From contig JAOVFP010000003.1 of assembly GCA_025738555.1 (NCBI GenBank), positions 3,534,001-3,598,000 on the forward strand: DNA of 64,000 bases. The letters run 5' to 3'. Below, in pieces: positions 1 to 64,000 of this stretch. The notes beneath the pieces were generated by a model. That model ran no database searches, had not been told where the DNA came from, and saw nothing but the letters and a program-made list of their open reading frames with translations. Each line of letters starts with the position of its first letter. The first letter of the stretch is position 1. The DNA comes from Cyathus striatus (Eukaryota > Basidiomycota > Agaricomycetes > Agaricales > Nidulariaceae). Made by a program: the position numbers and the translations under genes.

Positions 1-86
1 GTGCAGTAAAATTTCGCTTCCAGGGTATTTAAACTCCCGGAACTTCGCTTATTTGCTGCTTTGAATCTTTATCCCTTACTACCATC

Positions 87-497
87 ATGTCATCCTCTAC
101 ATCGGCTTTCGTTATTACCAAGGAGATCGTTTCCAATGCTCTCCACCTGACCCTTATCATTCCAGAGATTGATAATATTGTATTGGAGGCATCTTTGAAG
201 AAACTTCCCATTTTCATCGTTGATGGGCCAGAGGATCTGCTGGAGATTCCAACCCCAGTAGTTACCATTACAAACCAACAAGTTCTAACACTTGAAGATT
301 GCGAGGCATGGACCCTCTATATGCCAAAGGGAGTGGGAGGTGATGCATACAGGAGATACTCTATCTTACTTGATGGAGTACTTGCTGGTTCACTCCTTGT
401 TGTGAAGGAGCGCATCTTCAAAAGACCCCCACCTCTCTCCTGGTGGTTACACTTTCAATACTTTAGAGAAGATTGGTTTCCATGGATGTGTAAGTGA
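87..497 (+). CDS. Hypothetical protein, probably first exon only
   Basis: An open frame of 136 codons starts at the first ATG and carries the acidic segment IDNIVLEASLKKLP and a C-terminal aromatic patch (WWLHFQYFREDWFPW). I do not recognise a family. The final codons overlap a good 5' splice donor (GTAAGTG near 491), so the apparent stop may lie in an intron and this may be exon 1 of a gene. No continuing exon can be found downstream, because the tail of the gypsy pol begins about 150 bases further on in the opposite orientation. It may therefore be a gene truncated by that element. A spurious frame within element sequence is also possible. Confidence 0.3.
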   Translation: MSSSTSAFVITKEIVSNALHLTLIIPEIDNIVLEASLKKLPIFIVDGPEDLLEIPTPVVTITNQQVLTLEDCEAWTLYMPKGVGGDAYRRYSILLDGVLAGSLLVVKERIFKRPPPLSWWLHFQYFREDWFPWMCK

Positions 498-1442
498 TTC
501 ATTCATTAGTTCTTTCATGATTACTAACCCATTGTCAAGGTTAACCGAATTTTTAGAAGTAAGTTACTCACTCTTTAGTACTATCTAGCTAATGCTTGAT
601 ATGGTTGATTTAGCCTTCATTAGTTTAGTCATTTATTACATTTATTCATTAGTTACTGAGCTCATCTTCAGATGGTGATGAAATGTATTCATTTAAGTCC
701 CCTTCTTGTATATCGTTTAAGTGATAAGTTGGAGGTGAAGGTTCTTGATCTTCGGAACTTTCTTGCAATACTTTCAGACCTTGCTTAGAGAGATCAATAA
801 AATCATGAATATTCTTTGGCAATTCAATTCGTCTTCGAGAGTAGAAAGGTATTACTCAGAAAGCTGCAAACTTAGTTTGGGATATTGAACCATTAAGTTC
901 AGCCAAAATATATGCACCTCCTTTTCCATGTGAGATTACCACCATAGGTCCATAGAATCTAGGTTTCATCTTTTTGTCCAGTGACATTTCTACTCCTGAA
1001 TTTCTGACTAGCACTAAGTCCCCAGGTTTAAATATATATCGCTTTATTTTAAACCGGTTGGCTATTTCTAGACGTTGAATTCTATTAATCTTTTCTTTAG
1101 TGATCCGCTGTCTCATTTGTTCCACATGTTCAGTATGTTTTGCCAATGCTTGTGCTCATAGTCCAATCAACTCATCTGTTGTGATTGTTCTACCTGGCCA
1201 TTTTACTAACCATGTTGCTTCCTGTAGATCTAGTGGCAATGTTGGATGTGCTCCAGTTACCATGAAGTATGGTGAACATCCAGTTCCTTTCCTTATGGTG
1301 ATCTGATCAGCCCATAGTACATGATGTAAATACTTGTACCATTTATGAGTTTCACCATTGGTTGCTTTATACAGAATCTGATGTAAATCCCAATGTGCAC
1401 GTTCGACTTTTCCATTAGCAGAAGAATTATATGCTGATATTG

Positions 1443-2865
1443 GAGCTCTTTACACTTAGCCAGGTGTTCTGTATGGATCCATGCGGAATCCATACGGAAT
1501 TTTCGGAATCTGTGCAGAATCTGCACAGATTTTTTTCTTTTTGGCAGAGGTTTTTTTGGGTCTGTACAGATTCTGCACAGATTCCGCACAGAATCAAAAA
1601 TTCCATGCGGATTCTGCAGAATTCCGCATTACAGACCTGAAAAATTCCTGTACAGAATCTGTACAGAATCTTATTATACTTATTTCCTTATAGAAAATTA
1701 GAATAGAAAATTGTGTGATAGTAAGCACTAAGGGTTAAGTGTGACACTAAGGTTTAAGTGTGACACTATACATTGACTGTGACACTAAGTGTTGAGTGTG
1801 ACACTAAGGGTTAAGCGTGACACTATACATTGATTGTGACACTAAGTGTTGAGTGTGACACTAAGGGTTAAGCGTGACACTAAGCATTGAGTGTGACACT
1901 ATGGGTTGAGTGTGATACTAAGGGTTGAGTGTGACACTAAGTGTTAAGCGTGATACTAAGTGTTGAGTGTGACACTCTGCATTAAGCATGACACTAAGGG
2001 TTGAGTGTGACACTAAGGGTTAAGCGTGACACTAAGGGTTGAGTGTGACACTAAGGGTTGAATGTGACACTATGTGTTAAGCGTGACACTAAGTGTTAAG
2101 CGTGACACTAAGTGTTAAGCGTGACACTAAGTGTTAAGCGTGACACTAAGTGTTAAGCGTGACACTAAGTGTTAAGCGTGACACTAAGTGTTAAGCGTGA
2201 CACTAAGTGTTAAGCGTGACACTAAGTGTTAAGCGTGACACTAAGGGTTGAGTGTGACACTAAGCATTGAGTGTGACACTATGCATTGAGTGTGACACTA
2301 AGGGTTGAGTGTGACACTGCATTAAGCATGACACTATGCATTGAGTGTGACACTAAGGGTTGAGTGTGACACTAAGGGTTGAGTGTGACACTAAGGGTTG
2401 AGTGTGACACTAAGCATTGAGTGTGACACTATGCATTGAGTGTGACACTAAGGGTTGAGTGTGACACTGCATTAAGCATGACACTATGCATTGAGTGTGA
2501 CACTATGCATTAAGCATGACACTATACATTAAGTGTGATACTAAGTGTTGAGTGTGACACTATACATTAAGCATGACACTAAGTGTTGAGTGTGACACTA
2601 TGCATTGAGTGTGATACTATACATTAAGCATGACACTATGTATTGAGCATGATACTATATATTGAGTGTATCACAGATTTTGTGTAGTGTCACACTTGAC
2701 ACCTGTGACAAGGCAGCAATGCATGAATCCACACAGAATCCATGCAGAATATGTATGGAATCCATATAGAATAATCACCTCTAATAATAATAATAGCTAG
2801 TATATAAATTCTGTATGGTATCTATACAGATCCGTACAGACCTCTTGGGGGAGTGTAAATTACTG
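1443..2865. mobile_element. Non-autonomous TIR element carrying a minisatellite, inserted in integrase
   Basis: TGATATTG occurs at 1435-1442 and again at 2866-2873, flanking the insert as an exact 8-bp duplication. Removing the insert and one copy restores the integrase frame (GIAIS to AYNSSANGK). The ends form an imperfect inverted repeat of about 40 bp: GAGCTCTTTACACTTAGCCA on the left and CAGTAATTTACACTCCCCCA on the right, read inward. Just inside both ends are dense copies of GAATCTGTACAGATTC-like palindromes. No transposase is present. Its termini share TTTACACTC with the left end of the KDZ-type element at 11,599, which suggests (inference) that a transposase of that kind moved it. Confidence 0.9.
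1725..2672. repeat. 19-bp minisatellite, about 50 units
   Basis: The unit is GTGACACTAAGTGTTAAGC with common variants GGGTTGAGT, GCATTGAGT and TACATTAAG in its second half. The spacing of GTGACAC is exactly 19 bases in the most homogeneous block (about 2102-2240). Sequence variants are clustered in higher-order groups, for example a repeated block containing TGACACTGCATTAAGC near 2320 and 2465. This implies recent expansion by slippage or unequal exchange. The array fills most of the inserted element and has no coding capacity. Confidence 0.95.
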
Positions 2866-5800
2866 TGATATTGCTATGCCTTTAACACCATATGTTTCTT
2901 CTATCCATTGAATGGCTTTCAGAAAGGGAGTACCATTATCTGTAACAATTTCTTTAATGCATCCCCATTGGCACATAATGTCTTCAAAAAGCCATTGACC
3001 AATAGTATCTGCATTTTGTTTCCTTAATGCCCTTGCTTCAACCCAAGAAGATAAAGAACAATGCCCTTGCACAATAAATGCATATCCATTTGAATGGGGT
3101 GTCATAACTGCAACATCAGTATGGAGCACTTGAAATATTGATGGTGTGTGAGTTAAAACTGGTTGATTTTCTATCAAAAGTTTCTGACACTTCTGACAAA
3201 TTTCACAGGTTTTCACATACCAACCAATATCTTTTTCCATCTCTGGCCACCAGAAGTGATTCACAATTAATTTATGTGTTGCATAAACACCTCTGTGTCC
3301 TAAATAGTCATGTGCAGCTGACATCATATACATTCGATGTTCCTTATCAACTACAAGTTGATGTTCATTCCCATTGTTCTTTCTATAGAATCATTCATTG
3401 TTCAGGAAGAAATGACTAGCTGTTCTAGTAAATGACAAGTATTTCTTGTCAGTCATATTAGCTGGTTGTTTCTTATCCTGTAACCATTCTTTAATTTTCT
3501 TTAACTTTTTGTCATATGCTTTTGCACTACCACTTCTCTTTTCTTCTGGATAATCTTGTTGAATATCCGGATCATACTTTAACTCTAGTTCAGGGATTAC
3601 TGGTTTTTCCATATGAACAAAGTTAAGATAAACTTTGGTTTCAGATGGACACTGTGGATGTGACAACATCTGTTGACGAATTTCAGCATCTCTATCTGAT
3701 TCCTCTTTAGCTAGTCCTAACTCATACTCAAAGTCATATATATCTCTGGCTAAACCTTGATAAAATCCTGTTCTAGAATCGATGATATCTTTAAATGATT
3801 CAAAAGGTAATAGATCTGGAGTATTCTCATGTTCCTTTACAAGTGTTATTTCACCTGAGTCATCTTCTGAACCATCATCAAACTTTTGCTTTGTTTCATC
3901 ACCTGGGTAATACCTCCTTCTAGATAAACCATCTGGTCCAAAAGTCTTTCCAGCCTTATGTTTCAAGGCAAAGAAGTAATTGGTCCTTATATAGTCTACC
4001 CATCGATTAACAGTTGGATTTGGCATTTCTCCAGGATTATTTAACATCCCAAATAAGTACTGTGCATCTGTCTCAATGACTAGATTTCGGCATCCCCATA
4101 GTAAATACTTTTCTTCTTCAAGAACCATGCACAAACCACATAGTTCTCTCTTTGGTTGTGAATACCTTTGTTGTCTAGGGTCTAATTGAATTGACCCAAA
4201 CTTTACATAGTGTATTTGCTTTGCATCATTCTCATCTCTTTGATAGATATAATACCCTGCTGCTCGCCAAGATGTATCAACTGCCAACACAATTGGTTCC
4301 TTACTTAATTAATCTGGATTCTTAGTAGGAAAACAGTATTGCACAGCTTCTTTAAGTGCATTCTGAGACATCTGTTCCTTTGTATCCCACTCAAAAATCG
4401 CATCTTTCTTTAGCAAGTCATAGAGTGGTCCTGCCATCAAAGCAAAATCAGGAATATGGTTTCTGCATCGTACTACAGTTCCCATAAATGCTCTAACATC
4501 ACCAACATCCTTTAGTGGTCCCCAGTTGAGGATTACATCTATTGTCTTTTGAATTGGCATTTTACCTTTATAACTACAGTCATATCCAACCACTGTAATT
4601 GTCTCTGCACAAACTATGGCTTTTAGACCAGAGAATGTACCATTCACATACTTCATTCTTTGTAAAACTCTATTAACATTATTCATATGTTCCCATACAA
4701 ACCTCCTAATACCAGGATTCTCTGGTATAGTCTCATATGATCCATCCATCTTTTCATACCTTGTAGCAGGACCTCTTACTGGTACATCATCCACATATGG
4801 CTGTGTATATTCAGGTATTTCATCCTGTAGAATATATGTCACATCATCATGGAAGACAGGTACTGAATTGGTCCATCCCATTGGTAATGTTATCAATCTC
4901 AAGGCTCCAAAAGGTGTTTGAAAAGTAGTTAAATCTCTTGATTTTTCTGCCAACACTCTTTCATCATAGCCAACATAGAGATCAAAGATACCCCCACATG
5001 CTCATCCTGCAAAATGACTTGCAAGCTCTTGAGTAGCAGGTGGTAGACCTGAATGTGCAATTGTAACAGCATTTAATGGTTCAAGACTATGAACTAAATG
5101 GAGACTCTTTCCATCTTTCTTTACTACACAGAACCATCTTGACCTATATAATGAATTGGAGGGTTCATATACTCCAGCTTCAATCTTTGTCTTGATAATC
5201 CTGCATACCTCATCATAAATTGCTAGTGGTATTGGAATATTCTTCAACACCCATGGCTTATGAGAAATTGTTGGTATGTCTACAGGTGGAAAATATTCCT
5301 CCTTAAAACTACCACATTCACTATCATTCCAAGCAAATGCTTCATTTTGTTCCATCATTAAATGATGCATTAACTTTCTTTCTTCTGGAAGCATAAAGTT
5401 ATCAGAATGAACATCATCAATCTTCTGCTTTCTTTCTTCAGTGTAACGACCAGTTGGAATGAAGTCTGGTGGGTTGGTACTGAGCTTTGGTATGTCTTTT
5501 AGTGGATCCCCTTTAATATCCCTTTTTATGCGAAATTCTTCAGGAAGTTCACCCAAGACAGGCCTAACCTTTACACCAACTGGCTTATATTTTTTTCCAA
5601 CAAAAACATCAACACTCTTAGGTGTGTTATGTTTTCCAGTCCTTACAGTGACTTTTTGTTTCATTATCTTTGATGGAGCCACAAATGCTTCCTGACTACT
5701 TCGCTTACCTTGCACCTGTTCCAAATGGAACTGTAACAAAGCCTTTTGATCAGGAGAATATGTGGCCTCATTCAGTGACTTTTCTAAGTATAGATACTGT

Positions 5801-5909
5801 AATTCTGTTTTATTAAACTCTTTTTCCTTTGGTTCTACATATCCTTCTATACTTATCTTTCCATTTGTATCTTTAGTGACCATTAGTGCTAACTCTCCTT
5901 GATCATCCA

Positions 5910-7052
5910 TCAAATCCTCGAGTTGAACTGAAAATTTTGCTTTTCATTTCTATTCATTATTTTAGGTAGCTCACCTCTGGCATATGTAGGGATAACACAT
6001 CTTTCTCCAGTGTTAGGATCCTTAATTGTGACCATCTGAGCACCATTAATGAAATTCTTTACTTCACTTTCTGTTAAACAATCAAATGGGCGACCCATTA
6101 ATATTTTGTAAGGTGGGTTAGGTACAACATGTACTTGCATGTAAATGGTAAGACTTCCAAATCTAAATGGTATGTTCTTAGCCAGTCCACAAGTCTTTTG
6201 TATCTGTCCATTGGCACTTTGCATGGGTACAGTTATATCAGGGTCATAATAAACTTGACAACTGTCAGCAGTTTCTTTACTCATTGATATGATCTGTGAT
6301 CCAGAATCTAGCAAAGCTTCTTCTTCTTTCAATCCATTCACTGTACAAGTAGTCACCCTTAAATTCTCTGACTCTCTTGCCACAAAGACTGCAGAATTAC
6401 ATTCATTCAGAGGTAGGGAATCTAAGTATTGCATTACAGGATCTCCTAAAATCCATACTTGCTTTGTTCCTTCCACTGTATCTATAGTCTTAATTTGAGC
6501 AGTAGGTTGTACCAAACTACTCATCATGACAGTTTTAAGGTTATTTACCTGTACTGGTGCTGGATTATCATTATTTGTTACATTAATTTCTTTCTCCTTT
6601 GGTTTGTTAACCACTATATGTTTACTAGATAACTTTTCTTTATATGCTTTTCTGTATGCAGGAGCTATAGCAAGTAGTTCCTCATGCTTAAGCATTGCAT
6701 CACTACTCAGCATTCTTTCAACAATCTTGTCAATTTCAACATTAGCTTCAACAGGTGCCTGATGTTTGTACACAGGTCCCTTCTGCTGAATATCATCATC
6801 ATTGTATTTTGACTTATTGATAAATCTAGTATCCATTACTGGTTTAACAGGGGGTACATTCAAATAGGGTAGCTCATTGACATTATTTTTATCTGGTACT
6901 GATTTTATATTTTTCGACTTTTTTATGGGTATTTCTATAATTTCATCTTCAGTACTTGATTCCTCAGTCATTGGATCATTAGATTTGTCCTCCGGAGTCT
7001 TATGAGTACCAGGTTTGATCCGTCTATTCTGGTCTCTAGATTTCTCCTTCAT
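5910..7052 (-). CDS. pro: Aspartic protease region of the gypsy element
   Basis: A 380-codon frame holds the retroviral-type aspartic protease that would cut Gag and Pol. The active-site signature is LLDSGSQIISMS at about residues 244-255, preceded by a lysine-rich linker. A second glycine-rich strand, ILMGRPFD, lies about 70 residues later and matches the expected ILGRP-type motif of gypsy proteases. Its TGA overlaps the ATG of the RT frame (ATGA, 5913-5910). The conserved linker leading into RT (FSVQLEDLMDDQ) continues in the RT frame upstream of that ATG. This suggests a one-base shift: either a programmed frameshift or a simple mutation. Confidence 0.75.
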   Translation of the reverse strand: MKEKSRDQNRRIKPGTHKTPEDKSNDPMTEESSTEDEIIEIPIKKSKNIKSVPDKNNVNELPYLNVPPVKPVMDTRFINKSKYNDDDIQQKGPVYKHQAPVEANVEIDKIVERMLSSDAMLKHEELLAIAPAYRKAYKEKLSSKHIVVNKPKEKEINVTNNDNPAPVQVNNLKTVMMSSLVQPTAQIKTIDTVEGTKQVWILGDPVMQYLDSLPLNECNSAVFVARESENLRVTTCTVNGLKEEEALLDSGSQIISMSKETADSCQVYYDPDITVPMQSANGQIQKTCGLAKNIPFRFGSLTIYMQVHVVPNPPYKILMGRPFDCLTESEVKNFINGAQMVTIKDPNTGERCVIPTYARGELPKIMNRNEKQNFQFNSRI

Positions 7053-7060
7053 TGGACACT

Positions 7061-8956
7061 TCAGAAATCCTGCTGAGAGTCCTTATTGGAACTCCTAGTT
7101 TGAACATACTGTGCATTCTTCATTTGATTCATCTCCTCCCTTAACTTAGCTAACTCAGCCAAAAGCAAACTTGTTTCTGATACTACTGGTGGCTGTGGTT
7201 GAGGGACCACTGGTGCAGTAGTATTAACATAATTTCCTTTCTGATTAAGTTTGATAATATGTTGTCTCAGTTGATGAATCTCATTCTCTTGCTTTTCAAG
7301 TTCTTTGTCTTTAAAATCCAGCTGAGAATCTCTATTGTCTCTGATGGAGTTTACATACAAAGAATATCCTTGATCATTTGAACTAGCAGAAGGAAGGTCT
7401 AAGACCCCTGATGGAAACTCTGGCATAACATTGTACATCTGTGCTTTAGATGCATAGTGTCTATCCACTTTATCTTTTATATTTCCATCTCCTCCTCTAG
7501 GCATACTTTGACCATCACCAAAGAAAAGCTTATTCTGATCTTTGATAAGTATTCTTCCACTGGATACATCTTTTTCTTTCACTGGACATTGTAACCAGAA
7601 ATGACCTGGTTGTCCACAATAAAAGCAATGCCTGTTCTGGTTTGTAGAAGTATTAATGTTTCTATTAACCCAATTTACAGTATTATCCTCAGATTGAACA
7701 CCTTCAAAGTAGTTATGGAATAACTTCTCAGTGACTTTCCAAGAATCTTTCATTGCATTTACTTCTTGCACAATTGAACTAACATCTTTCTGAATTCCAT
7801 CCTTTAGAGCAATAAACTCTTTCTTTATATTATTCTCAGGATGGGAATTGTATGAAGAGCTACTGGATTGTTGATCTCCAGTTGATTGAGTTGCTCTTTG
7901 TAAAGTCTTGTCTGTAGTAATATGCAAGGCCATTCCTATTACCTCATCCAAGGTATATGGATCTTCCTTTCTTCTGGGAACATTTGCATTTGCACTTGCA
8001 GTAGTAGTTGCAGTTGCATCTCCAGCATTATCATTTGAAGCTCCAGCATTATTAGTAGAAGCTCCAGCATTATTAGTATTAGCAACCTCAGTTCTAGGTT
8101 CATACAGTAAATGAATATCAATGGCAGTCAAGAAGTCAGGATCTAGAGCTTCTTGGAATCGTTCAACTGCTTCACAATTGCTAATAAGGGAGTTCTGATC
8201 AGAAAGCTTTCTATATTCAATCTTAAATTTCCTAACATACTCTCTAAGAGTATTCTCCTCATGACGCCTTATACCCTGATACTTTTTACAGATATCAGTA
8301 AGTCGTCGTAAAGATCCTCTTGAAGTGTCTGCCTCAGGATATTCAGTGAATATCTTCTTTTTGAAAGCTGCCCAATCATCTTCTTTAGACTCTTGGAATT
8401 CTTTCCAGTCCTGTCTTTCTGATGACCCTACATAAGCAATGGCCCATTGAATTCTGTCACTTCCTTTGGTTATATCTGACAATGTAAACAAATTCTCAAG
8501 TATGTCAAGGAATTTCTCCAATTCATCCATTTTACTTATGTCCCATCTTGGGGCCTCATTAGACAGAGGTCTTGGCATTGCTGGTTTCGACATTTTGACT
8601 GTTTTTCTTTGTGTAACACAGAGTCGTGTATCTTCTCTTTCAGGTATACGGCTCTGTGGTGTGACTGCAGAGTTCGTAGGTGTACTTTGTTGATTTAATT
8701 CAGGTTCAACTTGAGTTGTCTGAATTAAATGTGATGAACTAGACTGGTGCCTTTCCTGAACAGCTAAATTTGCGTTAACCCTTTCTTGAACTCTTTTAGC
8801 AGCAGGATTATTAGTCTTGCTTGTACTCCCTAGTGGAGGTGTAAAACCAGCCTTCTGAGAGTTTCTAGAAGTTCTTTCTTTAGGGTTATTTGATGTACTT
8901 GCAAAAGCAGCTGTACCACTCTTCTGAGTACCTTTAACAGGTGGTTTAGGTGCCAT
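7061..8956 (-). CDS. gag: Gag polyprotein of the gypsy element
   Basis: This 631-codon frame encodes the capsid/nucleocapsid precursor that packages the element RNA in cytoplasmic particles. The N-terminal 130 residues are basic, polar and low in complexity. A helical capsid-like region follows (about residues 140-290, including ETRLCVTQ upstream and WKEFQESKEDDWAAFKKK). An Ala/Asn/Thr-rich spacer comes next, then one CCHC zinc knuckle (CFYCGQPGHFWLQC, about residues 443-456). A Gln-rich, coiled-coil-like tail closes the protein. The protease frame begins 9 bases downstream in another frame, so expression of the next product would need frameshifting or reinitiation. The frame is unbroken, unlike pol. 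Confidence 0.85.
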   Translation of the reverse strand: MAPKPPVKGTQKSGTAAFASTSNNPKERTSRNSQKAGFTPPLGSTSKTNNPAAKRVQERVNANLAVQERHQSSSSHLIQTTQVEPELNQQSTPTNSAVTPQSRIPEREDTRLCVTQRKTVKMSKPAMPRPLSNEAPRWDISKMDELEKFLDILENLFTLSDITKGSDRIQWAIAYVGSSERQDWKEFQESKEDDWAAFKKKIFTEYPEADTSRGSLRRLTDICKKYQGIRRHEENTLREYVRKFKIEYRKLSDQNSLISNCEAVERFQEALDPDFLTAIDIHLLYEPRTEVANTNNAGASTNNAGASNDNAGDATATTTASANANVPRRKEDPYTLDEVIGMALHITTDKTLQRATQSTGDQQSSSSSYNSHPENNIKKEFIALKDGIQKDVSSIVQEVNAMKDSWKVTEKLFHNYFEGVQSEDNTVNWVNRNINTSTNQNRHCFYCGQPGHFWLQCPVKEKDVSSGRILIKDQNKLFFGDGQSMPRGGDGNIKDKVDRHYASKAQMYNVMPEFPSGVLDLPSASSNDQGYSLYVNSIRDNRDSQLDFKDKELEKQENEIHQLRQHIIKLNQKGNYVNTTAPVVPQPQPPVVSETSLLLAELAKLREEMNQMKNAQYVQTRSSNKDSQQDF

Positions 8957-10655
8957 CTTTAATGAACAATTGGACTTTTATTGACAAGTTTCCAATAAAG
9001 AGATGTTTAAAGTGCTTTTGACTTTAACTTTAAACCTCTCTAAAGGGGTTTGAATCGTTTCCTTTAATGATACTTTGACACAAAATTACCCAGCCCCTCG
9101 CAGTGGGCTCCAATTGAAATGGGTACTTGTATTCTAGATGTAAATTCTGCTATGTTTCCACAGCAAGATCACTTCTAACTTGTACAAAACTCCGAAAATG
9201 CGAGTGACGGGTAAGGTAGTGCTCCTCTTTATGTTAAGGTATCTTTAAGTTCGCTTTTCAATCCCAAATGAACCGAAACAATAATGATTTATTGTAAGAA
9301 AAAGAAGTAATACTCTTTGTACTACTCCGAAATTGCAAGACTTTAATTAGCACCTTTGTGCTAACTTAAATCCTTCGAACTGGTTGAAAGCAACCCTTTG
9401 CTTTCCTTGATTTTGCTTTACTCAAAATCCCAAATACTAGACTCTCACTGGAATCTCAGTCCTTTGTACTTTGTAGTAAACACACAATTCCGATAAAATC
9501 ACTTTAAATTCCTTTGAAACACCTAGACCAAAACCACTACCCTATACCTATGTACTGGGCAAGAAAGGCGCTAAGCTGCTTCCTTTGCCACCCTCTAATG
9601 TACCTAGTTATATACAGAATTGAAAAACATATTACAAAGCAAGTTCTCAGATCATAAATACTAAATATGTACAGTGAAAACATATGGAAACACTACTCTC
9701 ATCTATTAGTCAGATCCTCATTACTATTGGTAATATTATTACCCAGGTCCAGGCTGTGAAGCACTGCGCATTAATCATTCATAACCAATCTCCTATGTTT
9801 CAGGACCTTAGATGTCCTTATCAATGCTATTTCTGGTAGATAAGCATCATTTACATATCTGATTGGTTTATCAGCTTGATATCGGCCGGAATCCCGTCCG
9901 TTGCATTGCTAATCATGGTCGATTAACATGTGTTTCTTTCTAGCTTCGGAACGAGCCCAAGATCACCCATTTTCATGGAGATTTGACCTCTGTATGCCCT
10001 CAGAATATATGCTGATCATTCTATTACTGTAATTTACCATTGATACAGTATATTACACTTGTTCTTTCAAATAGATTTCATTCATTAGAGGTACGTATTA
10101 CTCATAGACCAATATTTACATTCTGTAGAGTCTTGTACTCCGAGTAATGCATAGATTTCCTTATTAATATTCCATTATATCATGTCTGACTAATTGTTTA
10201 ATATCATTCCTGTTGCCAAATAAACAATTATATCGGTCTTAGAACATAACAAACACCTGTACAAGTCATGTGACTGATGCTGAAGCGGTCCATTTTAATG
10301 ATTATATTCTCTTTCCTTTATTTTCAGGCTAGTGGTAGGTTGGACATTGGAGCACTTATACTGTATAAGTATATTTGTGGATGGTATATGACTATGAATA
10401 TTAAGTCAATTTGTTGAGTGCTTGCTATTAAATAGCAGTCCATGGATCTTTATTTATTATATGGGCTTCCTCAATGTGTTCAGCTTTAATGCTGAAAATG
10501 ATAAAAATGCACAATTTTATGCCTAAATGTGTGAGTGGTGTCACAGCGTCCTGTGTCCTGTTCAATTGCAAGATTGTTTAAATACTTATTTGTGATTTTG
10601 TCAAATTTTTCAATCAATTTCAAGAAGCTCTGAACAGTTCAAGGACACTACTGTA
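8957..10655 (-). other. Gypsy leader and putative 5' LTR, then unassigned flank
   Basis: Upstream of gag on the minus strand, about 9115-9085 reads TTGGAGCCCACTGCGAGG and could be a primer-binding site just after the LTR end. The putative LTR would run from about 9115 to 10052, where the minus strand starts TGTAATATACTG. No second copy is in the window, so this cannot be confirmed. The remaining 600 bases to 10655 are AT-rich, and I see no gene or repeat in them. Confidence 0.35.
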
Positions 10656-11025
10656 TCATACTGTAGTATACGTGTACATCTCCTGCTGGACTTTAACTTC
10701 ACTTCCCCGAAAGCTGCCAAGGCCCATACTACCCTCCAAAATCTTCTTTCTCGTCTGCCTGCACTTCTGGTATGTAATCATTGACAGGTAAGCACAACTT
10801 GTGAACAATGGCAATGCATCGATCACTAAGATGTGCCTGCCTACATGCTTCCACAAATTCTCTCAACCCTTGCTTCGTGATTCCTGTTAAAAAAAATTTA
10901 TTACATTTGAGCACTTCGAGTTGTGGACAAACAATCTCTGAATACTCTTTTCCCACAGGCAAGAGACCTGACAATAGCTTGTCATTAATGATACCAAGAT
11001 AATGGGATGGTGACAGTGGTGAGTC

Positions 11026-11368
11026 CAGTGTTGTAAGGTTGCATGGATGTCCACGTGGTATCCACAAAGTCAGATGCTGTGGATACATGCCATAATTCAT
11101 GGCTGTGGATTTGCCATATTTGGTTGAAGCATGAATTGCTTAATCAGCTAGCTGCTGCCATGTCCATCTGTCATAGCTTAGCCTTCTTGCGGCTTCTCGC
11201 CCAATGCCGCGCCCCAGTGGACCAGAAGCCACAACAGACCGCATCAGTATAACCCCGAATATCATCATTCCCACGCCGTATCCATAGATTCATCAGTGGA
11301 CATCCCTGTGGATATCCATGATCCATGTGGCATGGCTGCCACATCCTGCCAGGCCCATTACAACACTG
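11026..11368. mobile_element. 343-bp MITE in F-box-like gene A
   Basis: The 8-mer GGTGAGTC flanks the element on both sides (11018-11025 and 11369-11376). The ends read inward are CAGTGTTGTAAGGTTGC and CAGTGTTGTAATGGGCC. The interior has repeated TGTGGATA/TATCCACA-type words close to both ends (for example around 11045-11110 and 11290-11340) and no coding capacity. Excision restores the F-box gene reading between LDSP and the opposite flank. An 8-bp duplication with a CAGTG start is typical of hAT-like or KDZ/Zisupton-like elements; the superfamily is not settled. Confidence 0.9.
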
Positions 11369-11598
11369 GGTGAGTCCACCCATCTATCATGCTCAAGCTT
11401 CCATTTGGGTGAGGCAATCTTCAAAATTTTTATATATGGTATGTGCTGGAGGATTTGCAGAAGCTCATCAGATGATGATAGCCAACCTGCTGAATATAGT
11501 CCCAATGATACACTGCTTCCACTGCCAGTGGCACACAGTGCTATTGTTAACATATCTTTGGCCATTGAGAAGAACCCACTTCCAAATGCCATGTATCC

Positions 11599-11935
11599 AA
11601 GCACTTTACACTCGCCCCCTGTTACACATGGAATACACGTGTATTCCACCTTTACATGTGCACTCCATGTGCAGTTCATGTGTACTTCACATAGCTTTGG
11701 ATGTATTCAAATTCGAACATTTCCATACAATTTTTGAATTTTTTTACACATGAAGTACATGTGAACTGCACATGAAGTGCATATATATAGGTGGAATGGC
11801 AGAATTCCACATGGAAACATATAGTGGAATTCATGTGCATTTCACATGCAGTGCATATAACTACATTTATTCCACATGTATTACACATTCATAATTGAAT
11901 TATGGTGCTCAGTGTATTGCACATGGAATACTTGC
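11599..11935. repeat. Left subterminal palindrome array of the KDZ element
   Basis: Words such as ACATGGAATACACGTGTATTCC, shortened to cores CACATGGAA and TTCCACATG, occur many times in both orientations. They probably serve as transposase-binding sites (inference). The same vocabulary returns at the right end. Confidence 0.75.
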
Positions 11936-11994
11936 AAGTATTACACTTGTTGCTTACTAAGTATAATAAAAAAGAAATAGAACACGAAAATCTG

Positions 11995-12077
11995 TCCACA
12001 GCAGTAATCAAACCCGAGACCTAGCATATCAGCCATACAAATATTCAACACTGACACAACTAACTGTTCGGCCATAG
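11995..12077 (-). ncRNA. tRNA-Ser/Leu-like relic (SINE-like)
   Basis: On the minus strand the block begins TATGGCCGAACAGTTAG, which resembles the A-box region of serine/leucine tRNAs (TGGCCGAGTGGTTAAGG). About 45 bases later come GGTCTCGGGTTTGATTAC, which resembles their variable loop and B box. The acceptor stem does not pair, and a T-rich tract follows. It is therefore not a working tRNA but a tRNA-derived short element or relic inside the transposon. Confidence 0.4.
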
Positions 12078-12099
12078 TACCCTTTAAATACAAAGGTAA

Positions 12100-13189
12100 G
12101 TCATGCTATGTATACCGCTCGTCCAGCTGTCAGTAACCAGTACATACCTGGGTGACGCGTCACCAGCACTCACCACCAGCGTTCACCACATCAGCCATCA
12201 CCACACCAACGCTCACCACACCACTCTCCAGGCGCTCACTGCTCAGTGCCCGCTCCCTCCCTCCTCCCCTCCGGACCCTCTACACTCGTCCCCTCCCTGC
12301 ATGTAGAAGGCAACAATGCCACTGGCAAGAGCAGGTGTCAATGCCATGTCGCCCAGCCCCTTCCCCTCTGTGTCACAACAACTGCCCACAGCTCCCACCC
12401 GCTCCCACCCTCTCCCATCGCATCAACAATGCTGACACACCATCGGCAATGCCTTGTCACCCACCTCAAGTCACCTCAACGTTTGTGTCCCACACCGCAA
12501 CTCCTGTCCCTCAAGATCTGCAGCGATGTGGCATCAACATCGCTGCTCACTAGGTATGCTGTCTCTCCTTTCTCCTTACTGTCCTGCTGTCTCGTGTTCC
12601 CACAGTGTCGTCTACATTTCATAGATGCCCAACCTCACTCAACAACAACATCATCATGTTGGCGATGGTGCCATGTCATTTGGCCATTTCATGAAGGCAG
12701 CGGGGCCACATCACCTGCCCCTCCTCCTCTCCTTGCTGGCGCATCACCTCAGCGAGTTTGCTATTTCTCGAAGATGGTGGCACCATGTCACCTGCCCCTC
12801 CTCTTCTCGGCGACAGTGCCACATCGTTAGACCACTCCTCCCCTGTTCACGAAGATGGCGACACCACGTCACCTGCCCCCTCTCTTGTCTTCCTCTCCCC
12901 CTGCTTTGTGTCGGCAATAGTACCATCTAGCTGCCCTCCGTTGTTTCATGAAGATGGCGATGCAACACCACCCGCCCACCCTCTCTTCCCCCTATGCGTC
13001 TCCAGCGGCACTGAGGCCATCGCCCTGTCTCCCACAACCACCATACCTCCTTTCTCCCTCTCAACCAAGCGACCACCATCGTTCACACGTCGCCGAGCCC
13101 ATGTCTGCCACCACCACCCCGTCACCACCCCGTCACCACAACCCCATGATCTCAATTCTACCACCTTACCTTCCACCACCACACTTTGA
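12100..13189 (+). repeat. C-rich low-complexity region
   Basis: The plus strand is dominated by CACC, CTCC and CATC words with repeated GGTGGCACCATGTCACCTG-like segments about 60-80 bases apart (12,660-12,960). Long open frames occur on both strands but are Ser/Pro/His-rich products of biased composition. I see no gene here. Confidence 0.6.
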
Positions 13190-14080
13190 GAGGGCAGCAA
13201 GGGGAAGAACAGCGAGGGGTGAGAACAGTGAAGGGGAGAAGAGAGCGAAGGGGGGGAGCAACAAGGGAGGAGAACAGCGAGGGGAGGGGGAGGAAAGTGA
13301 GGAGAGAAGAGAGAGGAGAGCGAGGGGAGGGGGAGGAAAGTGAGAAGAGAAGAGAGAGGAGAGTGAGGAGAGAGGAGAACAAGGAGAGAGGAGAACAAGG
13401 AGAGAGGAGAACAAGGAGAGAGGAGAACAAGGAGAGAGGAGAACAAGGAGAGAGGAGAACAAGGAGAGAGGAGAACAAGGAGAGAGGAGAACAAGGAGAG
13501 AGGAGAACAAGGAGAGAGGAGAATGAGGAGAGAGGAGGGCGAGGAGAGAGGAGGGCGAGGAGAGAGGAGGGCGAGGAGAGAGGAGGGCGAGGAGAGAGGA
13601 GAGCAAGAGGGGAGAAAAGTGACGGGAGGGGAAAGTGAGGGGGAGGAGAGTGAAGGGGGAGTAGAGCGAGAGGGGAGGAAAGTGACAGGAGAGGAAAGCG
13701 AGGGGGAAGAGAGTGTGGGGGAGGAGAGCAGGGAGGAGAGCGTGGGGATGGAGAGCGAAGGGGGAGTAGAGCATGGGGGGAGGAGAGCGAAGGGGGAGTA
13801 GAGCGAAGGGGGAGGAGAGCATGGGGGGAGGAGGGTGGGGCAGAAGGAGAACGAGGCAGAAGGAGAATGAGGTGGAAGGAGAGGAGAGCAAGGGAGGAGG
13901 AGAGCAAGAGAGGAGGAGAGCAAGAGAGGAGGAGAGCAGGGGGGGATGAGGCTGGAGGAAAGTGGGAGAGGAAAGCGAGGCTGGAGAACAGCGAGAGAGG
14001 AAGAGAGCAAGGCGGGATAAAAGTGGGGGGGACAACAGCGAGGGAAGAGGAGAGCGAGGGAGTCCTCTTCCTCTTCCTCC
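13190..14080 (+). repeat. Purine-only tract with a 16-bp minisatellite
   Basis: For about 890 bases the plus strand is almost entirely A and G. The block 13,375-13,520 is a tandem array of a 16-bp unit (AGAACAAGGAGAGAGG), which yields a 16-residue period in each frame. The flanks are diverged GGAGAGCGAGGGGG-type repeats. The long minus-strand frames (410, 289 and 249 codons of Leu/Ser/Pro) are composition artefacts. Such mirror-rich polypurine DNA can form triplexes (established for GA tracts). Confidence 0.9.
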
Positions 14081-14440
14081 TCTTCTACTGCTGCTACTAC
14101 TGCTGTCGTCTTGTTGGGCATTGAGCAGTGGCTATTTTTTAATAGTAGTTTAGTTACACATGTATATTTGTATGCCAATATAACTTTAGTCTTATAACTA
14201 TGATTTGTGAGAACATAAAATGTAGAGACCTTGCTTTATATTGATAAGTGCACTGCATTTGCACTACATCACTGAAGTGATGATGGGCTGCCAATGAGTT
14301 TGAAATGACACGGAGCACTGGTGAACATGGTGCATGTCACTCGCAAATAGCACGCCATATCCGATCGTTGCTCATTGATGATCCCATGGTCTCTACTCTA
14401 ATCGCAACCACCACCTATCCACCTATCTACACCACAACCA

Positions 14441-16766
14441 ATGTCGAGCAACACTGCCAATACTGACAACACTGACAATACTGGCATTCAGGTTTCCCCA
14501 CCTCATTCTCACAGTGGGAAACCTCAAGACCCAGACCTTTTCAACCGTAAATCTTGCAAGTGCACTCAGTCCACTGTTGATACCACACAAGAGCCTGCTA
14601 CCAAGAAGCCAGCAGTAGAAGAAACCAATGATATTGTACAATCTAGTAGAGGTGGAAAAAGTGTGCGGGGTAGGAAACAGAAAGGGAAGCAAGCAGTACA
14701 GGGAAGGTTTGTTGTCTGTTCATGTACTCCCCAGCTCTCACTGTCTCACTGTTTTCAACATTTAGGATAACATCTGCCAACAAAAATGAGATGGATGAAG
14801 CTGCTAAGGCTACAGCTGAGAAACAGATTGCAGGGTGAGTAACACTCTTTATTCTTTGTTATGTGACATCATTGACACCATTACTTACAATTTTACAGTG
14901 CCATGAAGTACTTGAAAGATGCACATGTGTCTGTTGCTCCACCCAAGGCGACAAAGTCTGCAGTTAAACCTAAACCTAAGGCTACTGAGTCCACAGCTAA
15001 GCCAAAAGCTCCCACTCCAGCTGAGAGTCCTACTTTGAGCCAAACACCTTCTGAGATTGATGATAATATCAACACAATCGAAGAAGGAGGTGACAGTAAA
15101 GTGGTAACTGAGGAGGAAGGTCCTGGCACAGAGGATGATAAAGTTGAAGAGGAGGAGAGTGGGAAGAGCAGTGAAGCAGATGAAAGAAGTGGGGAGTATG
15201 TTGATAGTGGTTTGGAGAGTGGAAGAGGAGAGAGTGGAAGAGGAGAGAGTGAGGAAGGTGAGGAAGGTGAGGAAGATGAGGAAGGTGAGGAAGGTGAGGA
15301 AGGTGTAGAACAGGAAGGGGAAGGGGAAATTGAAATAGAGGAAGGGGCAGTCTCTATTAAACAGAAAGGGAAAGGGAAGGGAAGGGAAAATAAAGGGGGT
15401 AACAAGGATGAAAATATGGTTATCAGCAACCCCACCACCCCAACAAAGAAAAGTGGTATGCAATAATTATTTTTAAAAATTAAAGCTTATTCATTGTTTT
15501 CAGACATTGTTATGAGAAGCCCTAGTCCAGTATGGTCTAAAGAAATATTGCAAGGTTCATCTAAAGTTTCAGGTATATTCTAATTATTTTGGTTGAATAA
15601 TTTCTTATAAATTAGTAGGAGGTATACTGCGTGGAAATGCAATTGGAAATGTCAGCAACTGGGCAGATATAGCTGATCCTACTACTCCCTCTCACTCACC
15701 AGTCAGTGGAACTGTACAACTGTACATGACCCAGGATGAGCCAGACTTCAATCCTACTGAGCAATCTGGGATACCTCCAAAAACTATTCCAGTCCCATTT
15801 TCATATGAAATTGGTAATGTTTTGAAGGCAGTGGCAACACCTATGTCACCTGTCAAAAGTGAGTGCTCATAAATTTATTGGTTAAAAATATGTTTATTAA
15901 TGTAAGTTATAGACCAAAACCAACAAATGTACATGTATGATACTGCTAGTAAGGAATGGAATATTTTGGGGCACTATTCAGTAGTCAATAAACAAGGTGA
16001 AGTGCACTGGAGTAGCAGGAATAATAAAAATATAGTTTATTTAGCTGCGGTATTTCTTTTAGTTATTGCATAAAATGTGTACTAACTTTCTTTTAGGCTA
16101 ATCCAGTTTCCTCTTATCAGGGAAATTCTACCAGTGTTCCAAGTGCTCCAGCTACAGAGGTTGATAACAAGAGCTCTTCTGAGGAGTTTAATTACTTCAC
16201 AGAGGACTTCATAACTTTCTGTGAAGTAAACACTGATTTAATTGGTGTTGAAAAATGGGATATTTGTTTTGCTTGGAGGCTCCATAAGGAGATTGAAAGA
16301 GTTCATACTTTCATTCAAAATATGAAAGCTGATGAAAATCCTTGGCCACAAAGTTTGTTATATTTTATTAATGATTTATGATTTACTAATGAAAATAAAA
16401 GGTGTTGGAAAGCCAAATAAGAAGCAAATAGTTTCATTTTTCACAGGTGGAAAGCATGGACACACATCTTACTACAATTGGACATGCATTATGGGGCGTG
16501 TATCTGAGTATCCTGAAATGACTCGGTGGCTTGAAAATCTGGATCTCACTGATGTGGATACAAGAGAGCTTTGGGGACTTCAGAAGACATCTGGTTTTAC
16601 TCGCACAGATTTGGAACAATGGGTTAAGCACCAGTCTGGAGTTCAGAAAAATAAGAAGAGCAGTAGTAGCAGAGGTGGTAGTAGCAAGAGTGGTAACAGT
16701 AAAGGTAGTGGTAGCAGGGGTGGTAGTGGTAAAGGTGGTAGTAACAAGAGCACCACCAATAAGTAA
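14441..16766 (+). CDS. KDZ-element accessory protein, 8 exons, unknown function
   Basis: Eight exons joined by seven GT-AG introns give one uninterrupted frame of 648 residues. The exons are 14441-14706, 14766-14834, 14899-15455, 15504-15572, 15616-15858, 15913-16034, 16097-16352 and 16402-16766, and all phases agree. The N-terminus is polar with a basic stretch (RGRKQKGKQ). The middle is strongly acidic (EEGEEGEEDEEGEEGEEG). Two more structured parts follow: FNYFTEDFITFCEVN...WDICFAWRLHKEIERVHTFI and YYNWTCIMGRVSEYPEMTRWLENL. The tail is Gly/Ser/Lys-rich. I do not recognise a domain, and it is not a TET/JBP dioxygenase, the cargo reported for some KDZ elements. It lies in the same orientation as the transposase and just upstream of it. 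Its stop (TAA 16764-16766) overlaps a consensus donor GTAAGTG, so splicing into the transposase is possible. Confidence 0.7.
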
Positions 16767-16829
16767 GTGATTTAACAATTTTTTTGTTTTTTGACTTTGG
16801 TCTTTCTATAACTGTACTTTTAGTTTCTC

Positions 16830-19247
16830 TTTTTTTTGTCTTCTATGTCTGCTATATGGCCCTCTTCTTCAACAGTCTCTTCTATTTTGGAAAATTCTCT
16901 CTATGATTTCTTTGATTTCTCGATCTTTTATTCAGAAAAATTGTTTAAGTTTGAAAATTCTCTCTATGCTGCTGTGCTTGACACTGGACTACAAATATAT
17001 CTATCTGTGGACTTCACTTTATAAGTCTGGATTCTCCAATCTGAGAGGTGTTGCTATATTATGCCTGCTATCTTTTCTACCTATGGCAGCTGCAAGTCCA
17101 AATGAACAGTTTTTTCCTAAAATCCATTTCAAAACCTTTTCCAACTTTATAGAATGCAACTTTGGCCCAAATATATCACTTTCAACTGTTCTTATGCTGT
17201 TATTCACAATGACAAGCAATACAGAGTTACTGAATTTACACCAAAGACAACAGCATCCTGAAAATGAATTTGAAAGAAAAAGTTTAATCTCAGCTTGGAT
17301 ACGATCTTTAAGCTATGCAGTTATACATGAGCTTGGTGACAAATCAAAGCATCTTTTCAAAGAGAGTGAAATAACACCTGGTTTCTGGAATGTTAATAAT
17401 AAAAATGCAGTTGCTTTGAACCTTGGAAAGAAGCTAAACAAATTTAGTAAAATTCTGAAACTAACATCATATGATGATCATGGAAGACTTGTTAAATATC
17501 TTAAACCTGTTTCTCTCAATAAAATACAGCCTATAAAAATGATATGTCTAGCTTCTGTCAGTTGTGCTGGAAGTAAATGCAATAACAAAAATATTAAACT
17601 TTCATCAAAATATGAAGATATACCATGTGTAACATTGATTAGTAGGACTGAGATTAATAGTCATGCCTATATACTTTCTGGAATCTGCTCAAACTGTAAA
17701 ACAATATATTATGCTGATCATGAGAGACACAAAATATCTTCAAATCCTGCTCAGAAGGCCTATCTTAATAATGCAAAGTACATAAAAATTGGTAAAACTC
17801 TATGGGTTGATCGCATATTCTCAAGATCTGTATTAAATGCAATCTATAGCTTTCATGCTTCTACATCTGCATTTGCTGAGTTTTGGAGTAATTCTTATGG
17901 AGATACAAAAGAAGTTAGTCGCAGACAAATTTAGTGTACATTTATAGAGGAGTCTTTGAGAACAGTAGCTGAATCCTCAAAATCAAATTTTGTTATTGAT
18001 GATGGCCTTGCAGTTAAAGACATTACAAGGAGTGCATATGATAAGCTTGGGTCCAATGGTAATATATATCCTGCTACTGAGCATAGTTGCTCAGAATGTA
18101 CCCACAAATATAAAACAACTGCAGATGTAATTCCTTCTGGAATTCATTCAGATCCAGCTTCCACTACTCCTGAGCAGTCTTTAGATACAAATGAAGAAAA
18201 TTTTTCTCCAGTGAAAATGGTTGTTATTGATGGAGTCATAATGGGAACAACAGTGTGTTAATTTCTTTAATTTATATATTTACACTAACATGCATCTGTA
18301 GCATTGTGCTTGGGAAGGCTGTATTGCTGAGCTACAAAATCATCGAGGTGGAGTATTTTGTGGACTTCATACTATTATGTATGGTGCAAAATGCTGTGTC
18401 AAAGGGTGCATATCCCAAAAAATTAAAGGTACACAGGCCTGTGAAACACATCAAAATTTATGGAACAAGCATAAGTCAAACTCAAGTTCTTCAGGATTGG
18501 CAGGTCTCCAAAGAGCTTTACAAACAAGAGATAGACAGCCATGGCAGCCAAGTACTACAAATAATGTATCTGCCCATGATGAACCTCATGAAGAGCCAAC
18601 AGAAAGACATAAGACATACTTTAAACCTTCAAAATCCTACTGTGTTGAAACTCTCTGTGCACCATGTGGAGTAGTAATTGCTTGGTCCAAATTCATGAAA
18701 TCTGAGTCTCCTACAGAGATTTTGGGGTTTATAAATAATGTTTATTCAACACCAGAGTCTCACCCAGCATATTTTTGTATTGATAAAGCTTGTGTTGTAT
18801 TGCGCACTGTGGCAAATCAAGAAGAATATCGTGAATTACTAGAAACTAGTTGATTTGTTGTTGATAGCTATCATTATAATAACCATAAAGCCTCTGATAG
18901 GTTGTGTCAAGAATACTGTAACCCAGCACCACATGATGGATCAGCACCAAACTTGGTTGTTATTGACTATGATAATGATGGTACACCATATTACAAACAT
19001 GCTTTTAATACACAGGCAAGTAACTTATTTTTTTGCATAACAATCAATATTTAATTAATTTATATAGGCATGTGAGCAGTTAAATGCATGGCTTGCTGGA
19101 TTTGAGTCTATTCTAAGGAGAATGACTCCATCAAACTTCAACTGGTTTTTACATACAGTACTTTTTTATCATACTCAATGTGTTCTTCAGAAGCATAGCA
19201 AAAAGTGGGTAAAGATTAGTGATGACATTGTAGAAGATGATGAGTAA
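16830..19247 (+). pseudogene. KDZ-type transposase with CxC5/CxC6-like clusters, two in-frame stops
   Basis: From 16903 a frame reads through a first cysteine cluster (SCAGSKCNN ... CSNCKTIYYADHER), then TAG at 17932-17934, then CSECTHKYKTTADVIPSG and VKMVVIDGVIMG. Intron 18253-18301 follows. The next exon has a second cluster (HCAWEGC...GVFCGLH...CCVKGC...ACETH) and the catalytic-region motifs CIDKAC, then TGA at 18851-18853, then VVDSYHYNNHKASD. A GC-AG intron (19016-19067) precedes ACEQLNAWL. The frame ends with TAA at 19245-19247. The stops fit TGG to TAG and CGA to TGA changes. Family membership (KDZ transposases of mushrooms, RNase H fold) is from memory of these motifs. The start codon is uncertain. 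The product would cut and paste the element in the nucleus but is inactive as it stands. Confidence 0.8.
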
Positions 19248-19499
19248 ATACTAAATGCCTTTTGTATGCAACCCACTTTCCAAACCAGTCTCTTAATAGC
19301 TTCATTTCTACTTGCATGTAAAGTCATTATAAAGCTGTAATTGATGTATATACTCCAGTCTCAAAACTAGTCAAGACTTCTTTCAGATAAATTTAGCTAT
19401 ATAACATGTATATAGTATGTGATTCAGTCTATAAATAAGATTGTATTGGTGTATTTAGTTTAGTTTTTAAACCAATCTGTTCATGAATTAATGTTTATA

Positions 19500-19988
19500 T
19501 ATTTTTCAGGGTTAATTTCATATGTAATACATCAGAACTTCATGTGAACTTAACCTTGAAGTTATGTGGCAAAATGTATCTAAATACATGTGGAATCCAT
19601 GTGGATTTCACATGTAATACACCTGAACTTCATGTGAACTTAACCTTGAAGATATGTGGCACAACATATTTAAATGCATGTGGAATTCATGTGGATTCCA
19701 TGTGGATTCCACATGAATCATTACAGATTTTAAGGATTCCATGTGTAGTCCACATGGAATTCACATGGAAAAGTACACATGAAGTACACCTTAAGTACAC
19801 CTTTCAACTGTCATTTTCATCAAGTTATAAGAAAGGTGGAATCCATGTGTACTCCACATGGTTCCATGTGAATTACACATGGAAAATGTGTACTTTTTTC
19901 CAGATATGTGGATTCCATGTGGACTTCACATGGAAATGTGTACTACATGTGGAGTACACATGTATAGGTGGGTGTGCGGAAAGTACTG
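19500..19988. repeat. Right subterminal palindrome array of the KDZ element
   Basis: Repeated TTCATGTGAACTTAACCTTGAAG-like segments, shortened to TTCATGTGAACTTAACCTTG, occur twice about 90 bases apart (19,540 and 19,630). Many CATGTGGAATCCATGTGGA-type words follow up to the terminal repeat. Confidence 0.75.
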
Positions 19989-21180
19989 ATGTATCCTGCA
20001 AAATCGAAATCAAGCTGCTCAATAGAAGGGAGATACAGGTGTTTCACAAATTCCACAACATCAGTTGTTGGTGGCAGGCACAGGCTTAGCACAGTCAAAT
20101 GATGAAGTGCAACATTCCCCATGGTTTGTGGCCATGCATTGCTGCAAGTGTCATCTGGCTCGATTGTGTCATGAGTTATGATTCTCAACTTTAATATCTT
20201 CAAAGCCATGCAGTGACAAATAACTGTGGATGAAACATCAACCAAGCTCACTTCCTTAACAAGGATCTTGAGCAGATGCAGCACCAAATTCAATTCTGTA
20301 AGCTGTCCCCAGACATGTTTTGGAGTTGAAGAAAATTCTGCAGTACTAGTGCCAACTCCGTAACCGAGGTCGATCATAGCAGTGGTAACCTGCAAAGAAA
20401 GAAGGCTAGTGATATCTGTCCATTTTACCAATGGTGTACTTGTGTGAGGTGTCTGAATAATGTTAATATGAAGGTGTTTTAGCATTTTCAGGCTTTCACC
20501 CTTCAGACCAGGGCCACTCTTGAGAATATCATCTAAAATATTTGCAGTGACATGTATGTCAATATCATACCAACACTGGTGGTATGACAGGATATTATGC
20601 AGCATATCAGTGTACTCATTATGGAAAGGATTGTCAATGTAAGACCAGTGAGTACTTTGATACATCGATATAGATAATGGACATGCACCAGATTGCTCTA
20701 GCCACTGCTTTATACCAGCTTTGTGCTGATTGATTTTGAGTCGCACTAGCACTTTAATGTCCAAAATAAAGCTGTCTGATTGATTTCCTTCTATATGGAA
20801 ACTGGGAAGAATGATATGAATGGCTGCCCATAATCGCAGTGTCAAGTGAGCAATCATCCTCCAAGAGCTGCAAATTTGTGTCAACACCATAGGTGCTTCT
20901 GATACACACATGTAGGGATTACGATCCATTGGAAGACAAGCCATAAAGATCCCCTGAAGGATATCATGATCGAGCCTCCATGTGGGTGATATCAAGGTGT
21001 GGTACTGTTCAGCAATGTCAAGCATTTTCTGTCATTGAAGCTGGCTGATTTCTATATCAATATCATGAACCTCTTTAGACAAGATGGAGTCAAGGCGGTC
21101 CTTGATTTGCCTTGCCTCCTCAAATGATGGAACATAGTTGGTACCAAAATGTTGTTCGAATAATGAATCCATGCCTGAGA

Positions 21181-23019
21181 TCTGAAAGATGTGAGTTGGA
21201 AGGATGTAAGGAAGGTGATTTACTAGTAAGTCAACTCACTTGGGGTTGACCATCAATAGGCAGTTGCTGTACAGTGAGGTTGCAGCGAGGTTGCAGTGAG
21301 GTCAAGCTTAAGAATGATGTTGGCCCATTGTTTCAAACATTGTTTGCCATTGATTGTAATCGCGGTCACATGTCCATTGTCGACTATTTTTACTGACAAT
21401 GAGTGTCTTGTGAGTGTCACAACTGTAACTCAATTTACAACTCCCCCACTGTTGATTATCGCAAGAACTGAAATGTGTGTATCTACACTGCTCGCCCTGT
21501 AGGTCCAAGGATTACTTATGTAATAGGGTAAAATCACTGTCAATGCTAGGTGCTTCAGTACTTACATAATATATCTGGCATGTACGGTGTTCCTAAACCG
21601 TATGCCTCCCTCAAGTCTTTCGGCTTAGCAGTGTCTCGGTCCGACTCTCGCTCTCACCACGTGATGGGTCCATTGTCTCGTCAATCTTAACTTTTAAGTT
21701 ATCAGCCGAAGTACATATCTTAGAAGGTGGGATTAATTGTAGATTTTCGAGACACTTCTTTCTACTTGCTTTCTTCAAGGAGGTGGATATATGTGCATAA
21801 TATATATAGATACTATTAAATGTACAAGTATATGTAAATACATACTACTATAATTATGGGCTACTGACAATACATCCTACCTATATACCCACCCATAATA
21901 TCCCACAACTCCCATTCGTCTCTTATTTCCTTCCATTTACGACCCTCCCCCACCGTCCAGCTCATATGGGGTGTACCACAGCGTCTCACCTCAACCTACC
22001 ATACCCACCCGCACGTCGATCCTGCTACAATTCCAGCATCCCCACTGCCAACCAATCAAGACCCCTACAGCCGCAAGCACCCCAAGCAACCCTGTACCAA
22101 CTACCACCCTCCCAACGCCACTACTGCTACTTCAACACTCTGATTGTGGACACTCACACCTGTGTTCATCAAAACCACCGTCTTCCGCCAGCTTGTGGGT
22201 TGTACAATGATAAAGTGAAGAGGAGGGACTGGAGGAAACAAGAGAAGACAGCGGAGGGCCACTTAGTGTTGATGTGGATAAGGGAGCTGAGATGAGACTC
22301 GAGAGCGCGGTTCCATTTAGTGTTGTATCTGCGCGCACGGTAGGCTTTCATTCCCTGTATGTCATTGAATGAGAGGAAGGTGAAGATGCGAGTATGAACA
22401 CTTAGCTTAAAAGAGTCGTCGGGATGGAGTGTTAGAGAGCGGCGCGCCGACGATGCAAGGTGGTGGAGGAAGAGAAAGAGCACAATGCGATCCTGGGAAA
22501 CTGGGGTTTGTTGATTGGTCTCAAGTATCACATGATATTATTTGTTATTGCTAGATTGGTTCATGGGGTACGGCGCAATGGGAGTCTGGAGGGGACTGAA
22601 GAAAGGAGAAACAAGATGTTCAGCTTGTATTTAGCGTATAATACATGTATCTATAAGAATAGTAAATTTTAGATATGTGCTCGCACGATTTGCTACCGGA
22701 AATTGGAATTTGGAGGGATTTCAGTCCCAGCACTACTCTTAATAAGCCTTGTTTAAGCATCGATATCACTGCTATGCTGTTGTACCCGTGTTCTCTATAA
22801 TTTTTGGTTTGTACTGGATAGTATAACATTTTATTTCTGCCTTTTTGACTTTTACAGCAGATATATTTCACGATTTCCTAGTCGCTGTTCTCGCATTCCC
22901 ACTTCACCCGCAATTTAATTGCTTACGTAAGCTAATGTGAAGGGGGTGGCGGTCCACTTAGCAAGTATTCAATTTACATTCAATACTAGTTGTTTTTTGC
23001 TTCGATTTGCATAAATACA
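21181..23019. other. Region without a supported gene
   Basis: 21,180-21,300 resembles the upstream region of F-box-like gene C (a shared AGTTGCTGTACAG-type segment) and is probably the promoter of gene A. Around 21,960-22,160 the plus strand is CA-rich. A 120-codon minus-strand frame (22531-22169) exists but resembles nothing I know. The rest is AT-rich. Confidence 0.4.
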
Positions 23020-23195
23020 TCGAAATTCAGACCCGTATAACCGTAAACTACCGTCTTCGGCCGTATATGGTACCGTACCGTATTTCTTCTACATAAAACT
23101 TACTTCAATACGGTACGGTTACGGAGTACCCGTACCCGTCACATGGCCGTAAGGTGTACGGCCGTACACCGTATACGGTACGGTGTACAGCCCTA
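23020..23195. mobile_element. Solo terminus of the hAT-like CCGTA element
   Basis: The segment ends GGTGTACAGCCCTA, the same terminal repeat that bounds the complete element at 50,085-51,458. It is packed with ACCGTA/TACGGT words. No partner end is present upstream and no 8-bp duplication is found, so this is a remnant. Confidence 0.7.
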
Positions 23196-24750
23196 GCTGA
23201 TAATGACAGAGGACATTAATAGCAAACCTGTAGATTTTCTTGTTTGTTTGGCAATCAGACAGCATGGTCTTCAATTTATCTCGTATGCGTGCTATAAATA
23301 TTATGAAGGCCCATGTGGAATGACCACGAGACCAGTGGAAGAACCAATAGAAGACTTCCTGCAAGTGTTGCTTCCTTGCTCAAATCTGATAATCATGGGG
23401 AAAAGACGTGGAAGATGTCAAATGTGAGAATTCCCTATAAATTAGGCGAGAGAGGCAAACACCAATTGATGAAAGATAAGACGAAAATATAAGCCATTTT
23501 CATAATTCATGCAAGAAGCGCAGGCACGTTACAACATTCATGACGCACGCTGGTGTATGTCCCCTACTATAGTTTACTTATTATATCCCATAAAACTATG
23601 CTTTGGGCCTAGGCAACGAAAACAGGTTTATTTCATTAATTAAAAGTACAATAGATGTTTGAGTCGGAAGTGCTATTCGAAGGTCAAAACGAAATTGAGG
23701 ATTGGTTGAAGAGTCGCCGGCGAAGAACTGAAAGCGCACGCGCGCGTAGCGGCGTACGTATCTGATGGTGCGACTAACTGTTTTCTTACATAATGGATAC
23801 AAACGTTGAATCGCTTAGTCTGCCAACAACTGTCAACCTCGTGCTCGTCGTTCAATTTGCGTTTAATCTCAACGTCAACTTGCTCAACGATGCACATTTT
23901 CAGTACTCAGAATCCCAGCCAACCATGTGCGAGCGCATGTGAGCTCGGAGATCCCGTCTTTCTCTCTTTCTAATCCATCCACTCGGCTCAGCCTCGGACA
24001 CTGGAATATAGCGTCGGGGCGTTTGTCCACTCTCTTGTTCTCAGCTCAAAGTTCTGCACGGCGCTAGTAGAACCGCACTTGCCTCCTCCCCCCATTACCT
24101 GTCGGAGCTCGACGTGTATGCGCCATCATTTGAAGTAACGAGAGTAGAGGGAGTATGCCCAGGCTTAGTCCATTTGGGGTTAAGATGGAGCTTATGGTCA
24201 AACTCCATTGCTATTAGGTACGTCCTTCTGCTGCCTTCCATTGCAATCTATAACCGCTATCTCCCAGCTCCCCTCACCCTCAGGCCTCTACGCTTTCTTC
24301 GTGACAAAACCATCACAGTCCAAGTTGCAATGTCTCGCCTCCCGGAGTCCTCTCTGTTTCAACCCTCGGCACGTTGCATATCGACACCTGCGCAGGGGCG
24401 TGAAAGATTGGGAGACGCTTGGGCAAAAGAATTACGTGGCTTTAAAGTTCGACAAGCTGGAGCGGATGCAAGACTGGTACAGACGCAATACCGCACATTT
24501 GCGTACAAATTAACCCAATATCAGCCGGAAATGTAACGGGCCATGCGAATGGTGCACCACTTAATCCTTCACGTTCTTTGGTCATCGTCTCAAGCACTCT
24601 TCCGAGTCCCGACTCTCGTTTTCTCGTGATAGTTCGACACTCCCTTGTCACCTTGCATTCCTTACATCCCTCTAACCCACCAGAAGAAGCACGGCTGGCA
24701 CTGGCCATAACGATAATGCTGTCCCCAGTGCATGATCCTCCAATGGGACG
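23196..24750. other. Region without a supported gene
   Basis: Open frames of up to 140 codons around 24,114-24,536 overlap each other in different frames and show no recognisable family. CpG is frequent here, unlike in the gypsy region. I see no repeat that recurs elsewhere in the window. Confidence 0.4.
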
Positions 24751-24751
24751 G

Positions 24752-25035
24752 AGAATGAACGCACCAAGTCAACGTTACATGACTCTGGGTGTGACTATGA
24801 TGTATGTATATTTCTACTCTTTAACTTGTCATACTGATTTGCTTTCTTTTTGTTATGGTAGATGCTCGACGCCCTTTCCTGCAGTTGACGATGGGCGGCT
24901 TTTCGTTGCTTACTTTTGGCCTTGCACGAGCGCCACACCAGGGCACAACCACATATACAGCGAGACAACGCGAAGCAAGTGAACTTTATCAAGGAGTCGA
25001 GAAATGTCGCTATCGTCGCTGTCAGTATGGAAAGG
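24752..25035 (+). repeat. Dispersed gene-like repeat, copy 1
   Basis: The segment is homologous to the minus strand of 63,999-63,735: both read GGG(A/G)CGGAGAATGAA-like sequence, GACTCTGGGT, ATGATGTATGT, and later GACAACGCG and TTTATCAAGGAG. Both share a potential intron (GTATGTATATT...TATGGTAG). Copy 2 keeps a reading frame MFDAFVCNP...QVDFIKEPRDV, whereas copy 1 has a TGA in the equivalent place. It is probably a decayed small gene family of unknown function. Confidence 0.6.
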
Positions 25036-25774
25036 TCGGGAGAGACTTCCCAAGCACTGGTTCCAAGCGAGCTTGCACCATTGGCAGCTAACGCCCTGCG
25101 TCTCTATTGAGGAGCGGGGATGAATTGCTTTGCTAGAACTTTGGCGGGTCAGTCTGTCCTTCCGTTACCCAATGTTTACTTAACTCATCAACAGCTATGC
25201 GTTATACCTGCACACGAGATCACGCCTCTAGGCCCTCCTGAAACACCTTGTTAACGTGTTTACATTTGCTATTACTGCCAGCACTAGCAGCGTGTTCCTG
25301 CTCCATGTCATACCGAAATAGTTCAAGTGCTAGCCAGGATACCACCTTCCTTCCTCGTTGGCTTGTGCTCTGCACGTGCGATGGATACCAGTCGGAGATC
25401 TGCCAGTGCTTCTCATATGCACAGCGTCCTTAATCCCACCTGCTCGAGGTGACACGCCACTGAAGACTGCACTGAAGACTAGCCGTTCTATACGTCGATG
25501 TAAGCGCGAATAATCCCCTGGATGGGTATATTCACGTGCAAGTTGACATAACGAACGTCTTTTGGAGCTATTATCGATGGCAAAACATGCGGTGTATGAA
25601 CACGCATGAGATAGTCCCGCCGGCAGGATTAAAGTTTGGTTCTCTTCATGTTCGAGATTTATGTGGGAATCAAGTTGGGTGGAGAGTTCGAAGAAGCCCA
25701 GGGTTGCTAGTCCCTCTACGATGCCAGTGTTAGCTGGGTGAGTGAGACAAGGGGAATTTTGTAACGTGCCAGCT

Positions 25775-25990
25775 GCTCCGAGTTGACTGCGAGAAATGCT
25801 ATGCGAGTCTGATTTGAGGTGAAGAGAGGTGGTTCCGGTTTAGGTGGTCGTGACGTGTAGCGACGAGCTGTGAGTGTTTAGGGTGTATTGGCCATGAACA
25901 AGATTGGAATGTGAAGCGTTTGTTGAGCTTGTTAGTGCTCGTAATGAAGACATACGAGGGAGAGCGAGACGCGTCCGCGATGGTTTATAG
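25775..25990 (-). repeat. Inverted 5' fragment of unknown family X
   Basis: The minus strand shares CTCCCTCGTATGTC, TACGAGCACTAACAAGC and TCAAATCAGACTCGCATAGC with the plus strand at 30,140-30,380. This is the promoter and first-exon region of family X. The rest of the gene is missing. Confidence 0.65.
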
Positions 25991-26084
25991 TTGGAAAGTA
26001 ATCAGGTGCACCTTCTCGTGCTGTAATTGATGGTGTAATACAGGAATTAATAGTAAACTATATCTCAGTTCTAACGATGCTCAC

Positions 26085-26501
26085 AGGGCTCATATTGCAC
26101 TTCCAAAAACGTTCCGTGCGTCCCTTCCCTTCCTCCTCCTTTTTTCCTTGTTCTAACTCAATCCATAACAGGCCTTAGGAAAGAGAGCACTCTAATCATC
26201 TTCACATCAGGCCTTTCCCTCGTCCCTCTCTCAACTGCACCACATTACTGCGCGACCAAAGCCGCGCTGTACAGTTTCAGTGTCCTTCTGCGTGATGCAT
26301 CCTGCGAGCGGGAGTAAGGTCAGGGTGGCCTTTCTCCCTCCTTTTCTCGTGCTAATACATATAATAAACAGCTTATGGAACGACGGAAAGGCTGTCAAAG
26401 TACAGGATGTCCCCTCTCTTGAGAAATCGAAGAATTTGTTGGAACGCTTTGGGGGGAGGGAGAAGGAGTTGACACGAGCTAGACTTTCAGGGGGGCGATA
26501 G
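26085..26501 (+). pseudogene. Short-chain dehydrogenase fragment
   Basis: The segment matches the 3' half of the SDR gene at 28,652-29,740. It shares the exon end CTTCCAAAAACGTTCC before a GTGCGTCC donor, then GKESTLIIFTSGLSLVPLS, the active-site motif YCATKAAL (Tyr and Lys) and a last-exon relic. A TAA in the frame (about 26,314) and frameshifts break it. The N-terminal nucleotide-binding half is absent. Confidence 0.7.
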
Positions 26502-26592
26502 ATATTGACGTTTCACGGAATGTTGTCGCTTAAAAAGTACAATGATATCCTACATACAACCGTACACATCCAAGTTGCAACTACAACTACAA

Positions 26593-28098
26593 CTACACCC
26601 CCTCCCGATTTTTAGCCCACCACAAAGCTCCCTCCTTCAACCCATACATCCCCACCCTTTCCTTCACCATCTCCTCACTCCAACTCGGCAAAACCCCATC
26701 AAGCTCCCGATCAACACCCACAACCTCCCTCCTCAACGCCCGGACATACTCCTCATCCTCACCAAGAATACTCGGATTCTCCCCTTTCCTTCTCTCTTCC
26801 ATCTTCTTCCATCGTTCTTGTTCGAATACGAGGCGTTGCTCTATGGAAGGGGGATACATAGAAAGTTCGGGAAATGACCAGGCGAATGCGAGCCATGTGG
26901 AGATGAGATCTGCTGTTATGAAGGGCGTGTAAGAGTGTGCTGCGCCTATGAATGATAGTGTTGGGTTGTATGTGTATAGGATTAGGCGGTGGAGGTTTGG
27001 GATGCGGGCGGGGGAGGGTGCCAGGGAGGGTATTAGTGGGACTAGTTCTTCTTTTGTTGTTGCTGTTGAAGGGGAAGAAGGGCGGGGAAGGAGATAGATA
27101 AATTTCAGAGAGGGACAGTATCCCGTTCCTACCAGCACATAATCCACCCCCTCTAACACTCTACCGTCTTCAAGGTACGCAGATACGTGTCCGGAGGGTG
27201 TATATTCGTACCGCACCACGGGGGATACTTTATGTATACGCGCGTCGGGGAGGGATTTGAATAGGAACCATGGCTCTCGCCATTGGGATTGGTATATTGG
27301 TGCGTGGGCTACCGGGGTGAGGTGTGCTGCGACGTCGTTTGAGGAGTTTTCATTTCCTATTATTAGGATTTTCTATTTGAAATGGTTAGTTTTGTGAAGT
27401 TGTGAGGAAAGGAAGAGGGATGAGAACGTACCTTCCCCTCGTACCCCTCCGCCCCGCGCCACTCTTTCGCGTGTTTGGCTACCCCCTTTTCACAGAGTAT
27501 ATCGAGCCCAGGTGTGGATGGCCACACGGGATTATCATACCACCCCACAGCAACGACCACCACATCCCAATGCTCCTCCCTCTCTTCTCCCTGCTTGCCA
27601 TTACCCCAGTCCCGTAAAACACAACCTCAGTATTGAGCTTAATCTTTCCTGAAGCTACAAACGGCGCAGCGAACATGCGGAGATATTCATGTGTCTCTTG
27701 AAGCGTTGAGAAGGGCTGGTTGGGGGAATTCGGGGGAGTGGGGAACGGTGGGTAAGAGGTGAAGGAGAGGAAGGTGGGGAGAACGTTCCCTGTTAGGTTT
27801 GGGTAGGCAGGGGAGGGCCAGCGTGGGGTCGCTGTTTCTTTGGTAGGATCATCGAGGTACCTGTAATCTGTGTTAGTAGTGTGAAGGATGTATTAGAGGG
27901 AAAGAGGGAGGAAGGGAGGGAAAGGAGAAAGACGTACCATACTCCACCGACATCGTCTCTCCTCTCTACCAGCTCGACATGCGAGAAATCCCCGTGCTGG
28001 ATGAGGTTGCGGAGTGCAACTAGTCCAGCTGGTCCACCCCCTATTATGAGTATGCGTTGTGGGCGCGGGAGGGGGGTGAGTGGTTCAAGGGATCCCAT
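26593..28098 (-). pseudogene. Flavin monooxygenase-like gene, frameshifted
   Basis: Three exons (28098-27938, 27860-27432, 27372-26593) give a protein like the intact gene at 59,129. The FAD-binding Rossmann motif is ILIIGGGPAGLVALRNL, ending at ERRDDVGGVWY. The middle part is WYDNPVWPSTPGLDIL and the second nucleotide-binding segment is ILIIGNENSSND. The C-terminal half is Trp/Pro-rich. Such enzymes oxygenate soft nucleophiles or ketones with FAD and NADPH. After LNTE about 37 bases of the paralogue are missing and the frame shifts before VLRDWGNG, so the gene is probably broken. A 35-base intron would repair it but is shorter than normal. The decayed SDR gene lies directly upstream in the same orientation. 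Confidence 0.7.
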
Positions 28099-28651
28099 GA
28101 TTTCGATGGGTAGATGGAACAGACGGATCGATTTTTGTTCGTTGGGTTTACAAAGGGGGGTTAAAGAGACCAGATAACCAGTTCCCTAGGTATAAAGTAG
28201 GCCCAGAGTTCGAGGTTCGAGCCAGCACACCATGCTTGCAACGATGTTATATATATCTTGCACAATGATTGTCTTCCTTCCAAGCCATATGGATTGAGTC
28301 TCCCGGATCGTAGAATCGCATTGCCTCGGGTGCACAAGGGGGGTGATAGGAACAGTTAGGAAGAGAGTGGAAGGAAAAAAGACGTGAAAAGGCGCAATTG
28401 GGTTGGTGGCAATCGGAAGAATGTCATCAACAGTCCAGGCGGGACGGAATACGTGGTTGACTAACCCTAATGTTGGGTTGGGTTTGGTCATTCTAACCTC
28501 TCTGTAGTGGGCTAAAAGCGGTACCAAGGAAGTTGTAACTTGAGCTTGAATACTTGAATATATAGTAGGATATCATTGCTCTTTCTAAACGATAACATTC
28601 CGTGATACGTCAACAAGCTTATACCACCGTCCCTCACTCTTCCTTCTCCTC

Positions 28652-29740
28652 TCACCTACCAGTAAGTCTAGCCCGTGCCAACTCCTCCTTCACCCCCTCC
28701 CCAAAGCGCTCCCACCAGCCCTTCGAATTTCCAATAGGTATGTTCTCCTCCACCGACAGGAGGGGGGGCATAACCTGCCGAACAAACTCCTCCAGGGACA
28801 TCCAGTGCTTCGATAGCCTCTCCGTCGTTCCATACGCTGTTTACCATACGTATTAGTACGGAAAGTGAGGGAGGGAAGGGGGGCGTACGATCATGCAACT
28901 CTGATTCAACCAGCCTATCCAATCAATCCGTTAACACACGCTCGAAAACGACAAAGGAAGGAAGGAAAAGGAGGACATACGGCGGATATACCTCAACCAC
29001 CCTCACCCTACTCCCACTCGCACGAAGCATCGCGCGGAGGGACACTGTGAAACTGTGCAGCGCGGCTTTTGTCGCACAGTAATTCGGTACTGTTGGGAGA
29101 GGGACGAGGGCGAGGCCTGATGTGATCATGATTACGGTGCTTTCTTTTCCTTCAGCCTGTTGTAGATCGAGTTAGCGACGAGAGGGAGGGGAGGATGGGA
29201 GTGGGCGCACGAAACGTTTTTGGAAGCGTGGTAAGATACATGTGAGCATCGTTAGAACTGAGGTATAGTTCACTGTTAATTCCTGTATCACATCTATATG
29301 ACTATCAGTACTTGATCAAGCAGGACGAAACGACGTACGTATTCTCCATCTTAACACTCTCCGGCTTCGAAAAATCAAACTGGTACTGTATCCCTGCATT
29401 GAAAATCACCGCGTCCAATTGTATACCTCGTCAACACACTTCTAATGACACCCACCCTCAAAACGACTTCAACAACCCACCTCGGGATACGACTCAAGAA
29501 TCCCCTCAACCTCTCCATGCAACCCATCCAAATTACCCAAATCCAAACGACGCGTCTCGAGCCCCTTCTCCCCGAGCTCTGCGAGTCGCTCAACACACCG
29601 ACCGGATGCGATGACTTGGGGCTTGTGTGGGAGGGCAGAGAGGGCTAGTGCGAGTGCGCGCACTATACCTGATGTTGAGCCTGTTATGAGGATTGAGCGA
29701 GAGGTGGATAGGCCTGGAATTGGAGGAGCTGGTTGAGATG
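28652..29740 (-). pseudogene. Short-chain dehydrogenase/reductase, decayed
   Basis: The reading starts near 29,740 (PGLSTSRSILITGSTSGI), with RLDLGNLDGLHGEVE and FNAGIQYQF before the catalytic region. Exon 29156-28981 has TSGLALVPLPTVPNYCATKAALHSF, with the Tyr-x3-Lys pair of classical SDRs. Short exon 28914-28889 gives LVESELHD, and exon 28836-28652 gives YGTTERLSKHWMSLEEF to the TGA. The family reduces or oxidises small carbonyl or alcohol substrates with NAD(P)H. Signs of decay: no ATG in the expected place, GIV instead of GIG in the cofactor loop, and a missing acceptor before FNAG. Intron-exon homology to the fragment at 26,085 supports the model. Confidence 0.65.
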
Positions 29741-30139
29741 GGGCTTGGGAGGGTGAGAGGGTTGGATGCGTGGGGGTCTATGAGAACCTGAGGCCTATGA
29801 GAATCGATCGGTACATTGGGTCGCGGTGACGCATGGATTCAGGTGTCCATGAGAATGTAAAGATAAGTTGTTATCTTCTTCTCTTTCCTACTGGCAGCAT
29901 GAAAATATGGCCTGAGTTGAAGGAGGTAAGTAGCGTTCTGGTTGGTTCTGGCAGGACGAGCTTACCGGTACCGCTGGACATTCAGGCCTCAGGATAGGCT
30001 AAACGAGTGGATCTAGCAGGCGTGTCTGCGGAGTGGAGGTGGCCATCTATCGAGGATGGTGGAGTCAAATCAGTTCTTGCAGATGAATCGCTGGATGGGT
30101 GGCGGCAGTAGTCGATTGAAAATTAGCCGCCGGCTGCCA

Positions 30140-31030
30140 AGCTCCGCTCTCCCTCGTATGTCCATTGTCTTCACTACGAGCACTAACAAGCACTAACAAA
30201 CGCGCTCGCCTCTCGCTTCAGATCCCACACTCATTCATCTCGCTCCTTTTCTTAAAAACACAACGCAATGGCCATCAACCACCAGAGCTCTCGCCCAAAC
30301 ACATACGGCGCGTCATAACCACCTAACCCAGACCCTTCTTCACTTCAAATCAGACTCGCATAGCATTTCTCACAGCAGCTAGTACGTCGCACCTTCCCCC
30401 TTTCTCCACTCACCCAACTAACGTTGACATTGTAGCAGGGCTAGTAACTCTGGGCTTCTTCGAATCCTCCACCCAAGATTCCCCTGGCACAAACCTCGAA
30501 CATGAAGAGACATAAGTGGATACCGTGCCTCAGGATCTCAGTCCATCCCTACTCAAAATTCACGAGCTTCTTTAGCTGGATCAATTTCGAATACCATGAC
30601 CTATACGTTGAAAGAGGCATTGCCATATTCAAATGGATTCTGAAGCCTATTTTCGAAGACATATTTGCCTTCTACGCCAACAGGGAGGACTTCATAATTT
30701 CGAGTTAACGGACGAATTAATTACCTCCAGACCCTCCCGCCTTATGAGCTCTTCTATTGTCTACAGTTCGTGTGCTGTGCTGTAATTGAGAATGGTTCAG
30801 AACATGTTAGGATTCACTCTAAAGCGCTGGAGGTTCAGGATCAGACGAGAATAGACATGACGCGGAGGTTACTTGTTTATATGTTATTTTTATGGGAGAA
30901 GTCGTTGGAATCGACGAAGGGGCCAGAGTGGTGGAAGCATGTACAGAAATCGGCGATACGATTGGAGAGGCCACCTGGGTCAGCGGGGCACATCATTATC
31001 TTAATAGATGACCCATTGCCCAGTAGTTGA
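30140..31030 (+). pseudogene. Unknown family X, copy 1
   Basis: This copy aligns with 61,140-61,540 and, in its 5' part, with the minus strand at 25,990-25,775. Shared pieces are the SDSHSISH region with a GT...TAGCAG intron (about 30,381-30,438), FFESSTQDSP/FFKLSTQHDS and NLEHEE. The last open stretch (about 30,715-31,029) reads PPYELFYCLQFVCCAVIENG...KGPEWWKHVQ. The frame shifts several times, so the copy is probably dead or the exon structure is not understood. No domain is recognised. Confidence 0.45.
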
Positions 31031-32035
31031 CTGAAGAGAAGTATGCTTAGCTGGTACTTCTAAATCATAGTGAAGATAAATTCTAATTGCGTCTTTGGCA
31101 TCCTCAGACCCACGACATACTAGACGCGCTATCTTGCGACATCATCTCCACTCAAAACCTCCACAAAACCCAGCAAAATCAACCATAAAAGACCTCTTAA
31201 GCCTGTCCAAAACATCCGCCGCTTTCCCCGTCTCAAATTCTCCAGCAACATCCAACATCGACCCATGCTGTTTCAAAATCATAACTTCAGCCCTCTCCCA
31301 CCTATTCAACTTGCCCATTTCCTCAGGCGAAATCTTCGCCGCGCTTTCCAACGACATCTGAAAACAACAATCTCCTTCCCGTTCGGTGAGAACTTCGCCT
31401 CGATGAGTTCAAATATACGTTCATCCTCAGCCTTCAACTTCCATCACCTCCTTTCCCCTCGCGCACCTAAAATTTCATGTGGCTTTCAGATAATCCAACA
31501 TGACCTCTGGACTACATATCTCATCTGGAGGACTCTTGAAAAATACACAGCGGAGGGCAAAGAGTCCCAAGAGCGAATTGGATATTCTCGCTCTGTGTAC
31601 GGCTGAAGTCCTGCTTTTTTGCCACGCGATGAGGAAGAGGAGGAATTAGTACGACGACTTGTTAGAGCGATGCGGTATAAGCTAGTAAGTATATACGATT
31701 TCGGAGTAGTGTTGGTTTGACGTACCTTGTGTTCAAATATATATCACTGATATCGGTTTCCCCGCTGTGTCATTCATATCTTTTCTTCGGGACAATAAAG
31801 GGATCGAGGATGAACTTGACTTGGATTCCTTATTTAATATTCCTACGCAGAGAAGAATGTAATAGACGAGCTCGCACGCTGTTAGTAGGTGTCCATTGAC
31901 TCCGAATTCTTGGAGTTGCGATACGATAACTGAATGTGTTAGAGGTGCGTTGCAGATTCCCAAAAGTTTTGGACAAGGATAGAAGTGATCCAGACGCGAT
32001 TATGTTGTGTTTCAGGGCTTCGGTTTACTTATGGG
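31031..32035. other. Region with a weak minus-strand frame only
   Basis: On the minus strand 31,450-31,145 reads ERIFELIEAKFSPNGKEIVVF and then a helical tail (PEEMGKLNRWERAEVMIL). This looks like the end of a small gene, but nothing else supports it. From about 31,960 the sequence is the conserved upstream region of the family A genes. Confidence 0.3.
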
Positions 32036-32396
32036 TAGTGCTGCCGCTCACACTGCAGTACTGTGTAGTGACTGTGACTGCACTGCAAGATTTCAAACTC
32101 AGTCACACTGCACAGTGTGATGCGGTCCCTGTGAAGCACTGTGAAGTTCCCCGCGCTGAATTGTTAAGCACTTGTTTGTTTCCACTCGTCAGCGCTCCAG
32201 AGCGCTTCAATCTGTCCCTTAACAATTAGATAAATAATGGGACCCTTCTTTTTCCTAAAGTGGTAATTTAGAGAGAGCGCCTTCTGAGCGCCGTCACTTC
32301 ACAGTGCTTCATGGCACACTGTGCCAACTGTGAAGCTTGTCACAGTACGTAAATTTTCGCTTCACTGTCACTTTACTGCACTCTGCGGCAGCACTA
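32036..32396. mobile_element. 361-bp MITE, TAGTGCTGCCGC family
   Basis: Perfect 12-bp ends TAGTGCTGCCGC...GCGGCAGCACTA are flanked by CTTATGGG at 32028-32035 and 32397-32404. The empty site is preserved upstream of the family A gene at 38,713 (TTTATTTATGGGTGATTG). The interior carries CACTGTG/CACAGTG words near both ends. It sits in the promoter region of family A gene 1. Confidence 0.95.
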
Positions 32397-32559
32397 CTTA
32401 TGGGTGATTGTGGGTCCAGTGACATTGATAGTAGTGTCAGGGCTCAGAGCGGAGTGCGAGCCGCGCTTGCGTGGCTGGTTGGCAAGCGTCGGGGTTGGAA
32501 TTCGAATTTCGAACTTCGATGGCCACTGAAGCTGAATTTGTTGGGACCAACCTTCAGCA

Positions 32560-33540
32560 ATGTCCACAGCACTTCGGCCATTGTCGCGGTCGCGCACTAT
32601 GTTGAGCTCTTATACCCGTGCTTTCCCCTCCTCTTTCACCCGCCATCCCTTCTACCGAAAACAAACAAACAAACTGGCCGCTCTCTCATCTACTTCACGA
32701 AAATACACGAACCACGAACAACCTTCTCCAGGTACACCACCACCACCACCACCACCACCACCACCTCGCAGCAAGTTTCGAGTTGTGCGCATACTGCGCC
32801 TGTGCCTCGCATATTTGTCGCGACCACTACCACCACCTCGCAACAAGTTCATGTACATACTGCGCCTGGGCCTCGGATATTTTCCACCGCCGCCACCACC
32901 ACCACCTGGCAACAAGTTCTCATACATAATGCGCCAGGTCCTCACATATTCGGCGGTCAGTGTATGGAGGACTATCCTCCTCACTGCTCTTAGTACTATG
33001 CTCGTCAATGGATTTCCCGGACTTGGACGATTCTTAAAACCGCAGCAGCACCACCTCAGTCTGCGGAGGTTCATCCTTGACGATCAACCTGACGACCAAA
33101 CCTTCGCAGATATGAGCAGATTCTTCGAAGCTCTTCATGAGTTCCTCAACGTGATTATGGGAAAGAAGAAATATAATACCGACCCTACCTGGGAGCAGCT
33201 CCAGAAGAACTGGGAGAGGACAGGGAAGACCATTGTGAGTAGCTTGGTGTATATGGATACTATGCAGGCATTGGCATTGTCGGAGGAGGAGGTGGATGCA
33301 TTGGAGAGTAGGATGAGGGCGAAGGTCATTATTATGCGTGAGAGTGAGAGGTTGGTTGTGGAGCTCAAGTCGTTGGAGAAGGAGGGGGCTGCGAAGAAGC
33401 GGAAGATACTGACGGAATTCTTTTCCAGGATGGTGGAGGTTACGAATTTGGATATCGGTGGGGAAGAGGAGGGGATAGTTTTTAACACGCGGAATCGCAT
33501 AAACCCAGCCTTACATAATGAGTCGCTCGAATATAAATAG
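32560..33540 (+). CDS. Family A protein 1 (predicted mitochondrial leader, Pro-rich insert)
   Basis: This is a 326-residue protein without introns. Residues 1-48 (MSTALRPLSRSRTMLSSYTR...STSRKY) are Arg/Ser/Thr-rich without acidic residues, like a mitochondrial targeting leader. Residues 59-125 contain polyproline runs alternating with (R/G)NKF-x-YI-type segments, three copies of a roughly 27-residue unit. A hydrophobic stretch (about 131-150) may span a membrane. The rest is helical and charged, with the family hallmarks TDPTWEQLQKNW and ALSEEEVDALESRMRAKV. The C-terminus (IVFNTRNRINPAL) is read from what is 3' untranslated sequence in the paralogues, so a deletion has extended it. Function is unknown. 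It lies 240 bases upstream of F-box-like gene B. Confidence 0.75.
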   Translation: MSTALRPLSRSRTMLSSYTRAFPSSFTRHPFYRKQTNKLAALSSTSRKYTNHEQPSPGTPPPPPPPPPPRSKFRVVRILRLCLAYLSRPLPPPRNKFMYILRLGLGYFPPPPPPPPGNKFSYIMRQVLTYSAVSVWRTILLTALSTMLVNGFPGLGRFLKPQQHHLSLRRFILDDQPDDQTFADMSRFFEALHEFLNVIMGKKKYNTDPTWEQLQKNWERTGKTIVSSLVYMDTMQALALSEEEVDALESRMRAKVIIMRESERLVVELKSLEKEGAAKKRKILTEFFSRMVEVTNLDIGGEEEGIVFNTRNRINPALHNESLEYK

Positions 33541-33781
33541 CTGGCGCCTACAGTACGTGATACAAATGAAAAAGCAAATAGAGACACATACCTGTAGTCT
33601 GATAACAACAACTTAAAAGATTACGATCAACATCCTTGTCAACATCGTGAATGTACAGCACTGAGCAGTGTGCAACAACAAGTTAACAGCAATCGCAAAG
33701 CACTCGTCTATCTTGCGGTTATCAATATTCAAGTAAGCTCAGTTGATCCTCTTTTGTTCTTCCAGCTTATAGGTCTCAGAC

Positions 33782-35617
33782 ATGGATTCACCATTCCAAC
33801 AACATCTCGGTACCAACTACATTCCCTCAGTCAATGAGGCAAGGCAAATCCAGAACCTCCTAGAGATCTCATCTAAAGAGGTTCACGATATTGATATGGA
33901 AATCAGCCAGCTTCAAAAACGGTTGGATCTTCTGCAGATCAAACGACTGAAAATATTCGATCTTGCTGAACAGTACCACGCTTTGTTATCACCCGCTCGG
34001 AGGCTCAGTCGGGATATCCTGGCGGAAATATTTCTAGCATGCCTTCCAACAGATCGTAATCCCTGCATGAGTGCGACAGAAGCACCTATGTTGTTGACAC
34101 AAGTCTGTAGCTTTTGGAGGAGTATTGCCCACTCTACACCGCGGTTGTGGGCAGCTATTCATATCGTTCTTCCTAGTATCTATAAAAATATTCCACCTGA
34201 CAGCTATCTTCCAGAGCGCAAATCTATAGTGCGACGCAAACTCGATCAGCGCGAAGCTGGTACAAAAGAGTGGCTAGACCGGTCTGGTGCATGTCCGTTA
34301 TTCATTTCCATTTATCAAGGCCGACAAACCCTTGTTGTGCGCAACACCCGGGAATGGTACTCATCCTTTATAATCAACACCATAGTACCACACCACAAGC
34401 GTTGGTATGATATTGATATGTATATCACCGCGGACGCTTTAATCCATTCTGTACTCAAGGGTGGCCCTGGTCTGACAGGAAAACACCTCAAAATGCTAAA
34501 ACATCTTCACATTACTATTAATCAGACTTTTCCCCAGGAAACGCCAGTGCGTTTTGCACAATTGTACGACATTGCTGGTCTTTTTTCTTCGCAGGTCACT
34601 GCTGCTACGATTAACATCGGTCTCAACATCCATCCTGTAGACTTTTCTTCAACTCCAAAAAATGTCTGGGGACTACTTACCGAATTAAATTTGGAGCTAT
34701 ATTCGCAACAGGGTTTTGAAGTAAACTTGGTCGATATTTCATCCGCAGTTATTTGTCACTGTCTAGCTTTAGAGATATTGAAGTTCAAAGTGGTGTCCTC
34801 GAATGACGATTCCTTTGATGATGAAACCGTCGGTAATCGATGGCCACAAACCATGGGGGATATCCAACTTCAGCATTTGACGATACTAAGCCTGTCACTA
34901 CCGCCAACAACTGATGCTGTGGAATTCGTGGGACATCTGTATCTCCCTTCCATTAAGCAGCTTGATTTCGATTTTGCAGGACATCGTGGACATGGGTTTT
35001 TCACACGGGCTGAAGAGATATTAAAGTTGGCTCTGCGTGCCGGTGCTACTGCAGGTGGCGTCTCATTGGGATTATATATGCCAGTTTGGATAAGAACGTA
35101 CGCTGAAATGCTGCAACTTCTCCAGCATATACCATATATAAAATCTCTGAAGATTTCTTCGGCTAGAATCAATCACAACAGATGGTCGATGCCGTTGTCC
35201 GAAATTTTTCACTTTCACCACATCTTTAATGATAATATATTATCTGCTCTATCGCCTGGAGGAAAAGAATATTCTCAGATTCTTTGTCCGCAGCTAGAGG
35301 TACTCGAATACGACAACAATGTTCTGACATCAATCACAGAGCAGGGATTCAGAAACTTCGTGGAAGTGCGTAGAGAGGCACATATTAGCGATGGACGCAT
35401 CGCTGCTATTCGAAAGTTATGCATATTCATCAACGATTGTAAACAGGAGATGCAGGTGGATGAGAAGTTGTCGCTAGAAAATGATTCTGCCATTTACTTC
35501 AGGAAGGTTAAGAATGACCTATTTTCTCCTTGGGAGGGTTTGGAAGCTAGGACGAAGGATGGGATGAAACCCAAAGATTATGGTCCTGTTGAACGGGTGA
35601 TATACACGGAAATTTAA
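33782..35617 (+). CDS. F-box-like protein, intact copy (gene B)
   Basis: This 611-residue intronless gene starts MDSPFQQHLGTNYIPSVNE. A coiled-coil segment (about 30-60, EVHDIDMEISQLQKRLDLLQ) precedes an F-box-like region (about 61-125) with LSPARRLSRDILAEIFLACLP and VCSFWRSIAHSTPRLWAAIHI. The C-terminal 450 residues have irregular leucine-rich repeats (HLTILSLSLPPTTDAVEFV, LLQHIPYIKSLKIS). This is the common F-box-like architecture of mushroom genomes, presumed to bind Skp1 and present substrates to an SCF ubiquitin ligase; substrates are unknown. It is the only undamaged one of three copies here. The others are at 10,656-21,172 and 41,426-43,270, with a remnant at 39,690. Confidence 0.85.
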   Translation: MDSPFQQHLGTNYIPSVNEARQIQNLLEISSKEVHDIDMEISQLQKRLDLLQIKRLKIFDLAEQYHALLSPARRLSRDILAEIFLACLPTDRNPCMSATEAPMLLTQVCSFWRSIAHSTPRLWAAIHIVLPSIYKNIPPDSYLPERKSIVRRKLDQREAGTKEWLDRSGACPLFISIYQGRQTLVVRNTREWYSSFIINTIVPHHKRWYDIDMYITADALIHSVLKGGPGLTGKHLKMLKHLHITINQTFPQETPVRFAQLYDIAGLFSSQVTAATINIGLNIHPVDFSSTPKNVWGLLTELNLELYSQQGFEVNLVDISSAVICHCLALEILKFKVVSSNDDSFDDETVGNRWPQTMGDIQLQHLTILSLSLPPTTDAVEFVGHLYLPSIKQLDFDFAGHRGHGFFTRAEEILKLALRAGATAGGVSLGLYMPVWIRTYAEMLQLLQHIPYIKSLKISSARINHNRWSMPLSEIFHFHHIFNDNILSALSPGGKEYSQILCPQLEVLEYDNNVLTSITEQGFRNFVEVRREAHISDGRIAAIRKLCIFINDCKQEMQVDEKLSLENDSAIYFRKVKNDLFSPWEGLEARTKDGMKPKDYGPVERVIYTEI

Positions 35618-38241
<2,624 letters not shown>

Positions 38242-38712
38242 AGGCGTTGGGATGGGATGGTAGATTGTTGTTTAGCATGGATATGATATTATGTTGTTAG
38301 ACGCAAGATTAGAATGATATGATTACAATGCGTTACCGACAAGGACTTAAGGATGAGAAAGACTACTGACTATTCTATGCAGACATTCTTCAGGCTAGAT
38401 CTACTCTACTGGTGTGGCTTGGTATGGTTGGCTGTAGACAAGCCGGTACCAAAGCGGTCGTAGGACATGGACATCCATCGATGGAACAGTGATTCGGACA
38501 CAATTGTGCTGTGTTTCGGGGCTTCGGTTTATTTATGGGTGATTGTAGGTCCACATTGATAGTAAGTCGGGACTCGGAGCGAAGCATGAGCCGCACTTGC
38601 GTGGCTGGATGGCACTGAGCGTCGGGGTTGGAATTCGAACTTCGAACTTCGAAAGTTCGAAGGCCCCTGAGACTGAACTCCCATCAATGACCCGATACCA
38701 TTCCAGTGCCTT

Positions 38713-39531
38713 TTGGACCACTTACCTTCAACGATGTCCACAGCACTACGGACGTTGTCGCGATCACACAACACGTTGAGCTCATATAGGCGTGCTCTAC
38801 CCTCCTCTTTCACCCGTCCTCACTTCTATCGAATACCAACAACCCAGCTAGCTGCTCTCTCATCTACTTCACGAAAACACAATAACGACGAACAGCCTTC
38901 TCCAGATACACCACAACCTCGCAGCAAGATCCTATACATGCCCATGCCCATGGTGCGCCTATGCCTCACGTGTATCGCTCTCGGTACATGCAGCGGCCTC
39001 CTCCTCAACACCCTATTCGATAAACTTGCACGTAGTGAATGGGTCAAAGAGTACTTAAACGAATGGGTCAAACTGTACTCAAACCTGATTTCCGCCAAAC
39101 TCACTCTGCGGAGGTTTATCCTTGACGAGCAACCCGACGACTACACCGTCGCAGAAATGAGCAGGTTCTTCGAAGCCATACATGGGTTCCTTAACGTGAT
39201 TACGGGAAAGATGAAATATGATACAGACCCTACCTGGGAGCAGCTCCAGAAGAACTGGGCGAGGGCGGGGAAGGCCATTGTGAACAGCTTGGTGGATATG
39301 GATACTATGCAGGCCTTGGCATTGTCGGAGGAGGAGGTGAATGCGTTGGAGAGCAGGATGAAGGCGAAGGTGCTTATTATGTGTGAGATAGAGAGGTTGT
39401 ATGTGGAATTCGGATCACTGCCGCATGGCGATCTAACGCCTGAGGCGCGGAGGGCAGTTGTGAAGATACTAACGCAGTTTTTATCTAAGATAGTGGAGGA
39501 AGAGGAGAAGGCGCCAGCTTGGATGATGTAA
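38713..39531 (+). CDS. Family A protein 2
   Basis: This is a 272-residue intronless protein. The leader is MSTALRTLSRSHNTLSSYRRAL, rich in Arg and Ser, and runs to about residue 50; only one short proline segment follows. A hydrophobic stretch at about 80-105 (VRLCLTCIALGTCSGLLLNTL) could anchor it in a membrane. The C-terminal half has DTDPTWEQLQKNWARAGKAI and LALSEEEVNALESRMKAKV, shared with the other members. The 200 bases upstream are conserved between copies (GGGGCTTCGGTTTA...GGTTGGAATTCGAA). The start shown follows DHLP in a possible longer frame and aligns with the other copies. The function is not known. Confidence 0.7.
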   Translation: MDHLPSTMSTALRTLSRSHNTLSSYRRALPSSFTRPHFYRIPTTQLAALSSTSRKHNNDEQPSPDTPQPRSKILYMPMPMVRLCLTCIALGTCSGLLLNTLFDKLARSEWVKEYLNEWVKLYSNLISAKLTLRRFILDEQPDDYTVAEMSRFFEAIHGFLNVITGKMKYDTDPTWEQLQKNWARAGKAIVNSLVDMDTMQALALSEEEVNALESRMKAKVLIMCEIERLYVEFGSLPHGDLTPEARRAVVKILTQFLSKIVEEEEKAPAWMM

Positions 39532-39689
39532 TTCAGCAGAGGGTGTGGGAGAGGTGCACATTGCGTAAGTTGTCCTCTGCTTTACCAACTTGTAGTTTTT
39601 GACACGCGGAATCATGCCTCCAAATCGTTCGCTTCAATAGTCTGCAGCGGCTAAGTAAAATTATTAATAGCACGGGAAAAATGTATACA

Positions 39690-39860
39690 TAACTTTGATT
39701 ACGATCAACATCGTGAATGTACAGCAGTAGTACAACAACTCACTATCTTTCAACTATCGAAGTTCAAGTAAGTCCAGTGGAGTCCTACGCTCCCTCAGTC
39801 AATATATGAGATCTGATCCAAGGAGGTTCACGACATCTATACGGAAATCTGCCAGCTCCA
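39690..39860 (+). pseudogene. 5' remnant of an F-box-like gene
   Basis: The stretch matches the upstream and start region of F-box-like gene B (33,620-33,920): TTACGATCAACATC, CGTGAATGTACAGCA, CCCTCAGTCAAT, GAGGTTCACGA and GGAAATC(A/T)GCCAGCT. It is then cut and joined to the upstream region of family A gene 3. So each family A gene was once followed by an F-box-like gene. Confidence 0.75.
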
Positions 39861-40026
39861 TTCTTACTTATGGGTGATTGTGGGTCCACATGTGACATTC
39901 ATAGTGTCGGAAATCGGAGCGGAGTGTGAGCCGCACTTGCGTGGCTGGTTGGCAAGCTTCGGGGTTGGAATTTGAACTTCGAACTTCGATGACCTCTGAA
40001 CCTGAACTTGGGACCAACCTTCAACG

Positions 40027-40833
40027 ATGTTCACTGCATTTCGGGCGTTGTCGCGGTCATACACTGTGTTGAGCTTTTATACGCGTGCTCTCCCCTCCTC
40101 TTTCACCCGCTCTCCGAGTCCGTTCTATCGAATACAAATAACCCAGCTGGCTGCTCTCTCATCTACTTCACGAAAATACAAGAACCGCGAACAACATTCT
40201 ACAGGTAGACCACCATCATTACCACCACTACCACCACCATCTGGAAACAAACTCTCATACATGGACACACTGCGCCTGTTCCTTAGACACTTCGTAATCA
40301 CTGCATGCGGCACTATCTTCGTCCTCGTCTTTAGTGGATTCCTTCTCGATAGAGCGCTCAAACAGTCCTTAAAATCGGAGCACCAGCTCAGCCTGAAGGG
40401 GTTTATCCTTGACGAGCAACCCAATGATCACACCCTCGCAGAAATGAGCAAGTTCTTTGAAGCCATACATGAGTTCCTCAACAAGATTGCCGGAAAGAAG
40501 AAATATGACACTGACCCCACCTGGGAACAGCTCCAGAAGAACTGGACGAGGACGGGGAAGGCCATTGTGAATAGCCTGGTGGATATGGATACTATGCAGG
40601 CCTTGGCATTGTCGGAGGAGGAGGTGGATGCATTGGAGAGCAGGATGAGGGCGAAGGTGATTATTATGCGTGAGAGTGAGAGGTTGGTTGCGGAGCTCCA
40701 GTCGGTGGAGAAGGAGGAGGGGGGTGTGAATGTGCGAAAGTTTGCAAAGATATTAACAGAGTTTTTATCTAAGGTAGTGGAGGTTACAAATTTTAATGTC
40801 GAGGAGGAGGAGGAGCCAACTTGGATGATGTAA
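40027..40833 (+). CDS. Family A protein 3
   Basis: This 268-residue intronless protein has the leader MFTAFRALSRSYTVLSFYTRAL, a short proline segment (SLPPLPPPSGNKLSYM) and a hydrophobic stretch LFLRHFVITACGTIFVLVF. The conserved helical C-terminal half has TDPTWEQLQKNWTRTGKAI, LALSEEEVDALESRMRAKVIIMRESERL and an acidic end. GNKLSYM corresponds to the unit that is tandemly repeated in protein 1. The coding sequence is intact and retains CpG. The presumed mitochondrial location rests only on the leader composition. Confidence 0.7.
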   Translation: MFTAFRALSRSYTVLSFYTRALPSSFTRSPSPFYRIQITQLAALSSTSRKYKNREQHSTGRPPSLPPLPPPSGNKLSYMDTLRLFLRHFVITACGTIFVLVFSGFLLDRALKQSLKSEHQLSLKGFILDEQPNDHTLAEMSKFFEAIHEFLNKIAGKKKYDTDPTWEQLQKNWTRTGKAIVNSLVDMDTMQALALSEEEVDALESRMRAKVIIMRESERLVAELQSVEKEEGGVNVRKFAKILTEFLSKVVEVTNFNVEEEEEPTWMM

Positions 40834-40984
40834 TTCAGTAGAAAGTGTCGGAGAGGTGGATTACATTCTCATTCGTTGTTTTGCCCTCTGTTTTACCAAC
40901 TTGTAGTTTTAACACGCGGAATCGGGCCTTCAAATCGTTCGCCTGAATAGCCTGCAGCAGCTAATAGTATAAATTGCTGGCAGT

Positions 40985-41140
40985 AGTGGGGGTTGCAAAT
41001 TTTGATGTCAATGAGGAGATGCCAACTTCGGAGAGTTAGATTCAATAGAATAGAAGTGGACTTTGGGGGGCTTTGCTCATTCGTTGCTTCATCTTTTGAA
41101 CACGTGGAATCAGAATCCATTACTGTTGACATACATGCAT
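40985..41140 (+). pseudogene. 3' remnant of a family A gene
   Basis: GGTTGCAAATTTTGATGTC, GAGGAGATGCCAACTTC and the downstream AACACGTGGAATCAGAATCC match the end and 3' flank of family A copies 3 and 4. The rest of that copy is missing. Confidence 0.7.
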
Positions 41141-41425
41141 AAGTTACAAGCTAGCAAAAGTCCTCACTGTAATATATATTTCCACTCAGGCAGTTCTATA
41201 TCATCGTACCGATGATATTCTGCAAGATATGCTCGGGGCTTGAGATTGGAGTTGAAGCATTTCATGTCGTAGATTTCTTTGGGATAATATAATAGGACGA
41301 AGCATACACATGTACTATTCTCTCTGCGTTCGAAATTCCACTTGCTATTATCACCTCCGCTTAAGAAAAAGATATTATTAATATGATACACAACTGCCAC
41401 TTCTGCATCCTCATTGCTTCGGTTA

Positions 41426-43270
41426 CTATAATTCAGTGTAAATCTCCCGCTCGACTGTAGAGTCATATTCATAGGGCCTATTCCAATGGACCGCCAAACC
41501 CTCCCACGGAGAAAGCGAGTCATTTGTATCCTTCCTAAAATACACGGCAGAATCCTTGCCCAGCAACAACTTCTTATCGGGCTGTGGTTTTTGTTTAAAG
41601 TCGTTTACAAACACACGCAGCTTCCAAAGAGCAGCAATATGCCCATCATTAAGATGTGCCAGTCTGCGGGCTTCCACAAATTCTCGAATTCCATATCCCG
41701 TGAAATCTGTCAAAAGATTGTAATCGAAATCCAACACCTCTAGCTGTGGACATATGATATCTGAGTAACCTTTTCCCAAAGGCGAAAGAGCGGATAATAG
41801 GTCGTCACTGAAGACGTTAGACTGAGTGACTGGGTAAATAGGCAGTGGTAAAGTTAACCATCTAGTATCATGGTCCACTGTAATAAACTTTAGGGATTTA
41901 AGATGTGGTATGTCATGAAGAATTTGAACCGCGTCTCTGGGTGAAGTTAGCCAAAAGAGTGAATGCAGCCCTAGAGATAGACCATCTCTACTGTCACGTA
42001 TCATCGTCATTAAGATTTCTCGGACAAAGCCAAGCATGAAACTAGGGATATATCCCAGAATATCTAAATCAAACTGTTTAATAGAAGGGAGATAGAGGTG
42101 TTTCACAAGGCTTTTGATCTCATTCGATGGGGGTAATGAGAGGTATAGTGTTGTTAATTGCTGAAGCGCAATATCTCCTGTGATGGGTGGCCACGAGTTA
42201 GTATCAATTCGAGATGGGGTTATAGCTCCTGAATGTTTCAACTTCAATGTCTCCAAAGCAAGACAATGGCGAAGTATTGTCAATGTGCGATCAACCGTAT
42301 TCCCTAGGTACAAGCTTGACTTCGTTTCCAGCTCCAGGTTCAATTCTGTAAGTTGTCTCCAAACATGCTGTTCGTGTTGTGGGGTAGAAGAAAAGTCTGC
42401 AAGATAAACACTGTAGCCACTGATTGTAGCAGATGTGACATGAGAAAGAAGGCCAACAATATTCTCCCACTAAACCCACACTTCAGTGTCTCCTGTCCAT
42501 ACAGTGCTTAGATAATTGGTGAGATGAAGCTTCCTTAGCGTTTTCAAGCGTTCTTCCATTAGCCCACTTTTGAGCAGGTCATCCAGAATATTTGAAGAAA
42601 GATAAACATCAAGCTCGTACCAATGTCGATGATGCAGTAGTATAGTGTTGCTAATAAGTGATAAATATAGGTGCCGTATTTCTGACATAATATCATCATA
42701 ATTAGTATCGCCCGTTGTGAAGTAAGGACTTTCATAGAGTGATATTGATAAAGGACATGATCCAGATCGATCCAGCCACGTCCTGGCAGCAGCTTGATGC
42801 TGATCAAGTTTAAGGCACACCATGCCTTCGCGGATTGAAACAAGGTTTGCAGGTGGGTAATATCCTGTATTGAGAGTCAGAAGAACGATGTGAATTGCTG
42901 CCTACAACCGTGGTGTCGAATGAGCAATGCTTCTCCAGGAGCTGCAGATATGCGTCAACAGCAGTGGTGCTTCTGTAGTACTCATACAAGGATTGCGATC
43001 TGCTGGAAGACAAGCAAGAAATATCTCCTCGAGGATATCTTGGCTGAGCCTTCGAGCAGGTGATATCAGAGCATGATATGGTTCAATGAGGTCAAGTACT
43101 TTTGAACATTTGTCCTGTAGTAAATCAAGTTGTTGTTGAAGCTGGTTGATTTCATTGTCAATGGTGTGAACTTCTTTAGCTGATTTTTCCAAGAAGTCCT
43201 TGATTTTCCTTGTTTCTTCGATTGACAGAACATAGTTAGTACCAATATGATGTTGGAATGATGAATCCAT
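41426..43270 (-). pseudogene. F-box-like gene C with two in-frame TAG stops
   Basis: One frame of 614 codons runs from MDSSFQHHIGTNYVLS to YTEL and aligns with gene B throughout. It has the coiled coil (VHTIDNEINQLQQQLDLL), the F-box-like region (LSQDILEEIFLACLPADRNP, SSWRSIAHSTPRL) and leucine-rich C-terminal repeats. TAG at 42902-42904 replaces the Trp of PRLWAAIHIV. A second TAG lies at about 42470-42472, just before WENIVGLL. There are no frameshifts, so the gene has died recently or is read through. It is arranged head to head with family A copy 4. Confidence 0.85.
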
Positions 43271-43924
43271 ATTCAATATGAGACCTATAAGTTTGAAGAA
43301 TGTAAGATGGTTCACTCAGACGGGACCAAGATGGGACTCACTGTATGGGCGACGGGTGTCGATAGTAAACAGCTGCTGTACAGCATTTCCACCACAGTCG
43401 TAACCAACTTACTTATTCCTGCGTTATCTGATCTAGTTCACTTCAGACACCCACTGTTTAACTGCCGAAAGTTAAAGTGACTATTTAATGTTATGTTAAG
43501 TATACCGACTTCTGTGGGTAAGAACTTTTAGCACATAAATTCAGTTGAAGTACCGGCTTACCAAGGCTTTCAGTGGCCCACCTCTTTTGTTGCTCTTTGG
43601 GGGCCCTGGTATTGCTAGTTTGTTGCTAGTAGTGGAAGAGACATGGAGCGATGCCAGTGGCGGTGTCTTAACACACCTGTAGAATAGCACTGCAGCTAAG
43701 AAGTCATAAAAGGACACGATATATGTCAAAAGAACTTCATTTCACAACACAGACTTGGAGGAGGCCCTGGATTTTGCCCAGGCCCCGAATTGGCCACTGC
43801 ACAATGCAAGATCTGGTCACAATCATCACGTGGATGTTATCCTGTGTGACATTAGCACTTAACCTCTGAAGCTTCCATCAACCAATGTTAACACATTCAC
43901 CAACATCCGCCGTCATCTTCAACA

Positions 43925-44701
43925 ATGTCCATAGCACTATGGAGGTTGTCGCGGTTGTATACTATGTTGAGCTCTTATATGTGTGCTCTACCCTCCTCTT
44001 TTTCCTGCCCTCCCTTGCATTGAATATGAATTACCCAGCTGGCCACTCTCTCATCTACTCCACGAAAACACAAGGACCATGAACAACCTTGTCCAGGTAC
44101 ACCACGTCGACATCGTACCCCACTGCGCTGCTACTTCCAATATTACATGATTGCCTCATCCATCTTTTTGGTCATCTCTCTCGTTATAACCATTGAACTT
44201 GAAAACAGTGCCAGTGGATTTCTCAACCAGTCCTTAAAACATTACTTTGCCTTCTTCTTCAGCCTGCAGACAACGCAACCCAAGTATAATACCCCTGCAC
44301 AAGTAAACGACTTCTTTAAAATTGTACGTGAGATACTCAATGTCTTTATGGAAAAGAAGATATCTGCCACAAACCCTACCTGGGAGCAGCTCCAGAAGAA
44401 CTGGGTGAGGACGGGGAAGGTCATTATGAGTGGCTTGGTGGATATGGATAGTAAGCAGGCCATGGCGTTGTCGGAGGAAGAGGTGGATGCATTGGAGAGC
44501 AAGATGAGGGCGAAGGTGGTTATTATGCGTGAGAGTGAGAAGTTGATGGTGGAGATCTATTTGCTGAAAAAGGAGGAGGGTGATGTGAGGATGCGAAGGG
44601 CTAAAGAGATATTAACGGGGTACTTGTCTAAGATGGTGGAGGTTATGAATGTTGATATCGGTGAGGAGGAAGTGCCAACTTCAGAGAGTGTGATTCAATA
44701 G
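43925..44701 (+). pseudogene. Family A copy 4, leader broken by TGA codons
   Basis: The frame starts MSIALWRLSRLYTMLSSY and runs in register with copy 3 but has two TGA codons (about 44,024 and 44,030) where copy 3 has CGA and CAA. Downstream the frame is open to TAG at 44701. It has a membrane-like stretch (ASSIFLVISLVITIEL), TNPTWEQLQKNWVRTGKVI and LSEEEVDALESKMRAKV. An internal start at 44,147 would give a 184-residue protein without the leader. Confidence 0.7.
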
Positions 44702-44812
44702 GAGGTGTCATTGAGAGAGGTGGACTTTTCATTTGTTGCTTTGTCCTCTGCTTTACAAACTTGTTGTTTTTGACAAGCGGAATCAGAATCCATTACTGCC
44801 ATACATGTACAT

Positions 44813-46925
44813 CAGCAAGTACTGATTATACTACACAGTGCTACAGTAGTGCTACAGAGCATTGTATAATGCCATAGCACCATAACAAAGGTGTTCAACT
44901 CTGTAGTACTACAGAGTTATCACTACATGCTATCAAGCACTACAGAGACATGGTAGCATGCTATGGAGTGCTATACAACACTGTGGAGGCTTGGCAGTAT
45001 GCTATGGAAGCTTTAGAATATCCAGGATTATGGCAGGTCCTGTAGGATTTCCTTGGGATTCTAATACCTCAGCCAATAGTGTCACTCCTTCAGTTATATA
45101 AATAAATAAATATATTAAGTAATTTTAATAGATACAGGATAAATAATAATATTCAATGAGAATGGTACCCCAAATTGTGCATCCCGTCCAACCCTTCGCG
45201 AACAAAATCCCTCAACACCACACTTGCCGACAGGAGACAGGATGGGCTTCGTCATCATCGTAATGGTGCAGGGAAGGAGGGGGCTCGATGATGTGTGGTG
45301 ATTGTTATTGCGCAGGGGACGAGGGAGGAAGGGGGGAGGAAGGGGCTGTATCCAGTGGCATCATTGTCGCTGTGACATGGGAGAGAAGGGAGGAGGGGGG
45401 TGGATCACGTGGCTTTCGCACTGTTCTTGCCAGCGGCGTCAGACATTGAGGAGGGCAACTTGATGAGATGATGTGGCTATCTATGAAGCGTTAAAGCATC
45501 GGTTTGAGACCAGATCTGAGGAGTCTCCGTCGTAGTCTGCTGCTGAGGAGCAAGCAGAGCGGATGACGAAGTAAGAGTGTTCATGATGCCATCTGTAGAT
45601 ACATTGTCAATGCAAAAGATAAGACTGATAGGGATAGCGCACACATGCTCTTATGTCGCCATTGCCCAGAAAAAGAAAAAGGTACACAAAGATGTGTGAA
45701 ATCTCAACAATGTGTCATTGGTGGCGGGGTGCTCTGTCATCGGACACCGGCAGTTGGAATATCGGATGAGGAATGATGAGAGGAAAAGAGTCCAGACGTG
45801 TATCGTAACGAAAAAACGAGGGTGATGAAATTGTATAACGAAAGAAAGGAAAATGATTGAGGAAAAAGAATAAAACGAACGGATATAAGATAAACCCAAT
45901 GCCTTGACCCAAGTACCTTATCCTTCCACCAGTAATAGCATAGCACAATGAGGGTAAAGACCCAGTCATCGTGCCTCGGCGTTCAAAACACCGGTCTTGA
46001 GGACCAAACGTGTAAGTATCTTGATGAGAAAGAGGGGTCTTGAGTGGGTGTACAACCCTAAGCCCTATCGTCTCGAGCTGTCCGAGGGGCACATAATGCC
46101 CAGAGAGTCCGAATGTCGTCTTGACAGGCCTTGAGGCAATGGAAAGAAAGCCTAGAGAATACAAAAAAAGAAAGCAGAGAGTGATATGGAAAGCAGTAAG
46201 CGGAATGTGTTGTAGCATAGGCGAGACATGACAGCACATACACGCGTCACGTGTTGTTTGGCATTGGCTTCCCAATATTTGGTGAGGCCACGCCGCGTCT
46301 CTAAGTCCACACATGGAATGAAAACACAGAAATCCGAGTGCACTATTTGCACAACATGTCGTAGAACCAAAGTAAAAAGATAGAAATATGTAGATAGGAA
46401 TTTAGAGTAAGTAGAAATAGATAATTAAAGGTAAATGATAAATAAAACGAAGTAAATCAAATTATAAGTATAGTACTGGGTTATACCAGTATACCAACTA
46501 CTCCCTCCACAGCAGAGAGTTGAACTTTAAGTAATATGTAGCAGATTTGTGGGTATTACCAACTATGTACAAGTTTCAACTATTAAATTTAGTAGTGCTG
46601 TATAATACTACATATCATACTAGATAGATTACAGATCATTACAGAGCACTTGGTGTTGAACTGTATAAAATTACATAGTGTACTACTTACATTATAGATT
46701 ATTGCATAGCACTTGGAAACTGTATAGTACTTTATAGCATACTAATTACATTATATATTGCTACAGATCTCTCATAAATTGTAGAGAGCTATACAGCACA
46801 GTAATTACATTACAGAGTGCTACAAACTACTATACAGTGACTTTGGCTAATTTGAAAAGTTATACATGTTACAAGGATTCATATACATACTATAGTATGC
46901 TATATGCAAAAACCAGTGCTTGCTG
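44813..46925. mobile_element. 2.1-kb non-autonomous TIR element
   Basis: The ends read inward are CAGCAAGTACTGATTATAC and CAGCAAGCACTGGTTTTTG. The flanking 8-mers are ATGTACAT and ATGTATGT, an imperfect duplication. CTACAG, GTAGTAC and TATAGT words crowd 44,830-45,010 and 46,480-46,900. The middle (45,150-46,400) is more GC-rich and shows no transposase. Minus-strand pieces such as CVDLETRRGLTKYWEANAK might be captured host sequence, but I cannot assign them. Confidence 0.7.
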
Positions 46926-46933
46926 ATGTATGT

Positions 46934-47480
46934 TAACTTCAATGCATACATTGAAAGCTAACTAAAACATTGCATACATCACCACTCAACAGCTCTGGTC
47001 CACTAATCAGTATCGCACGCTTCATGCTTTGTCCCCTCGGGCCCTCCAGGTTCTCTCTGACATTGGCACTCTGCATGATCTGACACTACTTCTACCCATC
47101 TTCTCCAGGCCTCTAGACATGGCTGGTCATATAAACGGGGTATTTTCTTTTGAACACTTTATAAATGGTACACATAATATTATCCAACACAGATTCACAT
47201 ACTTTTCTGAACTGCTGAAAGTACAACTGCACAAGCCTATTTGCCCATAAAATCATTTCAATAATCATGCACCAATCGAACTTCGCAATCAATACCTTGC
47301 AATGAGTGTTAGTGAGTAGTATTGACACAATAGAGAAGCATCATGTTGAACAAATTGACTAAGCCCGTCCGTAGCCTGTTTCAACATTACATCTCTTATT
47401 CATATCCGTTAGCTGATATATTCTACAAGTAGGCATTTCGAGATTGGTTATCCTATGTACAGTTCATTTTAAAACCCAAT
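46934..47480. other. Region without a supported gene
   Basis: A short plus-strand frame (about 46,995-47,250, TLHALSPRALQVLSDIGTLHDL) is not recognised. The rest is the 3' flank of the glutamine synthetase-like gene. Confidence 0.35.
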
Positions 47481-49174
47481 TCAGTAAAACTGTACCAATT
47501 TCCTCAAGTGTTTGCTTTCGCTTTCAGAATCTGTTTCAAGCACATCTCCGAGAACCTATAAGAATGTGTCAGCTCTCCGGAAAAAAAAAAGATGAATAAG
47601 CTTGCTACTAACTTGATTCACAGCCAAATATTTCTTAACTGCACCATCTCCAAATATATACCTAATTCCAGAATCACTGGAAAGACTTTTTCGAGCCTCT
47701 TCCCAGGTTAGCGGCAACCTCCTTGTAATACCTAATGTATTTCTCTCCTCTTCGGACATGTTGGCCGCAGTCTGAGGTCCAGGGCAATCTTTAACCTTCA
47801 ATTGCATACTCGACTGTATTCCCAAGTGCCCACACCCTAATATCGCTGCCAGTACAAGATATGGATTTGCAGTTCCACCGATAAAATGAAACTCATATCA
47901 TCTCGCAGTAATGGACCCAACACTGGTGTACCAGATCGGGCATTCCCGATTTTCAGTCCCCCAGCAAATGTATGTTCCCCCAGAATGCATACCATCTACC
48001 ATCCTCTTGTAGGAGGCCAGTATAGGCATTGCAAATCCCACGATACCAGGAAGATGTTCTAAAACCCCTGCAAGAAAAGAACTTTCGTATAAGGAAAGAT
48101 CATCGGGATACTTGGTAGATTGGGGTGAGTTTATTGAGATATGTGCATGGGCAGAGCTTCCTGTACTCTGCATGAAGATTCGGGGAGCAAGTGTAGCTCT
48201 AAGGCCATGTTTGACTGTGATGTGGAATATCGTTTCTCGTGTATGAACTAGTGCGTCGGCAGCTTCTAGTGGCAGTAGTGGGCCAGTCACTATTTCATAC
48301 TGTGCATAAATTCAATTCATATGAACTAGGTAAAGTGAATAGCTGCTACTCACTTGACCAGGTGCCGTTTCAGCATGGTACATCAGAAGCTCTATGCCCG
48401 AAAGTTGCAGTGCCTCGGCAATTTCATCCATTACTGTAACCTCCACCGAACCTGATGCAAGCCCGTGAGATGCAGAGCAAGAATGATAGCTGACAGCTTC
48501 GATTGGGTCTGTAGAATTGATAAGAATAAACTCTGACTTGAATCCAACAAGGAAATCGACGTCGGATATTGCCTTTGCTTCTCTAAAATCCGATAGATCA
48601 GCATAAATGTCATTAAGAAGAATAACAAATGGCACTGACTTTACAATGTGCTGCAAGGCTCTTTGTGGACAGATGTCTGCTTCCACAGATAACCTACCAT
48701 CCTCAGTCTGTACAGGGGACTTTTCTTCAAGCCAGCCCATTAACACCGCGTGCTTTGGAGCATACCCACACAGTTGCAATGTAGACAGATCAGGTACATA
48801 GAGATATTCGCCCATCACGGTAAAGCCAGCAGCCAGGCTCTTCGACTGAATGTGGCCGAATGATGCCTTGGAGATACCAATACCAGGCCTTGTTCTGCTC
48901 AACAATTGTTTGAAATATTTCACTGGCAGCACGCGATATCGGATGACATTGGTAAGATCAACCCATTGAATACGCATGTAGCCTGGTGGCATATGAACAA
49001 TGGAGGTATAATATGGAATGTAAGGAAGTGCTTACTTGCACCAAGGTCGTCTACATTTTTTGTAATAACCACAGGAGGTGGTGTCAATGGGTAGTGTTGG
49101 ATACCGAACTCATAGCCAGGAGCCATTGTAGGTGCACTGACTGGTAGAAGAGTATTACTGGTATATAAATCCAA
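47481..49174 (-). pseudogene. Glutamine synthetase/FluG-like protein, one in-frame TGA
   Basis: Four exons (49174-49036, 48982-48354, 48299-47613, 47555-47481) with GT-AG introns give 509 residues. Family features in order: the N-terminal beta-grasp region (YMRIQWVDLTNVIRYRVLP), PLLPLEAADALVHTRETI, ATLAPRIFMQSTGSSAHAHISI, the GTENRE loop, GGTANPYLVLAAILG, and GITRRLPLTWEEARKSL with the FluG/type-I-like ending. Enzymes of this fold ligate ammonia or amines to a gamma-carboxylate. In the loop ENRECPIW the Arg expected four residues on is Trp, a CGG to TGG type change. TGA at 47898-47900 interrupts AR*YEFHF. The catalytic function is therefore probably lost. Confidence 0.8.
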
Positions 49175-49904
49175 ATGCCAGTTGATGTGATCCTGGGTCA
49201 GTTCCTAGTTCATGTTGTATACCTCCTCATTTTCTGTGATGTCTATTGAATACCCCTATCGGCTGGAACGATGAGACACATTCGAAAGTTAAGTTCCCTG
49301 TAAATTGGTGCCATTGCGAGATGTGCTCTGACAGAAAGATGACGAACAATGGTGTTAACACGTCTCATGAACGTCAGCTAGTCTTGAGTCTGAGCCTGGG
49401 TACTTGAATGTAAAGCATAATTGCAATATAGGGAGGTGGTGATCCATACTTTATTTGCTGGTATGTCATGAAATGGAATGCGGCCGAAGCAACGCTGGAA
49501 TTTAGTGGCCGGAGAGACTGTATAGGAGCAACAGTGGGGAGGTTAGACTTTTGATTTGATTTGGATTAAACGCACAAGTAACTTGAATTTGAAGAAAGCT
49601 AACTTTCTGTGAAGTTCAACTTGCCAGATACTTATGGCCATCCATCAGCCCCAGTCATTGACCACTCATATTAGATTCTGCGCGTTTGGGGAAATGCGGT
49701 GACGATGGAGGGAAATTAGAATATATGCAAGCACGTTCGTGGTTTTTGAGGTGAAATTGGACCACCAACAAGCTTCAAGCTTGCTTTGCAGAACCTTGAC
49801 TGGCACTCAATGCACTGATCGCATATTTGGATCAGGGCTCTTGTTGGTGGTCAAGGTCCCTGCTTTAGTGAGTTATGAATCAAGCAGTGCTGTAGGAAGA
49901 GGAT
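49175..49904. other. Region without a supported gene
   Basis: This is upstream sequence of the glutamine synthetase-like gene and an AT-rich spacer. I see no frame or repeat of note. Confidence 0.35.
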
Positions 49905-50055
49905 GGGAGTGAATGAACCAGACTCCACCAATATCAGAGTCCCTCCTTCAAGTTCCACTAGCTAGACATGGTTGAAGCTTGAATGTAGCGAGGCAGTGGA
50001 GAGTAGCAGTTAGTCCTGCTGGTCCACCATCGATGATTAAGACTCATGCGTTTAG
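49905..50055 (-). pseudogene. N-terminal fragment of a flavin monooxygenase-like gene
   Basis: The minus strand reads VLIIDGGPAGLTATLHCLAT, then a TGA, then DSDIGGVWFIH. This matches the FAD-binding exon of the gene at 59,129 (ILIIGGGPAGLTTLHNL...NIGGVWF). The rest of the gene is missing. The hAT-like element starts 30 bases beyond its 5' end. Confidence 0.75.
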
Positions 50056-50084
50056 GGCATTGGTAGCCTAGGTCTGGTTGGACG

Positions 50085-51458
50085 TAGGGCTGTACACCGT
50101 CACTGTACAATACGGTTATACGGTACCCATATATACGGGCCCGTAACCGTCCCGTCGAGGCTTTGGAGACTCTTCAATACGGTACGGCTACGGGACAGTT
50201 TCTACCATATGGAGACCGTATAAAAACGGCCATAATACGATCCTGTATGGTCGTATGGTTTAATTAGATTAAATATCTGAATTTTTGAGATCTAAATTGA
50301 AGAAAAGAAGGTAAGTTTCTTAAATATTTCATGATAGCTATATACTACTCAAAAACTCGGTGTATAGTGGGATTTAAGCAGGATTCTTTGTGATTTTTAC
50401 TCCAGCCTATCATTTTCAAGCATGCATTATATGACTCAAGGCCATAGGAATGGCACTGCCTACTTTGTGCTCACCAGTATGATTGTCAACATCTTTAAGT
50501 GCCTGTCTTTTTCTCAAAAATTACCTACACATTGTACACTCTGCAAGTATATTGTTATGGAGAAGAGGGGAGATATTCAGCTATTGTTTATTGTGATTCT
50601 GAGTTTTTGGAATACCAGCCATTGATATAACCAAGACATAGCACTTGTCAGTCATCTTATATGAGAGCCAGACCGTCTTGTAATCTTCAACCGTTATTTA
50701 CATTCTCGCGATGAGTGCTTTCCTTATCATCGCTTACTCTTGCTTCGCTTTGATGGTTCCCCGCCCACCAGGGCCTTGTTCCTTTCATTTCTAAATCGTT
50801 CTGTGGGAGACTCTTACTCTGGACACTCCTTACGGTCTGGAGGGGCAACTGCCTTGGCTGAGCATGGCTTCCCGCATGTCTCCATACAGCAGATCGGCCG
50901 CTGGAATTCTGATGCTTTCTGGATTTACATTCGGAAATATCCCACTCTGATTGCCTCACTTCACCTGCCACGCTTTCTACTCGCTTCTTCAAAGATCAAA
51001 AGATCTTTCAACTGTGCCACTTAACTTAAGACTAGTACTAACACATATTATACAATTGAGATATTTAGTATACAATCCCCATGCCAAATGTAGCTCAATC
51101 GTATTATTTTACGATTTTTTATGTTTATAAATATTTCGACATCATTCAATTGAATTTCTGCCTATTAGATATGCTATATAAACATACTAATGGCTCACAT
51201 GCGAGGCCTATTTGAGTTGTACAAGATAGTACTGAACCTTTTTATAGCATCAAATCTCTTATGCAGCGCCCAATTCACATTTTATGCTTTGTAAACACTT
51301 CTTCAATACTTTATATAACAATATTATTGCTTTGAAAAAAAAATAATCACACATTCACTACCCGTATAGCCGTATGAGGCCAGCTGTAACCGTTTTACAG
51401 ACCGTACTTTTTTTTCGTGCTGAAAAAATTCATTGATACGGTATGGTGTACAGCCCTA
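50085..51458. mobile_element. hAT-like element with CCGTA subterminal repeats
   Basis: The termini TAGGGCTGTACACC are perfect inverted repeats. The flanking 8-mers GTTGGACG (50077-50084) and GTTGGATG (51459-51466) differ at one base. ACCGTA/TACGGT words crowd both ends (50,090-50,250 and 51,360-51,445). The TAGGG start and 8-bp duplication fit the hAT superfamily. No hAT transposase is present; the interior carries a tyrosine-recombinase fragment and AT-rich sequence. Confidence 0.85.
50700..51024 (+). pseudogene. Tyrosine recombinase C-terminal fragment
   Basis: The frame reads LLLRFDGSPPTRALFLSFLN, then SGHSLRSGGATALAEHGFP (the H-x2-R box), QQIGRWNSDAFWIYIRKYP (with the nucleophile Tyr) and a short tail. 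These are motifs of the DNA breaking-rejoining enzymes of Crypton-like or related elements in mushrooms. The N-terminal domain and the first catalytic Arg are missing, so it is a remnant. Confidence 0.65.
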
Positions 51459-51685
51459 GTTGGATGGTTGGGGCTCAAGACAAAGGTGAGGGGCCAGGGC
51501 TGGGGGGGACTCGGTTATCAATGGGGAAGTAATAAGTCATTGGTGAATTCGAAATGGCTACTTTTCGTTTCTTCATGACAGAGTAAGTAACGGATCTGGG
51601 AGGGTAGTGGAGGTAGTGGTCGACGTTAGATCCAATTGAAATGGCGTAGGCTGATTTGGGCTAGGATCCGGGTTAGGGTTAAAAG

Positions 51686-52391
51686 TAGTGTTGCCGCCAC
51701 TCAGCTCAGCTCACCTCCTGCTCGGCTCAGCACCACTTACTGTCCCTGTAGGATAAAGAGCTGAGCTGAGCAAAATGGAATAGCTCAGCTCTCCTCGGCT
51801 CAGTGAGCTGAGCTACTTGAGCGGCCGCTCAGGCACCTATATTACAAATAGATAAGTACAAATGAATTTTGGTACATATTTAAACTGGAATTAAGTGTTT
51901 ACTCAACCAGAAGAGACTGAATAGCAATGTCTATATCCTCAGCTGCTGCAAACTAATTTGCATTTTCCATATCCAATTCAAGCATCTGCTCCTCCTTACT
52001 TACATAGTCCCTCTGTAAAGTTAAGTGCACACCCAGATTGTATGCAGAATTTGAGCATTTGTAATGGCTCCATAATCTTGGGTAAAATTTGATTGTGTCA
52101 TCGTCTCTTTCCCTGATGGGAAAACACATTCACATGGAGCTGGAGCGGGTTGTCAGTGTCTGACTGAAATGTGGTTAGGGTTTTGTTTCATTTTAATTTT
52201 CAACATTATATAACTATGTTCCCACAAATGCCCAGGAGCGGTTAGCTCAAGCTCGCTCGGAGCTGTCAGCTCAGCTCAGGATTCAGAGCTAGTCAGCAGG
52301 AGCCATGAGCGAATAACGACCGCTCAGCTCAGTGAGCTGACAGCTCCACTTAGCGGCTCAGCAGCTCCGAGCTGAGCCAGCGGCAACACTA
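51686..52391. mobile_element. 706-bp MITE, TAGTGTTGCCGC family
   Basis: Perfect ends TAGTGTTGCCGC...GCGGCAACACTA are flanked by GTTAAAAG at 51678-51685 and 52392-52399. Both subterminal regions are arrays of GAGCTGAGCTGAG/CTCAGCTCAGC palindromes (51,700-51,835 and 52,235-52,380). No coding capacity is seen. The ends differ at one base from those of the element at 32,036, but the internal repeat words are completely different. Confidence 0.95.
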
Positions 52392-52688
52392 GTTAAAAGT
52401 AATCGTGCTCGTCGACGCCCACGGCCCTCAGGCCTCAGCGCATTGAATTTGTCGCACCACGTTGACTCTTGAGCACGCTCAACTTTCGCATCCCTCTTTC
52501 TTCTCCATCCTAAGTTAATGGTTTGTTGGCTCTACTGTCTGATGTCTTGCTACCACTGATCCTTGGAGTCCAAAACCCTGAAATATGTCGGCTGCTTTGA
52601 GTGGGCTTTGAAATTTTGACCTCAGACCAGCCTCAGGAACTTTCACGGCCCTCGTGCATACTTCAACTCCCACCGTTTCTTCTCATCG

Positions 52689-53621
52689 ATGCCCATAGTA
52701 CTTAGGACACTGTCGAGGTATCACACTACACTGAACGGCCTGCCCTTCAGCGTCTCTTGCACCTCGTCTCCTGCTCTCTGGTTCCCTCGAATGCGTGCTG
52801 CTAATTCTAAGCTACCTGTCACCAGACTCACCTTTGCACCACGAACACTACACACAACATCAACGTGTCCACAGAGCATCTCTAGCTCAACCTCAAGCGA
52901 CCCCGCTCCCACACTTTTGTACAGAATCCGCTACAGGCGCGATGGAACTCAACGCTCAAAGGCGCTAGGCACGATAATTGGTACATCCCACCACAGTTCA
53001 TTCATTCATCACACAACTGATTGACACTCGGCAGGCCTCTCAATAGCCTCCATCGTCTTCACTATGTCCACCTTGTACACCGTATACAACCTCCATAGAA
53101 GAGCAACAGCCCTCAACATCATATCCCAGCTCCGAACCCATACCTACTCGAATATCTCAGCATTAGGTCTCCTCCAGTCCATCAAAACCACCACATGCAT
53201 TCTTGCAAAAGCAACCGAAGCTCCCGCTACATTTCACCTAAACTACCTCCTCGATATCACAGAAAAGTATATCAAGTTACATCAAGTGGAAATGGACAAC
53301 TACGAGGTGGAATTTTTTTCTTGGTATCCTCTGCCTGTGCCACAGGAGGTGCTAGATACGCTGCGTTATGTGGGGCTTGTGAAGACCAACTTGGAGGTGT
53401 GTATGGTCCTAATTGACTACTTGATTGACCATCGTGTGCAAGACCTTGGTCCAGTGTTTGTTGTGGATAATATCATGGGAATGGTGCTTGAATGTTTGGA
53501 CTTAGTACATCACATTGCAGAGGATGAGGAGGCGGGGAGGTTGAGTGATCGCGTAATGGATGATGTGAAGAAGGAGGAAGAAGATGAGAAGGATAAGGGT
53601 GATGTACAGGTTATTGGATGA
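52689..53621 (+). CDS. Family B protein 1 (predicted mitochondrial leader, one membrane segment)
   Basis: Exons 52689-52980 and 53035-53621 (54-bp intron) give 292 residues. The leader MPIVLRTLSRYHTTLNGLPF continues basic and Ser/Thr-rich to TLHTTSTCPQS, as expected of a mitochondrial presequence. LYRIRYRRDGTQRSKALGTIIG leads into a membrane-like segment GLSIASIVFTMSTLYTVY made across the splice junction. The rest is helical (ALGLLQSIKTTTCILAKATE, EKYIKLHQVEMDNYEVE) with a Lys/Glu-rich tail ending DVQVIG. I know no domain. Two paralogues lie at 56,704 and 57,927 on the other strand. Confidence 0.75.
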
Positions 53622-53848
53622 TGTTATGGTATTCATTTAGACTTGGTCACAGCAGCTTTCACCGACTGCTACTTCGGGTCTTGGGGCAGACACATCTACC
53701 GCATGAGATGGATGTTTGATACGAGGTGTATTCGGTGAGCCACTGGCGATGCACTGAACTAAAACTGTGTGGATAGAAGATATAAAGCAATTACGAAATC
53801 CACCAGTCCATATCGCAACAGGGTATATTACAATCCATACACAAGTAA

Positions 53849-54857
53849 CTACTTAACCTCTCCTCCTTCTTGCACACTGCTACCTCCATCCCCAACATCA
53901 ATAGTAGACGCAACATCAAACAACATATCAGCCATCGCCAACTCATAGTTTGAAAGTTTTATCATAGTATAAATCGGCAAATTTCCTGCTTGTGCATTCT
54001 CGTCAACCATGATCAACAATTCACCGAACTGCAGATAAAGGAGTTTAGCTGCATCCTTTGGAGTGCTAGCTATCATTTCCTGGAAGTTCGAACCTGCGGT
54101 TACGAATTCCTTGACTTTTATTTTGCTGTCGATTATCTTTCGCCATCGTTTTGGATGTGTTTTAAATTCCTGTTCGAATTTTGAGATTAGGCTGTCCCGA
54201 TTGGATGGGTGATCACCGGGTTGAGACATTTCACTGTACAAAGCAGCTAGCTGAGGATTTTTATAGCTCCAAATGGCCTTCTTTATCCAGTTCTGATTCT
54301 GTATCCGATCACGCTCGTCTTCAATGCGTTTTAAAATGCCCAGGATGATGGATATATGCTCCAGCAGCTCTTCCGGTGTGGACGTTTCATCTAAATGGAA
54401 AAGGCGAAGGCGTAGTTGTAGATCACAAACTATATCTGCTGCATTGTGTATACACTCCAATTCAGCTAGCCATGAGGTTGCTTCGTATGCCATGGAGATG
54501 GAGAAGAGGGTTAAACTAGCTGGTTCGTGATTGCAATGTAAGCTGGATTTTTAGAGTAATGCTACTGTACTGACTGATGGCTGCGCCCCTCCATATCGAC
54601 CTTCGTGCTCCATTTGTCCTGTAAAGAGCTCGATAAAATAGACTTGAAATCGTGATGGGTGGAGATGTGGCATTGGTAAGTGACGAGGTGGTGTACAGAG
54701 CTCGTGCTCGTGCCTGTGGTTCTGCAGTGAATGACAGTGTGATCTGAGCCTTTGTTCTTGTTCGAGGGAATTTAGTAGCAGTGGTGAAGGTAGGAGAAGG
54801 TCGAAAGGACAGCGTGTTCAGTGTAGTACGCAACTTTGATAGTGTCCTTTGTGACAT
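53849..54857 (-). CDS. Family C protein 1
   Basis: Exons 54857-54575 and 54519-53849 (55-bp intron) give 317 residues. The leader MSQRTLSKLRTTLNTLSF and the ALYTTS motif resemble family B, as do YRALYRTNGARRSIWRGA and the intron at the same place before the membrane-like TSLTLFSISMAY. The C-terminal part differs: long charged helices (LEHISIILGILKRIEDERDRIQ, KRWRKIIDSKIKVKEFV) and an end LADMLFDVASTID-like block. It is probably a distant relative of family B, with the same presumed location. Its function is not known. Confidence 0.7.
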
Positions 54858-55359
54858 TGCTATCGATGAACGGGTTGGCGAAGATGGAAGCTAAGTGTGA
54901 GAGTGGGGAGTGCTAAGTATTGCCACGGGTAACGCGGTAACGTGCAGAGGACCGTTCCGGTTATCGGGCCGCTAATAATTAAACTAACTCCGCATAAGTA
55001 CACTCCAAGCACAAAGTTTTAACGTTAGCTGTTACTAAAATACACATTTGTAGTCAAATACTTGACCTAAGTAATATTGTCAATTAAATCATGGATTAAT
55101 AGCAGAATCTGGAGATGTGGGATAGTCAAGACATCGAGTACATACAAAGAAATTTAACGTGCTTTTAGTTTGACTTGTGCAAGCACGGAGTCTTAAGCCC
55201 AGGACCCACGACAAGGGAGCACGAGGAAGGATAACAAGTATCCCACCCACCCTGGGGAGACGTACCTTTATATCCCGAATCTCAAATGTTGTCAAATGCT
55301 ATCGATGTCGGCGTGCCAGAAGGTTAGGATAGGAACGGGATCGAAACGATAGACAAATA

Positions 55360-55665
55360 TGCCAGTTCAACGCCAAACCTAAGTCCGACAAAGCACACGT
55401 TTTATATAATTAAAACATGGTGGGTATAGCACAAATTGTACGGAGGAAATATCAGAATGCTAACGAAATAAGCGTGCCAACAAACCTAAGTTGTGAATAG
55501 CACATGTGGAGTGCTATCCCCAGCCTGGTGGACAGCACAGATTCGCCAGACACACGACTCGCTACCGAGGAATGTATGTTCAACAACAATCCTAAGTTGT
55601 GTGGACGTCGTGCATGCCGAACCTGGTGGGTACAACACATATCTGCCCATCGGAAAAGCCAGGGA
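55360..55665. repeat. Three diverged tandem units of about 108 bp
   Basis: CAAACCTAAGT at 55,373, CAAACCTAAGT at 55,481 and CAATCCTAAGT at 55,588 are spaced about 108 bases apart. Each is followed by a GTGG(G/A)(T/C)A(T/C)A(G/A)CACA-type segment. The units are strongly diverged and no function is apparent. Confidence 0.6.
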
Positions 55666-55773
55666 TGAATGTCGAGGTTTCAGATATGGTCGTCGCCAGA
55701 GACCGAAGTTCGAACCAAAGCTGCACGAGAAAAAGAGGAGTGAGAGGTTGGCGAGAAGGAGAGTACGCACTTT

Positions 55774-56283
55774 TCAAAACTGCCAGGCACGACCCCGAGA
55801 CATCATCAGAGACCGCAGGCGGCGGACAACATTGTTCGCTAGAGATGGAGAAACGCTAGTAAATAGGCATTCCTGAGCCAAAAGAAGATGGGTCCAGGAG
55901 GCTGACACGGACGATGGAAGCGAGAGTGTAACCAAGGATGCCGCAAAGAAAACCACTAGTAGAGAAGATTATGGGTAAATATCAACGAAAGTTAATGAGA
56001 TAAAACATACATCTGGATAAGTTCGCGATAAATTCAATAAACAACGAGCGGTCGGCCACCACAAATATAGAATTAGCCTGAGTGAACACTTACCAGTTCT
56101 GAACAGCATGAGGGATAGTAAGAATGTATGGAGGGAGTATGAGGCAAATAGTAGAGATGGAAAAGTCGAGATGATGGTGGTTTGGAAGAAAGAGAGTGAA
56201 GGTGAGGCTGTCGAATATTTAGGTGGCTGGATGTCTGCCGGATTCCGACAGTCAAATAGCGCTTCAGCCTCCGACGGACCCAT
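55774..56283 (-). CDS. Small membrane protein of unknown function
   Basis: Two exons (56283-56094 and about 55955-55774, donor GTAAGTG, acceptor CTACTAG) give a protein of about 123 residues that starts MGPSEAEALFDCRNPADIQPPKY. A hydrophobic segment (TTIISTFPSLLFASYSLHTF) is followed by a second one built across the junction (TVVFFAASLVTLSLPSS). The tail is basic (NNVVRRLRSLMMSRGR). It may be a complete small gene or the end of a larger one. It lies between family C copies. Confidence 0.5.
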
Positions 56284-56334
56284 AATATGAAGTAACTTAT
56301 TAAGAACGGGCCACAGTTTACAGAGTAGAAAATG

Positions 56335-56562
56335 AACATCGGAGGCAATTTAGACTTTCTTATAATCGATATTTTCCAAACGTTTGAAGACCTGTATTAT
56401 TTAATCAAAGAGGATGCGCAGGCGGGATATTCGTCGATGTTCACTATGATGAGACTTACACACTGTGGGGTGAAGTTGGCAGAGATGCTGTTCGATATTG
56501 CGGTTACTATTGATGCTGGGGATGGAGATAGTGGTGTGCACGACGGAGAAGCGAGGTTTTAG
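56335..56562 (+). pseudogene. 3' fragment of a family C gene
   Basis: YYLIKEDAQAGYSSMFTMM, LAEMLFDIAVTIDAGDGD and SGVHDGEA align with the C-terminus of family C protein 1 (VDENAQAGNLPIYTM, ADMLFDVASTIDVGDGG). The first three quarters of the gene are missing. Confidence 0.75.
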
Positions 56563-56703
56563 ATGGATTGTAATATACCCCGATGTACATATGGACTGGT
56601 GAACATTGACAGTTTAGCGCATACATCTCACGGGGTAAACGTGTTTGCTCGAAGACCCGGTCACGAAAACTGCTGTGTCCAAGTCCAAATGAATACTATA
56701 ACA

Positions 56704-57625
56704 TCATCCAATAACCTGTATACCCGAACTACCACCCTTCTCTGCCTTCTTCTCTTCCCGCTTCTTCATATGATCCTTTACGTGATCACTCAATGTCCCC
56801 GCCATTTCCTCCTCCGCAGTCTCAGCCACAACTGTCAAACAAAAAACCATCCTATCCATAATAATTTTCACCAAATCCACCGGATCGCCATGTTGCACAC
56901 GACCAGGATCAGTCGTCTCCTGAATGAACCCCATATACCCCACAATCATGCCCTTCATATACCCCACATAACGCAGCGTTTCTGGCACCTCCGTCGTTAG
57001 AAACATATGCATATGCTGCTGAAGCTGCTCAGACCCAACATGGTAGTTGTCCATCTCCACCTTATGTAGTTTTATATACTCCTCTGTGGTATCGAGGAGG
57101 TACTTCAGGTTCACTGGGGGGTGGGGTGTTCTCAAGAGGATGGACCTAGTGGGTTCGATGAATTGTAGGAGACCTTCGGTGTGTTGTTGGTAGGGTTGGG
57201 CTTGGAATTGCATTATGATGTGGAGGGAGTCTGCTCTTATGTCCTTTGGGTTTTTGGTGTAGGCGGTGAATAGTGTTACGTCGATGGAAGTGATTGAGAG
57301 GCCTGTGCAAGTTCTGTTGGCATTTGGGAATAGTGAAGGACAGTGGGTGGGACGTACCGATTATCACACTTAGCACCTTTGATCGCTGAGTTCCATCACG
57401 CCTGTAGAGTATCCTGGAAAAGAGTGTACCAGCGGGGATGCTGGATGCTACGCTAGGGAAGTACGGTGGTGCGTGTAGCGTTCGAGCTTGTACGCGTAGT
57501 TCTGAGAGCCTGGTGACAGGTAGCTTGGTTGCCCATATTCGGGGGAATTGGAGTGCAGGAGCAGGAGACGAGATGGGAAAAGCGCGAAAGGGTAACCCGT
57601 GTAGTGCAGTGCGATACCTCGACAA
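56704..57625 (-). CDS. Family B protein 2
   Basis: Exons 57625-57358 and 57302-56704 (55-bp intron at the same phase as in copy 1) give 288 residues. The leader starts MSRYRTALHGLPFRAF, where alignment with copy 1 shows that a few N-terminal residues (MPIALRT-like) may be lost. RTLHAPPYFPS, LYRRDGTQRSKVLSVIIG, a membrane-like LSITSIDVTLFTAY, EEYIKLHKVEMDNYHV and the tail SSGIQVIG follow the family pattern. CpG is retained and there is no stop. Its function is not known. Confidence 0.7.
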
Positions 57626-57926
57626 TGTCCTTTGTGCTATGGGCAGAAAGGCGTTTGAAAGATAGGATGGGATGGAGAGGAAGGAGAGATAAGAAAGCTA
57701 AGCGTGCTCAGCGTAGTAGTATGATAAATTCAATGCGCTGAGTCGCGGGCGTCAACGAGTCCTCTATCCACACAGTTGTAGTTCAGTGTATCGTCAGTGG
57801 GTCACCACATATACCTCGTATTGAGCTTCCCTCTAGGCTAACGGAAGACATACTCGCTCCAAGACAAAAGTGACAGTTGGTGAAATCAGGCCTGCTGTGT
57901 ATAACTTCCAAGTGAATACCACAATA

Positions 57927-58856
57927 TCATCCAATAACCTGTACATCACCCTTACCCTTCTCTTCCTCCTCCTTCCGATTCTTATCACCCATCACGCGAT
58001 CGCCCAACCTCCCCGCCTCTTCCTCCTCCGCAATGCGAGCCACTACAGTCAAATGTTCAAGGACCGATTCCATAATATAATCTAACAAAACTACTGGGCC
58101 CAGCTCCTGCAGACGAACATCAATTATGAAGTCCATTGCCTTCATACACACCACAAGATTCCGCTTTGCAAACTCCACATAACGAAGCGTATCCAGCACC
58201 TCCTGCAACATAGGCAGAAACAGAAGCTGCAGAGCATCCACCTCGTAGTTGTCCATTTCCGCTTGATGTAGCTTGATATACTTTTCTATAATATCGGGGA
58301 GGTATTTTAGGTGCGGTGGGGGATCAGTTGCTTTCGCGAGAATGGACGTTATGGTTTTGATGGACTGGAGGAGACCTAATGCTGAGATATTCGAGTAGGT
58401 ATGGGCTTGGAGCCGGGATATTATGTCGAGGGCTTTTGATCTTCTATAGAAGTCGTATGCGGTGTTCCAGGTGGATATAGCGAAGACGATAGAGGCTATT
58501 GAGAGGCCTGCCGAGAGTCGATCAGTTGTGTGATGAATGAATGAACTGTGGTGGGACGTACCGATTATCGTGCCTAGCGCCTTTGAGCGTTGAGTTCCAT
58601 CGCGCCTGTAGCGGATTCTGTACAAAAGTGTGGGAGCGGGGACGCTTGAGGTTAAGCTAGAGATGCTCTGTGGACACGTTGATGTTGTGTGTAGTGTTCG
58701 TGGTGCAAAGGAGAATCTGGTGGCAAGTAGCTTAGAACTAGTAGTTGTCCATATTTGAGGGAATCGGAGAACAGGAGACAAGGTGCAAGAGACGCAGATG
58801 GGCAGGCCGTTTAGTGTAGTGTGATACCTCGACAGTGTCCTAAGTGCTATGGGCAT
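57927..58856 (-). CDS. Family B protein 3
   Basis: Exons 58856-58562 and 58507-57927 give 291 residues. The 54-bp intron has no stop and a length divisible by three, so the unspliced reading is also open. The protein starts MPIALRTLSRYHTTLNGLPI and is the closest relative of copy 1, with RTLHTTSTCPQS, GTQRSKALGTIIG, LSIASIVFAISTWNTAYDFY, EKYIKLHQAEMDNYEVD and KGDVQVIG. Copies 2 and 3 are in tandem on the minus strand, 300 bases apart. Confidence 0.75.
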   Translation of the reverse strand: MPIALRTLSRYHTTLNGLPICVSCTLSPVLRFPQIWTTTSSKLLATRFSFAPRTLHTTSTCPQSISSLTSSVPAPTLLYRIRYRRDGTQRSKALGTIIGTSHHSSFIHHTTDRLSAGLSIASIVFAISTWNTAYDFYRRSKALDIISRLQAHTYSNISALGLLQSIKTITSILAKATDPPPHLKYLPDIIEKYIKLHQAEMDNYEVDALQLLFLPMLQEVLDTLRYVEFAKRNLVVCMKAMDFIIDVRLQELGPVVLLDYIMESVLEHLTVVARIAEEEEAGRLGDRVMGDKNRKEEEEKGKGDVQVIG

Positions 58857-59128
58857 CGATGAGAAAAAACGGTGGGAGTGGAACCATCAAGCATGCACGG
58901 GTCAAATTTCAATGCCCACCTAAAGCAGCCGACATTTCATGGGTTTGGACTCCGAAGACCGGTGGCAGCAAACAAGCAACAAGACACCCATGTAGAAAAT
59001 AACTCGGATTTTAAGCAACACTAGCCATTTGGACCTAACTCGACCACGACCCAAAGCGACTACCCCACAATGAACCATCCATCGATAACCAGCCGCCCAA
59101 CACATCCCCTCCACCCCCAACCTCACCA

Positions 59129-60632
59129 ATGTCAACACCAAGCACACCAGCGACAGACCCCTATCCGCGCCCCAACCGCATCCTAATCATCGGCGGGGGA
59201 CCAGCAGGCCTAACGACCCTCCACAACCTCACCACACTCGGTTCCTTCGACCGTGTCGAGCTCGTAGAAAGGAGGGACAATATCGGTGGAGTCTGGTTCG
59301 TTCCCTGCTTAGTTATATCATCGCTCACTGTACCAGGTACCTCGATCCTCCAGATCAATCCCATGGTCCAGCTCACCGGCGCCGCTGGCCCTCCCCCGCA
59401 TACAAAGGAATGATAGGAAATGTCCTCCCGACCAACCTCTCCTTCCACTCCCTCCCCTTTCCCCAACGTCCAGATCCACACCAGCCCTTCCCAACATTAT
59501 CAGAGACACATGAATACCTCCTCGCTTTTGCTGCGCCATACCTCTCCTCTGGTGCAATACGGCTCAATACAGAGGTGCTACACGTGGAGGAGCAGAAAGA
59601 GGGGTGGAAAGTCGTTTTGAGAGATGCGGTGAGGGATGAGGTGAGGGAGGAACGGTGGGATGCAGTAGTGGGTGCCATGGGGTGGTATGATAACCCTGTA
59701 TGGCCCAATACGCCTGGGCTCGATGTCCTTCGTGAGCATGGAGTCGCGAGACATGCGAAGGTATGGAGAGGACCAGAGGGGTATGAAGGAAAGGTATATC
59801 AACCCCTCTCATTCTCGTTCCTGCTAACGACATGTCATAGCGCGTCCTAGTAATCGCCAACGCAAACTCCTCAAACGACATCGCAGCCCAACTGGCACCT
59901 ATAGCCCAATCCCCAATATACCAAAGCATCCGCCGACCAGCGTTCCCGGGCTTCCCAAGTCTCCCAGACGAGCGAATCGAAATGGTTTCCCCAGTGCAAG
60001 AGTACATCTTCCACGACCCAAGCGGTAAGATCGAGGCGAAATTATCCGATGGACGAAGTATTCCCGATATCGACTATGTGATCCTCGGAACGGGATACAA
60101 AGTCTTCCCAGACTTCATACACATCCTCAACACCGAATCCCAACTGAACCCACTAATCACCCCTACAACATACCCAAACCGCATCCCACACCTGCACAAT
60201 CTAATCCTCTATGCGCATAATCCAACGCTGGCGTTCACAGGTGCTCCAATGGCATTCACACCTTTTACCGTATTCGATCTTCAAGCTACGTGGCTTGCGC
60301 TGTGCTGGACACGCACTAACCCCATCATGTACCCCGAAACGACCGAAGGGAGGCTGAAGTACGACGAGGACCGGATTCGTACCGTGGAAGAGTGGCGCAG
60401 TGGGATTGAAAATCCCAGTGCGTTGATGGTGTATAATGTGCTTGGGATGGGGGAGGAGGATTATGCAAGCATGTTGAGGGCGGAGGTAGTTGCCGTTCGC
60501 CCAGAGCTTGGGGAGGTGTTGCCTGTTTGGAGTGAGGAGAGTAGGAAGGCGAGGGATAGAATGTTTGTGGCCAAGTTGGACGCTTTGAGGTGGGCTAGTG
60601 ATGAGCGTGGGGAGGGAGAGGCGAGTGGTTGA
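59129..60632 (+). CDS. Flavin monooxygenase-like protein, intact
   Basis: Exons 59129-59295, 59337-59793 and 59841-60632 (introns 41 and 47 bp) give about 470 residues. FAD is bound by RILIIGGGPAGLTTLHNL near the N-terminus. WDAVVGAMGWYDNPVWPNTPG and VLVIANANSSND correspond to the NADPH-side region of flavin-containing monooxygenases, although the usual second GxGxSG is degenerate (NANSSN). VDYVILGTGYK-like DIDYVILGTGYK is the conserved late motif (TGY). The substrate is unknown; the enzyme should use NADPH and O2 in the cytosol or at membranes. It is the only undamaged one of three copies here. Confidence 0.85.
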
Positions 60633-61139
60633 ATGGTTTATATGCTATTTCATTGGTACATTTGTTACAATTATTCTGGATGCATGTTTTCAGCCAGCTA
60701 GACTCCCGAGAAATAAAGAGAACATACTATATATTAACCAAAATTCCATCCATCCAGTATTCTGAGTGAATAGTTCAATCAGCAAGGAGACCTCAAGCAA
60801 AAAACCGAACCTACGGCTGAGGCTGAGGTAGCGGACAGCGTGGGCGCAGCATCTGAAACAGCAGTGAGTAAAGTCTTGCCTATGTTGTGGGGGACGAGAC
60901 TCACTCGACGCGTCAAGACTAACAGGCGGGTGTCGGAGTTCGTCTCGGCCCCAGTAACAATTAGCGAAGTTGGGAGATGTGCACTTCGTGCACAGCCTCA
61001 CCCATACCCAGCGAGTGATCCAGTAGGCAGATAGATTATAGAACGTATCGATAACCACAACAGTAAAAAGCACAACTTAATAATATTACTAGAGTACTTA
61101 ACAACCGTAGCATAAATACCTACTTTCTACCAGAAACCT
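60633..61139. other. Region without a supported gene
   Basis: 3' flank of the monooxygenase gene and spacer. Nothing recurs elsewhere in the window. Confidence 0.35.
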
Positions 61140-61540
61140 CAAGCGCGAGTCAAAGACAATACCATTCTTCACTTCAATTCAGATTCGCATAGCATTTCTC
61201 GCAGCAGCTGGTATGTTACACCTCCTTCCCCTCTCGCTGACCCAGCTAACGCTGGCATCGTAGCAGGGCTAACAACCCCGGGCTTCTTCAAACTCTCCAC
61301 CCAACATGATTCCCACATAAACCTCGAACATGAAGAGAACCAAATTTTAATCCTGCCGGTAGAACTATACCCATACATGTTCATACACCGCATGTTTTTC
61401 CTAATCAATAACGAACACCGTGAACTATATGAAAGAACAGGCATGGAAGTACTAAGTCTATTGAAGGGATGAAAGGGCCTGAGTGGCGGGAACACGTACG
61501 GAAGGGGTTTGGAGACAGGACTTACCTTCATTGAACCACG
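61140..61540 (+). pseudogene. Unknown family X, copy 2
   Basis: The copy matches 30,330-30,500 closely, including the intron between GCAGCAGCTG and GGCTAACAAC (about 61,210-61,266). It continues FFKLSTQHDSHINLEHEENQ, then LINNEHRELYERTGMEVL, and a relic of KGPEW(R/W)(E/K)HV. A large middle part present in copy 1 is deleted. No domain is recognised. Confidence 0.5.
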
Positions 61541-62300
61541 CTAAACTACCCATTTAATCCTCTGGCCGGATCATCCTCTCAACGAAAGGTGAGGTGAGTA
61601 AATGAGAAGGTAAAGAAATCTCAACGCGGCGCAAGTTCAACCGCATTAACATTCGTAAAGCTGTGAACATCATGACGAGTACGAGAAGGCTAAGGGTTTG
61701 GTGTTGTGCTGGTCGGCAGTGAAACAGACCAATGTTGTCATAGCGGCGCGCTGCTTCAGAAGCGACAGATGACATCTGGCATTGCAAGTATCCAGCTACA
61801 TTTAATGCGTAGCCAACACAGCAGTATTATAGAATGGAGGTGTATATGGTATATTAAGTCAACGAATAAGAATGGTGTTTGCTCTGCGTGAATGGTATAA
61901 GGGCATTACACTCATCCAATCAATGGCGACACGTGGAGGAGATGTACAGTATGTACCGTTGAATGCTGCAAATAGCCATCTTGTTAACAACTCCTCAAAA
62001 CCAGTATTCACTTCAGCACTCACAAGGGGCGCTGCTCCGTATCACTTTACACGAAAGCCTTCAAGGCAGCCAGTCGCTGCTACAGCAAAGTACCGACGTA
62101 CACCGAGAATGTAGAACCTGTAAGCTCCACCGCGACTTAACACAATGTATCCCAGAGGCGCACCCACTGCTACGATAGTAGAGTAGACGAACTGCGACGC
62201 GTTTCCCATTGTCCAAAGATACAAAGATCTAGAGCCTCTAGATCTTACCGTGCTGAATGGTCCAGGTTTATGAGGCGAAGCTACAACTCTACAGCCACGG
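61541..62300. other. Spacer with part of a degenerate repeat
   Basis: A segment at 61,985-62,030 (GTTAACAACTCCTC...GTATTCACTTC) returns at 63,075-63,110. A minus-strand frame at 62,250-62,042 (hydrophobic, NASQFVYSTIVAVGAPLGYIVL) could be a small membrane peptide, but nothing else supports it. Confidence 0.35.
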
Positions 62301-62309
62301 CCCAGTACC

Positions 62310-63070
62310 GTGGTATCCTCCGAGGATAGAAGTCCATCACATGCTCTTGATTGAGAGGGGTGCCAGTCGCAGCGAGCGATAGGGGCCATCTACAGCGTAA
62401 AATATGACGATGAAGGTAGGTGTTATCCTGGATATTGCTTTACCATTCCGGCAGATGGGGGCTATCTTCTACTGATTACGCCTTCAATAGATTCAGCCTC
62501 GAGAACGTAGGTATATACTTACACAGCTCGAAGCATATAAAAGGCTGAACGCTGTGCAGGTATCGAGCTACAGTGAAGTGTCCTGAGCGAGACGACAGCT
62601 TCAAGTCATCCAGTAGTCCGAATAGCTCTTACATTACACGCTTGTGAGTGAGGCGAAGAGAGCACTTCCAAACGGTCCATGTTTAGGATTGGATAAGTGA
62701 AGCCACCGTCCGAAAGCCAGGCGAAGGTAGCTTCCGAGGTCAAAAGTCCATGATATGCCATCTTGAGAGAGTGCCGTTAAGGAAGGTGGCAGCCGCAGAG
62801 GCTGACTGAGGCTATCTACAGCGAGGAGTGTGGTGAGGAAGGATGGTGTTATCCTAGCTATTACTTCGCGATCTCACTGGCGAATGTAACAGTATGCGTA
62901 CAGAGATTCCCAGCGAAACCCGTGCGACTGGCATGAAACGCTAAGCGTAGTATGTGTATCGAGATACAGCGAAGTGTCGTGAGCGAGGCGAGAGCATCGG
63001 CTTATCTAGCAGGCCGAATGGGGTACAGGCTTGTGGGTAACGCGAAGGGTGAGGTGAGGACAGCTTCCCT
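62310..63070. repeat. Diverged direct duplication, period about 400-420 bp
   Basis: Shared, ordered segments are TCCGAGG...AAGTCCAT (62,328 and 62,737), CTACAGCG (62,392 and 62,816), GGTGTTATCCT (62,421 and 62,845) and a block with AGTGTC(C/G)TGAGCGAG (62,575 and 62,973). The units differ by substitutions and small indels, and no coding frame is conserved. Confidence 0.6.
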
Positions 63071-63734
63071 CGTTAACACCTCTTTGGAGTCGGTATTCAC
63101 TTCGGCGTTCGTTTCAGTGCTAGCTGCGTTATGCACCACATGTGTTCAACGATCTCCAGACGCTGCGCATACGAGAAGTACTGGCAGATGTCTGACTGGT
63201 AGCCGTGGCCCGTGTAGAGCAGCCACGCACGGCTCGTGAAGAAAGAGCACGACCACGCTACGACGTGCTCTTCTCCAATACACGGGTATTGCTCCCGCCA
63301 TCAGCTAGAGGCGAGCATCCAGGTCTCTGCAGTCCTAGAACGAAATCATGTCTCGATGAAGCATGCAGGGTATGGGGGTATAGGGAAGAGAGCACTGGGA
63401 TAACTAAACCCCATCAAAGGCACAGAGGAAAAAGCGGAGCTCATGGAGCATCTACATTTCCGCGGGGAAAGGCCGAATCGAAAGTACTCGTCAACGAGAA
63501 GATCTTTATATATGCTTTACGCATAGCTAGCGTATACGAACATAGAACTCGTCTCAGTATAAGCCCCAGCAAACAGATATCGGAGGGGTATTCACGATGC
63601 CGTGCCACACCTATAATCGGGCGGTATAAAAGACGAAAGCCATCTAGAGCACAAATGGCAACACGCCTCAGTCCAAACCCGAAAGGAGGAATCAACCAAG
63701 AATCAACGTACCAATAGCCTTAGATAACCAATAC

Positions 63735-64000
63735 CTCCCCCACATCTCTCGGCTCCTTGATAAAGTCCACCTGCCCCGCGTTGTCTTGTTGTGTATGCAG
63801 TTGTGCGCTGGTGATGCAAGATCCAGAGTAAGCAGCAAAAGCCATCTGTCGTGGATTGCAAACAAAGGCGTCGAACATCTACCGTAGCAAGAGGAAAGCG
63901 AATCAGTCCAAGCAAATGACAAATTAAGGAGTAGAAACGCACATACATCATACGTACCCAGAGTCTTGTAAGGGGACCCAGCTCATTTATTCTCCGCCCC
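63735..64000 (-). repeat. Dispersed gene-like repeat, copy 2
   Basis: This is the minus-strand counterpart of 24,752-25,035. After a potential intron (GTATGTGCG...TACGGTAG) it reads MFDAFVCNPRQMAFAAYSG and continues to QVDFIKEPRDVGEVLVI before TAA at about 63,721. The frame is open, so this may be the working version of a small gene whose first exons lie beyond the window. The family is unknown. Confidence 0.5.

Follow-up and report, generated by a model that had tools for sequence, protein, structure and literature searches.

A gene of the F-box-like family in Cyathus striatus is split by a large insert, which raises the questions of where the insert begins and ends, what moves it and to which class of transposons it belongs. 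We analysed it within a window of 64,000 nucleotides (contig JAOVFP010000003.1, forward-strand positions 3,534,001 to 3,598,000), and all coordinates below are those of this window. A first-pass annotation had described the insert as a complete KDZ-type transposon. The presence of an element with exact ends and an 8-bp target-site duplication inside a gene was confirmed. We consider it quite probable that the insert moves by cut and paste as a DNA transposon of a CxC5/CxC6 lineage associated with KDZ, in which gene 2 most likely encodes a DDE transposase. Mushroom genomes contain CxC5/CxC6 proteins in abundance, and the name of these proteins refers to KDZ elements.

Results

The transposon extends over 11599..19988 (plus strand, 8,390 bp). 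ATGTATCC can be read directly on both sides of it, at 11591..11598 and at 19989..19996, and the boundaries proposed in the first-pass annotation therefore hold to the base. Terminal sequences of the element were searched against its own genome (107,453,461 bases, 24 contigs), where 40 of 110 candidates for the left end and 40 of 109 for the right end were scored, so that copy numbers are lower bounds. The search yielded further copies with the same ends and with 8-bp duplications of their own. At least 17 copies in the genome have both ends, namely the window copy, 15 fetched copies (L039, L040+L041 and L042-L054) and L017, a whole copy met inside a right-end locus. The duplication is exact (8/8) in 14 of these 17 and mismatched in L053 (6/8), L045 (3/8) and L039 (0/8). 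AAAGTACTG forms the right terminus in 17/17 bounded copies and GAGCACTTTA the left terminus in 15/17, the window copy having AAGCACTTTA and L046 GAGGACTTTA. The first element base is G in 16 of the 17 and A in the window copy, a change of the CpG type because the base before it is C; changes of this type are frequent in the window copy. The right end reads CAGTACTTT on the other strand, and the terminal repeat of the window element is short and imperfect. A/T is favoured at positions 2-6 of the 14 exact duplications, with no strict target consensus among them. As in terminal-inverted-repeat DNA transposons in general, the termini are defined and the duplication keeps a constant length from one independent copy to another.

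The host gene lies on the minus strand. Its first part (19997..21190) was recognized by alignment to paralogs, and the remainder (10737..11590) lies to the left of the transposon; the limit at 10737 is the start of the alignment to paralog L068. Within the remainder, a further element of 343 bp occupies 11026-11368. When the flanks were rejoined with one duplication removed, and with the 343-bp insertion and one copy of its own duplication omitted, they aligned to L068 (82% over 1,135 columns) and to another ten paralogs (approximately 68-70%). The transposon is absent from all eleven alignments, in which the element-free loci are paralogs rather than alleles. L068 shows mismatches and a gap of 6 bases at the junction, where the original 8 bp are unreadable. 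The host gene belongs to this paralog family, and its earlier description as an F-box gene is qualified by the profile search. The F-box profile (PF12937) scored 14.5 bits in paralog L070, which retains a 651-codon open frame, and thus stayed below its cut-off of 24.3, and the Pfam F-box gave no match in the window half of the gene. With so weak a profile match, "F-box-like" is the safe name. A PDB sequence search with a host paralog returned one sulfotransferase at E 0.54, taken as chance. Since the first part carries an in-frame TGA of its own (21029-21031), the host gene may have been broken before the transposon was inserted.

From left to right, the element consists of a subterminal array, a low-complexity block, gene 1, gene 2 and a right subterminal array. 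The left end (11599..11958) combines the short imperfect terminal repeat with an array of 12 CACATG/CATGTG motifs, and the right end (19499..19988) has 21 such motifs and the terminus AAAGTACTG. The palindromic subterminal arrays noted in the first-pass annotation are confirmed: 33 motifs lie in the outer 850 bp (12 and 21 in the left 360 bp and the right 490 bp, respectively) against 7 in the intervening 7,540 bp. The distance between neighbouring motifs is exactly 11 bp 5 times out of 11 on the left and 11 times out of 20 on the right, whereas random placement gave means of about 0.27 and 0.57, and the observed number was reached in 0 of 20,000 placements. As this control places motifs independently while arrays grow by duplication, the result is evidence of regularity and does not on its own demonstrate function. 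In each of the 15 further copies tabulated, the left 360 bp contain 7 to 12 motifs and the right 490 bp 9 to 21. These arrays are perhaps the sites of the transposase.

Nine of the bounded copies (L046-L054) are short, at 1.29-2.0 kb. In the segments shown, they align to the window at the ends alone, over about 217 bp at 76-78% identity on the left and 220-257 bp at 94.6-98.2% on the right. The low identity on the left indicates a different left end. CACATG/CATGTG is also frequent in the middle of these copies, which are devoid of the two genes and look like a non-autonomous subfamily from their sequence.

The low-complexity block (about 12181..14060) was delimited by sequence composition and comprises a C-rich part followed by a part of 91% purine, with a 16-bp GA-rich tandem array at 13309-13936. 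As had been stated, the element does contain such DNA, and four other copies have it in the corresponding position, though not at a constant length: the anchors flanking it are 2.05 kb apart in the window and about 2.22 kb in L042, 1.55 kb in L043, 2.04 kb in L039 and 2.36 kb in L040+L041. Scans of the window with Rfam (at the gathering score) and for tRNA gave 0 matches each.

Gene 1 (14441..16766, plus strand) is spliced and of low complexity, its start and splice sites being placed by eye. One conserved exon (16404-16640) recurs directly upstream of CxC5 genes across the genome. Of 262 candidates for this exon, 150 were scored, and the following counts refer to the matches listed. A listed CxC5 match lies within 3 kb of 89 of the 150; in 89/89 of these pairs the gene 1 exon is upstream of CxC5 on the same strand, with a median gap of 283 bp. 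The other 61 are without a CxC5 partner among the matches listed. Pairs are also found in families whose CxC5 is just 43-51% (approximately) identical to that of the window. Pfam gave no meaningful match in the three gene 1 pieces scanned. The conserved part retrieved one match from one candidate among public proteins, an unnamed Cyathus striatus protein. For two proteins, Cyathus striatus supplied the nearest named matches, with 77% over 60% and 75% over 35% of the query. We infer that gene 1 encodes an accessory protein of the element.

Gene 2 (16795..19247, plus strand) encodes the CxC5/CxC6 protein, a probable DDE transposase, and is broken in the window copy. It has at least three exons (approximately 16795-18258, 18302-19018 and 19069-19247), with predicted start and splice sites. 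Both cysteine clusters named in the first-pass annotation were recovered above cut-off by the Pfam profile search: CxC5 at 17530..17898 (residues 246-368 of the exon starting at 16795; PF18718, 77.7 bits, cut-off 26.9) and CxC6 at 18302..18472 (PF18721, 39 bits, cut-off 27.5). The RNase H-like motifs reported beside the clusters are present and may form a DDE core. In the predicted structure of one relative, the C-terminal half matches the retroviral-integrase fold; a second predicted structure, that of P0014, had low confidence and showed no match to an integrase. The first and second predicted catalytic aspartates, assigned from the fold, lie at 18229..18231 (VVIDG) and 18782..18784 (CIDKAC), and both columns are invariant in 58/58 relatives. 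The predicted catalytic glutamate is at 19074..19076 (ACEQLN); ACEQ occurs in 37/58 relatives, and the remaining 21 all read AFNTQV at this site, as expected of an unspliced intron donor. The Pleurotus ostreatus CxC5/CxC6 protein P0114 (740 aa) carries the Asp and Glu motifs. NCBIfam gave nothing near cut-off for four proteins. The TET/JBP model PF12851 was unmatched, but its control was unmatched as well, so that this result says little about whether such a gene is absent. A PDB sequence search with the protein family returned TRPM2 channel rows alone, at E 0.024, and these were taken as chance.

The description of the element as complete holds for its structure and fails for gene 2, which carries two premature stops, a TAG at 17932..17934 and a TGA at 18851..18853, both in frame on the plus strand and both absent in L042, L043, L039 and the C7 copy L060. 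The window copy has 43 private changes in the columns counted. Those of the C-to-T type number 15 at 54 CpG, 7 at 687 CpA/TpG and 6 at 814 other C/G sites, and the observed/expected ratio of CpG is 0.27 in the element versus 0.69 in the rest of the window. The loss of CpG points to methylation-linked decay. Judged by its reading frame, this copy is dead, as a full enzyme is no longer possible; its ends might still be moved by an enzyme from another copy.

Discussion

In the mechanism that we propose, the gene 2 protein would have one zinc cluster ahead of an integrase-like RNase H core and a second within that core, and it would bind the element at either end through the CACATG/CATGTG arrays. 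The bound ends would be paired, the element cut out and then joined to its target across an 8-bp stagger, which would produce the 8-bp duplication. Catalysis by gene 2, the role of the arrays as its binding sites and the help of gene 1 are the parts of this scheme that we infer. An array with one motif in each helical turn offers a concrete and testable idea on how the ends are recognized, and defined ends together with short derivatives would permit a direct test of transposition.

It is also conceivable, though unlikely, that the CxC5/CxC6 protein is an accessory or a passenger and that the element is moved by a KDZ transposase acting in trans or by Copia elements, as proposed for Pleurotus (PMC7641404). 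The KDZ catalytic model PF18758 matched none of eight window pieces, those of gene 2 included (E up to 1), and 0 of 58 relatives (E up to 0.01), and the genome holds 159 PF18758 matches; among those listed, none lies within this element. PMC7641404 likewise describes no KDZ gene within the expected distance of CxC5/CxC6 genes and a frequent association with Copia. However, the termini and 8-bp duplications fit a DNA transposon, and the integrase-like fold and conserved acidic residues are found in the CxC5/CxC6 protein itself. Moreover, a listed PF18758 locus lies within 10 kb of only 5 of the 138 listed CxC5 loci, with about 2.4 pairs expected at random, and within 2 kb of 2 of the 138, both in a single arrangement with the KDZ match on the opposite strand. 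As a rule, therefore, the cysteine clusters travel here without a separate KDZ gene. Because of the predicted integrase fold, the invariant aspartates and the rarity of PF18758 neighbours, it is probably the CxC5/CxC6 protein itself that acts as the DDE transposase.

Duplications of 8 bp and a CAG-like terminus are also characteristic of the hAT superfamily. The 8-bp duplication of our element and its right end, CAGTACTTT on the other strand, would suit a hAT element that happens to carry cysteine clusters, but the hAT transposase domain was absent from the eight window pieces and three pieces of the C7 copy (E 1) and from the 58 relatives (E 0.01), and we regard such membership as very improbable. 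That the interval is built up of nested repeats and flanked by 8-mers that match by chance is scarcely credible: low-complexity DNA and tandem arrays occupy much of its left part and some copies hold extra DNA (11,540 bp in L040+L041), but this reading is refuted by the independent copies L042 (8,574 bp) and L043 (8,472 bp), which have the same order as the window element, a similar length and perfect duplications of their own.

A DNA transposon mobilized by its CxC5/CxC6 protein thus remains the preferred reading, and the label "KDZ-type" fits it in part. The CxC5/CxC6 clusters above cut-off and the 8-bp duplication in 14 of 17 bounded copies agree with this label, whereas PF18758 is unmatched in the gene 2 pieces and in all 58 relatives. 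Kyakuja proteins resemble the gene 2 protein in the order of their motifs, and for this reason a distant kinship with KDZ is likely. We suggest only tentatively that the CxC5/CxC6 proteins are a transposase lineage separate from the KDZ transposases with PF18758, distinguished by a zinc cluster inserted in the core, a conserved two-gene cassette and ends with one binding site per helical turn. If true, this lineage would be widespread in mushrooms, with at least 138 CxC5 loci in this genome alone. In such a lineage the inserted zinc cluster would stand right after the first catalytic strand of the integrase-like core.

One of the closest published cases is a 6,792-bp insert that breaks msh4 in Pleurotus ostreatus (PMC7641404, 2020) and contains a 739-aa CxC5/CxC6 ORF and a repeat cluster. 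The insert resembles the window element in breaking a gene, in its CxC5/CxC6 ORF and in its repeat cluster, and the CxC5 genes are separated from KDZ genes in Pleurotus as they are here. Its authors, who describe no KDZ gene beside these ORFs, tied them to Copia-type retrotransposons and assigned the insert accordingly, whereas the window element has the termini of a DNA transposon and an 8-bp duplication; the main text of PMC7641404 uses neither the term "target site" nor the term "inverted repeat". A CxC5/CxC6 transposase is the simpler reading than a Copia association. If true, the sporeless oyster mushroom would go back to the insertion of an ordinary DNA transposon.

Precise ends of such mushroom elements, which the first-pass annotation called seldom described, are no longer so rare. 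TIR motifs are given for Marasmius (PMC8290104), duplications and termini for fungal KDZ families (Kojima 2025, PMC12730594), and duplications of 8 bp for KDZ1 and of 4-8 bp for KDZ2 and KDZ3 of Cryptococcus neoformans (PMC12810828). As 8-bp duplications of KDZ elements are published, exact ends alone are not new, and the element represents a variant and not a new class. What may be new is the evidence of self-contained CxC5/CxC6 elements, together with the cassette of two genes and the helical spacing of the arrays; searches of one open-access library brought up no paper that reports these points or identifies CxC5/CxC6 proteins as transposases of defined elements, and CxC clusters have 0 occurrences in the main text of PMC12730594. 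The window element shares its 8-bp duplication with Zisupton and a Dileera family and differs from Kyakuja, which has 7-bp duplications, CA..TG ends and no inverted repeats (PMC12730594). KDZ1-3 are similar to it in their large size (about 9-11 kb), their duplications and their cysteine-cluster transposase, but they combine CxC1 with the KDZ domain and have TIRs of 139-241 bp (PMC12810828), whereas the window element has CxC5/CxC6, no match to PF18758 and just a short imperfect terminal repeat.

Other copies of the transposon

Nine short copies in the same genome (L046-L054) have a right end that is 94.6-98.2% identical to that of the main transposon, the element that interrupts the F-box-like host gene, but a left end that is only 76-78% identical. 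Their interior is repetitive, and one copy can be aligned to another in several registers. These short copies are perhaps chimeric non-autonomous elements.

At two further loci, L039 and L045, the termini are correct and the flanks are unmatched (0/8 and 3/8 positions, respectively), as recombination between copies would leave them. L057 and L043 lie on different contigs (C10 and C3, respectively) and have in common the left flank GTTGTATTTCCT, which is followed by the same left end; this flank perhaps represents a duplicated region or a repeat that served as a target.

Among the matches listed, two loci with the CxC5 cysteine cluster (G000:C3:6477839-6480882 and C10:3691750-3694583) each have, on the opposite strand and at a distance of 1.6-1.8 kb, a match to PF18758, the KDZ catalytic profile. 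Each pair may be either a nested insertion or a single element with both.

The interrupted host gene

The host gene is one of a family whose other members, among them L068-L078, lie on contigs C3 and C5; one relative is within the window (34635-34981, minus strand; 77% identity over 350 bp). The host gene contains an in-frame TGA close to its start (21029-21031, minus strand) and therefore may already have been a pseudogene.

This gene also holds a second insertion of 343 bp (11026-11368) with the ends CAGTGTTGTAA...TTACAACACTG and the 8-bp duplication GGTGAGTC. The two halves of this insertion also occur at C1:8408670-8412451 and C2:6298619-6302403, where about 3.8 kb separates them, so the insertion may derive by internal deletion from a longer, possibly hAT-like element.
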